Shown: positions 1 through 50,057 of the stretch, piece after piece
How positions within the stretch are numbered: position 1 is the stretch's first letter
Layout of the letters: each line of letters begins with the position of its first letter
Source of the DNA: Actinomycetes bacterium
Lineage (GTDB): Bacteria > Actinomycetota > Acidimicrobiia > Acidimicrobiales > Acidimicrobiaceae
Reading direction: 5' to 3'
DNA: 50,057 nucleotides
Assembly (NCBI GenBank): GCA_021785255.1
Contig: JAJYGA010000142.1
Span: 1-50,057 of the forward strand
The notes under the pieces: generated by a model
Told to the model about the DNA's origin: nothing
The model's database searches: none
The model's input: the letters and a program-made list of their open reading frames with translations, nothing else
Translations under genes and position numbers: made by a program

Positions 1-321
1 TGTTACCTGCTGTCCAAAGCTCAGCGGGAACAGGCCGAAGAGCGGCTGAAGGCACTTGAACGTTCTTCAGATGGTTTCTACCTGGCGGAGAAGGATCTGG
101 AGCTACGTGGTGAAGGTACTATATTTGGTACGAAACAGCGAGGAAGTAACGATCTCAAGCTGGCGTCGTTACTACGCGATCGCGAGGTCGTGCCCCAGTC
201 AAGACAAGTCGCAGAAAAAATGATCACCAAAGACCCAACGCTCTCCCATGCCGCAGAACTAAAAGAAGAGATTCGAGAACTATTCAAAGACGAGGATATT
301 AAATACCTCTTTCTCGGATAG
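1..321 (+). CDS. recG: ATP-dependent DNA helicase RecG, C-terminal part (5' end outside the window)
   Basis: Frame 1 is open from the first base and encodes 106 residues ending at the TAG at 319-321. The segment starts with a YLLSK-like stretch and carries the DGFYLAEKDLELRGEG motif of the RecG/UvsW helicase C-terminal domain, followed by a motif that resembles the usual FGTKQSG (here FGTKQRG) and the short C-terminal wedge-contacting helices. RecG is a superfamily 2 helicase that remodels stalled forks and Holliday junctions in the cytoplasm. In actinobacteria recG commonly sits just before rsmD and coaD, as here. Only the last 100 or so residues are present, so the helicase core cannot be checked. 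A gap of 57 bases separates it from rsmD. Confidence 0.9.
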   Translation, partial: CYLLSKAQREQAEERLKALERSSDGFYLAEKDLELRGEGTIFGTKQRGSNDLKLASLLRDREVVPQSRQVAEKMITKDPTLSHAAELKEEIRELFKDEDIKYLFLG

Positions 322-378
322 CTCAATCCTGAGACGCCCTGTCGCATTGAAGTGTATTAGGTGGTAAAGTGAACGCTT

Positions 379-933
379 GTGAGGGTCCTGTCCGGAAGTG
401 ATAAAGGGAGACGACTAATCGCGCCTCAGGGATCCTCGACTAGACCGACGACAGCGAGAGTCCGAGGATCTCTCTTTGATATTTTGGTTTCTCGTTATGA
501 TCTGACCAACACCACTGTTCTTGATCTATATGCAGGAAGTGGTGCGTTGGGTCTTGAGGCACTGTCGCGTGGAGCGTCAAGAGTTACCTTTGTGGACTGG
601 TCACCGAAAGCCTCGAGAGTACTTCGACAAAATATTTTAAGGCTTGGGGTTATGAATCGATCGAAGCTGGTTCGTGCAAATGCGATGGAGTACCTCCAAC
701 GCCTTGACGAAGAGGATAAAGATGTATTCGATCTAGTGTTTTGTGACCCACCGTATGAGTTTTCGCAGTGGCAATCCCTACTAGAGCTATTGCCAAAAGG
801 AGCTATTTTGGTGCTTGAGTCAGACCGAGAGATCAATCCTCCAGTAGATAGAGTGACGGTGAAATGTAAGCGCTACGGTGGAAGTGTGGTTACAGTTTTG
901 AGTCCCATAGAGATCAAAGGTGGTAATTGTTGA
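379..933 (+). CDS. rsmD: 16S rRNA (guanine(966)-N2)-methyltransferase RsmD
   Basis: This 184-residue protein has the full RsmD layout: an N-terminal RVLSGSDKGRRL segment, the AdoMet-binding glycine motif DLYAGSGALGLE at residues 49-60, and the catalytic DPPY motif at residues 123-126. RsmD methylates N2 of a conserved guanine of 16S rRNA in the assembling 30S subunit, using S-adenosylmethionine. The start is GTG; the matching N-terminal family motif begins immediately after it. The stop overlaps the start region of coaD, so the two are probably translationally coupled. The length is normal for the family. The rsmD-coaD pairing is widespread in bacteria and supports the call. Confidence 0.95.
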   Translation: MRVLSGSDKGRRLIAPQGSSTRPTTARVRGSLFDILVSRYDLTNTTVLDLYAGSGALGLEALSRGASRVTFVDWSPKASRVLRQNILRLGVMNRSKLVRANAMEYLQRLDEEDKDVFDLVFCDPPYEFSQWQSLLELLPKGAILVLESDREINPPVDRVTVKCKRYGGSVVTVLSPIEIKGGNC

Positions 934-1412
934 AAAAGGCTCTATTTCCTGGGTCCTTTGATCCATTTCATAACGGGCACCTTGAAGTTGTGGAACGGGC
1001 TTCACAACTTTTTGACCAAGTTGTCGTCGCGGCTATGAGGAATCCTCAAAAGGCGAGCCCGATGTTTGACCTCGATGAACGGAAACGTCTCATCGAGGAG
1101 TCAACTGCGTACTTGAAAAATGTCGAGATAGTCTCGCTTTCAACGTTGGTGGTTGATTTGGCAAGGGCTCTAGATGTGACCGTGATCGTTCGTGGACTTA
1201 GGGCTGTATCAGATTTTGAGTCAGAGTTGCAGATGGCTCAGATGAACCGACAGCTGTCTGGCATAGATACCGTCTTTATTCCAACTTCGTCCGAGTATAG
1301 TTTTCTGGCGTCTAAGCTTCTACGCGAGGTGGCGCAGTATGGTGGGGATATCTCGTCTATGGTACCGGGCCCAGTTGCCAAGGAGTTCTCAAACAGATTC
1401 GGTGATAGGTGA
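927..1412 (+). CDS. coaD: Phosphopantetheine adenylyltransferase (CoA biosynthesis)
   Basis: This protein of about 161 residues starts with the nucleotidyltransferase motif GSFDPFHNGH (residues 9-18, the T/HxGH class) and later has RGLR and the YSFLASKLLREVA...GGDISSMVP signature of bacterial CoaD. It adenylylates 4'-phosphopantetheine to dephospho-CoA, the penultimate step of CoA synthesis in the cytoplasm. Two consecutive TTG codons at 927 and 930 can both serve as start; an AAAGGTGGT ribosome-binding site lies just upstream. The gene overlaps rsmD by a few bases at its 5' end and the SepIVA-like gene at its 3' end, indicating one transcript. Confidence 0.95.
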   Translation: MLKKALFPGSFDPFHNGHLEVVERASQLFDQVVVAAMRNPQKASPMFDLDERKRLIEESTAYLKNVEIVSLSTLVVDLARALDVTVIVRGLRAVSDFESELQMAQMNRQLSGIDTVFIPTSSEYSFLASKLLREVAQYGGDISSMVPGPVAKEFSNRFGDR

Positions 1413-1984
1413 TGTCTGACGATTTGCCTCCAAGTGACCAGTTGATATCCAACTCGCGAGATGAACTCGTGGATCTCTTGCGAACAGCAGTTGAGATGGT
1501 TGAGTCTGCGAAGTCAGTTCCTCTGTCCTCTTCTGTCATGATCTCTAAAGATGACTTGTTAGAGGTTCTATATGAAGCCCTCGAGCACATTCCTTACGAA
1601 ATCATGGAAGCAAAAAGACTGCTAAGAGACAAGGAGTCCTATCTCGAGGGAGTCCGCTTGGAGGCAGAGGAGATATTGGAAGCAGCCAGATCTCAGGCAG
1701 AGGGCTTCGTGTCAAAAACTGAGGTGGTCCGGCAGGCAAATTCAAAGGCTCGCCACATCATTCAAGAGGCAAAACAAGAGGCCTCTAAGATGCGTTTCGA
1801 GGCGGAAGACTATGCGGATCAGCGATTGGCAGCGCTCGAGATTGCGTTGGTCAATACCTTGAAAGCGGTAAATGCAGGCAGGGAAAGACTTGCAACATCG
1901 GTTACCGTCCGAGAGTCCTCGAAGTCAATAGTGGCTCCTAATGAATCACTTGAGGATGATTTTTTCGATCAAGATAAGGGTTAG
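1409..1984 (+). CDS. sepIVA: DivIVA-like coiled-coil protein, SepIVA-type septation factor
   Basis: This 191-residue protein is almost entirely charged and helical. Residues 65-160 form a long Glu/Ala/Lys-rich coiled coil with an EAEEILEAARSQAE-type DivIVA/ATP-synthase-b-like pattern. I assign it by context and character: in mycobacteria the DivIVA-domain septation protein SepIVA (Rv2927c) lies next to the DUF177, rnc, mutM and smc genes, and the same neighbours follow here. SepIVA acts at the division septum and influences peptidoglycan precursor enzymes. The start is GTG at 1409 or ATG at 1412, overlapping the coaD stop. The family (DivIVA-like coiled coil) is well supported; SepIVA orthology is inferred from synteny. 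Confidence 0.75.
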   Translation: MMSDDLPPSDQLISNSRDELVDLLRTAVEMVESAKSVPLSSSVMISKDDLLEVLYEALEHIPYEIMEAKRLLRDKESYLEGVRLEAEEILEAARSQAEGFVSKTEVVRQANSKARHIIQEAKQEASKMRFEAEDYADQRLAALEIALVNTLKAVNAGRERLATSVTVRESSKSIVAPNESLEDDFFDQDKG

Positions 1985-1987
1985 TCG

Positions 1988-2491
1988 ATGAAACCTTTTG
2001 CAGTTGGTGTAACCAAGCTTCTCCGAGATACGTCAAGTCCCTTGTATTTTGACTTACAAGGTACAATCAAGGATGCTTTCGTAACGTTTTCCAAGGTAGA
2101 TGAGGATGAAATCGTCACGGTTAAAGGTCTCGTAGAGTCGGTCCACCAAGGTCTCTTGGTAAATGCGGTGATCCAAACGCGTTGGCAGGGTTCCTGCGTT
2201 AGGTGTCTGGAGGAGGCCTCAGGTGAGATAAAAGTACAAGTACGAGAGCTGTTTGAACCTCAAGGATCGGGTGAAGACGACAGTTACCACTTTGATGGCG
2301 AGATTTTGGACTTGACAGAGCTGATAAAGGACTTCATTGTACTTGAACTACCAGTGGTACCTTTATGTCGTAAAGACTGTAAGGGGCTCTGTGCGACATG
2401 TGGACAAAATCTTAACGAGGGAAGTTGCAGCTGCATAAAAGACGATATTGACCCAAGATGGGGTAAACTTCGCTCCCTTTCGGATGGCTAA
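1988..2491 (+). CDS. YceD/DUF177 family protein
   Basis: This 167-residue protein has the DUF177 (YceD) pattern: a central GSCVRCLEEASG motif, a VRELFEP segment, an acidic stretch ending in DLTELIKDFIVLELP, and a Cys-rich tail with CRKDCKGLCATCGQNLN and a final CSC. The cysteines probably bind zinc. The gene lies directly before rpmF, as in most bacteria, where the two are co-expressed with plsX and the fatty-acid genes. YceD has been connected with 23S rRNA/ribosome accumulation in plants and bacteria, but its molecular role is not settled. It begins with ATG three bases after the preceding stop, so it is likely coupled to that gene. Confidence 0.9.
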   Translation: MKPFAVGVTKLLRDTSSPLYFDLQGTIKDAFVTFSKVDEDEIVTVKGLVESVHQGLLVNAVIQTRWQGSCVRCLEEASGEIKVQVRELFEPQGSGEDDSYHFDGEILDLTELIKDFIVLELPVVPLCRKDCKGLCATCGQNLNEGSCSCIKDDIDPRWGKLRSLSDG

Positions 2492-2561
2492 TGGAGCAAC
2501 TCCGGCTAGATTTATTTCCTTGTGGTTTATCGTAAGTCACGTAACTCTGGAGAAACTATAG

Positions 2562-2741
2562 ATGGCTGTTCCTAAGAAGAAGACCTCCAAGGCGAAGTCA
2601 GCAAGTCGTAAAGCAAGCGCATGGCGTTTAGATGTGGCATCGTCTAGTACTTGCCCGTACTGCGGTGGAATAAAAAGACCTCACTATGTGTGTCCGACAT
2701 GCGGATACTACAAAGGTCGTCAAGCTGTTGAAGTGGAGTAG
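2562..2741 (+). CDS. rpmF: 50S ribosomal protein L32
   Basis: A 59-residue ORF beginning with ATG shows the basic N-terminus MAVPKKKTSKAKS typical of L32, followed by two zinc-ribbon pairs, CPYCGG and CPTCGYYKG. The four-cysteine form is the zinc-binding C+ version of L32, in contrast to the cysteine-free paralogue that some actinobacteria carry for zinc starvation. L32 is a structural protein of the large ribosomal subunit near the peptidyl transferase region. A TGGAGAA motif a few bases upstream can act as ribosome-binding site. The gene sits between DUF177 and plsX, the canonical position. Confidence 0.95.
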   Translation: MAVPKKKTSKAKSASRKASAWRLDVASSSTCPYCGGIKRPHYVCPTCGYYKGRQAVEVE

Positions 2742-2750
2742 TGGCGTTAG

Positions 2751-3785
2751 TTGAAACCAATTGCAATTGATCTCATGGGGGGAGATCATGCGCCCTCAGT
2801 AGTAGTTGAAGGATTGGAGAGAGTGTCCAAAGAGACAGATATTCCAATCTTAGCTATAGGGACGCATGAGGCGGTCGCTATGGTCGAGGATCTGTCGAAT
2901 GTCTCAGTTCTAGTGGCCAACGAAGTCATAGATATGGACGAAGATGCCGCTTATGCGGTTCGACGCAAGAAAGACTCTTCGATTGTTCGTTGTGCTGAAG
3001 CCGTCAGAGACGGCGAGGCCTCAGCGATGTTCTCTGCGGGAAATACTGGCGCGGCAATGGCAGCATCGTTGTTTAAGATGGGCCGAATCTCTAAGGTTTC
3101 TAGACCAGCAATCGCGACAACCATTCCTAGGCCAGGGCTCAACGTTCCTACTATATTGTTGGATTCAGGAGCCAACTCGGACTGTACGCCAGAGTGGCTA
3201 GTGCAGTTCGCAATCATGGGATCTATATACTCGGAGCTTCGGTTCAATATCAAGGCACCAAGAGTAGGAATCCTCTCCATAGGAGAGGAGCCTGGAAAGG
3301 GAAACTCTTTAGTTAAAGAGACCTATGAGCTGCTAATACAGGATAAGGTGATCAACTTTATTGGCAACTGTGAAGGTCGCGATGTGATGGCAGGAACCGT
3401 GGACGTTGTCGTTACTGACGGCTTCACAGGCAACGTTGTGCTCAAGACTCTCGAAGGCGGGATGAGAGCCTTTGCTAAGGCTGCTCTAAAAGCTCTATCG
3501 CCCAAAGACGAGCTAGACACGCTGTTGGACACGGCTCTTCCGCGTCTTGCACCTTTGATAACGGAGCTCTCCGCAGATACCTATGGAGGAGCAGCATTGC
3601 TGGGTGTAGATGGTCTTTGTCTGATAGGTCATGGTTCGTCGGGGCCTGAGGCAATATACAATGCAGTGGTTGAGGCGGACAAGATCGTACGACTTAATTT
3701 AGTGGAAGCTATTGCGTCCACTTTAAAGCAGCACTACACACAAGGAGATCAAGGTGCAAGAGTTGACTCGTCAACAAATATTTGA
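2751..3785 (+). CDS. plsX: Phosphate acyltransferase PlsX
   Basis: This 344-residue protein starts with the PlsX signature IAIDLMGGDHAP and has the expected GNTGAAM, LLDSGAN, GNCEGRD and VVTDGFTGNVVLK motifs. PlsX converts acyl-ACP to acyl-phosphate, the substrate of PlsY for the first acylation of glycerol-3-phosphate in membrane lipid synthesis; it is a peripheral membrane enzyme. The start is TTG, nine bases after the rpmF stop. The 3' end runs 32 bases into acpP, its acyl-carrier partner, which suggests coupled translation. The length is normal. Confidence 0.95.
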   Translation: MKPIAIDLMGGDHAPSVVVEGLERVSKETDIPILAIGTHEAVAMVEDLSNVSVLVANEVIDMDEDAAYAVRRKKDSSIVRCAEAVRDGEASAMFSAGNTGAAMAASLFKMGRISKVSRPAIATTIPRPGLNVPTILLDSGANSDCTPEWLVQFAIMGSIYSELRFNIKAPRVGILSIGEEPGKGNSLVKETYELLIQDKVINFIGNCEGRDVMAGTVDVVVTDGFTGNVVLKTLEGGMRAFAKAALKALSPKDELDTLLDTALPRLAPLITELSADTYGGAALLGVDGLCLIGHGSSGPEAIYNAVVEADKIVRLNLVEAIASTLKQHYTQGDQGARVDSSTNI

Positions 3786-4023
3786 GACAATTCGGGGCCA
3801 TTTGGCAGATATTTTGGAGATCGATCCCTCTAAGATACACGAAGGATCTTCCTTCAGCGAGGATCTCAACGCCGACTCCTTGGCTCTAATTGAACTTGTG
3901 GAAGCAATTGAAGATGAGTTCTCAAAAGGTGAAAGCGTTTTTAGGATCGAAGACGATGAACTAGAGGATTTAAAGACTATGAAAGATGCCGTAGACTACG
4001 TCGTTGATAAGCTTGGCGTTTAG
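3754..4023 (+). CDS. acpP: Acyl carrier protein
   Basis: An 89-residue acidic protein with the ACP signature DLNADSLALIELVEAIEDEF; Ser42 in the DSL motif is the site of 4'-phosphopantetheine attachment. ACP carries growing acyl chains in fatty-acid synthesis and delivers them to PlsX and phospholipid acyltransferases. The GTG start is preceded by an AAGGAG ribosome-binding site inside the end of plsX, giving a 32-base overlap. The genes on either side (plsX and rnc) match the classical plsX-acpP-rnc order. The protein is slightly longer than the 77-80 residues usual for AcpP because of extensions at both ends. Confidence 0.95.
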   Translation: MQELTRQQIFETIRGHLADILEIDPSKIHEGSSFSEDLNADSLALIELVEAIEDEFSKGESVFRIEDDELEDLKTMKDAVDYVVDKLGV

Positions 4024-4053
4024 CCAAACATTTGATTACATAAAGTCGCTATC

Positions 4054-4734
4054 TTGAAGCTAGAAGATCTTCTCCCAGAGAAGTTTTTGAACTCAAGTCT
4101 GTTTCTTCAATCGATGACTCACAAGTCGGCCGCGAAGTTGGAAGGGGACTCTAACGAGCGCCTTGAGTTTCTTGGGGATGCAGTTTTACAACTTGTCGTT
4201 ACTGAGTTTCTCTTTCGCAACTTTCAAGATCTCTCAGAGGGTCGCATGACCAAGATCAGAGCCGCCGTTGTAGGTACCCAGGCGTTGGCGGAAGCCGCTA
4301 CTGAGATCTCATTGCAAGACAGACTACGTTTTATACCCAGAGATGTGGGCGATTCAGGCGTTGCGAGCTCCTCCATGTTGGCGGATGGTCTTGAAGCTCT
4401 CGTGGCGGCCATATACCTTTCTTTGGGGATCGAGGAGGTTGAGAGATTCGTACTCAAAGTTTTCGGTGCGTTGATCGAGCAGAGCCTACCAGATGAGGTT
4501 CTAGGGGACTTTAAGTCTGATCTGCAGGAACGCTTAGCCAGTCTCAAGATGAACGGTACCCCTAGATACGAGGACTCATGGATCGGCCCAGACCATGACC
4601 GCACGTTTATGTCTGTCGTCTTCGTTGATGATACCTCTGTTGGTTACGGAATGGGCAAAACCAAGAAGGAGGCACAACAAAACGCGGCGATGAATGCCAT
4701 TGATCGTCTGTTTCATGGTAAGGGGGAGGGGTAG
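4054..4734 (+). CDS. rnc: Ribonuclease III
   Basis: This 226-residue protein has the RNase III signature NERLEFLGDAV at residues 34-44 with the catalytic Glu38 and Asp42, and the second acidic pair Asp110/Glu113 in MLADGLEALVAA. A double-stranded RNA-binding domain occupies the C-terminal 70 residues, ending in the KKEAQQNAA helix. RNase III cuts double-stranded RNA, releasing 16S and 23S precursors from the rRNA transcript. The start is TTG, 30 bases after the acpP stop. The stop codon is immediately followed by the GTG of mutM, so the two are cotranslated. Confidence 0.95.
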   Translation: MKLEDLLPEKFLNSSLFLQSMTHKSAAKLEGDSNERLEFLGDAVLQLVVTEFLFRNFQDLSEGRMTKIRAAVVGTQALAEAATEISLQDRLRFIPRDVGDSGVASSSMLADGLEALVAAIYLSLGIEEVERFVLKVFGALIEQSLPDEVLGDFKSDLQERLASLKMNGTPRYEDSWIGPDHDRTFMSVVFVDDTSVGYGMGKTKKEAQQNAAMNAIDRLFHGKGEG

Positions 4735-5595
4735 GTGCCTGAACTTCCAGAGGTTGAAACGATACGTCGGGATCTGTCGCAGTACTTCTCCGGTCTTGTC
4801 TTAGACGAGATTGCCGTCTTTGGGAAGCGTACTTTGCGTAGGTCTTTATGGACATCTCAAGAGATTGCAGAAGCCTTGGAGGGTCTTGTCCTTGTGGAGG
4901 TAACTCGATACGGGAAGTTCATACTAATTGGCTTTGGCAGCGCTGCAACCAATGTCAAGCACTACTTAGTGGTGCATCTTGGGATGTCAGGACGATTCGT
5001 ACGAAAAGCCGCTTTGCTCAACTGTGAAAAGGATCATACAAAGTTACGTCTCCGTTTTGGCGCGCAAGAGTTGGTGTTTTGGGACCCCCGCACCTTTGGA
5101 GAGGTCTTTTTGGAAGATGAATTGGATCAGGATGGTCGTCCTGGCTCACTCTCTATGACACTTGGTGTCGATCCCATCTTTGATCCAAAAGGTGTTTCAA
5201 GAGCCTTGTTTGAAGTAACAAAGAACTCCAAGCGACCGATAAAGTCAGTCTTGTTGGATCAAGGAGTCGTGGCCGGATTAGGCAATATCTACAGTGATGA
5301 AGTTCTTTTTCGGGCTCATGTGAAACCTACACGACGGGTTGGTTCTTTGAATACATTGGAGATAGAGACTATAGTTCATATGATCCAAGAGGTCCTTAAC
5401 GAGGCTATCAGTATGCGCGGGTCGTCTTTGAATGATAAAAGCTATCTAGACCTTGCTGGCTTGCCTGGTGAATATCAACAAAGGGTTCTTGTCTATGGTC
5501 GACATGGGAAAGCATGTGGCAACTGTGGTTCTACGATAGTACGAGTTCAGCTTTGTGGAAGGTACTCTAGCTATTGCCAGAACTGCCAGAGGTAG
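4735..5595 (+). CDS. mutM: Formamidopyrimidine-DNA glycosylase (Fpg/MutM)
   Basis: The 286-residue product begins PELPEVETIRRDL, where Pro2 is the Schiff-base nucleophile and Glu3 the general acid of Fpg. The helix-two-turn-helix region contains GLGNIYSDEVLFRA, and the C-terminal zinc finger has Cys261, Cys264, Cys281 and Cys284. Fpg removes 8-oxoguanine and formamidopyrimidines and nicks the abasic site by beta/delta elimination. All catalytic and zinc residues are intact. The GTG start abuts the rnc stop. rnc-mutM-smc is the actinobacterial order. Repair of oxidised guanine would suit an organism that also carries a cytochrome bd oxidase. Confidence 0.95.
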   Translation: MPELPEVETIRRDLSQYFSGLVLDEIAVFGKRTLRRSLWTSQEIAEALEGLVLVEVTRYGKFILIGFGSAATNVKHYLVVHLGMSGRFVRKAALLNCEKDHTKLRLRFGAQELVFWDPRTFGEVFLEDELDQDGRPGSLSMTLGVDPIFDPKGVSRALFEVTKNSKRPIKSVLLDQGVVAGLGNIYSDEVLFRAHVKPTRRVGSLNTLEIETIVHMIQEVLNEAISMRGSSLNDKSYLDLAGLPGEYQQRVLVYGRHGKACGNCGSTIVRVQLCGRYSSYCQNCQR

Positions 5596-5662
5596 CGGCA
5601 ATGAACCAATAACTTAGGAAGCTGAGCTATCTTGGCGAAGGGGAGTGTTTCGAGACGGGGTT

Positions 5663-8600
5663 ATGTATTTAAAGTATTTGGCCATCAAGGGATTTAAGTC
5701 GTTTGCGGACCCGGTTCGGGTGAGATTCTCTCCGGGGCTAACTGTTGTCGTAGGACCCAACGGATCAGGGAAATCAAACGTCGTCGATGCACTAGCTTGG
5801 GTGTTGGGTGCCCAAGGGCCAAAACAACTTCGTTCTTCAAAGATGGAAGACGTTATATTTGCGGGATCTGAAAATAGGGCACCTCTTGGCAGGGCGGAGG
5901 TATCTGTCACCTTTGACAACTCAGATGAAGCTCTTTCTTTAAAACTGAACGAGGTGTCTATCTCTCGAAGCCTTTTCCGTTCAGGAGAAAGTAGTTACAA
6001 GCTGAATGACGTTAGCTGCCGCCTCAACGAGCTCGTTGATTTACTTGGTGAGGTAGGTGTTGGCAAGAGCCAACACCTCATTATCTCCCAAGGTGAGATC
6101 GATGACATCGTAAACGCCCGCCCTGAGGAGATCAGGGTCATATTAGAAGAAGCCGCTGGGATTACCCGATACAAGAAACGTCGAGACGTTGCTTTAAAGC
6201 ACCTTCTTGAGGTCGATGCCGATCTTGAGCAGATATCGAAGTTGGAGAGGGACCTAAGACGCAGAATTAAGCCACTGGAAAAACAGTATGAGTCGGCCCG
6301 TCTGAGGGATGAACTGATTGGTAGACAAAGATCTTTGTCGCTTTGGATTGCAAAGATGGAGATAGATGAACTCAAAGACAGAGAAAGGTACCTCAGAGAA
6401 CACAGAGATACCATAAGGCGCGTAGGTGGTGAAAAGAAAAGTCGTTACGATCAGATCCGCTCTGAACTGAAAGAACTTGTGGACTTTGACAACTCACCAG
6501 AACTTGAGGTATCGACCCGGCTCAAAGAGAGAGTCGTCAACTTGGAGTCCAAGTTAGCCTCGAGAGAGCTGGTTATCTCTGAACGTATCTCATCTTTACA
6601 ACAAAGGGTTGAGTACTTAGCTCGCGAACTGGACTCGGCAAGAGTGCGCAGGATCCAAAGAACAAAAGACGAACTCGAGGCGAAACTTAAGCGTGAAGGC
6701 CAAGACCTGCTCCAAAGGGAACAAGCACTGAAGGAAATATCTTCAAATGTAGTTGCGCCGGACGTTAGCGACCTTGGAGCTTTGGAAGAAGAGATAGATG
6801 CAATACGAAAGCATCTGCTTGATAGACGCTCCACGCTGGAGTCCCAAAAGGCACAACAAAACCAGGAGGCATCAGCACGGAGGTTGCTCGGAGAAGATCT
6901 ACATAGAGCGGATGCACGGCTTGAGGAACTTGCCGCTGAAAAGAAAAGAGTTGGAGGTTTAAAAGATGAGGTTCAGCTTCAACTAGATCAGGTTCATGTG
7001 CTGATAGAAGATATCACCAAAGACCGAGAGAGGATACGAGCCCAAAGAAACGAGAGACTGGAGGAACTTCAAGTCGTGCGTGCCGATCTTGCCTCTTTGG
7101 AGGCAGAGATTGCAGCTCTTCGAACTTTCCAAGGAGAAAGAACTCAATCAGACTCGAAAAAGTTTATTGCCGAGAGTTTGCTCGAGTTCTATGAGGTTCC
7201 TGAGGGTTTGGAGTTTGCCCTTGAAGCCGCCTTAGGCCCTTTGTCTCAGGCGATCGTAGCAAGAGATGAAGAAGATTTAAGAGCGAAGTATCAGATTCTT
7301 TGTGAAGAAGGTACCTCTGGACTGGTGATCTCGCGGGAGTTTTTAGCGGAGTTGGCAAAAAATAGAAGAAGAAATACGGCAGCGTTTCCGCAAGATATCC
7401 TGCTGCTCTCAAGCTCGCTAAAGGTACGGACCGAGCTTCCCGTCATGGAACTTGATGTCTCGGTACTTCTTGACCTTGTTGGGGATGTGTGTGTCGTGAG
7501 GGATTACGAAGAAGGGGCTCAGTTAATCTCTCAGATTCCTACTCTCAAAGCGGTAACGAAGGACGGTCATATATTTTCCAAGGTACAGGCAGAGATCTCT
7601 TTACGAGGCGACAAGGCCCTAGCTATTCGAGTGGCTCATCTCGAAGCAAGGCGACACGTAAAAAGAAAAGAGGTCGATCATCTTGAACGCCAACAAGAAG
7701 AGGTCGACAAGCACTTTGATGCCCTAGCTGCGCGACTAGACAAAGAGAAGAAGGAGGCAGAAAACTTTAGGGTTAAAGAGCAAAAACTCGCCAGAGAGCA
7801 CTCTGTCCTCACGGATCGACTTGAGTCTCTCGTCCAAGAGCGGGAGCGGCTCCATCTGCAACTCGAGGACTTCAGATCCTCATTCGATGAGGCTTTTTTC
7901 CAAGACTTGACGGATGAATTGGCGAGGCTTTCTCAAGAGCTCAAGGACAAAGAAGAAAGAGTCTCTAACCTTCGAAAACAACGGAATGAGTACGATGTGC
8001 AACGCCGGAGGATAGAGTCCCTCAAGAGCGAGGTTCGGTTAAAAGCGATAGAGGTTGAGTCCGATGTGAAAGCGATGCGACAGCTAGACCAAGATCTAAA
8101 GGAAGAGGTGGAAGTCTACGAGAACATGAAGGCTGAACGCGACGCACAGCTTGCCACCTTTAACGCTGAGATTGAGCTTGCTTCATCTCTTAGAAGTCGG
8201 CTCCAAGAGTTTTTGGTGGCCGTGAGATCTACTTTAGATATGGTTAGCCATAAAGTCGATATCTTGGAAGAAAAAGCCAAAGAAACGATGCAAAGAAGAC
8301 GAACTTTAGAGTCCGAAGCCGTTTCCCTCGAGAAGGATCTGGCTACCTTTACAGTGCAACTTACCGAGGTGGAAGAGAACTTGAACAAGGTAGTTCTGAC
8401 ACAACAACTCAACGAGGAGTCGCTCTCGCGCTACTTGGGAGTAACTCTGTCTCAGGTCTTGAGCGCCCGACCCGTTGAAGGTGTCGCTGCTACGACAGCT
8501 AAGGATGAATTAGCAAGAACAGATGCCAAACTCAAAGAGCTAGGGGCGGTTAATCCGTATGCAGCATTAGAGCTTGAGGCCCTCAAAGACGAACTTCAAC

Positions 8601-9154
8601 AGGTTGAAGTGAACTTTTCTGATGTGAAATCCACGCGTAGAGAACTCAGATCCTTGCTTTCCAAGCTTGACGAAGAGATGAGAAGCTCCTTTTCCGATTC
8701 TTTTTCAAGTGTGAATAGTAACTTCGGTCAATTCTTCCAAAAGCTTTTTCCTGGTGGACAAGGCTCGTTGCGAATTGACAATAGCGTGGATGTTCTTCAG
8801 TCCCAGGTAGATATTGACGTGGTCATACCAGGGAAGAAGGTGAGACGCCTCTCTCTGCTTTCAGGTGGAGAACGATCGTTGGTCGGACTCGCTTTTTTGT
8901 TCGCGATATTTGAGACCAAACCAACTCCTTTTATTGTTCTAGATGAGGTTGAGGCTGCATTAGATGACCGAAACCTTTCAAGCTTTATTGATCTGTTAAA
9001 TGACTTTCGAACTCGCACTCAGATGATCGTGGTTACTCATCAAAAACGTACCATGGAGATTGCTGATGTCTTGGTAGGTATCTCCACCACTTTCAAAGGC
9101 AGTTCTCATGTCATCAGGGAAGAAGTCTCTCGTTATGAGGAAGAGTTTATCTAA
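5663..9154 (+). CDS. smc: Chromosome segregation protein SMC
   Basis: This protein of about 1163 residues has an N-terminal ATPase half with Walker A GPNGSGKSN at residues 31-39, two long coiled-coil arms, a hinge near residues 490-640, and a C-terminal half with the ABC signature LLSGGERSLVGLAFLFA and Walker B FIVLDEVEAALDD. SMC dimers with ScpA/ScpB form condensin, which compacts and segregates the chromosome. I chose the ATG at 5663 because the family begins MYLKxLxIKGFKSFA; a GTG at 5645 would add six residues and has the better upstream purine tract. No scpA or scpB is present here. Confidence 0.95.
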   Translation: MYLKYLAIKGFKSFADPVRVRFSPGLTVVVGPNGSGKSNVVDALAWVLGAQGPKQLRSSKMEDVIFAGSENRAPLGRAEVSVTFDNSDEALSLKLNEVSISRSLFRSGESSYKLNDVSCRLNELVDLLGEVGVGKSQHLIISQGEIDDIVNARPEEIRVILEEAAGITRYKKRRDVALKHLLEVDADLEQISKLERDLRRRIKPLEKQYESARLRDELIGRQRSLSLWIAKMEIDELKDRERYLREHRDTIRRVGGEKKSRYDQIRSELKELVDFDNSPELEVSTRLKERVVNLESKLASRELVISERISSLQQRVEYLARELDSARVRRIQRTKDELEAKLKREGQDLLQREQALKEISSNVVAPDVSDLGALEEEIDAIRKHLLDRRSTLESQKAQQNQEASARRLLGEDLHRADARLEELAAEKKRVGGLKDEVQLQLDQVHVLIEDITKDRERIRAQRNERLEELQVVRADLASLEAEIAALRTFQGERTQSDSKKFIAESLLEFYEVPEGLEFALEAALGPLSQAIVARDEEDLRAKYQILCEEGTSGLVISREFLAELAKNRRRNTAAFPQDILLLSSSLKVRTELPVMELDVSVLLDLVGDVCVVRDYEEGAQLISQIPTLKAVTKDGHIFSKVQAEISLRGDKALAIRVAHLEARRHVKRKEVDHLERQQEEVDKHFDALAARLDKEKKEAENFRVKEQKLAREHSVLTDRLESLVQERERLHLQLEDFRSSFDEAFFQDLTDELARLSQELKDKEERVSNLRKQRNEYDVQRRRIESLKSEVRLKAIEVESDVKAMRQLDQDLKEEVEVYENMKAERDAQLATFNAEIELASSLRSRLQEFLVAVRSTLDMVSHKVDILEEKAKETMQRRRTLESEAVSLEKDLATFTVQLTEVEENLNKVVLTQQLNEESLSRYLGVTLSQVLSARPVEGVAATTAKDELARTDAKLKELGAVNPYAALELEALKDELQQVEVNFSDVKSTRRELRSLLSKLDEEMRSSFSDSFSSVNSNFGQFFQKLFPGGQGSLRIDNSVDVLQSQVDIDVVIPGKKVRRLSLLSGGERSLVGLAFLFAIFETKPTPFIVLDEVEAALDDRNLSSFIDLLNDFRTRTQMIVVTHQKRTMEIADVLVGISTTFKGSSHVIREEVSRYEEEFI

Positions 9155-9414
9155 AAAGTTGCCTGGCAAGGTCTCAAAGTGTGTTCCCAGCTATTTTCAG
9201 CGTTTAAAACTTAGAGGTTCTTATCATTCCAACAGATAAGTAGCTACAACCAAAGGTTCGTAGAACTGGAATCCAATGGATGAACCTGCATCATGTAATA
9301 ATATGCTGAATGTAACTTTTGAGAAAAGTGTGAACAACGGCTCAATAGATCCCAATGATGACAATCAAGCTATTTAGGATTAGCTTGATATAGATTGAAT
9401 GGGAGCTTTCATCA
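9155..9414. other. Intergenic leader between smc and cydA
   Basis: This 260-base gap separates the housekeeping run from the cytochrome bd operon and should contain the cyd promoter. I see AT-rich patches around 9290-9320 that could be a -10 region, but no convincing -35/-10 pair. The one clear structure is the inverted repeat at 9364-9389. No ORF of interest is present. Confidence 0.5.
9364..9389. promoter_or_regulatory. Perfect 9-bp inverted repeat upstream of cydA (candidate operator or leader hairpin)
   Basis: ATCAAGCTA and its exact reverse complement TAGCTTGAT are separated by eight bases. The right arm ends 25 bases before the cydA start codon, just ahead of the ribosome-binding site GGGAGC. 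The position suits a repressor operator or an RNA hairpin limiting access to the cydA start. It does not match the Rex consensus, and no T-run follows it, so a terminator is unlikely. Confidence 0.4.
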
Positions 9415-10836
9415 ATGGATCCGATCTTTGGGAACTTGACCTTGTTGTTGTCCAGATGGCAGTTTGCCACGACAACCATATATCACTTTCTTTTTGTACC
9501 GGTGACAATAGGTCTTTCCGTTTTGGTGGCGATCTTACAGAGTGCGCACTTAAAGACTCGGGATCCCAGATACGAGCGTCTTGTCAGCTTTTTTGGGAAG
9601 TTGTTCCTTATCAACTTTGCCATAGGTGTAGTTACCGGAATCGTACAGGAGTTTCAGTTCGGAATGAACTGGTCCCAGTACTCGACCTTCGTGGGGAATA
9701 TCTTCGGACCACCTCTGGCAATAGAGGGTCTTTTGGCCTTTTTTATGGAGTCGACGTTCTTGGGAATCTGGATCTTTGGCAAAGGCAGAGTTTCTGAGAG
9801 GATCCATTTGTTGTCGATCTGGATGGCGTCATTGGGTACTGTACTCTCTGCAGCTTTTATCTTGGCCGCTAACTCGTGGATGCAACACCCTGTTGGTTAC
9901 TCAATCGACAAAGCGACGAATCAAGCTATTATGACGAACTTTTGGGCTATCCTCACCAACCCGCTCTTTTTAGTGACGCTGTTCCACACTCTGTTGGCAG
10001 CCGCCATGACTGCGGCGGCGCTAATGTTAGGTATCTCTTTTTATCAAATGAAACGTAGCGCGACAAAAGAAGTGTTTGCCCTTGGCGCCAGAGTTGCTTT
10101 GATCGTGATGTTTGTATCCTCCTTGGCGATGGCTCTGGATGGACATGTACAGGGTCAAGTCATGGTGAAGGACCAGCCTATGAAGATGGCGGCTGGTGAG
10201 GCACTTTATAATACAGCAAAGGGAGCTTCGGAGTCCATCCTTACCATCGGCAATCTGAAGGACAAGGTTATCTTTCAGGTGGGACTTCCACACGTACTAT
10301 CGCTTTTGGCTACCGATAGGTGGAACGGAACGGTTCAGGGCATTAATCAGCTCCAAGCTAAGTACGAAAAAGAGTATGGAAAAGGAAACTACGTGCCCGT
10401 AGTATGGCTGGATTACTGGTCATTTAGGATTATGGCAGGAATTGGTGTCGCAATCTTAGCACTTGGAGCATGGGGAATGTATCTAATGCGCAAGAAGCGC
10501 TTGGACGACTCCAAGTGGTTTAGACGGGCGGCTATAGCCGCTATGCCTCTTCCTTTCATCGCCAACACGACGGGATGGATTTTCCAAGAGACAGGCCGCC
10601 AGCCATGGGTTGTGTACGGACTGCTAAAGACATCACAAGCCGTTTCACATCTCTCGGCTCTTGATGTAGGAATCACGCTTGTTGGTTTTACCTTGCTTTA
10701 TGGAGTGCTTGCCACTGTTGATCTATCTTTGATGTTTCGATACGCAAAAAAGGAGATTCAAGCAATAGGTGAGAGCGCCGAGGCGGGAGAGCCTCGTCAT
10801 GACGAGGAAGAAGAGCTTGGCTCTTTGATCTACTAA
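9415..10836 (+). CDS. cydA: Cytochrome bd ubiquinol/menaquinol oxidase subunit I
   Basis: This 473-residue polytopic protein has the CydA opening RWQFATTTIYHFLFVP with the haem-ligand His24 (equivalent of E. coli His19), and the quinol-site motif GRQPW at residues 394-398. Together with CydB it forms the bd-type terminal oxidase, which reduces oxygen to water using quinol without proton pumping and works at low oxygen or under nitric oxide or acid stress. The length corresponds to the short-Q-loop type of Gram-positive bacteria. The start ATG 9415 gives the exact family N-terminus. cydB follows after 10 bases, so the pair is one transcript. Confidence 0.95.
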   Translation: MDPIFGNLTLLLSRWQFATTTIYHFLFVPVTIGLSVLVAILQSAHLKTRDPRYERLVSFFGKLFLINFAIGVVTGIVQEFQFGMNWSQYSTFVGNIFGPPLAIEGLLAFFMESTFLGIWIFGKGRVSERIHLLSIWMASLGTVLSAAFILAANSWMQHPVGYSIDKATNQAIMTNFWAILTNPLFLVTLFHTLLAAAMTAAALMLGISFYQMKRSATKEVFALGARVALIVMFVSSLAMALDGHVQGQVMVKDQPMKMAAGEALYNTAKGASESILTIGNLKDKVIFQVGLPHVLSLLATDRWNGTVQGINQLQAKYEKEYGKGNYVPVVWLDYWSFRIMAGIGVAILALGAWGMYLMRKKRLDDSKWFRRAAIAAMPLPFIANTTGWIFQETGRQPWVVYGLLKTSQAVSHLSALDVGITLVGFTLLYGVLATVDLSLMFRYAKKEIQAIGESAEAGEPRHDEEEELGSLIY

Positions 10837-10846
10837 GGAGCGATCG

Positions 10847-11893
10847 ATGCATGTAAGTGGAGTTCAACTATTTTGGTTTATCCTCATTGGACTTTTGTGG
10901 GCTGGATACTTCTTCCTCGAAGGCTTTGACTTTGGTGTCGGTATGCTAATGCCCTTTGTGGCCAAGACAGACCTAGAAAGACGTGCTCTGGTCAATGCAA
11001 TTGGACCTACCTGGGACGGAAACGAGGTCTGGCTGATTGTGGCTGGAGGAGCTACTTTCGCGGCATTTCCCTTATGGTACTCGACTATGTTCTCGAGTTT
11101 TTACCTGGCACTTTTTGTTCTATTGGTTGCTCTGATCATAAGAGGCGTTGCTTTTGAATACCGAGGCAAGGGAAACTCGAACAACTGGAAACGCAACTGG
11201 GATAGAGTGATATTTTTCGGGTCATTGGTTCCGGCATTTCTCTGGGGTGTTGCCTTTGGAGATCTAATCTATGGAATACCACTCAATGCCTCGGGAACGT
11301 TCACGGGAAACTTCTTCGATCTCTTACAGCCGTATGCTTTGGTTACTGGACTTGCAACTACGGCAGTGTTTTTGCTGCATGGAGCGCTCTTTTTATCTTT
11401 GAAGCTTACTGGGGATCTAAAGGACGAGGTTATAAAGACGCTCAAGAAGGTTGCTCCGGTGACAACTGTGGTATTGCTTATCTTTTTGGCTTGGACCTAT
11501 TTCGTTGCTCGTGGCGATGGTCACTCTGGTGACGTGCCAGGTTTCATCCCGGTAGCTGCTTTTTTGATGGTTGCGTCGGTATCGTGGTTAGCCCGCGAGA
11601 AGCTATTTGGCTGGGCCTTTATATTTACGGGAGCTGCCATAGTAGCGATAACGGCGACCATCTTTATGACGCTTTATCCAGATGTCATGATGTCGTCTAC
11701 GGCGACTAGATACTCACTAAGTATTGTTAGGGCAGCGTCGCAACCCTATACGCTTCATGTTATGACAGTGGTTGCCCTTATCTTTACCCCTTTTGTACTT
11801 GCCTATCAAGCCTGGTCTTATTGGATTTTTCGCAAGAGAATTACGCTTCCCACACCTGATAGTTCCACCAATGCCGAAAAGGATCCGACCTAA
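10847..11893 (+). CDS. cydB: Cytochrome bd oxidase subunit II
   Basis: This 348-residue membrane protein has the CydB motifs GYFFLEGFDFGVGML near the N-terminus and WDGNEVWLIVAGGATFAAFP about residues 56-75, with eight to nine predicted membrane helices. CydB stabilises the haems in CydA and completes the oxidase in the cytoplasmic membrane. The ATG is preceded by AAGGAG directly after the cydA stop. About 70 bases separate it from cydD, so all four cyd genes are probably transcribed together. Confidence 0.95.
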   Translation: MHVSGVQLFWFILIGLLWAGYFFLEGFDFGVGMLMPFVAKTDLERRALVNAIGPTWDGNEVWLIVAGGATFAAFPLWYSTMFSSFYLALFVLLVALIIRGVAFEYRGKGNSNNWKRNWDRVIFFGSLVPAFLWGVAFGDLIYGIPLNASGTFTGNFFDLLQPYALVTGLATTAVFLLHGALFLSLKLTGDLKDEVIKTLKKVAPVTTVVLLIFLAWTYFVARGDGHSGDVPGFIPVAAFLMVASVSWLAREKLFGWAFIFTGAAIVAITATIFMTLYPDVMMSSTATRYSLSIVRAASQPYTLHVMTVVALIFTPFVLAYQAWSYWIFRKRITLPTPDSSTNAEKDPT

Positions 11894-11963
11894 AGAACTA
11901 CTCGGGCATCAAAGTGGACATTAAAAGAAAGACGGTTCCTCGGCCAAAGGCAGAAGGAAGTAC

Positions 11964-13607
11964 ATGTCAACCATGTCGCCTCCCTTAGATGCGAGAGTTC
12001 TTCATCATAGCCGTAGGAGACTACTTCTATCAGGAGTTGTCGTAGTCTGTGAAGTGACTTCGGCTTTATTTCTTGCTCTATGTGGTCTGGAGATAGGCGA
12101 CATTTTGCAGAAGGTTGTCTTGACGAAAGAACCTCTTGGTGCGATCCGGTCCGTAGTATTTTTTGGAATCTTATTTTTAATGAGACTGGGAGTCTTGCAG
12201 ATCGCTAACTTATTTGCGCTCAAAGTGGGTGCCGATCTCGCTGATCAATACAGATCTACCCTTGTTCAATACAGCAAAGATAACGTCGTGGCGGAGTCTG
12301 AACTGGGATACTTAAGTACTGACGGAGCAAACTCTCTTATCGGTTATGTACAGAGACTTCTACCTGTACTGGTGGGATCCATCACAGTCACCCCACTCCT
12401 ACTGCTCTTCGTGTTGTCTCAAGGTCTCTTGTACTTTGTTGAACTTCTCATCGGCCTGGGGGTTCTTCCAGTTCTTATGGTAGTGATCGGCCGAGCCACA
12501 AGAGATAAGGCAGTGGAGAAGCTTGACGTGACCATTCGACTCAACTCCTTGTATCTTGATACATTGAAGGGTATTGGGACGCTGAAGTCGTTCAACAAGG
12601 CGAAAGTGCAGATTACCTCCATATCAAAAGCGGCAACGGAACTCAAGAGATCGACGCTGTCGGTACTGCAGATAGCTTTCGCGTCAGGAGTCGCCCTTGA
12701 CACCTTGGTTTCAATAGTAGTGGCGGTGGTCGCCGTGTCGATAGGTATAAGACTGAACGATGGGGGACTTACTCTACGTGCAGGTGCCGCGATACTTTTC
12801 GTGACTCCTGAGGTATTTGCGCCAATTAGAGGAGCGGCTTTGCAGTTCCACGCCTCACAAGATGCAGTAGCTGTTCTAGATCGAATTGACTCGATCGTAA
12901 ATAAGGACAAAGAACTTTTCACAGGAGTTTGTTTTGATGATGCACGGACCGACAGTGAAGTCCACTTTGAGTTTGATGATCTTGAGTTTCGTGATTTTGG
13001 TGTCGTCGTCGTCGAGAGATCCATCGCACTACAACTTTCGGTGGTAGTTGAAAGGGGTCGGTGGCTTGCGGTGACGGGTGAAAGTGGCAGCGGGAAGAGT
13101 TCTCTGCTACGAGCGTTGGTCGGTGAGTCAGACTTCGTCGGCGAGATTGTAGTCAGGTCAAAAGACGGCGCTTTTCCTCTCTTGTTGTCCCAGATAGCGT
13201 ACATGCCTGCTGTGCCTGGATTTTTTGATGCAAGTTTGTGGGATAACCTGGCACTATATGAGAGTAGTACATCCAAAAAGCAGATCTATGAGGCACTTGA
13301 GTTCGTTGGTTTATCTGACCTGAAGGATAGATTGACTCAAATAGTCGTACCAGGTGGAGCCAACTTCAGTTCCGGCGAACGGCAGCGATTGGCAATAGCC
13401 AGAACCATAGTGTCTAAAAGACCCGTTTGGGTTTTCGATGAACCTACGGCACACTTGAATCCTCAGTTAGAGGATGAGATTCTGAGAGGACTCAAGTCTC
13501 TGTCTCGTGAGAAAATCGTGATAGTTGCTACTCATTCAAAACTAGCTGCGTCTTTGTCTGAGCACGTGGCGGAGGTTAGTGAGGGACGATGTCGCTTGCT
13601 AAAATAG
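11964..13607 (+). CDS. cydD: Cysteine/glutathione ABC exporter subunit CydD (cytochrome bd assembly)
   Basis: A 547-residue ABC exporter half: about six membrane helices in residues 15-300, then a nucleotide-binding domain with Walker A GESGSGKSS at residues 373-381, signature SSGERQR near 470 and Walker B VWVFDEPTAHL. CydDC exports cysteine and glutathione (a haem-linked role is also proposed) and is required to assemble cytochrome bd; its place after cydAB supports that role. The 3' end overlaps cydC by 19 bases. The membrane half is divergent, so CydD rather than another exporter is decided by context. Confidence 0.9.
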   Translation: MSTMSPPLDARVLHHSRRRLLLSGVVVVCEVTSALFLALCGLEIGDILQKVVLTKEPLGAIRSVVFFGILFLMRLGVLQIANLFALKVGADLADQYRSTLVQYSKDNVVAESELGYLSTDGANSLIGYVQRLLPVLVGSITVTPLLLLFVLSQGLLYFVELLIGLGVLPVLMVVIGRATRDKAVEKLDVTIRLNSLYLDTLKGIGTLKSFNKAKVQITSISKAATELKRSTLSVLQIAFASGVALDTLVSIVVAVVAVSIGIRLNDGGLTLRAGAAILFVTPEVFAPIRGAALQFHASQDAVAVLDRIDSIVNKDKELFTGVCFDDARTDSEVHFEFDDLEFRDFGVVVVERSIALQLSVVVERGRWLAVTGESGSGKSSLLRALVGESDFVGEIVVRSKDGAFPLLLSQIAYMPAVPGFFDASLWDNLALYESSTSKKQIYEALEFVGLSDLKDRLTQIVVPGGANFSSGERQRLAIARTIVSKRPVWVFDEPTAHLNPQLEDEILRGLKSLSREKIVIVATHSKLAASLSEHVAEVSEGRCRLLK

Positions 13608-15229
13608 CGAAGGCGCTGTATAAGGAAAAAAGGCAGTCTGTCCTTGGATACATAGGACTAGGTTCGGTGGCCTATCTATCTCCAGGTGTACTGTTTGCAT
13701 TTTCCGCATATCTTCTCTCGAAGTCCGCGCTAAAGCCTGGCATTTTGACCCTTGGAGTCGCTATTGGTTCGGTTCGACTGTTTGCAGTTGCACGAGGCGC
13801 TTCTCAATATGGTGAGAGATTAGTGGGACATAACTTGGTCCTGGAGTATGCGTCAAAGGTGAGGGTGGGATTGTTTGAATCTCTCTCAACAGTAGTGCCT
13901 CATCGCCTGTCAGCGGGAGTATTTGCGGACCTGATGGCAGCACTGAACGGAGATGTGGAGGAGGTGCAATCGCTTCTCTTGCGCCTCATCGGCCCGTTCC
14001 TGTCTACGCTTTTTGCTGGGATAGTTGCGGTGGTGGTTGCGTTTTCCTTCTCTGAACTTTTTGGGTTGGCAACTCTGGCAGTCATGGTTATGATGGGCGG
14101 AGCCGTTCCGGTGGTGTTTTATTTGGCGCACAAGAAGTTCTCCAGCCAAATCACCTCTGTGAGATCTATGGCGTATCGTAGTGCGAGTTCGGTGTCTGAT
14201 ACCTATAGCGAGCGTAGGCTGATCGCAACCCAAGATCCTTTAGTGCGACGACTCAAAGAGGAGACGACGTTGCTAGGCAGATTACAGGTTAGTCAAGGTT
14301 TCCGGCAGACGGCTATGGCCTCGGTTGAGGCATTCTTAGAGACAGTGGCCTTAGTTGCCACTTTTACTATTGGTGCAGTTGAGGTAAGAGATCACAACTT
14401 GGGTGGGGTGTATGTGGCGGTCGTTCCATTCTTGCTACTGGGCACCTTAGAGGGCCTGTCCAGTGTTGCAGTTGAGGTCGCTCGTATGGTTTCGGCACAG
14501 ACATCGATCAAACGCTTGAATGTGATGTTGTCCTTTGAACAGCGGGTATTTCCAAAAAGTGCAGTGACGCTAACAGGCTGTGGACGCCTTGATGTAAGCT
14601 TTTGCGGGGTGACTTTTTGTTATCCGCAAAGCCGAAAGACTGTGGTAGAAGGACTGTCGTTTCATCTCGGCAAAGGTGAACACATGCTAATCACAGGGGA
14701 AAGTGGCAGTGGAAAGTCGACGATAGCTTCGCTGATTCTTGGCGCTTGGTTACCGACGTCGGGAGAGATTTACCTAAATGGTGTATCGACCAGACTTCTC
14801 TCTGAAGATTCTATAGCCGAAAAGATAGGATATCTTGGTCCCGACCCTTACGTATTTAATGCAACGATTGAGGCAAACCTTAAAATTGCTGCTCCTTCGG
14901 CAACGTCCGAGGAACTCAATGACGTCCTTTTTAAAGTTGGACTAAAAGATTGGCTGGAATCGCAGCCAGATGGCATAAGATCCAAAATCTCAATGGGTTC
15001 GAAAAGTGTCTCAAGTGGGGAACGTCAGAGAATTGCCATCTCCAGAGTCCTTCTCCGCAACAGTCGAACGTTGATTGTCGATGAGCCTACTGCAAATCTA
15101 GACGCTGAGAACGAGAGGGTTGTCGCAGATCTCATAAACGAACTGTTTGTTGATGCAACGGTTATTGCAATTACACACTCGGAGCTGTTTTCCTATATTT
15201 TTCGATCCGATGTGACCTTGGAGTTATAG
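13589..15229 (+). CDS. cydC: Cysteine/glutathione ABC exporter subunit CydC
   Basis: A 546-residue partner of CydD: membrane domain in residues 15-300 and an ATPase domain with Walker A GESGSGKST (from residue 371), signature VSSGERQR and Walker B TLIVDEPTANLD. The two form a heterodimeric exporter that keeps the extracytoplasmic thiol balance needed for cytochrome bd haem insertion. The start ATG lies inside the end of cydD, the usual sign of stoichiometric translation. It is the last gene of the cyd operon; a weak hairpin with T-run lies 130 bases downstream. Confidence 0.9.
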   Translation: MSLAKIAKALYKEKRQSVLGYIGLGSVAYLSPGVLFAFSAYLLSKSALKPGILTLGVAIGSVRLFAVARGASQYGERLVGHNLVLEYASKVRVGLFESLSTVVPHRLSAGVFADLMAALNGDVEEVQSLLLRLIGPFLSTLFAGIVAVVVAFSFSELFGLATLAVMVMMGGAVPVVFYLAHKKFSSQITSVRSMAYRSASSVSDTYSERRLIATQDPLVRRLKEETTLLGRLQVSQGFRQTAMASVEAFLETVALVATFTIGAVEVRDHNLGGVYVAVVPFLLLGTLEGLSSVAVEVARMVSAQTSIKRLNVMLSFEQRVFPKSAVTLTGCGRLDVSFCGVTFCYPQSRKTVVEGLSFHLGKGEHMLITGESGSGKSTIASLILGAWLPTSGEIYLNGVSTRLLSEDSIAEKIGYLGPDPYVFNATIEANLKIAAPSATSEELNDVLFKVGLKDWLESQPDGIRSKISMGSKSVSSGERQRIAISRVLLRNSRTLIVDEPTANLDAENERVVADLINELFVDATVIAITHSELFSYIFRSDVTLEL

Positions 15230-15556
15230 TCCCAGGAAGGGATCTATCGCTGCTCGTGTCTCGTTGCAGTCGTAGGCGGAGAGCATCACTAAGAGCTACG
15301 AATAGACGTTTATTTGAGTATATTCTCTGGAGAGCTAGGCCAAGGGGCTGGATGATGAGGACGTCTCGTCCTGTGTTTTTGATGTGCCGTGCTAAGAAAC
15401 GAATCGTGATGATCTTTGAATTAATAGCCATATGAGCTCTGTCAAAAATGACTTCGCACAAAAAACGGAGGCCGGACAATGAGTGTCTCTCGATGTTGGC
15501 ACTTCTTTTCCTTGAGTGCTTCAAATTGACCAAGTCATGCCTATTCTGAATCTGGT
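15230..15556. other. Intergenic region between cydC and ftsY
   Basis: This 327-base stretch has no protein I recognise in any frame; an opposite-strand reading frame here has no family-like features. The only structure I can support is the short hairpin with T-run at 15358-15380. The ftsY promoter and ribosome-binding site should lie in the last 100 bases but no strong consensus is visible. Confidence 0.4.
15358..15380 (+). terminator. Possible weak intrinsic terminator after the cyd operon
   Basis: AGGACG, a three-base loop TCT, and CGTCCT form a six-base-pair hairpin that is followed three bases later by five T residues. It lies 129 bases after the cydC stop and well before ftsY. The stem is short, so termination may be inefficient. 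Confidence 0.4.
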
Positions 15557-16648
15557 ATGAGTATTGCAGTCGTAGTAGTAGTGGTTATTTTGATCTTTGG
15601 CGCGGTGGGTGTCTATTTTCTCTGGCCAAGGAGACGAGATGGACTCCAACTTGGAGTTACAAAAGAGCCTGAGGTTGGGATGCACGCCTCAGGAACGGTG
15701 GTCTCGAGCCAAACAGAAGACGACAAAAAGGTGGTCGAACACCGTCGGGGCATCGATGGGTCGCTTCCCAAGTCCCGCTCGCTCTTGGGTGCAGCTCTGG
15801 CAAGAATGCGGTCGAGGCGAGCTCTTGGCGAAGAGCTTTGGATTGAGTTGGAAGAGGCTCTTATCTTGTCCGACGTCGGGGTCGAGGTCTCGGTGGAGTT
15901 GGTTGAGGCCGTGAAGGACAAGGTTTTTCGTGAAGGTATTACTTCGACGGATGCTGCTTTAGGTCTGTTGAGAGCCGAGATGATAAAAAAGCTTGAGCGC
16001 CAAGATCGTCATCTTAACATTGATGTAGCGCCACCTGCTGTCATACTGTTCGTCGGGGTAAATGGAGTTGGGAAAACAACTTCAATTGGTAAGTTAGCAG
16101 CACTACTGTCCAGCCAGGGAAAAAAGGTTGTTGTTGCGGCGGGCGATACGTTTCGAGCTGCAGCAGCGGAACAGCTTGAGATGTGGGCTAAAAGATCCGG
16201 GGTTGAGGTGGTAAAAGGTTCGTCTGGCGCTGATCCAGCTTCTGTAGTGTTTGATGCCATCTCTCACGCGACCGCAGTAGGAGCCGACTGTGTTCTTGCA
16301 GATACGGCTGGCCGATTGCAGAATCGTCAGAACTTGATGGACGAACTACGTAAAATAAGGCGAGTAGCTGAGAAGGCCTCAGGAACGGTTTCAGAGGTGC
16401 TCTTAGTATTAGATGCTACCACTGGCCAAAACGGTCTTGTCCAAGCTCAAGGATTTGGCGAAGCCGCTCAGGTTACTGGCATCGTTCTTACTAAATTGGA
16501 TGGAACTGCAAAAGGAGGAGTAGCTTTCGTCGTAGAAGAGAAGCTCAAGATCCCGATAAAGTTTGTGGGCATTGGAGAAGGGGTAGAAGACATGACGTTT
16601 TTTGACCCCGTAGCTTTCGTCAATGAAATTACTGGGGACGTCTCGTAG
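15557..16648 (+). CDS. ftsY: Signal recognition particle receptor FtsY
   Basis: This 363-residue protein starts with a single membrane helix (residues 3-23, Val/Ile-rich) followed by WPRRR, then a short acidic/polar linker, the SRP54_N helical bundle, and the NG GTPase domain with G1 GVNGVGKTT at residues 167-175, DTFRAAAAEQ, DTAGR and TKLDGTAKGG. FtsY docks SRP-ribosome complexes at the membrane and activates GTP hydrolysis with Ffh. The N-terminal anchor is typical of actinobacterial FtsY and replaces the long acidic domain of the E. coli protein. ffh follows in the same direction. Confidence 0.95.
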   Translation: MSIAVVVVVVILIFGAVGVYFLWPRRRDGLQLGVTKEPEVGMHASGTVVSSQTEDDKKVVEHRRGIDGSLPKSRSLLGAALARMRSRRALGEELWIELEEALILSDVGVEVSVELVEAVKDKVFREGITSTDAALGLLRAEMIKKLERQDRHLNIDVAPPAVILFVGVNGVGKTTSIGKLAALLSSQGKKVVVAAGDTFRAAAAEQLEMWAKRSGVEVVKGSSGADPASVVFDAISHATAVGADCVLADTAGRLQNRQNLMDELRKIRRVAEKASGTVSEVLLVLDATTGQNGLVQAQGFGEAAQVTGIVLTKLDGTAKGGVAFVVEEKLKIPIKFVGIGEGVEDMTFFDPVAFVNEITGDVS

Positions 16649-16696
16649 GTGATTGCAAGTTGATCGATTCAGAGATCATTCAGCAGAGGAGTGGAA

Positions 16697-18046
16697 ATGT
16701 TTGAATCACTTGGGGGGCGACTTGAAGACGCCTTGTCGAAGATCCGAGGCAAAGCGCGCCTATCTGAGGCCGATGTGGAGATCGCCTTAAAGGAGATAAG
16801 AACGGCCCTCTTGGAGGCTGATGTCAATCTGCTCGTCGTTAGATCCATTACCGATCGTATCAGGGAGGCTGCGGTGGGTGCCATGGCCTCTCGGTCACTG
16901 ACACCTGGTCAACAGGTAGTGAAGGCAGTGAACGACGAGCTGACAGATGTGCTTGGCGGTGCCACATTCCGCCTTGGCTACGCATCTCGTCCACCGACGA
17001 TAGTCCTTATGGCGGGACTGCAGGGATCTGGGAAAACTACGGCTTCAGCCAAGCTGGCTCGATACTTCAAATCACAAGGTAGGTCTCCTTTATTAGTCGG
17101 GGCTGACCTTCAGAGGCCTGCGGCCGTTGAACAACTTCGCACACTTGCTTCGCAAATACAGGTCCCGATGTTCTCTGAGTGGAGCACTCCTATTGAAGTG
17201 GCTAAAGGCGGAGTCACCGAAGCACGTCGTATTGGGAGGGATGTCGTAATTATCGATACCGCGGGCCGTCTTACCGTTGATGCAGATCTTATGGAGGAGA
17301 TAACCGCACTTTCCAAGGTGGTCTCTCCTGACTATACGTTTTTGGTAATCGATGCCATGATGGGCCAGGACTCGGTGAACACAGCAAGAGCCTTTAACGA
17401 AGCCCTTGAAGTGGATGCCATCATCTTGTCAAAACTTGATGGAGATGCCCGCGGAGGCGCCGCATTGTCGGTCAAGGAGGTCGTAGGGAAGCCAATTGCA
17501 TTTGCATCCGATGGTGAGAAGTTGGATAACTTTGGTCTTTTCCACCCTGATCGCATGGCATCAAGAATTCTTGGCATGGGCGATGTTCTTACTTTGATCG
17601 AGCAAGCTGAGAGAACTATCGATGAAGATGTTGCTGAACGTGGCGCGAAGAAACTCATGGAGGGAAAATTTGATCTCGATGATTTCTTGGAGCAACTGCG
17701 TCAAGTCAAAAAAATGGGTTCCCTAAAAGGAATGTTGTCTATGTTACCGGGCGTGCCAAAGGAGTTGAGAAATGTTGAGGTAGATGAAGGAGAACTCGCA
17801 AAGATCGAAGCCATGATCTCTTCGATGACAAAGAACGAGCGTTCGGACCCTTCTATCATAGATGCCAGCCGACGAGCACGAATTGCGAGGGGATCAGGTA
17901 CTGCAGCCGCGAACGTGTCCGCGCTCTTGAAACAGTTCAAAGATATGCAAAAGATGATGAGAACCATGGGTATTGGACCGGGTTCGGCGACTAAACGAAG
18001 AGCAAAGGCGAAACCTCCGAAAAAGGGCCGAAAGAACCGACGCTAA
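16697..18046 (+). CDS. ffh: Signal recognition particle protein Ffh
   Basis: The product of about 449 residues begins MFESLGGRLEDAL, the normal Ffh N-terminus, and has G1 GLQGSGKTT at residues 107-115, DLQRPAA, DTAGR and SKLDGDARGG, then a methionine-rich M domain and a Lys/Arg-rich tail. Ffh with 4.5S RNA binds signal sequences on ribosomes and hands them to FtsY. I chose ATG 16697 because AGAGGAG is correctly spaced before it; a GTG six bases earlier is possible. The 4.5S RNA gene is not in this window. Confidence 0.95.
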   Translation: MFESLGGRLEDALSKIRGKARLSEADVEIALKEIRTALLEADVNLLVVRSITDRIREAAVGAMASRSLTPGQQVVKAVNDELTDVLGGATFRLGYASRPPTIVLMAGLQGSGKTTASAKLARYFKSQGRSPLLVGADLQRPAAVEQLRTLASQIQVPMFSEWSTPIEVAKGGVTEARRIGRDVVIIDTAGRLTVDADLMEEITALSKVVSPDYTFLVIDAMMGQDSVNTARAFNEALEVDAIILSKLDGDARGGAALSVKEVVGKPIAFASDGEKLDNFGLFHPDRMASRILGMGDVLTLIEQAERTIDEDVAERGAKKLMEGKFDLDDFLEQLRQVKKMGSLKGMLSMLPGVPKELRNVEVDEGELAKIEAMISSMTKNERSDPSIIDASRRARIARGSGTAAANVSALLKQFKDMQKMMRTMGIGPGSATKRRAKAKPPKKGRKNRR

Positions 18047-18084
18047 GACGTGGTAGTATGGCCTATCGGTTACTTTAATACTTT

Positions 18085-18103
18085 GAGAACCTAAGGTTTT
18101 CTC
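18085..18103 (+). promoter_or_regulatory. Small hairpin in the rpsP leader
   Basis: GAGAACC and GGTTTTCTC pair around a TAA loop with a two-base bulge, 18 bases before the TTG start of rpsP. The leader of an S16 operon is a plausible place for expression control, but the stem is imperfect and this could be chance. Confidence 0.25.
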
Positions 18104-18120
18104 ACGAACAAGGAGTTCAA

Positions 18121-18399
18121 TTGGCAGTAAGACTGCGCCTAACCAGATTTGGCAAAAAGAGGCAACCTTTCTATAGGGTCGTTGCCTCAGACTCGACTTC
18201 CCCCAGAGATGGAAAGTTTATTGAGATTATTGGTCACTATGCTCCACGTTCAGAGCCCTCTGAAGTTAGCATTGATAACGAAAAGGCCGTCAAGTGGCTC
18301 ATGAACGGAGCTCAACCGTCAGAGAGAGTTGAAAAGCTTCTTCAGATATCTGGCGCGATCGACGACTTTAAAAAAGCCAAGGCCGATCGTGGAAAATGA
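18121..18399 (+). CDS. rpsP: 30S ribosomal protein S16
   Basis: This 92-residue protein starts MAVRLRLTRFGKKRQPFYRV, the S16 signature, and keeps the following ASDSTSPRDGKFIEIIGHY segment. S16 binds 16S rRNA early in 30S assembly. The start is TTG with AAGGAG just upstream. The 3' end overlaps the GTG start of the KH-domain gene. The rpsP-khpA-rimM-trmD-rplS order is the standard Gram-positive arrangement of ribosomal protein genes and ribosome or tRNA maturation genes. Confidence 0.95.
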   Translation: MAVRLRLTRFGKKRQPFYRVVASDSTSPRDGKFIEIIGHYAPRSEPSEVSIDNEKAVKWLMNGAQPSERVEKLLQISGAIDDFKKAKADRGK

Positions 18400-18775
18400 G
18401 TTTGACGAACAGCACCCAGAGAACGCTAACGAAGTAAACGGAAATGTCGACACGTCACGAGCTGACGGTGCTGAAAACTTGCTCCGATTCCTGGCTTCTT
18501 CACTGCTGATGAGAGACGAAGATTTGACGATTAGGCGTTCAATGAGGGGTGAGTCGGTGAAGCTGACTCTTCAAGTTCCCGGATCTGACTTGGGTAAGGT
18601 TATCGGAAAAGGTGGCAGAATCGCGAACGCGATAAGAGCACTGGTACAGGTTGCGGGGTCTAAGAGCGAACTTGAAACTCAAGTGGAGTTCTCTGATGGG
18701 AAAAAAGGACCGTCAAGACCAGGTCAGAGACGACCTTATGGGCAAGGTGGAAGACCAAGACGTCGACCGAACTAG
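18389..18775 (+). CDS. khpA: KH-domain RNA-binding protein KhpA (extended form)
   Basis: A 128-residue protein with a single KH domain around residues 28-100; the RNA-contacting GxxG loop is GKGG at residues 73-76 inside the GKVIGKGGRIANAIR motif. KhpA proteins are small RNA-binding partners of KhpB/EloR. This one has an acidic N-terminal extension of about 25 residues and a Pro/Arg/Gly-rich basic tail (PGQRRPYGQGGRPRRRP), longer than the roughly 80 residues usual for the family; such a tail probably adds nonspecific RNA binding. The GTG at 18389 overlaps the rpsP stop and is preferred to an upstream ATG lying deep inside rpsP. Confidence 0.9.
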   Translation: MENEFDEQHPENANEVNGNVDTSRADGAENLLRFLASSLLMRDEDLTIRRSMRGESVKLTLQVPGSDLGKVIGKGGRIANAIRALVQVAGSKSELETQVEFSDGKKGPSRPGQRRPYGQGGRPRRRPN

Positions 18776-18800
18776 GTGACTAAATGGTAGTAGGTTAGCG

Positions 18801-19286
18801 ATGTCGAATCAGCTGGAAGTGGGTTGGGTTTCAAAACCCCACTCACTTGGTGGTGATGTCTTGGTGAAACCAATATCTAACGTTGCAGGGCGTTTCGAAC
18901 CAGGTGTTAAACTTTCTGCCCAGAAAGGAACGAGAAGTTTTGAGCTTGAGATATTCGCATCAAAGCCCTACAAAGACAGACTTCTTGTTCACTTCGTAGG
19001 TGTCGACTCCCGTGAGGCGGCAGAAGCAATCCAAGGGGCGGTGCTTTTTGGTGATGCTGTAAGTTATGCCGATGATGAACTTTTGGTACACGAGCTTATT
19101 GGTTCAGAGGTCGTAGATGGTGATGGGATTCATCGAGGAACGGTCATCTCTATAGAGGCCAATCCCGCCTCAGATCTGATTGTTTTGGAAGATGGAAAGC
19201 TTGTACCTTTGGTGTTTGTCAAAGAGTTTCGTAAATCTGATGGCATAGTGGTAGTAGAAACGCCCTCGGGCTTGTTTGATCTTTAG
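18801..19286 (+). CDS. rimM: Ribosome maturation factor RimM
   Basis: A 161-residue protein with an N-terminal RimM beta-barrel (LEVGWVSKPHSLGGDVLVKP) and a C-terminal PRC-barrel ending LVPLVFVKEFRKSDGIVVVE. RimM binds S19 and helps mature the 30S head. Family motifs are intact and the length is normal. The stop is two bases before the trmD start, so the two are coupled, as in most bacteria. Confidence 0.92.
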   Translation: MSNQLEVGWVSKPHSLGGDVLVKPISNVAGRFEPGVKLSAQKGTRSFELEIFASKPYKDRLLVHFVGVDSREAAEAIQGAVLFGDAVSYADDELLVHELIGSEVVDGDGIHRGTVISIEANPASDLIVLEDGKLVPLVFVKEFRKSDGIVVVETPSGLFDL

Positions 19287-19288
19287 CC

Positions 19289-20059
19289 ATGAGGATAACG
19301 ATAGTTTCCATATTTCCAGAAGAACTTGCGACTTTTGCTCGCTTTGGAGTGATACAGAGGGCCCAAGAGAGCGGTTCATTGCAACTGGAGTTGGTTGACC
19401 CTAGGGAGTATACGACAGATGTTCATAGATCTGTGGACGATGCACCATTTGGGGGTGGACCAGGAATGTTAATGAAGTGCGCTCCCTTGTTTGAAGCTGT
19501 TGAAAATAACAATGTCCCTAGACCAGTTATCCTCTTGTCACCAGGGGGCGAGAGTATGGATCAAAGAGTCGTGAGAGAACTTGCTGGACTGTCGGGATTT
19601 ACTCTTTTGTGCGGCCGGTACGAAGGTGTCGACTATCGAGTGGAAGAGCATTTAGTTGACCGAACAATAAGTCTAGGTGATTTCGTGCTGGCAGGTGGCG
19701 AACTTGCTGCTCTTTGTGTGCTAGAGGCAGTCTCCAGGCTTCTCCCTGAAGTACTTGGCAACGAGGAGTCTGCCAGAAGTGAGAGCTTTGAAGAAGGGTT
19801 ATTAGAGTATCCACAGTACACAAGGCCTTCTAATTTTAGGGGATATAAAGTTCCTGAGATACTTCTAAGTGGAAACCATCGGGAGATCTCTCGTTGGAGG
19901 AGAAGGCAGTCTCTCCTTCTTACAGCAAAAAAGAGACCTGATCTGTTGAAGCAGGCGGCATTGTCCGATGAGGAAGTGCAGTTTTTGCGAGAGAACGGCT
20001 ATTCTGAAGAGGTTGAAAAGATAGGCAAACCATTCGAGGACGAAAATGCACGCTACTGA
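19289..20059 (+). CDS. trmD: tRNA (guanine(37)-N1)-methyltransferase TrmD
   Basis: This 256-residue SPOUT methyltransferase has the deep trefoil knot motifs [16 protein letters not shown] and [15 protein letters not shown], the C-terminal [10 protein letters not shown] and [11 protein letters not shown]. TrmD methylates N1 of G37 in tRNAs to prevent +1 frameshifting. The early [11 protein letters not shown] motif is present. The start ATG is two bases after the rimM stop and its end overlaps rplS by 14 bases. Confidence 0.95.
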
Positions 20060-20387
20060 TATTGTTGATCAAGACTCGCTGCGCAGCGACATCCCTGATT
20101 TTGCGCCGGGAGATACCCTGAAGGTACACGTACGAGTTGTAGAGGGTGACAAGGAGCGTATCCAGATGTTCCAAGGCGCTGTTATCCGCAGGCAGGGTTC
20201 GGGTGTGCATGAGACCTTTACGGTCAGAAAGATGAGCTTTGGAGTTGGCGTGGAGAGAACTTTCCCCGTTCACAGTCCTATTATTGCCAAGATTGAGGTC
20301 TTGACTAGAGGCGATGTCCGACGAGCCAAGCTTTACTACCTCCGAGATCGGGTTGGAAAGGCCGCCAAGATCAAGGAAAAGCGTTAA
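20046..20387 (+). CDS. rplS: 50S ribosomal protein L19
   Basis: This 113-residue protein contains the L19 core [34 protein letters not shown] and the C-terminal [20 protein letters not shown]19 sits at the 30S-50S interface. The ATG overlaps the 3' end of trmD, normal for this operon. A hairpin followed by TTTT lies directly after the stop codon. Confidence 0.95.
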
Positions 20388-20394
20388 CTTGGCT

Positions 20395-20424
20395 GGGCGA
20401 TCGTTTCTTGAACGCCCGTATTTT
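20395..20424 (+). terminator. Possible intrinsic terminator after rplS
   Basis: GGGCG pairs with CGCCC across a 13-base loop, with part of the loop able to pair further, and the right arm is followed by GTATTTTG. It begins seven bases after the rplS stop and precedes the DUF2469 gene, so it may end or attenuate the ribosomal transcript. The stem is only five base pairs. Confidence 0.45.
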
Positions 20425-20453
20425 GTTGTACGTCGCGAACGTCGGACGTTGCG

Positions 20454-20744
20454 TTGAGTTCCGAAGATCTGGAGCGATACGAAACTGAGATTGAACTGGC
20501 GCTTTATCAAGAGTATCGTTCGGTTTTGTCTTTATTCAAGTACGTGGTTGAAACTGAGCGTAGGTTTTACTTGGCGAACTCAGTTGAACTTGAGGTGAGG
20601 TCATCTGAAAGTGGACTGGAGTTTGTAGAGGTACTACTAAGGGATGCGTGGGTGTGGGATATGTATCGCCCACAACGTTTTGTCAGTCAAGTCAGAGTGA
20701 TAACATTTCGTGACGTAAACGTAGAGGAGATCTCCTCTAATTGA
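20454..20744 (+). CDS. DUF2469 family protein (actinobacterial)
   Basis: A 96-residue protein with the strongly conserved DUF2469 sequence: SSEDLERYETEIELALYQEY, VVETERRFYLANSVE, and a DAWVWDMYRPQRFV segment close to the C-terminus. The family is restricted mainly to actinobacteria (mycobacterial Rv2901c is a member) and typically lies downstream of rplS or the signal-peptidase/RNase HII genes. Its function is unknown. The start is TTG, shortly after the candidate rplS terminator. No RNase HII or signal peptidase gene is found here, so part of the usual neighbourhood is missing. Confidence 0.9.
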   Translation: MSSEDLERYETEIELALYQEYRSVLSLFKYVVETERRFYLANSVELEVRSSESGLEFVEVLLRDAWVWDMYRPQRFVSQVRVITFRDVNVEEISSN

Positions 20745-20809
20745 CCTTCAGAGAGATGAGGTGATCGGCGTGATGAATCTTCGTTTCGACGTAGGCCGGG
20801 GAGCGTACC

Positions 20810-21886
20810 GTGACTAAAGTTCGAAGGGAGTACCTGCACGGTCCCAATCCTCCTATTTCTTTGAACTCAACCTATTACAAGGGCCAACGAAGCGTCTATG
20901 GAAGAGAAACCAATCCAACCTGGGAGTACCTGGAGGACGAGATTGGCGCACTTGAAGGAGGACTTTGCACCGTTTTTGCCTCAGGTATGGGCGCCATTGC
21001 ATCTATTGTTGCCACACTTTCGGCGTCACAGCACCTATATCTTGCTAGCGACGCGTACAACGGCACAAGGAGACTCTCGGAGTATCTTGCTCGAGCTGGA
21101 CGGGTGGCCATGACTTATGTGACTCCTGAGGAGATACGGGAGGCCAGTTTTCTCAAAGGTGCTAAAAAGGGAGATCTATTCTTTTTTGAGTCTCCATCTA
21201 ATCCAGAGTTGAACATTTACGATATTTTCGAGATTGCTTCAGCTTGTAAGAAAAGTGGCCTTATGGTCGTTATCGACAATACGTTCGCCACGCCGATTCT
21301 TCAAAATCCGTTGAGCCTAGGTGTAGATGTTGTCGTGCACTCTCTTACAAAGGCGATATCTGGGCATTCAGACGTGCTGGGTGGAGCGGTCGTTGTAAGA
21401 GATGAAAATTTGCACGACGACTTTCGACTGCGCAGGTCGCTTCTTGGTGCGATTCCTTCTTCCCAAGATGTGTTTTTAATTCTCCGAGGTCTAAAGACGT
21501 TGGAACTTCGTATGGGACGTGCGACAGAGAACGCAACCAAGGCCTTTGAGTTGTTTCATGAGCGCATGAGTTCAAGCTCGTTGCATTATCCATTTCATCC
21601 TGACAGCCCTGAGTTTAAAGTAGCAAAGGCGCAGATGAAAGGTGGAGGCGCAATGTTGAGTGTCGTCTTCGACGGAGCCACGCAAGCTGATGGGTTCATT
21701 GAAGCGTTGAAAGTCTTTCACAAAGCGACGTCGTTGGGCGGCGTTGAGTCTTTGGTTGAGAGAAGGGCGCTCAGAGACGGTGAGGAGAATACGCATCCAG
21801 GATTGGTCAGACTGTCCTTTGGTATCGAACATTGGAACGATCTTGAAAGGGACCTTATCGAGGCGCTAAATAGTATCGGACTCTAA
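20810..21886 (+). CDS. PLP-dependent Cys/Met metabolism enzyme (cystathionine gamma-synthase/lyase family)
   Basis: This 358-residue protein has the family features: GRETNPTWEYLEDEIGALEGG near the N-terminus, FASGMGAI, the VIDNTFATP aspartate that contacts the PLP ring nitrogen, and the HSLTKAISGHSDVLGG motif in which Lys181 is the Schiff-base lysine. The C-terminus contains SLGGVESL and LVRLSFGIEH. Members make or break cystathionine or release methanethiol or H2S in sulfur amino-acid metabolism. It is somewhat shorter than the typical 380-400 residues, mostly at the N-terminus. Which reaction is catalysed cannot be decided from the sequence. The start is GTG with GGAG upstream. Confidence 0.88.
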   Translation: MTKVRREYLHGPNPPISLNSTYYKGQRSVYGRETNPTWEYLEDEIGALEGGLCTVFASGMGAIASIVATLSASQHLYLASDAYNGTRRLSEYLARAGRVAMTYVTPEEIREASFLKGAKKGDLFFFESPSNPELNIYDIFEIASACKKSGLMVVIDNTFATPILQNPLSLGVDVVVHSLTKAISGHSDVLGGAVVVRDENLHDDFRLRRSLLGAIPSSQDVFLILRGLKTLELRMGRATENATKAFELFHERMSSSSLHYPFHPDSPEFKVAKAQMKGGGAMLSVVFDGATQADGFIEALKVFHKATSLGGVESLVERRALRDGEENTHPGLVRLSFGIEHWNDLERDLIEALNSIGL

Positions 21887-21904
21887 CTTGGCACCGTTCT
21901 GCGC

Positions 21905-22129
21905 CTATGGTTTTCGTTTTTCCCAACATCTCCGATGCCAGTGCCTGCGCATGTCGGGAGCCTCTATTGGAACGATCACGTAGTGTCCCACTTTTGGAAG
22001 GACTTCATAGTTACATGAAGGACACGTATAGATTTTCCTAGCTTGGTAAGGCTGAACGAACCGTACATCAGCGACGAGTCCGCTGTGAGGGTCCCGAAAC
22101 CTTCCTTGATTGTCCACAAAGCTATCCAT
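21905..22129 (-). CDS. Small conserved CxxC protein (actinobacterial ATP/GTP-binding-protein-like)
   Basis: The opposite strand encodes about 74 residues with YQARKIYTCPSCNYEVLP followed by GHYVIVP and RRHWHRRCWEKRK. This matches a small protein widely conserved in actinobacteria, often annotated as ATP/GTP-binding without evidence; the CPSC pair together with the HWHRRCW segment looks like a metal-binding site. Its function is not known. I chose ATG 22129, after which the conserved sequence begins; GTG 22165 would add 12 hydrophobic residues. The gene is convergent with the upstream PLP enzyme and divergent from the enoyl-CoA hydratase. Confidence 0.7.
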   Translation of the reverse strand: MDSFVDNQGRFRDPHSGLVADVRFVQPYQARKIYTCPSCNYEVLPKVGHYVIVPIEAPDMRRHWHRRCWEKRKP

Positions 22130-22279
22130 GACACTTACACAGTAGGAGATTGAAATACTCACCACTTCTTATTTTGTGATCTTCGACTAGTTCATAGGTG
22201 CATAAGTGGCGCACATCAAATACCTAAAGCTTTGACAAGATGAGTCGTTTCCACTCCACTTTCTTGGTATGTTGCAGAG

Positions 22280-23044
22280 GTGGAAAATATTAGATACGAA
22301 GAAGTGGATGGTGTGGCGACCCTTACTTTTAACCGACCGGAGGTCAAAAACGCTATCACGCATGAGATGTACCAACAGATCGACGATCTGTTGGTACGCT
22401 TTGAGGCATCCGAGGCAAGAGTATTGGTGATCACTGGAGGACGACAGTGCTTCTGCTCTGGAGCAGATCTACGAGATCGAACTCGTGTCACGATGGACCC
22501 ATTAGCACGTATGAGACGAATCTCGGAGGTGGCGGCTCGTCTTCATAACCTCTCTAAGCCGACAGTTGCGAAGGTCCAAGGAGTGGCGGCCGGGGCGGGT
22601 TGTAACTTAGCCCTGGGCTGTGACCTTGTAGTGGTCTCTGAAAGCGCCAGTTTCATAGAGATCTTCTCCAAGAGAGCACTAACGTTGGATTTTGGAGGTA
22701 GTTATCTCTTGCCGAGACTCGTTGGCTTAGCCAAGGCCAAAGAGATGGCGTTCTTTGCTGACAGGATTGACGCGAAAGAGGCAGTGGCTATGGGTCTTGC
22801 AAATAAAGTAGTTCCAGATTCTGAGATAGACGACGTAGTCGCCACTTGGGCCGAACGTCTTCGGAGTCTACCACCTCTAGCCCTCTCGCTTACTAAACGA
22901 CTCTTGAACGACTCATTCGACTTGACTTTTGAGGAAGCGCTGGAACGAGAGTCTCAGGCACAGATCATAAACCTAAGTTCTAAGCACGCGCAAGAGGCGT
23001 TGTTGGCGTTTAATGAACGACGTGATCCGAAGTTCTGGCCATGA
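22280..23044 (+). CDS. Enoyl-CoA hydratase/isomerase family protein
   Basis: This 254-residue crotonase-fold protein has the oxyanion-hole segments FCSGADL (residues 58-64) and AAGAGCNLALGCDLVV, and the helix FGGSYLLPRLVGLAKAKEM. The position of the first catalytic Glu in classical enoyl-CoA hydratase lies in SFIEIFSKRALTLDFGG, where an Asp precedes the Gly-Gly; this is the pattern of PaaG/PaaF-like or isomerase members rather than textbook hydratase. It probably acts on acyl-CoA in fatty- or aromatic-acid breakdown. The start is GTG. It stands alone, with no other beta-oxidation gene nearby. Confidence 0.88.
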   Translation: MENIRYEEVDGVATLTFNRPEVKNAITHEMYQQIDDLLVRFEASEARVLVITGGRQCFCSGADLRDRTRVTMDPLARMRRISEVAARLHNLSKPTVAKVQGVAAGAGCNLALGCDLVVVSESASFIEIFSKRALTLDFGGSYLLPRLVGLAKAKEMAFFADRIDAKEAVAMGLANKVVPDSEIDDVVATWAERLRSLPPLALSLTKRLLNDSFDLTFEEALERESQAQIINLSSKHAQEALLAFNERRDPKFWP

Positions 23045-23120
23045 CGTGATTTAACTGAGGTTCCAGGAATGGCTGAAGTGGATCTATACTTGCAGATGTT
23101 GTTGGTAAAAAGGAGTTGTA

Positions 23121-23603
23121 GTGCAAACTTTGGTTGCCGTTATCGAGATACCAAGAGGATCTAAAAATAAGTACGAGGTCGATCATGAGACTAACGCCGT
23201 CTGGCTTGATCGGACTCTGTTTACGCCTATGGCATACCCTGCTGAGTATGGTTTTATTGAAGGAACCTTAGGCGAAGACGGAGATCCACTGGATGCTCTT
23301 GTTATGGTTGATCACCCTACCTTTCCGGGTTGTCACATCAAGGTACGTCCTGTCGCCGCCTTTGTTATGTCAGATGAAGCGGGTCGAGATGTAAAGATCC
23401 TTTGTGTTCCCGAGACGGATCATCGTTGGAGTCACGTAACTGACTTAGGAGACGTCCATAAAGCAGTATTGAACGAGATCGAACACTTTTTCGCACACTA
23501 TAAGGATCTAGAACCAGGCAAGACCGTTACGGTAGAGGGTTGGGAACCACTTACAAAGGCGGAAGAAGAGATCAAGTCGGCTTTTGAAAGATACCATCAT
23601 TAG
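23121..23603 (+). CDS. ppa: Inorganic pyrophosphatase (family I)
   Basis: This 160-residue protein has the family I features IEIPRGSKNKYE, YPAEYGFIEGTLGEDGDPLDALV with the DxDPxD metal-binding signature, and VPETDHRW. It hydrolyses pyrophosphate to phosphate in the cytoplasm, pulling biosynthetic reactions forward. The length is that of compact bacterial hexameric enzymes. The GTG start follows an AAAAGGAG ribosome-binding site. A perfect hairpin with a short T-run follows the stop codon. Confidence 0.96.
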   Translation: MQTLVAVIEIPRGSKNKYEVDHETNAVWLDRTLFTPMAYPAEYGFIEGTLGEDGDPLDALVMVDHPTFPGCHIKVRPVAAFVMSDEAGRDVKILCVPETDHRWSHVTDLGDVHKAVLNEIEHFFAHYKDLEPGKTVTVEGWEPLTKAEEEIKSAFERYHH

Positions 23604-23627
23604 TGCTGTTCTAAACAGCATGCTTTT
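23604..23627 (+). terminator. Hairpin terminator after ppa
   Basis: TGCTGTT and AACAGCA form a perfect seven-base-pair stem with a CTA loop one base after the ppa stop, followed by TGCTTTT. This resembles an intrinsic terminator, with a modest GC content in the stem and only four T residues. Confidence 0.6.
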
Positions 23628-23674
23628 GGCATAAATGTGTCGCAAAATTGTTGAATAAAAAAAGAAAGCGTGAG

Positions 23675-23995
23675 ATGATGGATGAGGCTGAGCGAAACGA
23701 GAAGATAGACGCAGTCAAAAGACTAATTGAAATAATGCGTCCAGCTGTACAAGGCGATGGAGGCGATCTCGTTTTGCAACACGTGGATCCTGAATCTGGT
23801 CTAGTTGAGGTCGAACTGCAAGGGGCCTGTAGCTCTTGTGCGATCTCGACATCTACGATTAAACTCGGAGTAGAGAGGATTCTTACTTCAAAGTTGGATT
23901 GGGTCAAAGAGGTGCGTGGTCAAGTAGAGGAAGTTGAAGATCTGGCTTTTAGCGCTTCATTAGGTAAAGGATCTTATATCCCAGTTCGAAGATAG
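23675..23995 (+). CDS. NifU-like Fe-S scaffold domain protein
   Basis: A protein of about 106 residues corresponding to the C-terminal NifU (Nfu) domain: VKRLIEIMRPAVQGDGGDLVL followed by the GACSSCAISTSTIK motif with Cys52 and Cys55, which together hold a labile [4Fe-4S] cluster in the dimer. Nfu proteins deliver Fe-S clusters to apo-enzymes. The C-terminal tail after residue 85 is not conserved. The start is uncertain: ATG 23675 fits the family, while TTG codons at 23648 and 23651 would add a Lys/Arg-rich leader. The gene follows ppa after a terminator and probably has its own promoter. Confidence 0.85.
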   Translation: MMDEAERNEKIDAVKRLIEIMRPAVQGDGGDLVLQHVDPESGLVEVELQGACSSCAISTSTIKLGVERILTSKLDWVKEVRGQVEEVEDLAFSASLGKGSYIPVRR

Positions 23996-24971
23996 CAGTT
24001 CCCAAGCTGAGTTCGCCCGAGCGAGAAATATCATAGATGATCTGCTTGTCATGGTAGTGTTTGTACCGTCTGAGGTTATATCTAATTGTCGTAACTGAAG
24101 AGGTGCATCTGAACTGACCGACAACCCTTGAGCATGGTTGACTTCGCGTGCGAGGCGACCGTTGTCTCCTGCTTGTTTCTCCCCTAAGCTGCTTCGGACC
24201 TGAAGTAGTTCTAGGCGTGGAGTTCTCTGTGCTTGGCTCACTCAGGGAGGACCTGCTCAGGATAGTCCTAAACGCTTAGGTCTGATCGTGGTCCCTTCGA
24301 TATTCGTTTGTCAACAGTTTACTTTTGAAAAGCTTCTCCCTCAGACTCGCGCTGAAGATCTATGCCTTCTGTTTTGCCAGGGGGAGCTTGGGCCAATAAA
24401 GCAAAGATTGACGCCCGTCTCACTGGTCCAGTTCGTAAGAGCGTGTGACATGAACTCTGGCCTCTTGTTCATTCTGACATGGACGACGTGCCGTGCACGG
24501 CTACGATTCCATCGAGAGCTAAAACGGACTCCTCATACGTTAATTGATTGCTGCGGGAGTGGGGTCAGGCGCTCCCAAAGTATTCATCGACGATGTTGAG
24601 CAGCTTCAGCACTTTCCCATCCTGGGTCTGATCGACCTGGAAGTCCATTAGTTGGAGTTTTGACAGATGATAAGTAAGTGACACTGCGGCTGTAGTAGTT
24701 GTGGTGAGCTTTTTGCAGATTATATTGAGCGGTCGAGTCTTCGTTCTGTCGTTTCGTGGAAATATGGCAGGATTTTTTGCTCTTTGTTTCATTGGTACCG
24801 ACACTTTGGCTTTGCATTGCCGGAAGCCAAAGTATCTTATTCATTACGAAGGAGTTTCTGTTCGTCGAGCGCGAGTTGCTGCGCTGCGAGCTTTTGCAAC
24901 GTGGCTGGCTCTAGCTTTCTTAAGAGCTGTTGCGATCTAGTTATCGAATTAAGGTGGTAAGTTTTAGAACC
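23996..24971. other. Gene-poor region with mobile-element remains before the penicillin-binding protein
   Basis: Almost 1 kb without an intact gene. The central part (24330-24650) is a broken IS3-type transposase on the opposite strand. Positions 23996-24330 and 24660-24930 hold only short reading frames with no recognisable family; they may be further decayed element or the promoter region of the penicillin-binding protein. I see no tRNA or other structured RNA here. Confidence 0.5.
24330..24650 (-). pseudogene. Degenerate IS3-family transposase (integrase core) remnant
   Basis: Read on the minus strand, three consecutive frames give pieces of an IS3 OrfB catalytic core in the right order: MDFQVDQTQDGKVLKLLNIVDEY (24580-24648, containing the first catalytic Asp in DFQ), then ESVLALDGIVAVHGT (about 24480-24545), then RMNKRPEFMSHALTNW and FIGPSSPWQN (about 24350-24475). 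The family expects IRMDNGPEF with the second Asp; here Asp-Asn-Gly has become Asn-Lys-Arg, and the ESFN Glu motif is lost after SPWQN. At least two frameshifts and a stop are present. No terminal inverted repeats were found. Confidence 0.75.
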
Positions 24972-27140
24972 ATGTTTAAGCGGCTGAGAGACATTGTATC
25001 TACTATCTTGCTTTCGGGTATCGCGGTAGCTATAGCGTTCCTATTTGTTGTCCCTGCAGCGTCTACATTGACCAATCTTAAAGAACCCGGTTCGCTCTCT
25101 GATCCCTTGCATCTGCGTCTAGCTGAAGCACCATCAGTGATACTCGCCAGAAATGGCTCGACGCTTTATACAATTGGTAGTGGCCAGTTCGTCCAACCTG
25201 TAAAGCTTTCTCAGGTGCCAAAGATGGTAGTGAATGCGGTTTTAGATGTAGAAGATCATGCCTTTTACGTCCATGGAGCCTTGGACCTTAAGTCCATTGT
25301 GAGAGCTCTAGTGGCCGATAGCTCAGGAAATCAGGGTCTTCAAGGTGGATCTACAATTACACAGCAGCTTGTCAAGAACGCGATCCTTACTCCTCAGCGA
25401 ACTCTTTCACGAAAGATACACGAGGCGGTTCTCGCATACCGACTTTTTGGTCAACTTTCAAGAACTCAGATTCTCCAAGATTATTTGAACACGATCTACT
25501 TCGGAGAGGGAGCTTATGGGATCCAAGCCGCTTCTTTAACCTACTTTCAAAAGCCTGTCTGGCAGATCGATCCAGCTCAAGCTGCGCTGTTGGCCGTTTT
25601 GATAGAAGATCCTTCCGGTTTGAATCCATACTATCACCCAAAGACGGCGCTCTTTAGGCGTAACTTGGCCTTGACTCAGATGCAGACCTATGGGGATCTG
25701 ACTGCCTCTCAGGTGGCGCAGTACTCAAAAGATCCTCTCCCAACAAAGGTAACAAGACCAACACTGACAGCTCCGAGTGGTTTTGTTGGTGAGGTTGAGT
25801 ATAGATTGCTACATGACTCCAACTACTCGTTCTTGGGTTCTACCCCTGCTCAACGCCTAGCGAACCTACAACAGGGCGGTTATAAGATCTATACAGGACT
25901 CGATCCCACTATGCAGAGCTACGCTAAGCAAGCAGTTTTGCTGAGATCTCCTAATACTCAAGGAAAAGTTAGTGCAGCTTTAGTTTCCGTTGACCCGTCT
26001 AATGGTGAGATACGTGCGTATGTCTCTGGTAACCCACTTGGCGGAGCTGGCGGTTATGACGTCGTTTCAGGAAGAGGTGGTACGGGACGGCAACCAGGAT
26101 CGACCTTTAAGATTTTCACACTTATGGCGGCGCTTCAGCAGGGATACAGTCCAAACGACACAATTGACGGCACCGCACCTTGCAAATTTGTGATTCCTGG
26201 AGTGACACAGGGGACATACGTTGCTCACAATGCTGAACCTGGCCTTGGAGTTGTGTCACTAAATAAAGCGACTGCAGACTCTATCAACTGTGCTTATATA
26301 CGCCTCGGTGTAAAGGTCGGTCTGAAAAACGTGGTTACTATGGCTCACTTGCTCGGGGTGCACTCTTATGTACCGGCCATTCCTTCCATGGTGATTGGTT
26401 CTATAGACGTGACTCCTCTTGAGATGGTCGGTGCCTATGCCACTATCGATAACCTAGGAATATATCATCGTCCGGTGTTCGTTACTAAGATTAAAAACTC
26501 CTCGGGCAGTGTCGTGTATAAAGCCGACGAGGTTGGCGTTAGAGTTTTGTCACCTCAGATATGTGAAGTAGCAATCTCAGTCTTTAAGCAGGTAATAGCG
26601 TATGGTACTGGCACAGGTGCTGCGATCGGACGACCAGCAGCAGGTAAGACTGGTACCACGGACAGATATACCGATGGCTGGTTCGATGGTTTTACACCAC
26701 AGTTAGCGACTTCGGTTTGGATGGGGGATCCATCAGGTGCGATTCCGATGATGCCCCCTTTGACGCCCCAAGATGTGTATGGTGGCACCTATCCCGCTTC
26801 CATATGGCAGTACTACATGTACCATGCACTTGCTCCATATCCGGCTTTGAACTTTCCTCCTCCACCGCCCGGATCCATTGCACCCGGCAAGTTTCTAGTT
26901 CCTGTTGATTCACCAGGGTCGATAACCTCTCCAACGTCAACAACAACAACAACGACGGCGACTACGTCAGCGACAACGACCACGGTGGCACCTACGCCTT
27001 CAGCTCCGACCCCATCTGCGACAGCAGCCTCTCCAGAGACTACGCCAGGGACCACGTCAACAACTACATCAACAACTGCGTCAACAACGACAACAACCGC
27101 ACCACCTACAACGACTTCTACTTCACTGCCAATTCCATAG
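24972..27140 (+). CDS. Class A penicillin-binding protein (bifunctional transglycosylase/transpeptidase)
   Basis: A product of about 722 residues: one N-terminal membrane helix (residues 10-32), a GT51 transglycosylase domain with EDHAFYVHGALD at residue 94 and GGSTITQQLVKN at 125, plus the NTIYFGEGAYGIQAA motif, then a penicillin-binding transpeptidase domain with SxxK (Ser377, PGSTFK), SxN (Ser437-Ile-Asn439) and KTGT at residue 559. It polymerises and crosslinks peptidoglycan outside the membrane. The tail of about 75 residues is Pro/Thr/Ala-rich low complexity. The ATG at 24972 gives a short cytoplasmic lead before the helix; upstream starts would add unmatched residues. Confidence 0.92.
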   Translation: MFKRLRDIVSTILLSGIAVAIAFLFVVPAASTLTNLKEPGSLSDPLHLRLAEAPSVILARNGSTLYTIGSGQFVQPVKLSQVPKMVVNAVLDVEDHAFYVHGALDLKSIVRALVADSSGNQGLQGGSTITQQLVKNAILTPQRTLSRKIHEAVLAYRLFGQLSRTQILQDYLNTIYFGEGAYGIQAASLTYFQKPVWQIDPAQAALLAVLIEDPSGLNPYYHPKTALFRRNLALTQMQTYGDLTASQVAQYSKDPLPTKVTRPTLTAPSGFVGEVEYRLLHDSNYSFLGSTPAQRLANLQQGGYKIYTGLDPTMQSYAKQAVLLRSPNTQGKVSAALVSVDPSNGEIRAYVSGNPLGGAGGYDVVSGRGGTGRQPGSTFKIFTLMAALQQGYSPNDTIDGTAPCKFVIPGVTQGTYVAHNAEPGLGVVSLNKATADSINCAYIRLGVKVGLKNVVTMAHLLGVHSYVPAIPSMVIGSIDVTPLEMVGAYATIDNLGIYHRPVFVTKIKNSSGSVVYKADEVGVRVLSPQICEVAISVFKQVIAYGTGTGAAIGRPAAGKTGTTDRYTDGWFDGFTPQLATSVWMGDPSGAIPMMPPLTPQDVYGGTYPASIWQYYMYHALAPYPALNFPPPPPGSIAPGKFLVPVDSPGSITSPTSTTTTTTATTSATTTTVAPTPSAPTPSATAASPETTPGTTSTTTSTTASTTTTTAPPTTTSTSLPIP

Positions 27141-27185
27141 AACTATTTGTGGTCGAACTGTGCTAGCTTATGTTTGGGTGATATT

Positions 27186-27899
27186 TTGGACGATGTGCTA
27201 ATGCAGATAGCTGCAGTTGAGACTGAAGTAGTAGCAATTCGAGCCAGACTGGCGTCGGATCCAAACAGAGGTTTGGTTCTACAACTCCAACATAGCCTGA
27301 CAGATGCGCAAGATAGCCTAAAGAGACTGCAAGTTGCCACGTTGGACCTAGATGAGAGAATCTCTCAGCTGGAAAGCGAAGCGTCTCCGTTGCGAGAGCG
27401 CATTAGAGCCCTTTCGAATCACTCCGTTGCCACCTCCTACAGAGATGAAGAGGCGAAAGAACACCAGAGTTCGGTGTCAAAGGCGCGCCTTGAAGAACTG
27501 GAAGAAGAAGAACTTGTGTTGATGGAGTCGTTGGAGGAAACGAGAATCTATGCAGATGAGCAAGAGGCAGTCGTAAGAGATTTAGCTGCGACGGCCGATG
27601 CTGCCAAGTTGAAATGGATAGAGGTTGAAGCTACTTATCTAGGAGAACTGGAGACCAAAGAGTCGGAACTCAAAGCGTTAATACATCGTCTTAGTGATGC
27701 AGATAGATCATTTTACGAGAGTCTTCGGGGAAGATTAGAAGGTACTGTTCTTGCTGTTGTTCATGACCAAGTGTGTGGATACTGTGGTGTCAAGGTATCA
27801 ACAAGGACTTATTCAAGGCTTAGATCTCAAAGCAGTGCTTCTCTTGGTGAGAGAGACCGTTGCGAGGAGTGCGACAGATTTTTGATCCTTCCAGGGTAG
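27186..27899 (+). CDS. Coiled-coil zinc-ribbon protein (CT398/C4-type family)
   Basis: A protein of roughly 237 residues made of a long charged helical hairpin (DDVLMQIAAVETEVVAIRARL, then about 180 residues of heptad-like sequence) followed by a C-terminal zinc ribbon with CGYCGVKV and CEECDRFLIL. This is the layout of the CT398-like/DUF164 C4-type zinc-ribbon family common in bacteria, whose function is poorly known but has been associated with flagellar or secretion-like complexes and RNA metabolism in some species. The true start is unclear; TTG at 27186 and ATG at 27201 both fit. It follows the penicillin-binding protein closely. Confidence 0.75.
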   Translation: MDDVLMQIAAVETEVVAIRARLASDPNRGLVLQLQHSLTDAQDSLKRLQVATLDLDERISQLESEASPLRERIRALSNHSVATSYRDEEAKEHQSSVSKARLEELEEEELVLMESLEETRIYADEQEAVVRDLAATADAAKLKWIEVEATYLGELETKESELKALIHRLSDADRSFYESLRGRLEGTVLAVVHDQVCGYCGVKVSTRTYSRLRSQSSASLGERDRCEECDRFLILPG

Positions 27900-28041
27900 T
27901 TGATTACGCCTTTTAGGTGCGGAAACGTTATGACATGTGGTCTTGTGGCAGATTGTTTTCTGCGAATATTGTTCTATCGTCAGCTGTCGCTTGGCGTGTT
28001 GTATCTTCAAAGTTAATTTACCTACACTACAAATACATTGG

Positions 28042-28070
28042 TTGATAAATCGCTGTATCTTATGTATAAT
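28042..28070 (+). promoter_or_regulatory. Sigma-70 type promoter upstream of the permease
   Basis: TTGATA and TATAAT are separated by exactly 17 bases, a near-consensus -35/-10 pair with a fully consensus -10 box. It is 102 bases before the permease start codon, leaving a leader of about 95 bases. Confidence 0.65.
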
Positions 28071-28134
28071 CGATTCAAATTTATCGATCTCGTCTTCGTA
28101 AATGTGAGAAGATAGGGTCGCTGAATTGTAATTT

Positions 28135-28148
28135 GCTGCATGTGCAGC
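28135..28148. promoter_or_regulatory. Perfect inverted repeat GCTGCA-TG-TGCAGC in the permease leader
   Basis: A six-base-pair palindrome with a two-base centre lies 24 bases before the permease ATG, downstream of the predicted promoter. It could be an operator for a regulator. The two-base centre is too tight for a stable RNA hairpin loop, so a DNA-binding site is more likely, but it may be chance. Confidence 0.35.
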
Positions 28149-28172
28149 GTTACTTGAAAGAAGGGAAACTAT

Positions 28173-29831
28173 ATGAGTACAGTCCAAGGAGGTGCTGGCC
28201 AACTCCGAAGGGAGATGAGTCGGCTTGACCTCGTTATGGCTGGCCTGGGAGCGATCATCGGTTCCGGTTGGCTGTTTGGAGTTTTGTACGCAGCTAACTA
28301 TGCAGGACCGGCCGCAGTAGTGGGTTGGATCATCGGTGGTATAGCCGTAATCCTTATCGGTCTAGTGTATGCAGAGTTATCGGGAATGTTACCAGAAGCT
28401 GGTGGTATTGCTAGATACCCTCACTTTACCCATGGATCCCTCGTCGGATTCATAATGGGCTGGGGGGCATTTATAGCGTATTCTACGGTTCCAGCAATTG
28501 AAGCGGAAGCGGTGGTTCAATACTCTGAACACTACATCACGAGCTTCAATAACTCCACACTTTTAAGATTTGTCGTGGAGGCGCTTTTGTTGGTTCTGTT
28601 TTTTGCTATCAACTCTTATGGGGTCAAGGCGTACGCAAAGACGAACACTATCGTAACGACGATCAAGTTCATTATGCCGTCGGTTACGGTTCTGGCCTTC
28701 TTGTTTTTTGCAAGTCACTGGAGTAACTACTCCTTTAAGCCCGCTGGAAGCGTGCCAGGTGGATTTGCCCCATATGGTGTGGCTGGAGTATTAAAAGCTG
28801 TAGCTTTATCTGGAATTGTGTTTTCGTTCCTCGGATTCAGACAAGCTGTTGATATGGCAGGTGAAGCCAAGAATCCCCAAAAAGATGTGCCACGTGCTAT
28901 CATGACTGCTATTGGTCTAGCTGTTGTGCTTTATGTTATGTTGCAGGTCGTCTTCATAGCGGGAATCGCCCCAAGCGCAATCGTTAAAGGTTGGGCAAGT
29001 CTGAGCTTTACTTCTCCGTTTGCACAGGTTGCTGCAGCGTTGGGACTTGGATGGTTAGCGACTCTCCTATATGCAGATGCTATCATCTCACCAGCGGGTA
29101 CCGGAAATGTGTATCTGGCCTCTACGGCGAGAGTCGTATACGCCAGTTCTGCCAATAAGTATCTTTCCAAGAAGTTCATGACCCTTACAGATAGGGGAGG
29201 AGCCCCGATCTTAGGGTTGCTTGTGACTTTGATCTTTGGCATTTTGGCGTTACTTCCATTCCCATCGTGGCAAAGCCTTGTAGGTGTTATCTCCTCTGCG
29301 ACGGTGTTTACCTACATGATTGGACCCGTCAGTGCAACGGTGCTACGTAAGAACCATCCTGATGCCCATCGTCCATACAAGCAGGCTGCTCTTGAGGTCG
29401 TTGGACCGCTGGCGTTCATCGTCGGTACCCTGATCATCTACTGGGCAGGCTGGAACATCGACTGGAAACTCATTGTGGCGCTTTTGGCCGGTACTGCAAT
29501 ATATGCTCTCGTTGCTTCAAGGCCCAATACTTCATTGGATAAGGTGGACGGAGCTTCGCTGAAAAGCGGCATCTGGCTGGTCGCCTACATGGTGGTTATG
29601 TTGGCCATGACCTACTTCGGATCGGCCACCTTCGGATCACCTTTCAACGGAGGGAAGGGACTCATCCATTACCCGATGGATCTCGTTGTTGTGGTAGTGA
29701 TTGCCATAGTCTTCTACTACTGGGGTGTTTCCTCAGGTAGAATGACTCAAGCTGGTGTTGATGCATTTGAGCGAGCAGATTCAGACCGTATGGCTAGAAA
29801 TCAAGCTGAGAAGTCGTCTCCGCTAAATTAG
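28173..29831 (+). CDS. APC-family amino-acid permease
   Basis: This 552-residue protein has about 12-14 hydrophobic segments and the APC superfamily opening LGAIIGSGWLFGVLYAANYAGP in helix 1, plus the FRQAVDMAGEAKNPQKDVPRA motif typical of amino-acid/polyamine/organocation permeases in the loop after helix 6. It probably imports amino acids by proton symport. The substrate cannot be told. The ATG has an AAGGGA ribosome-binding site, an upstream promoter, and a strong terminator after the stop codon, so the gene is monocistronic. The C-terminal 45 residues are polar and cytoplasmic. Confidence 0.92.
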   Translation: MSTVQGGAGQLRREMSRLDLVMAGLGAIIGSGWLFGVLYAANYAGPAAVVGWIIGGIAVILIGLVYAELSGMLPEAGGIARYPHFTHGSLVGFIMGWGAFIAYSTVPAIEAEAVVQYSEHYITSFNNSTLLRFVVEALLLVLFFAINSYGVKAYAKTNTIVTTIKFIMPSVTVLAFLFFASHWSNYSFKPAGSVPGGFAPYGVAGVLKAVALSGIVFSFLGFRQAVDMAGEAKNPQKDVPRAIMTAIGLAVVLYVMLQVVFIAGIAPSAIVKGWASLSFTSPFAQVAAALGLGWLATLLYADAIISPAGTGNVYLASTARVVYASSANKYLSKKFMTLTDRGGAPILGLLVTLIFGILALLPFPSWQSLVGVISSATVFTYMIGPVSATVLRKNHPDAHRPYKQAALEVVGPLAFIVGTLIIYWAGWNIDWKLIVALLAGTAIYALVASRPNTSLDKVDGASLKSGIWLVAYMVVMLAMTYFGSATFGSPFNGGKGLIHYPMDLVVVVVIAIVFYYWGVSSGRMTQAGVDAFERADSDRMARNQAEKSSPLN

Positions 29832-29858
29832 TTGTGATGTAGCTTGAGATAGGTTACC

Positions 29859-29903
29859 AAGGTGGATGGGGTGCCCTTTTGGGTCTATCCCATCCACCTT
29901 TTT
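29859..29903 (+). terminator. Strong intrinsic terminator after the permease
   Basis: A perfect 12-base-pair stem pairs AAGGTGGATGGG (29859-29870) with CCCATCCACCTT (29889-29900) around an 18-base loop, directly followed by a run of T residues. It starts 28 bases after the permease stop. This is the clearest terminator of the window. Confidence 0.85.
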
Positions 29904-30047
29904 GTTGCCAGTTTCTTTGACGGTTCCAGGCTCTGTGATAACAGGTGAGTTGCGTACCATAGGACTTTGTAAATACGTCAATCTATAGTGTCTTTAGCGA
30001 TATTGGCGTCTTTGCCCACAGTACTCCTTGAATTAAAAAGGGCAAAG

Positions 30048-30923
30048 ATGGACAGAGGTTTCACCTACGAAGAGTTGAGAACTCAAATCGAAGACGCGAT
30101 CCAAGAACTGATTGACGACGGTGCTTGGAGTGGTTTTTTGGAGTTTGCTTGCAACTTTGCAACATACTCTCCACGAAATACGATTTTAATCTACAACCAA
30201 TGTAAAAGACGTGGCATCGTTCCTTCGTATGTAGCTGGATATCATAGATGGCGCCAACTGGGTCGTTGGGTTAAAAGAGGGGAACGTGGCGTTCGAATTG
30301 TTGTTCCTGTACTCTCAAGGCGACCTAGTGAGCGGATTGCCGTGGAGACGACTCACGTAGCGGAGGAGATCAGCGTTGTCGGATTTAAAAACGCATATGT
30401 CTTTGATCTGTCACAGACCGAGGGTGACGAACTCGTTGTTCCGCTAAGCCCTGTTTCCTTGTCGGGTTCCGGAAACGACGAAGTGGAGAAGTATCTGAAG
30501 ACACAACTGGATAGTAGAGGATTTCAGGTGGTATTGAATGATCTTGAGCGTGGTGTGAACGGTTTTACCGACTTTTCTCAAATGGTTGTGGCTATCTCGA
30601 ACTCTCTTAGCGACAGACAGCGGCTAAAAACCCTCTCTCATGAATATGCTCACGCGGTACTGCATGAAACCAAAGTCATTGATCGAGAGCTTGCTGAGTT
30701 GCAAGCAGAGACATTTGCGTATCTCATGATGACATCGTTGGGGATGGAGACTGCTCAGTACTCGATTCCCTACATACTTCGTTGGGCAAATGGATCGCCG
30801 GATCGGGCTTTGGACGGTTTCGAGATCGCCTATGAACTCTTTATTGACGTTCATTCTGCGCTTGTGGCCACTTGCTCTGCCTTGGGCTGTTCTCACGTGG
30901 CGTTGCACGACGTTGTGGCGTAG
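30048..30923 (+). CDS. ArdC-like ssDNA-binding domain protein with ImmA/IrrE-type metallopeptidase motif
   Basis: A product of about 291 residues. The first half matches the ArdC N-terminal (DUF1738) domain, with FACNFATYSPRNTILIYNQ and the basic YHRWRQLGRWVKRGERGVRI segment. The second half has a zinc-metallopeptidase HEYAH motif at residues 198-202 and a downstream AELQAETFAYL glutamate region. ArdC proteins, usually on plasmids, protect incoming single-stranded DNA from restriction; ImmA/IrrE peptidases cleave repressors. The ATG at 30048 has AAAGGG upstream; a GTG at 29988 would add 20 residues. A chromosomal location with a DUF3293 neighbour is unusual. Catalysis is inferred from the motif only. 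Confidence 0.82.
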   Translation: MDRGFTYEELRTQIEDAIQELIDDGAWSGFLEFACNFATYSPRNTILIYNQCKRRGIVPSYVAGYHRWRQLGRWVKRGERGVRIVVPVLSRRPSERIAVETTHVAEEISVVGFKNAYVFDLSQTEGDELVVPLSPVSLSGSGNDEVEKYLKTQLDSRGFQVVLNDLERGVNGFTDFSQMVVAISNSLSDRQRLKTLSHEYAHAVLHETKVIDRELAELQAETFAYLMMTSLGMETAQYSIPYILRWANGSPDRALDGFEIAYELFIDVHSALVATCSALGCSHVALHDVVA

Positions 30924-31094
30924 TGGCGAACACGGTGTAGGTGGATCGTTGTCTATTGTCTAAGTTGGCGTAGGTGGGATAAGTTTTTAGATTTAGGTTC
31001 ACTAAGCGTCTGGATATGGTTCACGATGTGTATCCATGGAGCGTCGGAACCGATGGCCACGTCGTTATCAAAAGTTGGAGGCGAAGGAGGGCAT

Positions 31095-31577
31095 ATGGAA
31101 GGGTCGACAGATCTTTGGAGGGTGTATCTTGAAGCGAAGATTGAGGTATTTTATGAAGAGAGTTGGTATTGCATATCTGGATGTGCAATTAAAAGACCGT
31201 GTCCCAAGACTCTCTATGATGATTTAGTTAGCTGTAGTGCTGCATTCATCCTTACCGCTTGGAATCCGTACTCTGTGGTACTGGAAGATCACGAGAATGA
31301 GCAAAGAAATCAAGCCTTAGAGGGCGATCTCGTAGAGTTGAGATTGCCGTATTATCCAGCTAGAGGATCCTCTCGGAGTGATAACTATAGCGAGTCAGGT
31401 TTTTTAGTGATAGCTCGGGAGCCACTTAATCCGTCTGATCTGGTGTTTGACCTTGCAAGAAAGTACGATCAAGCTGCAATCTACGAGATTGTAGGTGGAG
31501 TTTTAAGGTGCGCTGACGCCAACGGATCTTTGGTTGTGGAGATGGAGGATCTCTCCGAGGCGCTCCTATCACTGTAA
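31095..31577 (+). CDS. DUF3293 family protein
   Basis: A 160-residue protein with the DUF3293 pattern: LWRVYLEAKIEVFYEE at the N-terminus, the central FILTAWNPYS and NEQRNQALEGDL motifs, the SESGFLVI segment and the RKYDQAAIYEI motif. The family is small and of unknown function. The ATG has a perfect AAGGAGG ribosome-binding site four bases upstream, which decides the start over a longer ORF beginning at 31026. It follows the ArdC-like gene by 171 bases in the same direction. Confidence 0.8.
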   Translation: MEGSTDLWRVYLEAKIEVFYEESWYCISGCAIKRPCPKTLYDDLVSCSAAFILTAWNPYSVVLEDHENEQRNQALEGDLVELRLPYYPARGSSRSDNYSESGFLVIAREPLNPSDLVFDLARKYDQAAIYEIVGGVLRCADANGSLVVEMEDLSEALLSL

Positions 31578-31657
31578 AGACACATAGTAGAGATAAAGTA
31601 TTGCACTAGTACCTGCCGATACCTCAGCGAGCCGAAGATTATTTTTGGGAGGGTTCG

Positions 31658-33565
31658 TTGAACTTAAAGAGACCGAGTATCGTAGCGGGCGTTATAACGC
31701 TTTTGATGTCAGTGCTTTGCCAGGGATCAAATCTCCTCCATGTACGAAGCAACGCTTTAGTGTCGAACGCGATAGAGATGCACCAAGTAACGATGTCTCG
31801 CTTTGGGATGAGTCGACTTTCTTCTTACTCTTTCTCCCAAGGGTATTGGGAGGTTGCGTCAGACGGCGGTATCTTCACCTTTGGAGACGCCGGCTTCTAT
31901 GGATCGATGGGCGGAAAACATCTTAACAAGCCTGTGGTAGGAATGGCTTCTACCCCAGATGGAAAGGGGTATTGGGAGGTTGCGTCAGACGGCGGTATCT
32001 TCACCTTTGGAGACGCCGGCTTCTATGGCTCCATGGGCGGACACCCTCTCAATCAGCCTATAGTTGCGATGGCTTCTACCCCAGATGGAAGAGGATACTG
32101 GGAGGTTGCGTCAGACGGCGGTATCTTCACCTTTGGAGACGCCGGCTTCTATGGATCAACAGGTGGCATGCCGATCTCGGGCAAGGTGGTCGCCATGGCT
32201 TCTACCCCAGATGGAAGAGGATACTGGTTAGCAACGAGCACCGGTGACGTCTTCGCATTTGGAGACGCAGTCTTTGGAGGATCAATGGGGTCCCATATTT
32301 TAAATAGGCCAGTTGTTTCAATTGTGTCTACCCCAGATGGAAGAGGATACTGGCTTATAGCCTCAGACGGCGGTATCTTCACCTTTGGAGACGCCGGCTT
32401 CTATGGTTCTATGGGCGGACACCCTCTCAATCGACCTGTGGTTGGGGGGTTTTCTAGTCCAAGCGGCTATGGGTACTGGGAGGTTGCCTCAGACGGCGGT
32501 ATCTTCACCTTTGGAGACGCCGGCTTCTATGGATCAATGGGCGGACACCCTCTCAATCAACCTGTGGTGGGAGGATCTCAAGTAGGAGCTATTCCTTATT
32601 CCCAACTGCCGGGTCCCGGCTTGAGTTCAAATCGTACGGTCGCAACGTTTTATTATCCCTGGTGGGGAACTCCTCCTTCGGTGGTGACGTGGGAACACTG
32701 GAATCAAAATAATCACAATCCTGCTGTCGGTGATATTGCTTCAAACTTCTATCCCATGGGCGGTCCTTACTCGCAAGCTTTACAGGCAACTGTCGACAAC
32801 CAGATGTCGTTGATGAACCAAGCTGGAATAAATGAACTCATATCCTCATGGTGGGGACAGGGGTCTATAGAAGATCAAAGATTGAATTTGGTAGTCCCTT
32901 CTGCTAGGGCACATGGAATCAACGTGGCAGTCCTGATAGATGGCTATGCAGGGAGAACGATATCGTCAATAAGTTCAGATATAGCCTATTTGAGATCAAA
33001 ATGGGGGATAACGGACTTCTTCTTCTGGAACCCTACAGAGTACTCCGCAGCTTCGTGGCACGCGCTCACGTCTACGTTGTCCGGCGTGAAACTCTTTGCA
33101 ACAGGAAATCCAGGACAGATGATGACAGGGCAGTTCGAACAGTGGGCTGCAGCCTCGGGTTTCCAGGGGATATTTACTTATGACGTCTATGATGAACAAC
33201 CCTCGGACTTCGGTCCCACCTGCTATCAGGCCCATCTTTACGGACTTTTGTGTTCTCCATCGGTTGGACCAGGATTTATCGATCAAAGAGCCAACAATGA
33301 CAGCAGATATCGTTCTCGACAAAACGGGTCCAACTACGACGCCATGTGGCGAGGTGCTTTAGCTTCTAACCCGGACTTCATTACCATAACATCCTTCAAC
33401 GAATGGCACGAGGGTACTCAGATCGAGCCAGCTCAAGCCATGTGTATTCCGTCATATTGCTATCATAACTACAACGGAGCATATGGACTCAGCGGGATCG
33501 CCGCCTCTTATGCCTATATAAATAGGACCGCCTTTTGGTCCAAGATGTACATGAATGGTATTTAG
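31658..33565 (+). CDS. Secreted GH99-like glycosidase with six N-terminal surface repeats
   Basis: A 635-residue protein. Residues 1-25 look like a signal peptide (KRPSIVAGVITLLMSVLCQG). Residues about 62-313 are six consecutive 42-residue repeats built on GYWEVASDGGIFTFGDAGFYGSM-like units followed by a variable loop such as HPLNQPVVAMASTPDG. The rest begins VATFYYPWWGTPPS and contains FNEWHEGTQIEPA (residues 580-592), the GH99 (endo-alpha-mannosidase-like) active-site motif with Glu582 and Glu585. It probably cleaves alpha-mannan or other polysaccharide outside the cell, with the repeats as an attachment or binding module. The start is TTG with GGGAGGG upstream. Confidence 0.85.
   Translation: MNLKRPSIVAGVITLLMSVLCQGSNLLHVRSNALVSNAIEMHQVTMSRFGMSRLSSYSFSQGYWEVASDGGIFTFGDAGFYGSMGGKHLNKPVVGMASTPDGKGYWEVASDGGIFTFGDAGFYGSMGGHPLNQPIVAMASTPDGRGYWEVASDGGIFTFGDAGFYGSTGGMPISGKVVAMASTPDGRGYWLATSTGDVFAFGDAVFGGSMGSHILNRPVVSIVSTPDGRGYWLIASDGGIFTFGDAGFYGSMGGHPLNRPVVGGFSSPSGYGYWEVASDGGIFTFGDAGFYGSMGGHPLNQPVVGGSQVGAIPYSQLPGPGLSSNRTVATFYYPWWGTPPSVVTWEHWNQNNHNPAVGDIASNFYPMGGPYSQALQATVDNQMSLMNQAGINELISSWWGQGSIEDQRLNLVVPSARAHGINVAVLIDGYAGRTISSISSDIAYLRSKWGITDFFFWNPTEYSAASWHALTSTLSGVKLFATGNPGQMMTGQFEQWAAASGFQGIFTYDVYDEQPSDFGPTCYQAHLYGLLCSPSVGPGFIDQRANNDSRYRSRQNGSNYDAMWRGALASNPDFITITSFNEWHEGTQIEPAQAMCIPSYCYHNYNGAYGLSGIAASYAYINRTAFWSKMYMNGI
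31841..32596 (+). repeat. Six tandem 126-bp repeats in the GH99-like gene
   Basis: Units start at 31841, 31967, 32093, 32219, 32345 and 32471, each exactly 126 bases. A core of about 41 bases encoding DGGIFTFGDAGFYG is essentially identical at the DNA level in units 1, 2, 3, 5 and 6. Unit 4 has diverged (WLATSTGDVFAFGDAVFGGS). The identity in third codon positions points to recent duplication or gene conversion. Confidence 0.9.
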
Positions 33566-33618
33566 GGGCTCGACCAGATAGTGATGGATGTATTTGTTTG
33601 CTAAGGTGATAGGTCACT

Positions 33619-34509
33619 ATGGTGATGTTTGCGGTTGACATAGCTGACTATAAAACTTGGGCCAGAACGAGTGGTCTTGAGATACTCCTGATCGCTATAG
33701 GTTCAGTTCTGGTGTCGAGATTTGTACATGGAGTTGCGATTATAGCGGAAAGGCGAGTTGTAAAAGCTACTGCATATCAGGTGGTGAGCGATCTCGTAAA
33801 ATCAGAACCGACCAAATATATTCACACAGCTATCCAGGCGATTGACTGGAGCCTGAGGAGCGTTATCTACTTTACGGCGACAGTTTTAATTCTTATACGC
33901 TTTGGCGTGCCTCTAACCTCTTTGGTTGCGCCTGCTACGGTAATTGGTGTGGCTGTAGGCTTTGGTGCGCAGACCTTAGTTCAGGACGTCCTGGGTGGTT
34001 TTTTTATTATTACGGAGCGGCAGTACGGTGTGGGAGATGTCATTCGTATATCTGGCGTTGGACTTACTACGGGAGTTTCAGGAACGGTCGAAGAGGTCAC
34101 CCTTAGAATAACTAAGATTCGTACATTGGCGGGTGAGTTGATCGCTATTCGTAACGGACAGATCCTACAGGTCGCGAACTTGTCGCGGGACTGGTCGCAG
34201 GTGGTAATAGATGTGCAGCTTCCAGCAGAGAAAAAGTCTTCTAAGCGGGCGCGGGAGATATTGGATGAACTTTGCAAGGAGTTGGCCGAAGACGAGCGTT
34301 TAGTTCCGGTACTGTTGACCCCTCCTATGGTTACTGGGATTGAGTCGATCTCCTTGGGGTACATTGTCATGAGGGTGGTTGCGCGTACCTTACCCTCCAA
34401 ACAGTTCGATGCTGGCAGAATAATGCGGGCTCGTATCATAGAGACGCTTTCAGCAGAGGATCTCTTACCAGACTCATCCTCTGCGGCAGTGATCCAGCAG
34501 ATGGTTTGA
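33619..34509 (+). CDS. Mechanosensitive ion channel (MscS family)
   Basis: A 296-residue protein with three N-terminal hydrophobic segments and the MscS core: the pore helix region VAPATVIGVAVGFGAQTLVQDVLGGFFIITERQYGVGDVI, then a beta-domain with VSGTVEEVTLRITKIRTLAGELIAIRNGQI. MscS channels open under membrane tension to release solutes during osmotic downshock. The third helix keeps the Gly/Ala-rich packing surface. The start ATG is preceded by AAGGTGAT. The stop is separated by one base from the ATG of a Thr-rich membrane protein, implying translational coupling. Confidence 0.92.
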   Translation: MVMFAVDIADYKTWARTSGLEILLIAIGSVLVSRFVHGVAIIAERRVVKATAYQVVSDLVKSEPTKYIHTAIQAIDWSLRSVIYFTATVLILIRFGVPLTSLVAPATVIGVAVGFGAQTLVQDVLGGFFIITERQYGVGDVIRISGVGLTTGVSGTVEEVTLRITKIRTLAGELIAIRNGQILQVANLSRDWSQVVIDVQLPAEKKSSKRAREILDELCKELAEDERLVPVLLTPPMVTGIESISLGYIVMRVVARTLPSKQFDAGRIMRARIIETLSAEDLLPDSSSAAVIQQMV

Positions 34510-34510
34510 G

Positions 34511-34891
34511 ATGAAACATATATATAGGGTTCGTCGTTCCACCTGGTATCTGCTTTTGTCGTTCGTTTTTTTCTTTGTTCTATATCTCTATGTCCGACCC
34601 AAACAAGTGGCTATATACGTGTCTAATCCTTACCCTGTCATTTCCACGACCACGACACTGCCACCAACTACGACAACTGAGGCCCGTGTCGCGACCACGA
34701 TACCGAGAACCACTACAACCTCTTCGACCACTACCACGACAACGTCGACAACTGTAGTGGGAAGCACAACCTCTTCGACGACCACCACTACGACAACGTC
34801 GACCACGATACCCAGAACCACTACGACCTCTTCGACGACCACCACTACGACAACGTCGACGACGTCCAAGTCGTCGTCTTCAGCTACGTAG
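34511..34891 (+). CDS. Membrane-anchored Thr-rich low-complexity protein
   Basis: A 126-residue protein with a basic cytoplasmic N-terminus, one membrane helix (residues about 11-27, WYLLLSFVFFFVLYLYV) and an extracytoplasmic domain of about 80 residues made almost only of Thr, Ser and Pro with PRTTTTSSTTTTTT repeats. No enzyme motif. Such a tail is likely extended and may be O-mannosylated or wall-spanning. The gene starts one base after the MscS stop, so it may be a channel partner. A similar low-complexity tail ends the penicillin-binding protein. Function unknown. Confidence 0.75.
   Translation: MKHIYRVRRSTWYLLLSFVFFFVLYLYVRPKQVAIYVSNPYPVISTTTTLPPTTTTEARVATTIPRTTTTSSTTTTTTSTTVVGSTTSSTTTTTTTSTTIPRTTTTSSTTTTTTTSTTSKSSSSAT
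34690..34860 (+). repeat. Three imperfect direct repeats in the Thr-rich gene
   Basis: The units 34690-34749, 34763-34803 and 34802-34860 share CCTCTTCGAC and the shared end ACGACAACGTCGAC. Units 1 and 3 also share ACCACGATACC and GAACCACTAC. They encode the PRTTTTSSTTTTTT repeat and look like recent slippage or duplication. Confidence 0.7.
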
Positions 34892-35950
34892 ATGTGGCTA
34901 ATAGATACAGAACGAGAAGCAAAAGTTAAGATGTAGAATTCTTTAGTCTTCAAACGTCGGTGTTCTACAAGAACGTGCTACACCACGGGCACACTGTAAC
35001 TGTCTGAAACCAGAGCCAGGTTGTCAGGTGTGTGTGGGAGGAGGTAAGCCAGAAGTCGTGACGCTTGTTTCAGATCATGCGATGTTATTGATCTGTAGTC
35101 AACTTAGATTTTGGTTGCAGGCGACAACATCGTTTGCAGTTGTCCGTGCATGAAATGCGCGATCTATTACCTTGACGGTGCTACCAATGCAGGTTTATCT
35201 GGTGTGCCTTTAGCCCCAAAGATGATCTAGATGCAAAAGATGTTCAGAATTACGTTCCAGCCGTACATGGATGGCTCCTTTCCCATAACTGTGGCGTACC
35301 AAAGGGCGGTGTTTTATTGTGACTTCCATAATGTCTTGTACGGATTAGCACGCCTTGGTGTCGTGGCGCATTACTGAAAAAGTGCATGGAGATCGTCTGA
35401 AACTGTAGTTTGGTTAAAGCCTTTTCGTGGTGCGCTAAGGGCTACGCGCTTCTATGACGTGCACCCTTGAGAACTCTGTCTGTGTCTGGCATTGTAGGTA
35501 GTGATGTGCAAATTGAGTTGCTCAGCCTGCGACATGGGACAAGTCTGCGACGTTGTTAGATTGGCAGCCGTTTTCAAAACCACTTCACTGTAGTAATGTT
35601 CAGATTCATCTATTTGTAACTGCATTTTCGAAAGCAAGACTAACTGATCTTGAACGGATCAAGATCTGATATCAGTCGATGGTTAGCTGTATATTTGCTG
35701 ATGTGATTCGATTATGGAGGAACAGACGAGGTTCAGATGTGGAGTGTTCTTGCAGATCTTGTCTTTGAAGTCTGAAGCGGATCAGATGGCAGTTCGTTGG
35801 GTTTTCGATGAGTTCGTTTGCATATCGCGATTGAAGCGCGTAGGAAATCAAGAGTTAATAAATATGTATGATCATCAGGTTGTCTGACGTTAATACATGT
35901 GATAGATTTGAGACGATATTTCAGTATCAAGATATGGAGAGGGATGGAGC
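34892..35950. other. About 1 kb without recognisable genes upstream of the transport operon
   Basis: No reading frame here shows a recognised family; the longest readable pieces (for example a 48-codon frame at 35231-35377) have no matching motif. There is no tRNA-like or CRISPR structure. The last 100 bases should contain the promoter of the solute-binding protein but no strong consensus is visible. It may be decayed sequence separating two functional blocks. Confidence 0.4.
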
Positions 35951-37552
35951 ATGCGAGTTGGTGTTGAGTTCCGATGGTCACGTTTTTTAAGTGGAAGACT
36001 TGGGATGATGTCTAGGTTTCTTACGCGTATGAGAGGTGTGATCATAGCCGGTGCCGCAATGTCGCTGGTATTGGCCTCCTGCGGAGCTAGCACGAGTGCT
36101 AGCTCTTCTACTACGGCAGTATCTACTGCCCCTAAAACCTTGGTTATCGATCAATCCAATTCTCCGGCAACACTGGATCCGGGACTGCAATATGACAGCG
36201 ACAGTGTTGCTGTTTATCGCAACATCTTTGACCAACTTCTCAGGCGTAATCAGAGCACAATGAAGATCGTACCGTGGGTGGCGACCTCTTGGAAGAACGT
36301 GAATCCGACTACTTGGATTTTCAATATTCGTAAAGGAATCAAATTTACCAATGGCATGCCACTAACCGGAGCGGATGTGGCATTTAGTATCAACAGGATT
36401 CTCAGTCCGAGTTTTGCGAGTCCCCAATTTGCTAACTTTAGTGTAATCCAAAGTGCAACTGCGAAAGGACAAGTCGTAACGATCGTCACGAAGGCGCCAT
36501 CGGCTACGCTTTTGACCTATCTCACTACGTTGAGCATAGTTCCTGAGCAGTATGTGCAACAGGTCGGGAATCAGGCCTTTGACCTGCATCCAATTGGATC
36601 TGGGCCCTACAAGTTAGTGAAGTGGGTACAAGGGAGCGAGGTCTTACTTGCAGCCAATAATAGTTATTGGGCAGGGAAACCCCCCTATCCATTTGTAGAG
36701 TTTCGTACCGTTCCAAATGCTGCCAGTCGTGTTGCTGATCTGCAGTCCGGAGCTGCGGACATTGCCTTGACCTTGAGCCCTGACAATGCAGCACAACTCA
36801 AAGGTAGCACGGGAATAAAGGTGATTGCGGATCCTACGGAGGCTGTTGCTGATCTGTATATGAACTCTCTTCAGGGGCCGACCCAGTCGCTTCAAGTTAG
36901 GAAGGCGATTGCATACGCAATTAATTATTCCTCTCTTATCAAAAATGTAAACCTTGGGTATGCAAAACCCGTCAAGGAGGTTCTGACCCCAGATTCATTT
37001 GGATACACCAATACGGTTCCAGGATTCTCCTACGATCCCGCGAAAGCTAGGCAACTTCTGGCTGCCTCTGGCAATCCCCATCCGTCACTTGTCTTTCCGA
37101 CATCTCCGGCGTTTTCCCCCACGGTAGTCCAAGCGATTCAAGCTGACCTGGAAGCGGTGGGTTTTCGGGTATCCATTGTTACAACAGACCAGCCAACATT
37201 TCTACAGAAAATTCAGTCTCCAGCTCATAATTGGGGACAGATCCGCTACGGCATTTGGAACTGTGGATGCGCAGATGCAGACGGTACGATTTACCCACTG
37301 TTCCATAGCGGCTCGGTGTGGAGTAGCTACTCAAATGCGCAGTTTGATCAGTTGGTGACGGCGGCAAGAACTACTTTGAACACGGCTCAGCGCAAGCAAG
37401 ACTACCGCGAGGCTTTCGCTGTCTTGCAAAAGACGGTACCTGCTGTAGGTCTATGGCAGTACTACGCTATCTATGGCGTAAACAAAAATATCACATGGAA
37501 TCCTGGCCCGCAGGAAACGCTGTTTATCCCCCAAATCCACTGGAAAGGATAG
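35951..37552 (+). CDS. ABC transporter family-5 solute-binding lipoprotein (peptide/nickel type)
   Basis: This 533-residue protein has a lipoprotein signal sequence with the lipobox LASC (modified Cys44) and then the SBP_bac_5 features LVIDQSNSPATLDPGLQYDSD, WVATSWKNVNPTTWIFNIRKGIKFTNGMPLTGADV and RKAIAYAINYS. Family-5 proteins capture oligopeptides, dipeptides, nickel or opines outside the membrane and pass them to DppB/DppC-type permeases, whose genes follow. The first 25 residues are a long basic leader; ATG 36005 is a possible shorter start. The coding region just after the lipobox contains two perfect DNA inverted repeats. Substrate unknown. Confidence 0.9.
   Translation: MRVGVEFRWSRFLSGRLGMMSRFLTRMRGVIIAGAAMSLVLASCGASTSASSSTTAVSTAPKTLVIDQSNSPATLDPGLQYDSDSVAVYRNIFDQLLRRNQSTMKIVPWVATSWKNVNPTTWIFNIRKGIKFTNGMPLTGADVAFSINRILSPSFASPQFANFSVIQSATAKGQVVTIVTKAPSATLLTYLTTLSIVPEQYVQQVGNQAFDLHPIGSGPYKLVKWVQGSEVLLAANNSYWAGKPPYPFVEFRTVPNAASRVADLQSGAADIALTLSPDNAAQLKGSTGIKVIADPTEAVADLYMNSLQGPTQSLQVRKAIAYAINYSSLIKNVNLGYAKPVKEVLTPDSFGYTNTVPGFSYDPAKARQLLAASGNPHPSLVFPTSPAFSPTVVQAIQADLEAVGFRVSIVTTDQPTFLQKIQSPAHNWGQIRYGIWNCGCADADGTIYPLFHSGSVWSSYSNAQFDQLVTAARTTLNTAQRKQDYREAFAVLQKTVPAVGLWQYYAIYGVNKNITWNPGPQETLFIPQIHWKG
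36084..36130. repeat. Two adjacent perfect inverted repeats inside the solute-binding protein gene
   Basis: GAGCTAGCAC-GA-GTGCTAGCTC (36084-36105, ten-base arms) is followed after nine bases by GGCAGTA-TC-TACTGCC (36115-36130, seven-base arms). They encode the flexible Ser/Thr linker after the lipobox Cys. Both have only two central bases, so they may act as cruciforms or binding sites rather than small-loop hairpins. Confidence 0.75.
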
Positions 37553-37658
37553 CTCAAGAGGCAAGAGTCCGAGGGTCTGAGTTCATTGTAAGTACTATGC
37601 CAGACCCTTTTGGACTCTTTGTTGTTGCAACTTGGAAAACGCTGCAGGAAGGAGTCTG

Positions 37659-38990
37659 ATGAGTCCAATTGTTGATCGATGGGGAGAACCGCTAACCACT
37701 CGTCATCGGGATGCAATGGAGCTGTTTTCGGATGGAGTGGAAGCTTTAGCGGGACTCATGGGAGATGTTTTCAACTTTGCTAATTTGGCGATCTCAATTG
37801 ACGAGACGTTTACGCTTTCGTTATGTTTGCAAGCGTATTTGGTGCTGTATGCGATGACCGGCGAAGCCATGAGAACGGCTGGTCAACTGCTTGAACGTAT
37901 TGATGGACTCGGAGAAGTTCCCGACAAACGAACACAGCTTCATGTCAAGGCTTTGCGCTACTGGTCTTGTGGAGATTTCGCGAGCGCTTTAGTCACCTTA
38001 GAGGATCTTTTAAAGATCTGTCCAAGGGACCTATTGGCCGCAAAGGTGGCCCAGGACCTGTGCTTGTTTGTAGGAGATACCGTTGGCCTCCATGATGTGG
38101 CAATACGGGCCCTTGGACAATGGGATAGAGATCTCCCTCGATATGATCTCTTAATGGGTATGCATTCTTTTGGTCTGGAAGAAAATTACGAGTATACCCT
38201 GGCTGACGTTTTGGGCCGCGATGCGCTGGAGATGAATGCCTACAACGTGTACGCTCGCCACTCGGTTGGTCATGTCTATGAGATGGTGGGATCAAAACGA
38301 GAAGGTATCAAGTATTTCCTTTCTTGTGAAGAGAACTGGTCAATGAGCTCAAGTGCAGTGCACATGTGGTGGCACCTTTCGCTTTTGTATTTAGATAATG
38401 GTCAAGATGAAGAAGTATTGGGTCTTTATGATCGTAAATTGTGTGGAAGAGTTCCAGCAACCATGCATGATATTACTGATCGAGCATCTTTACTGTGGCG
38501 TCTTCATCTGCTTGGTCACTCCAATGACGGTCGAATTAAAGATTTGGTCGAGGAGGCTGAAAGTTTTGTTGGAGACTCTGTTTATGTTTTCAACGAACTG
38601 CATCTCGTTCTCGTCTATCTTTTGGCCGGAGACGTCATGGGAGCAGAAAGGGTCATTTTATTCATGAGCAAGAGATCATGTGATGGATATGACGGTCGTC
38701 TTTTAAACGAAGTTGGCATTCCCATAGCAAACGCGCTGGTGGACTTTGCTCAAGGACATTACGAGAGAGCAGCGGTCTCTCTCTGTAGTTTGAAGTACCG
38801 GCTAGTTGAAATTGGCGGAAGCCACGCGCAACGCGATTTTGTTCAAGAGACTGCTATCGTAGCTGCTGCAGCGGCTAAAGATGAGAACCTTGTACTTGCT
38901 TTATCGCACGAAAGGAATCTGGCAAGACCTGATACTGAATCTACCACGAACCGCTTAGTGTCCTCAGGGCGGGCGAAAGCGCGAGAATGA
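37659..38990 (+). CDS. TTC38-type tetratricopeptide repeat protein
   Basis: A 443-residue helical protein with the order of motifs I know from the TTC38 family: TFTLSLCLQAYLVLYAM, LHVKALRYWSCGDFASAL, YDLLMGMHSFGLEENYEYTLA, GRDALEMNAYNVYARHSVGHVYEM and SSSAVHMWWHLSLLYLDNGQDEEVL. TTC38 proteins have tetratricopeptide-like repeats and no known reaction. It starts at ATG 37659 with AAGGAG upstream, 106 bases after the binding-protein gene. Being between a solute-binding protein and its permeases is unusual and suggests a cytoplasmic accessory or sensing role in the same pathway. Confidence 0.8.
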   Translation: MSPIVDRWGEPLTTRHRDAMELFSDGVEALAGLMGDVFNFANLAISIDETFTLSLCLQAYLVLYAMTGEAMRTAGQLLERIDGLGEVPDKRTQLHVKALRYWSCGDFASALVTLEDLLKICPRDLLAAKVAQDLCLFVGDTVGLHDVAIRALGQWDRDLPRYDLLMGMHSFGLEENYEYTLADVLGRDALEMNAYNVYARHSVGHVYEMVGSKREGIKYFLSCEENWSMSSSAVHMWWHLSLLYLDNGQDEEVLGLYDRKLCGRVPATMHDITDRASLLWRLHLLGHSNDGRIKDLVEEAESFVGDSVYVFNELHLVLVYLLAGDVMGAERVILFMSKRSCDGYDGRLLNEVGIPIANALVDFAQGHYERAAVSLCSLKYRLVEIGGSHAQRDFVQETAIVAAAAAKDENLVLALSHERNLARPDTESTTNRLVSSGRAKARE

Positions 38991-39123
38991 TTGTTCGAGA
39001 ATATCGTAGATCTTGTTATAAGAGTCTTCGTTGGAACTACCGTCTCACGATACTACCGGCGTGGATGTCGGGTTTGGGATCGAGAGTTGGTCTTATTGAG
39101 ATTGGAAGGCGGGCCCGTTAGAG

Positions 39124-40056
39124 TTGGGAAGATTTATAGTTCGACGGTTGATTCAAGCGGCACTTTCGCTCTTTGGCGTACTAACTATCGTGTTTTTTGT
39201 AGTGCGTCTTACTGGAAATCCAGTTCGGTTATTAGTACCTCAAAATGCCAGCGCGGCCGACATTGCCAGGCTCACTCATCAATTGGGACTTGATCGCCCT
39301 TTGCTTGATCAGTACGGTACATTCTTGGTAAATATTTTGCATGGTAATTTGGGCTATTCTTACGTACAGAGTCAGCCTGCTTTGGGGATCGTACTGGGAA
39401 GATTCCCAAACACGGTGGAACTTGCCATCTCGGCGCTGTGTTTTAGTCTCGTATTTGCCATTCCGATCGGGTTCTTAACTGCATATTTTCGTGGAAAGTG
39501 GATCGAGAGATTGCTGATGCCGGTTGTAGCCCTCGGTCAAAGTATGCCTGCTTTTTGGAGTGGAATACTTCTCGTATTGGTGTTCGCGGTTCATTGGCGT
39601 ATCCTGCCATCGTCTGGACAAGGTGGAATCAAGGCTTTGATCCTTCCATCGATAACATTGGGAATGATCACATTGGCATCAATTGCCCGTATATCCAGGG
39701 TGTCTTTCTTGGAGCAGCTGAATAAGGATTATGTTAGAACTGCGAGGACTAAAGGGGCCTCGACCGCTCGAGTGATGGTTGTTCATGTTTTTCGAAATGC
39801 CTTACTACCTGTTATTACCATGGTCGGTCTCGAAGCGGCAAACCTGCTTGGAGGAGCAGTGATAACGGAGGAAATTTTTGCATGGCCAGGGATCGGGCAA
39901 CTGACTGTACAATCGGTGCAAAGTAGTGATTTCCCCGTCGTAGAAGCAGTTGTGCTGGTTGCTTCGGCCGTTTATATCCTCACAAATCTTTCGGTGGACT
40001 TGCTCTATGGAATCATAGATCCTCGAGTACGGATTAAAAGGGTAGGATCTCGATGA
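39124..40056 (+). CDS. Dipeptide/oligopeptide ABC transporter permease (DppB/OppB type)
   Basis: A 310-residue protein with about six membrane helices. The N-terminal MGRFIVRRLIQAALSLFGVL and the DPPB family segment GNPVRLLVPQNASAADIARL precede the permease core, in which the cytoplasmic EAA-type loop reads RTARTKGASTARVMVVHVFRNALLP and GAVITEEIFAWPGIGQL. It carries substrate from the solute-binding lipoprotein across the membrane with the downstream DppC-type partner, energised by the two ATPases further on. The start is TTG with AAGGCGGG upstream. Its end overlaps dppC by four bases. Confidence 0.93.
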   Translation: MGRFIVRRLIQAALSLFGVLTIVFFVVRLTGNPVRLLVPQNASAADIARLTHQLGLDRPLLDQYGTFLVNILHGNLGYSYVQSQPALGIVLGRFPNTVELAISALCFSLVFAIPIGFLTAYFRGKWIERLLMPVVALGQSMPAFWSGILLVLVFAVHWRILPSSGQGGIKALILPSITLGMITLASIARISRVSFLEQLNKDYVRTARTKGASTARVMVVHVFRNALLPVITMVGLEAANLLGGAVITEEIFAWPGIGQLTVQSVQSSDFPVVEAVVLVASAVYILTNLSVDLLYGIIDPRVRIKRVGSR

Positions 40057-40937
40057 GTCAGACCAAGGTAGCACCTGATTTTCTCGCTCGATCGACATCT
40101 AGGAAGATGAAGGCTTTCCGACTTAGGAAAGTTCTGCGCTGGTGGCCCCTTTTGATAATTTTGATTGCTCTTGTGGCTGCTGCTTTCCCTTCAGTATTGG
40201 CACCATATAATCCGGATTTGACTAATCTTGCTGCCAGACTCGAAGGTCCGGGCTTCAGATATGGTGCGCAGCACTTCTTGTTGGGAACGGACAGCCTGGG
40301 ACGCGACGTTCTCAGTCGAGTTATATGGGGTGTTCGTCCTTCTGTAGTTGTTGCAGTTGTGGCAGTGCTAGTTGCTGGCGTATCAGGTAGCACGTTAGGC
40401 ATAGTTGCCGGAACCATCGAAGGTGGTGTCGGTACGATTATAATGCGATTTGCCGACATGGTACTTTCGATTCCCTTCTTTTTGCTCGCAATTCTTGTCG
40501 TAGCCGCCTTGGGTCCAAGTTTGGTAAACGTCGTTGTCGTTCTGGCATTGGTGCGATGGCCTATATATGCACGCGTGGCATATGGACAAAGTATCGAGGT
40601 GTCTAAACGGGAGTCAGTTCGTTCGGCCATTGCTCTTGGAGCGAGACAATGGAGAGTGATGAGATATCATATTTTGCCTGAGGTTTTAGCACCGCTGATT
40701 GTAGTAGCGACTTTGGAAGTCGGATCCATGATCGTGTATGAAGCAGCCTTATCTTTTATTGGGCTTGGAACACAGCCCCCAGCGCCAAGTTGGGGTTCAA
40801 TGTTGTCTGAAGGTGAGCAGTACGTATCTACGGCCTGGTGGATCTCCACGTTTCCTGGTTTGGCTCTATTTGTGTTGGCCCTCAGTGTTAATCGACTAGG
40901 CGATTTAATTCGCGATGTCCTTGACCCAAAGAGTTGA
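40053..40937 (+). CDS. Dipeptide/oligopeptide ABC transporter permease (DppC/OppC type)
   Basis: A 294-residue protein with an N-terminal helix (residues 28-50), the FLLGTDSLGRDVLSRVIWGVRPS motif of DppC, and an EAA loop SAIALGARQWRVMRYHILPE followed by FIGLGTQPPAPSWGSML. It heterodimerises with the preceding permease in the membrane. The ATG overlaps the permease stop by four bases. The SDR gene starts 24 bases later. Confidence 0.93.
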   Translation: MSQTKVAPDFLARSTSRKMKAFRLRKVLRWWPLLIILIALVAAAFPSVLAPYNPDLTNLAARLEGPGFRYGAQHFLLGTDSLGRDVLSRVIWGVRPSVVVAVVAVLVAGVSGSTLGIVAGTIEGGVGTIIMRFADMVLSIPFFLLAILVVAALGPSLVNVVVVLALVRWPIYARVAYGQSIEVSKRESVRSAIALGARQWRVMRYHILPEVLAPLIVVATLEVGSMIVYEAALSFIGLGTQPPAPSWGSMLSEGEQYVSTAWWISTFPGLALFVLALSVNRLGDLIRDVLDPKS

Positions 40938-40961
40938 TGAGTGTTTCAAGAAAGGTGATCG

Positions 40962-41750
40962 ATGGTGGAGCAAGTGGGTGAATCTATGGGAAGGGAATTT
41001 GAGTCAAAAGTAGTAGTAATTACGGGTGCAGCGGGAGTTATTGGCACTTGGATTGCAGATGCCTTTGCCGCTGAGGGAGCAATCTTGGTTCTTTCGGATA
41101 AGCGGCGTGACCAACTCGATTCGATGAAAAAAGAGGGAAGATGGGGAGCGTCCGAGGTTTTGATCCATGAAAGTGAACTATCAGATGCTGAGTCTTTGAA
41201 GGACTTGGTCTCTGCTGTTGAAAAACGATGGGGAGCGCCTCATATTCTCGTGAACAATGCGGGGGTGTACCCGCACAGTCCTTTGCTGGAAGTTGAATTA
41301 GAGGAGTGGAATCGCATAATCAATGTCAATCTTACGGCACCATTTGTCTTGACAAAGTCTTTTGCTGGGCTGATGATCGGAAAAGGGATACGGGGTTCTA
41401 TCGTAAATATCCTTTCAGGAGCGTCTCTGACCGTTAGTCGCAACGGTGTCCCTTACTCGGTCTCAAAGGCGGCACTTTTGATGCTGACTCGAGGATCGGC
41501 ACTCGAACTTGCTCCTCACAAGATTCGAGTAAACGGAGTGTCTCCGGGGTTTGCTGCCGGTAGCGAGGTCAGTCCGCTGGACAATGATTACGTGGAGAGA
41601 ATGATTCGTTCGATTCCGCTTGGGAGAATGTCAGGACCAAACGATGCAGCTAGTGCTGTGTTATATCTAAGTTCAGAAAAAGCGTCCTTTATAACTGGAA
41701 CAATGCTATCAGTGGATGGTGGTCGCACGGCGGGCCCGGTGACGTTGTGA
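40962..41750 (+). CDS. Short-chain dehydrogenase/reductase
   Basis: This 262-residue classical SDR has the nucleotide-binding TGAAGVIG near residue 20, NNAGVYP, the catalytic Ser in ILSGAS, Tyr165-xxx-Lys169 (YSVSK), and the C-terminal SVDGGRTAG. It interconverts an alcohol and a ketone with NAD(P)H. Length and motifs are complete. The substrate is not readable. The reading frame overlaps the next gene by four bases, so it belongs to the transport/hydrolase cluster, where it may oxidise a product released from the imported compound. ATG at 40962 or 40986 may start translation. Confidence 0.9.
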   Translation: MVEQVGESMGREFESKVVVITGAAGVIGTWIADAFAAEGAILVLSDKRRDQLDSMKKEGRWGASEVLIHESELSDAESLKDLVSAVEKRWGAPHILVNNAGVYPHSPLLEVELEEWNRIINVNLTAPFVLTKSFAGLMIGKGIRGSIVNILSGASLTVSRNGVPYSVSKAALLMLTRGSALELAPHKIRVNGVSPGFAAGSEVSPLDNDYVERMIRSIPLGRMSGPNDAASAVLYLSSEKASFITGTMLSVDGGRTAGPVTL

Positions 41751-42583
41751 TATATCCGTGGCCTGATGGAAAAAAAATGGCTTGCATCATTAGCTTGGAT
41801 TTTGATGGTGCGACACCGTATCTTTGGAATACTAGACAGAATCCAACAGGTGCTCTTGGTGAACTGGAACTTAGGAGATTCGGTCCACGACAAGGTATTT
41901 GGCGACTGTTGGATCTGTTTAAGTCGTTGGATCTGCGGGTGTCTGTGTACATACCAGGTGCAATAGTCGGGAGCTATCCAGACGCGGTCAAGGCCATCGC
42001 TGAAAATGGTCACGAGATAGGCCTTCACGGCTTCATGCACGAACATATTAGGGATCTTTCAGATGTTGAATTTGCTGTCTCGATGGAAAAGTCCATGTCG
42101 GCTATGGCGAAAGTTGGTATAGATGGACCTTTTGGATTTCGAAGCCCAGCGTGGGATTTAACTGAAAGCGCTCTAATGGTTCTTGAAAGATTTGGGGTCA
42201 GCTATGACAGTTCGCTTATGGGATTTGATCAGCCATATTGGATTTCAAAGATGGTAGAACTGCCGGTACAGTGGCCGCTGGACGACGCGATTTTTTATCG
42301 TTATGTGCCTGGATCTATGTGGCCTCCGGTAAGGGCAGAAGATGTGGTTGGATCATGGAGGCTGGAGTTAGAAGGCGCTAAAAGATATCAATCGTTGTTC
42401 ATGCTTACCATGCACCCTTGGCTCTCTGGGAGAAGCGGTCGTCTGGTAGCTCTAGAAGGACTGTTAAAAGATTACCGAGATGATCCGGAGATTTGGTGGA
42501 CTACGTCTGACGAGCTCGCGCATTATCACAGGCAACGTTTCCCAGAAGGCCCGTTCCACGATATTCGTCTTGGAAGTCCATAG
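41747..42583 (+). CDS. Polysaccharide-deacetylase-fold hydrolase (NodB/PuuE-like)
   Basis: A 278-residue protein of carbohydrate esterase 4 fold: motif 1 SLDFDGATP (an acidic pair around the metal), motif 2 HEIGLHGFMHEH with the metal-binding histidines, motif 3 RSPAWD, and LTMHP near the end. It lacks a signal peptide. This intracellular subgroup includes allantoinase-like PuuE, H. pylori PgdA and cyclic-imide hydrolase, so amide or imide hydrolysis is as likely as sugar deacetylation. The GTG start overlaps the SDR stop; OppD follows two bases after its stop. The call of the fold is firm, the substrate open. Confidence 0.82.
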   Translation: MIYPWPDGKKMACIISLDFDGATPYLWNTRQNPTGALGELELRRFGPRQGIWRLLDLFKSLDLRVSVYIPGAIVGSYPDAVKAIAENGHEIGLHGFMHEHIRDLSDVEFAVSMEKSMSAMAKVGIDGPFGFRSPAWDLTESALMVLERFGVSYDSSLMGFDQPYWISKMVELPVQWPLDDAIFYRYVPGSMWPPVRAEDVVGSWRLELEGAKRYQSLFMLTMHPWLSGRSGRLVALEGLLKDYRDDPEIWWTTSDELAHYHRQRFPEGPFHDIRLGSP

Positions 42584-42585
42584 AT

Positions 42586-43638
42586 ATGCAACCTCTCGAA
42601 GCTAGCACGATGTTTAAAGCGACCAATGATCTGTTGCTTGACGTAGATGAGTTGAGCGTGGGTGTCAACGTTGCGGGTAGGGAAATAGGTGTACTTTCCA
42701 ATGTGTCTTTTAACGTCGGCAAAGGGGAAATTGTAGGGGTCGTTGGTGAGAGTGGATGTGGTAAAAGCCTGACCGCATTGGCGATCATAGGCCTATTGGG
42801 CGACAACGTACGCATTACGGGAGGAACGATAACCCTTGACGGTGAAAGAATATCGTCTTTATCTTCGACTCAAATGCGCAAGATCAGGGGAAGTCGGATC
42901 GGCATGATATTTCAAGAACCGATGGTGGCACTGAATCCTCTCATGAGGGTGGGACGCCAAGTAAAAGAGGTGCTTGTTATTCATGCGATTGGGAATCGTA
43001 AAAGCAGGAAGGCGCGAGTGCTGGAACTATTTAGGCAGGTGGGACTTCCAGATCCTAAGCTGCGATATCGACAGTTCCCACATCAACTGTCAGGAGGAAT
43101 GAGACAGCGTGTCATGATAGCTATGGCTTTAGCAGCTGAACCGAAATTGCTTATAGCCGACGAACCTACGACCGCTTTAGATGTTACAGTGCAAGCACAG
43201 ATCCTTGATCTCTTGGAAGATATTCGTACCAGACTGGGAACTTCGGTTGTGCTGGTCACCCATGACATGGGAGTGGTATCAGAAGTTGCCGATCGAGTGG
43301 TAGTTATGTATGCAGGCCAAGTGGTTGAAAGTGCACCTGTGGCTGAGTTGTTCGAAAATGCACGACACCCTTATTCAGTAGGACTGTTGGGTAGTGTGTT
43401 TGGTTCCAACTTCGAAGAATCCAGCGATGAACTACCGACGATATCAGGCAGAGTGCCTTCTATTGGAGAAGTTCCATCTGGCTGTCCTTTTGAGCCACGA
43501 TGTGAAAACGCGATAGATGTCTGCAGATCGGATAGGCCTCCCGCAGCTTCGGTAGGTACCAATCACATAGTTGCTTGTTGGTCTCCTGTTGAGTTGCCGC
43601 GTATGCGCTTGTTCGGAAAGGGGGTCGAATCGAGTTGA
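42586..43638 (+). CDS. Oligopeptide ABC transporter ATPase (OppD/DppD type)
   Basis: This 350-residue ATPase has Walker A GESGCGKS at residues 54-61, the Q-loop FQEPMVALNP, the signature LSGGMRQRV, Walker B LLIADEPTTALDVT, and the peptide-transporter C-terminal domain with CPFEPRCENAIDVC, whose cysteines resemble the [4Fe-4S]-binding tail of DppD/OppD. It pairs with the following ATPase to drive the DppBC-type permease. The start lies two bases after the deacetylase-like gene, and the stop overlaps the next gene by four bases. Confidence 0.95.
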   Translation: MQPLEASTMFKATNDLLLDVDELSVGVNVAGREIGVLSNVSFNVGKGEIVGVVGESGCGKSLTALAIIGLLGDNVRITGGTITLDGERISSLSSTQMRKIRGSRIGMIFQEPMVALNPLMRVGRQVKEVLVIHAIGNRKSRKARVLELFRQVGLPDPKLRYRQFPHQLSGGMRQRVMIAMALAAEPKLLIADEPTTALDVTVQAQILDLLEDIRTRLGTSVVLVTHDMGVVSEVADRVVVMYAGQVVESAPVAELFENARHPYSVGLLGSVFGSNFEESSDELPTISGRVPSIGEVPSGCPFEPRCENAIDVCRSDRPPAASVGTNHIVACWSPVELPRMRLFGKGVESS

Positions 43639-44777
43639 ACGAAGCAGAAGGTGCAGGAGGCTCCTCCTTGGGAGATTTACCGACGAACAGTGGACGACAA
43701 CATCTTGCAGCTAGAACAGGGCGAGTAGAGGTCATCGAAGGGAAGAAGCCCGAAGACTTGGTCAAAGTCGAAAACTTGTGTAAAAACTACAGTCTTGGTG
43801 GTTTCAGAAGCAAGAACAGAGTGTTGCGTGCCGTATCGGATGTGTCGTTTACGATCTCGGCAGGTCGAACGTTTGGTTTGGTCGGAGAGACAGGGTCGGG
43901 CAAGTCTACTATTGGTAAGCTCACTTTGGGGTTGGAAACTCCGTCTTGGGGACGGGTGATGGTTGCAGGCAATGATTTGGCTCTGCTCTCCAAAAAGGAA
44001 CTAAGAGATCTGCGGCGAGAGATGCAGCCGGTTTCACAGGATCCGTACTCTGCTCTGAATGGACGAATGCGAGTTAGAGACATCCTAGGCGAACCTTTCA
44101 TAATCCATAAAACTGCAGATAAAAGGGAACTGCATAGCTTGGTTCAAGATCTCTTGGAGTTGGTCGATCTACCCAAAGACGCTATTGACAGATTTCCTCA
44201 CCAGTTTTCTGGTGGACAACGTCAGCGACTTGTGATAGCAAGAGCAGTAGCGTTGAGGCCGAGATTCGTCGTGGCGGACGAACCACTATCGGCGCTGGAC
44301 GTTTCGGTTCAGGCGCAAATAATTAATTTGTTCAAGAAACTCCAGCGTGAGTTTAATCTGACCTATCTGTTCATCTCCCACGATCTATCAGTTGTTCGGT
44401 ATCTATCCGACGTAGTGGGAGTCATGTACTTGGGCAGGTTGGTGGAGCTTGGGACTAGGGACGACGTGTTTTCCGACGCTTCACACCCCTATACGCAAGC
44501 TCTTTTGGCTTCGGCTCCTGCCGTTGGAACGAAGAAACTAGTCGAAAAACGACGGCTTCATCTTTACGGTGATCCTCCTGCGGTATTAGACGGATTCTCT
44601 GGTTGTGTATTTAACAGCCGCTGTCCGATCGCCGAGTCCCGTTGTTTCGAGCAGACGCCTGAATTTAGAGATTTGGGCGAAAACCACATGGTTGCTTGTC
44701 ATTTTGCGCCTGTGAGTGTGGATGTTCTTTCTAAAGCGGTGGAAAGAAGAAGCGCCAAGGCTGAGAGTCAGGATTGA
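43635..44777 (+). CDS. Oligopeptide ABC transporter ATPase (OppF/DppF type)
   Basis: This 380-residue ATPase has Walker A GETGSGKST, Q-loop PVSQDPYSALNGRM, signature FSGGQRQRL, Walker B FVVADEPLSALDVS and the C-terminal CVFNSRCPIAESRC tail. It starts with TTG overlapping the OppD stop. The first 45 residues are a polar extension that precedes the usual VENLCKNYSLGG start of the ATPase domain. The penicillin-acylase gene begins 10 bases after its stop. It completes a full two-permease, two-ATPase and binding-protein import system in one cluster. Confidence 0.95.
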   Translation: MNEAEGAGGSSLGDLPTNSGRQHLAARTGRVEVIEGKKPEDLVKVENLCKNYSLGGFRSKNRVLRAVSDVSFTISAGRTFGLVGETGSGKSTIGKLTLGLETPSWGRVMVAGNDLALLSKKELRDLRREMQPVSQDPYSALNGRMRVRDILGEPFIIHKTADKRELHSLVQDLLELVDLPKDAIDRFPHQFSGGQRQRLVIARAVALRPRFVVADEPLSALDVSVQAQIINLFKKLQREFNLTYLFISHDLSVVRYLSDVVGVMYLGRLVELGTRDDVFSDASHPYTQALLASAPAVGTKKLVEKRRLHLYGDPPAVLDGFSGCVFNSRCPIAESRCFEQTPEFRDLGENHMVACHFAPVSVDVLSKAVERRSAKAESQD

Positions 44778-44787
44778 TAGTACCGAT

Positions 44788-47127
44788 ATGACAGTTCATG
44801 CGCAAAGATCAAATTCCAGTGAAGTTGTGATTGCCGGGGTGGAAGATTTTGTATGTATTTCCAGGGATCAATATGGGGTACCCCATATTGAGGCAGATTC
44901 AGAGCTAGATGCTTGGTTGGGCCTGGGTTTTGCCGCTGCCTCAGATCGCATGTTTCAAATGGACTATGACCGGCGTCGAGCATCGGGACGACTTGGGGAG
45001 ATTCTGGGCAAGGACGTCCTGCGCGCGGACATGTTAGCTCGGCGTTTGGACCTAACAGCTTCGTCCAAAAGAGACTATGAGCTTCTGTCGGAAGGAACAA
45101 AAGCAATATTTGAGGCGTATACCCGTGGTGTCAATGGATCGCTGGCGAACAGGGAACAAAGTAGCGAGGAACGTATACTTGGAACTGTTTACGAACAATG
45201 GGAGCCGTGGCAATCTATAGCCATTTTCAAGGTGCGACACGTATTGATGGGTCTTTGGCAGCACAAGTTGGCTCGAGCGATTCTGTACTCGAAGGTTGGA
45301 CGAGAGATCTACGAGCAGTTAGAAGACAGACCCCCTTTGGGTTCTCCATTGACTCTACCCCCTTTAGCAAGACTCGACGAACTTGTAGGTACTGTGGAAA
45401 GCGATCTTGCCGAGGTTGAAAAACATCTTGGTTTTTTCTCTGAAGTTGAAGCTGGATCCAATGCTTGGGCTGTTTGCGGATCCTTGATTGTCGACGGTGG
45501 TTCGTTGCTGTGCAATGACTCCCACAGGGCGCTAGATGTTCCCAACGTGTACTGGCAAGCTCATCTAAAGTGCCCCAACTTTGAGGTTGCAGGAGCTACG
45601 TTCCCGGGATTACCCGGGTTCCCACATTTTGGACGTAACAAGGATGTAGCGTGGGCCATCACTCACGCAGGAGCGGATACTCAGGACCTGTTCATCGAGG
45701 TGTTTGATCAAAGTGATCCCGAACTCTATCGTAGTGCGGGCGGTCTCAGGCGTGCGAGAAGGAGGATTGAGACCATATATCTGCGTGATAGCGCACCGGT
45801 TGATGTAGAGTTATGGCAGACTGAAAACGGTCCGATAGTTCACGGCGATCCTCTAAAAGGTACTGCGCTTTCGCTGAGATGGACTGGCTTTCATAATAAC
45901 TCTTCTACTTTCGAAGTTCTTGTATCCATGCTTGGTAGTTCTACGGTAGATGAACTGAACGCTTCACAGATCGGATGGGTGGACCCGGTAAATAATTTGG
46001 TATCTGTTGACAAAAATGGATCGATAGCGTATCTGTTGAGAGGTGCTCTGCCTGTCAGGACCTCCGCATCTGGTAGGCAGGTGCCGGTAAATGGGTGGAG
46101 TTATGAGTCGCCCTGGAGGGGAATAGTTCCCTTTGATGCGATGCCTAGAGCAGTGAACCCCGAGTCAGGGTTCATCATGACTGCAAATAACGCTATTTTA
46201 AGTGGCGAAGACCCATATATCTCCATGAGCTTCGCAGATCCGTTTCGAGCTGAGAGACTTCGAGAACAACTCGCAAGCTCGAAGTTGTTTACAAAGGAAG
46301 ATCTTTCAAAGTTGCAGCGCGATGTTACATCATGGGCGGCAGTTGCTTGGTGCAAGTATCTATCTGATATGGAGCCTCTGGAGTCTGTTATTGGGGAAAA
46401 AAGTAGGGCATTTCTAGCGCAGTGGAATGGCGTACTCAGTCCGGATTCGGGATCAGCCTTGCTGTATGGATGCTTTAGACGCTCTCTTGCAGAGTGCATC
46501 TACCGTCCCTTGTTGGGGGATGAAACGTGGGAATGGGCAATCTCAGGGAAACTTGCGCCGACCGCGGTCATGATACGGAGATGGTTGGCCAATGATACTT
46601 GGGACATTCTTGGAGGACCGAGGCCTAATGACTACGATTCGGAGAAGTTGGCGGCGAGCGTTGAACGAGTGAGGGCAGTTGTCCCCGTTGCTCTTGAAAA
46701 TGCATGGATATCGGCCGAGATGATGTCGGGGCCGGATCCCTCCCATTGGAGGTGGGGAGACCATCACTACGTTGTTCCAAACCACCCCCTTGCTTCCATG
46801 GCCAGGGATCAAGGGATGGACATAAATCCACCTACCGTGCAGATGGGAGGTGACTCAGATACGATCCAGGCGGCAAGCTATGGCTGGAGACAAAATGAAC
46901 CGTTCGTTGTCACGAATCTGTCGGTGTATCGCCAAGTTGTCGATCTGGCAGGCAATGACTACAGCTGGGTCATACCTGGTGGTGCTTCTGGAGATCCAAC
47001 GTCAGGTCATTTTGCGGATCAGTTCAAGTTGTGGGAGACCCATGAGAGATTTGCGATGAACTTTGGCATAAGAGGATGTGATGCTGAGGAGGAACCGTTG
47101 GTGATTCTCGTCGGAGATGGAGCGTGA
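44788..47127 (+). CDS. Penicillin-acylase-family Ntn hydrolase, apparently cytoplasmic
   Basis: A product of about 779 residues of the penicillin amidase (S45) family. N-terminal motifs include RDQYGVPHIEADSELDAWLGLGFAAASDRMFQMD and the autoprocessing site GSNAW, in which Ser224 would become the N-terminal nucleophile of the large beta chain; the alpha chain is about 220 residues. NDSHRALDVPNVYWQ and PGLPGFPHFGRNKDVAWAITH follow. Relatives cleave acyl amides (penicillins, acyl-homoserine lactones, aculeacin). Unlike most, it has no signal peptide. The ATG at 44788 is used; upstream starts overlap OppF. Location in an import operon suggests hydrolysis of an imported amide inside the cell. Confidence 0.88.
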   Translation: MTVHAQRSNSSEVVIAGVEDFVCISRDQYGVPHIEADSELDAWLGLGFAAASDRMFQMDYDRRRASGRLGEILGKDVLRADMLARRLDLTASSKRDYELLSEGTKAIFEAYTRGVNGSLANREQSSEERILGTVYEQWEPWQSIAIFKVRHVLMGLWQHKLARAILYSKVGREIYEQLEDRPPLGSPLTLPPLARLDELVGTVESDLAEVEKHLGFFSEVEAGSNAWAVCGSLIVDGGSLLCNDSHRALDVPNVYWQAHLKCPNFEVAGATFPGLPGFPHFGRNKDVAWAITHAGADTQDLFIEVFDQSDPELYRSAGGLRRARRRIETIYLRDSAPVDVELWQTENGPIVHGDPLKGTALSLRWTGFHNNSSTFEVLVSMLGSSTVDELNASQIGWVDPVNNLVSVDKNGSIAYLLRGALPVRTSASGRQVPVNGWSYESPWRGIVPFDAMPRAVNPESGFIMTANNAILSGEDPYISMSFADPFRAERLREQLASSKLFTKEDLSKLQRDVTSWAAVAWCKYLSDMEPLESVIGEKSRAFLAQWNGVLSPDSGSALLYGCFRRSLAECIYRPLLGDETWEWAISGKLAPTAVMIRRWLANDTWDILGGPRPNDYDSEKLAASVERVRAVVPVALENAWISAEMMSGPDPSHWRWGDHHYVVPNHPLASMARDQGMDINPPTVQMGGDSDTIQAASYGWRQNEPFVVTNLSVYRQVVDLAGNDYSWVIPGGASGDPTSGHFADQFKLWETHERFAMNFGIRGCDAEEEPLVILVGDGA

Positions 47128-47353
47128 ATTCGTGGGGATTGATATGTGCTGTGAATAATATATTACGCACGCAATCCCCCTGCTATTTTGGTAGCTGTTT
47201 CTTGAGGATGAAGGCATTGGCAACTTTAGATTTCTGACGTATTGAAATACGTGCCTAGGTGCATTTCGGGAGTCATCGTCTCTAATTTATGATCCACGTT
47301 CGACTCAATTGTGCGAAAAACTATTGTTATATTAAAAGTGCCCAGACGTTGTG
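47128..47353. other. Convergent intergenic region with a palindrome
   Basis: This short gap lies between the acylase and the regulator, which run toward each other. I see no strong terminator with a T-run, only the ACGTATT-GA-AATACGT palindrome at 47237-47252 and several AT-rich patches. Confidence 0.4.
47237..47252. promoter_or_regulatory. Perfect palindrome ACGTATT-GA-AATACGT
   Basis: Seven-base arms with a two-base spacer. GntR/FCD proteins bind short palindromes with central GT/AC elements, so this could be a site of the neighbouring regulator, but its place between two 3' ends, not before a promoter, argues against a classical operator. Confidence 0.3.
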
Positions 47354-48205
47354 TTAGTCGGTATATGTGCTATCAGATTTTCTTATTAATGTGGCGATTC
47401 TAGCCTTTGAGGAGTTGGGTAAATTGCTCGATGAGTTCATATTTTTCAACACAGATATGAGGTGTGCTGTACAAGCGTCTTTGGCTTGATCGGGATTGCG
47501 ATCTGAGATGGCGTGAGCCATGGTTTCGTGATGAATGTACCATTGTTTTAGAAGTGGCGCGTTAATCCAAGCTCGATCGCGGGCTGATCTGAATACAGCG
47601 TCTTCTCCAAGATTCAACAGTCGTTCTGCAGCATCAACTAGAGCTTTGTTCCTGCACACGCGGATTAACGTGGTGTGAAATACCAAGTCTGAGTGGGCGC
47701 GCATCTCAGGTTCAGAAAGCGCTAACTCCATGCCTTCGAGAATTCTCTTGACGTTTCTTAACTCTGATGCTAAAGGATCTTCCGCTGCTAGTGCAATTAC
47801 GAAGGGTTCTAATTCGAGTCTGGCCTCCATGACATCCAGGGGATCGTAGGTGCGGATGCCCTCAGTTGATATGAGAGAACGTGATCCACGTTCGACGGAA
47901 GAGATGACGATAGTTCCAGATCCTTGCCTCGGCTCTAGATAACCCTCGAACTGCAAACAGCTGAGGGCTTCTCTTATGGACGCCCTGCTTACCTTGAACG
48001 CCTTGGCAAGTTCCTGCTCTCCTGGTAATCTGGATCCGACGGGAAATTCTCCAATCTGAATTGCGCGGATTAGCTGTGAGGCGACTTGGGCAAAAAGCGG
48101 AGTAGGTTTGTCAATGCCCTTGAAACGTGGGAAACTCGCAGAAAGTCCGTCAGTACGTTCGTCAGCTTCTTCTGCATTGGTTGATTCACTGGAGTGTGCG
48201 GCCAT
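47354..48205 (-). CDS. GntR-family transcriptional regulator with FCD domain (FadR subfamily)
   Basis: A 283-residue protein on the opposite strand. After a polar 35-residue leader comes a winged helix-turn-helix LFAQVASQLIRAIQIGEFPVGSRLPGEQELAKAFKVSRASIREALSCLQFEGYLEPRQGSGT, the GntR signature, and then an all-helical FCD ligand-binding domain with the conserved Asp/His metal-binding region (ARLELEPFVIALAAED, SDLVFHTTLIRVCRN, HHETMAHAIS). FCD regulators sense carboxylates, sugar acids or acyl-CoA. It is convergent with the acylase and likely controls the cluster. The ATG at 48205 fits the family. Confidence 0.9.
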   Translation of the reverse strand: MAAHSSESTNAEEADERTDGLSASFPRFKGIDKPTPLFAQVASQLIRAIQIGEFPVGSRLPGEQELAKAFKVSRASIREALSCLQFEGYLEPRQGSGTIVISSVERGSRSLISTEGIRTYDPLDVMEARLELEPFVIALAAEDPLASELRNVKRILEGMELALSEPEMRAHSDLVFHTTLIRVCRNKALVDAAERLLNLGEDAVFRSARDRAWINAPLLKQWYIHHETMAHAISDRNPDQAKDACTAHLISVLKNMNSSSNLPNSSKARIATLIRKSDSTYTD

Positions 48206-49140
48206 TAAGCGTCAAGTCCCTTCTACTTTGGCAAGCGATAGATGCGATTGACTAACTCAAAGTCGAAGCTTGAACTTTGTAAACCGTAGTGTTCGCCATG
48301 CCGCCATTTCCATTGCCTATGATTAACTTCTACTTCATCCAACTGGTACTACAGATGCCCAGGAGGTGTATATGCCGTCGACTTGTCGGCCTACCTGGGA
48401 ATAATTACCATTGCTAACAACTTAAAACACGCGGATTTATTGTACTTATTGTAACATGTTCATAAACCTTCTTATGACATAAATCTCAATACCTGGTGAC
48501 AAAGAAGCAAGGAGTAATCCAGGTGATGCTTTTGCTGTTTTTCATAGTAAACAACTTTAGATGTGGCACAGTTGGATTGGAACTCTCATATTTGGAACAG
48601 AAAACCTTTAAGCTGAAATAGTGAGAGCGCATACGCTAGTTTTGCGGTCAAGGAAACTCTTCGTCTGGATGATCTCATCGTGATGGAGTTTCCATATTTC
48701 GTGAAAGCGCGTGAAGTAACCTAACGTAGACCCTGCGTAGATCAGGAAGTATCTGATGCGGGTTGGCATTTCCTTGGAATCCACGGTCCTCCAAGGTATC
48801 AAGTAGTTGCAGAATCAGCTATTTGTGTGACAGATAGATCTTCTTGGACTTTCTCGGCGTATAGAACTGCGCTTACATTTATCTGCACAGACCCTCACGA
48901 GCAGCACATATCCTAAAGACTGATAAATATTTTGAACTGCGCCCTGTGGTACTGTCTGTTGGCCTAATCAGATGATAGGCGAAGCAGCGCTATTCATTCC
49001 TATGTCGAAGCGGGGATGTAGGAATACAAACATAGGGTTATATCGCTGCTGTTGCCAAGTACCTATTTGACGACAAGAAAATTCTTGAGGTGGATAAGTC
49101 TCAGTTTGGGTTCCCGTTCGACATGCACTTCATCCAACGC
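48206..49140. other. Gene-poor region between the regulator and the IS element
   Basis: About 0.9 kb without an intact gene. Small frames occur (one on the minus strand at 48608-48802, one on the plus strand from 49036 to 49176) but none has a known motif. The plus-strand frame runs straight into the IS hairpin, so it may be the stump of a gene interrupted or eroded by the element. The regulator's promoter should lie in the first 150 bases. Confidence 0.45.
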
Positions 49141-49142
49141 GC

Positions 49143-49175
49143 CGGGAAGCCCCGTCTTCAGGGCGGGGAGGGATA
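49143..49175 (+). repeat. IS200/IS605-type terminal hairpin
   Basis: CCCCGTC (49150-49156) pairs with GGCGGGG (49162-49168) across a TTCAG loop, preceded by GAAG and followed by AGGGAT. This is the subterminal hairpin typical of IS200/IS605 ends, placed just beyond the 3' end of tnpA, so it should be the left end of the element. TnpA-type enzymes recognise such hairpins as single strands. Confidence 0.7.
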
Positions 49176-49183
49176 GGCGTATA

Positions 49184-49609
49184 TTAGCTCGGTCTCCTTT
49201 GGTTCTCTATGTATGTCTGTAATACATCCAGGCTTGCGCCTCCTGCCGATCCGACAAAATACGACGGTGACCAGAAGTGTGTTCCCCATAAGTACTTCCT
49301 TACTTGTGATGACCTCTGTTTGCGTAGCATCCTTGCCGACACGCCCTTGAGAGAATTAACAAGACGAGATAGCTGTAGGGTTGGTGGATACTCAACCAGG
49401 AGATGCACATGATCGTCCTCTCCGTTGAACTCGATTAGACGAACGCCAAAGTCAACACAAACTTGTTCCATTGCTGCTTTACAGACATTAAGCAGATCGT
49501 CGTTGAATACACCTCTTCTATATTTAGTAACAAAGACCAAGTGAGCCTGAAGCGAACAGACTACGCTCCTACCTCTACGGAACTCTTTAGGAAGCGTGCT
49601 GACTGTCAT
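49184..49609 (-). CDS. tnpA: IS200/IS605-family transposase TnpA (Y1 HUH)
   Basis: A protein of about 141 residues with the Y1 transposase features: HLVFVTKYRRGVF at the N-terminus, the metal-binding HUH pair His67 and His69 in DDHVHLLVEYPP, and the catalytic tyrosine Tyr133 in LDVLQTYIENQ, with FWSPSYFVGSAGG just before it. TnpA cuts and joins single-stranded DNA at the hairpin ends. The ATG at 49609 is used; a TTG nine bases earlier is possible. The copy looks intact and could be active. Confidence 0.93.
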   Translation of the reverse strand: MTVSTLPKEFRRGRSVVCSLQAHLVFVTKYRRGVFNDDLLNVCKAAMEQVCVDFGVRLIEFNGEDDHVHLLVEYPPTLQLSRLVNSLKGVSARMLRKQRSSQVRKYLWGTHFWSPSYFVGSAGGASLDVLQTYIENQRRPS

Positions 49610-49632
49610 GTAGACCAAGTATAATAGTAGTC

Positions 49633-50057
49633 GTGAGCAAGATCGTCGTACCTATCAAGATCCAATCAGATCGCAAGGTAACAGACGATTTGGGTGCGAC
49701 CCTACGAGCTTGTAACTCTGGCTAACTACATATCTACCGTCGCATGGGATAACAGAGAGTTTTCTAAGTTTGGCATCCATCGCCTAACTTATACAAAGGC
49801 AAAAGAGGAGTTTGGCCTTGGTGCTCAAACCACGGTGAGAACAATAGCGAAGGTAGCAGATGCCTACAACTCCGGCGATAGAAAGTTCCGGCGCACACAC
49901 AAGAGACAGTTCTCATGGAGTTCAGCCCAGCCCTTTGACTCCAGAAATATGTCCTGGAATCTTGAGAACAAGACACTAAGTATCTGGACGACCAACGGGC
50001 GAGCTAAGTCGGTGCCATTTCTCTGTGCCGATTGGCAGCTAGAGCTGCTCAAGCATA
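49633..50057 (+). pseudogene. tnpB: TnpB RNA-guided nuclease, frameshifted and cut off by the window end
   Basis: The GTG start at 49633 is followed by KVTDDLGATLRACNSG, the TnpB N-terminus, but that frame stops at 49723-49725. One base out of phase, from 49721, the protein continues ANYISTVAWDNREF, EEFGLGAQTTVRTIAKVADAY, DRKFRR and SIWTTNGR with family-like spacing to the end of the window. So there is a single +1 shift near base 49720, inside a conserved ACNAAANYIS block. The catalytic RuvC part is outside the window. It is a pseudogene unless the shift is a sequencing error. Confidence 0.8.

Follow-up and report, generated by a model that had tools for sequence, protein, structure and literature searches.

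A TTC38-Type TPR Protein as an Optional and Possibly Enzymatic Module of an Opp-Type ABC-Import Operon

Genes and Features of the Locus

The stretch of DNA analysed here (50,057 nucleotides, referred to as the window) carries an ABC-import operon with a gene for a TTC38/StaR-like TPR protein inside it (Table 1). The identities of the neighbouring genes were assigned by Pfam and NCBIfam profile searches, which bore out the S45 acylase, deacetylase-fold hydrolase and SDR named in the initial annotation. As in peptide-nickel ABC operons of the Opp/Dpp/Nik type, an SBP_bac_5 solute-binding protein (SBP) is combined with two permeases and two ATPases; the window operon differs from that type in the added SDR, NodB/PuuE-fold hydrolase and S45 acylase, and in the TTC38 gene itself.

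Table 1. Coordinates of the features of the operon in the window.
Feature	Position	Strand	Evidence or remark
Family-5 solute-binding protein (SBP), lipoprotein-like N-terminus	35951..37552	+	SBP_bac_5, 256 bits
Imperfect hairpin, SBP-TTC38 intergenic	37563..37618	+	AAGAGTCC..GGGTCTG / CAGACCC..GGACTCTT
Shine-Dalgarno-like AGGAAGGAG	37646..37654	+	4 nt upstream of ATG 37659; from sequence
TTC38/StaR-like TPR protein	37659..38990	+	Intact ORF: ATG 37659, stop ends 38990, 443 aa
OppB-type permease	39124..40056	+	BPD_transp_1, 149 bits
OppC-type permease	40053..40937	+	BPD_transp_1, 97 bits
SDR oxidoreductase	40962..41750	+	adh_short_C2, 180 bits
NodB/PuuE-fold hydrolase	41747..42583	+	Polysacc_deac_1, 52.8 bits
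OppD-type ATPase	42586..43638	+	ABC_tran and oligo_HPY
OppF-type ATPase	43635..44777	+	ABC_tran and oligo_HPY
S45 penicillin-amidase-family acylase	44716..47127, likely start ATG 44788	+	Penicil_amidase, 554 bits
GntR/FCD regulator, convergent with operon	47354..48205	-	GntR and FCD

The TTC38 gene lay exactly where the initial annotation had placed it, between the SBP and the permeases, with gaps of 106 nt from the SBP stop codon and 133 nt to OppB, and the ribosome-binding site claimed for it was present. An alternative in-frame TTG at 37632 would add nine residues; the homologue in locus L007, a MAG contig, begins in alignment at the same methionine as ATG 37659. Most of the genes downstream of TTC38 overlap or almost abut, unlike its own flanks, and its base composition is similar to that of its neighbours.

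The hairpin between SBP and TTC38 folded at -36.8 kcal/mol, compared with -29.3 in shuffles (z -2.4). Hairpins are often found 3' of SBP genes, where they set the excess expression of the SBP, and this one perhaps stabilises the mRNA or terminates transcription in part. The TTC38-OppB intergenic region did not fold better than shuffles, and a scan for promoters and terminators found no more than it did in shuffles.

No signal peptide or membrane segment was apparent in the TTC38 translation, and the protein is therefore probably cytosolic. The S45 acylase, which carries the N-terminal-nucleophile serine motif GSNAW, and the NodB/PuuE-fold hydrolase likewise had no obvious signal peptide, so degradation would probably be cytosolic too. 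Within NCBIfam the hydrolase most closely resembled allantoinase PuuE, at a score under the cut-off, and is probably a cytoplasmic, allantoinase-like enzyme. The genome has two S45 acylases, about 53% identical (window 44716-47127 and L112:298-2622). The L112 copy, which adjoins molybdenum-cofactor-like genes, has a syntenic counterpart in the sister species G274; the acylase of the operon thus looks like the additional one.

Upstream of the operon, the window encodes a secreted-looking protein in which about 6-7 repeats of the YWEVASDGGIFTFGDAGFYGSMGG type are joined to a GH99-like domain (31658-33565), and a short protein with one membrane segment followed by a long Thr/Ser-rich tail (34511-34891). 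The flanking regions contain an ArdC N-terminal and M78 peptidase-like protein (29988-30923) and an IS200-type transposase (49184-49618).

Family Assignment

Pfam matched the window protein with TPR_14 alone, at 20.4 bits and below the cut-off of 23.5, unlike canonical TPR clamp proteins. NCBIfam returned nothing, and no TTC38 model matching the protein was found in either collection. The assignment was made because the protein aligns over its full length with its relatives: 17 members were collinear end to end over approximately 440 residues, and human TTC38 gave 179 bits and 28% identity over 447 columns, a comparison that counts as a lead more than as a test. In the tree, the human sequence nested within the bacterial members, and the window and L007 proteins formed a separate clade (100/100).

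The TTC38-type identity proposed in the initial annotation therefore stands, and judged by its sequence the protein is a further bacterial member of the known TTC38/StaR-like family, to which StaR of the A47934 glycopeptide cluster also belongs. It shares with that family the full-length collinearity, four histidines, W238, R281, F311 and the GGSxAQR motif; it differs in being a bacterial protein from an Opp catabolic operon, in its distance from human TTC38 and in the clade that it forms with L007.

Genome searches found TTC38 in 29 of the 248 genomes of the window's taxonomic order. By tblastn, relatives turned up in 55 plasmid records, with full-length identities of up to about 33%. No phage-borne relatives were found in viral_contigs; a single pattern match there (L113) was rejected as a GalE-like gene.

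An AF2 model computed from two sequences, those of the window and L007, consisted of helical hairpins throughout, with a pLDDT of 74 that fell below 50 at residues 159-210; the model is therefore too shallow to inform on the geometry of the histidine cluster described below. Foldseek searches with the model returned generic TPR and helical-repeat proteins only (best E 1.7e-3).

Invariant Residues and Human TTC38

Eleven positions were invariant in 49 of 49 homologues (D6, H201, H205, H235, W238, H239, R281, F311, G386, S388 and Q391), and D124, H315 and A390 were nearly so. The human sequence carries the same polar and aromatic site. The histidines form two HxxxH pairs, H201-H205 and H235-H239, in which H201 and H235, and H205 and H239, are each 34 residues apart. 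As 34 residues is one TPR period, the two pairs are expected next to each other on consecutive A-helices. Clamps of known TPRs are built from positions 5 and 9 of helix A, which line the concave groove, and the HxxxH pairs appear to match these positions.

Panobinostat is a hydroxamate, and hydroxamates chelate metal. Human TTC38 is described as a known direct target or off-target of this compound in lysate and in cells (PMC6885700; PMC9118197). Rare damaging variants of human TTC38 raise an unidentified urine metabolite, X-22162 (PMC7878905), and a TTC38 missense association has also been described (PMC5780481). A literature search did not identify X-22162, and the papers found gave no metal, cofactor or activity for any member of the family. 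The panobinostat binding and the X-22162 variants fit an enzyme, perhaps one with a metal, and stop short of proof.

Linkage with the Opp Operon in Other Genomes

The MAG contig L007 contained TTC38-OppB-OppC-SDR-PUUE-OppD-OppF in the same order as the window, at identities of 50, 74, 72, 64, 61, 64 and 62%, respectively, TTC38 being the most divergent protein between the two operons. Because gene order is kept in an independent MAG at 50% TTC38 identity, the linkage of TTC38 with the Opp genes is not due to chance.

Genome G376, from the same taxonomic order as the window, has an operon (locus L107) with GntR, SBP, OppB, OppC, SDR, PUUE, OppD, OppF and S45 genes at 46-70% identity to those of the window, the SBP at its head being 67% and the regulator upstream of it 46% identical. 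There, OppB follows directly after SBP with a gap of 57 nt, and a search of the whole genome found no TTC38 anywhere. TTC38 was also not found in the sister species G274. Two of the three genomes with the operon thus carry TTC38 and G376 does not, and the complete G376 operon rules TTC38 out as an obligate Opp component. TTC38 is therefore a conserved and dispensable insert, that is, an accessory module and no part of the transporter.

Genomic Context of TTC38 Genes

The context survey covered 34 stretches around Actinobacteria TTC38 genes and 22 plasmid stretches; among plasmid stretches without annotation, L008-L010 were compared by sequence and L114 and L115 were left out. Opp, PUUE or S45 genes directly beside TTC38 occurred in the window and L007 only, with approximately 54 other loci lacking them and one partial case. 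An Opp ATPase and SDRs lay some kilobases upstream of TTC38 in Tateyamaria (L019), and a PUUE relative lay 3.6 kb from TTC38 on the opposite strand in L073. The enrichment of TTC38 beside opp, S45 and deacetylase-fold (PuuE-fold) genes that the initial annotation had suggested looking for is thereby ruled out as a general rule. Random neighbourhoods, which it had named as counter-evidence, were not what we found either: TTC38 genes sat in recurrent catabolic operons of other kinds. As for the proposed tie to Opp and acylase function, the Opp linkage is kept in L007, but the operon exists without TTC38 in G376 and the survey shows no special tie. The Opp-operon position is real, conserved and optional, and does not single out an acylase or amidase function.

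The recurring neighbours were genes for a P450, an acyl-CoA-dehydrogenase-type desulfinase, a type III CoA transferase, a ThDP enzyme, an SDR and gamma-glutamylation. The order P450-TTC38-acyl-CoA-dehydrogenase homologue was present in 13 of 14 loci of one Acidimicrobiales clade (L065-L068, L070, L072, L076, L077, L080-L082, L085 and L086), often with a CaiB-type CoA transferase and ALDH. The homologue beside TTC38 scored above the NCBIfam equivalog cut-off for 3-sulfinopropanoyl-CoA desulfinase. Desulfinases over this cut-off were found in 15 of 29 TTC38-positive and 0 of 39 TTC38-negative genomes (Fisher p 2e-7, a value inflated by relatedness and by unsystematic choice of the negatives), and 13 of the 15 lay within 2.5 kb of TTC38. 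The literature search yielded no paper that connects TPR proteins to 3-sulfinopropionyl-CoA.

Like the window locus, these operons come from the Acidimicrobiales and hold TTC38 within a catabolic operon; they differ from it in lacking opp, S45 and PuuE-like genes. The window genome contained no desulfinase over the cut-off, so the desulfinase pathway does not explain the window locus. Since TTC38 contexts differ between clades, they do not reveal the substrate of the window locus.

In Mesorhizobium, from another TTC38 clade, the same P450 (57%) and desulfinase (62%) were accompanied by gamma-glutamyl ligase and hydrolase genes. The Mesorhizobium loti plasmid cluster (L014:2711-13708) encodes a P450, a ferredoxin, an APC permease, a glutamine-synthetase-like ligase, TTC38, a gamma-glutamyl hydrolase, a sulfate-exporter-like protein and a 3-sulfinopropanoyl-CoA desulfinase, which suggests catabolism of a gamma-glutamylated organosulfur amine.

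Rhizobia showed the order TTC38-small protein-ThDP enzyme-OpgC-CoA transferase, with a different order in Bosea. The small protein is a DUF6789-like protein of 160 aa in the rhizobial loci L016, L118, L119 and L121, and in the last three the cluster lies near sigma-70 and NrsF-type genes. Burkholderiales and Tardibacter had an AraC-TTC38-MFS arrangement. Two loci from the window's taxonomic order (L109:7704-10047 and L110:6712-9987) contained SDR-SDR-PuuE-like hydrolase and a permease, with neither opp nor TTC38; the SDR and PuuE-fold hydrolase are a recurrent pair of their own.

Discussion

We propose, with about an even chance of being right, that the window TTC38 serves an ABC-import operon as an accessory catabolic module and acts as a small-molecule enzyme, plausibly a metal-binding one. 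The Opp transporter would import an amide-type compound, which the cytosolic S45 acylase, the NodB/PuuE-fold hydrolase and the SDR would break down, and TTC38 would add or widen one step of this degradation. It would do so as a cytosolic enzyme built as a TPR alpha-solenoid and acting on a small molecule, whose concave face would hold the two HxxxH pairs on successive repeats together with the Trp, the Arg and the GGSxAQ loop; this invariant cluster plausibly binds a metal ion. We infer that the site is catalytic and metal-binding, and that it acts either on the imported compound or on an intermediate. The proposal is based on an invariant site in all of the divergent homologues with histidines one TPR period apart, the recurrent catabolic operons and the co-occurrence with desulfinase, the human panobinostat and X-22162 data, and an operon that is intact without TTC38 in G376. 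The panobinostat data could also reflect binding through the non-hydroxamate part of the drug, and conserved histidines at concave TPR positions would suit a ligand clamp just as well.

The latter point leads to the best-placed alternative, which we consider somewhat unlikely: TTC38 as a non-catalytic TPR binding protein, a ligand or protein clamp that senses the imported compound or passes it to the acylase, SDR or hydrolase. The solenoid fold obtained with AF2 and Foldseek, the apparent match of the HxxxH pairs to helix-A clamp positions and the accessory status of TTC38 in the operon all agree with this. TPR carboxylate-clamp proteins of the Hop and CHIP type share the solenoid and polar concave residues on helix A; TTC38 differs from them in its His/Trp/Arg cluster and GGSxAQ loop, which are foreign to generic TPR motifs. 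The invariance of these elements in 49 proteins despite very different operon partners is a better fit to a reaction or cofactor.

It is unlikely that TTC38 is an insertion with an unrelated role that has only the transcript in common with the operon. Its absence from the otherwise identical G376 operon and from G274, and its wide flanks beside tightly packed downstream genes, would agree with such an insertion. On the other side stand the linkage and order kept in L007 over the long divergence that 50% identity implies, a base composition close to that of the neighbours and the likewise catabolic operons around other TTC38 genes. It is highly improbable that TTC38 forms part of the Opp transporter or regulates it, for example by coupling SBP to the permeases: its position between SBP and OppB in the window and immediately 5' of OppB in L007 would suit this, but G376 has a complete Opp operon and no TTC38, almost all other TTC38 loci are without opp genes, and the protein is probably cytosolic.

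For the enzyme proposal, the invariant cluster and the P450-TTC38-desulfinase operons are stronger leads than the Opp position. Extended to the whole family, it becomes more tentative, and we regard it as possible and on the doubtful side that TTC38 proteins are an unrecognised enzyme class, TPR-solenoid metalloenzymes whose tetra-histidine site spans two consecutive repeats, with roles in bacterial amide and organosulfur-acid catabolism and in the clearance of X-22162 in humans.

Although conserved all the way from bacteria to humans, TTC38 has not been assigned a function. Compact, testable systems are available in bacteria: the Opp operon, which occurs both with TTC38 and without it, and the tightly coupled P450-TTC38-desulfinase operon. 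Together with the histidine cluster and the panobinostat data, they replace the bare label of a TPR protein with a concrete hypothesis, that of a small-molecule (metallo)enzyme.
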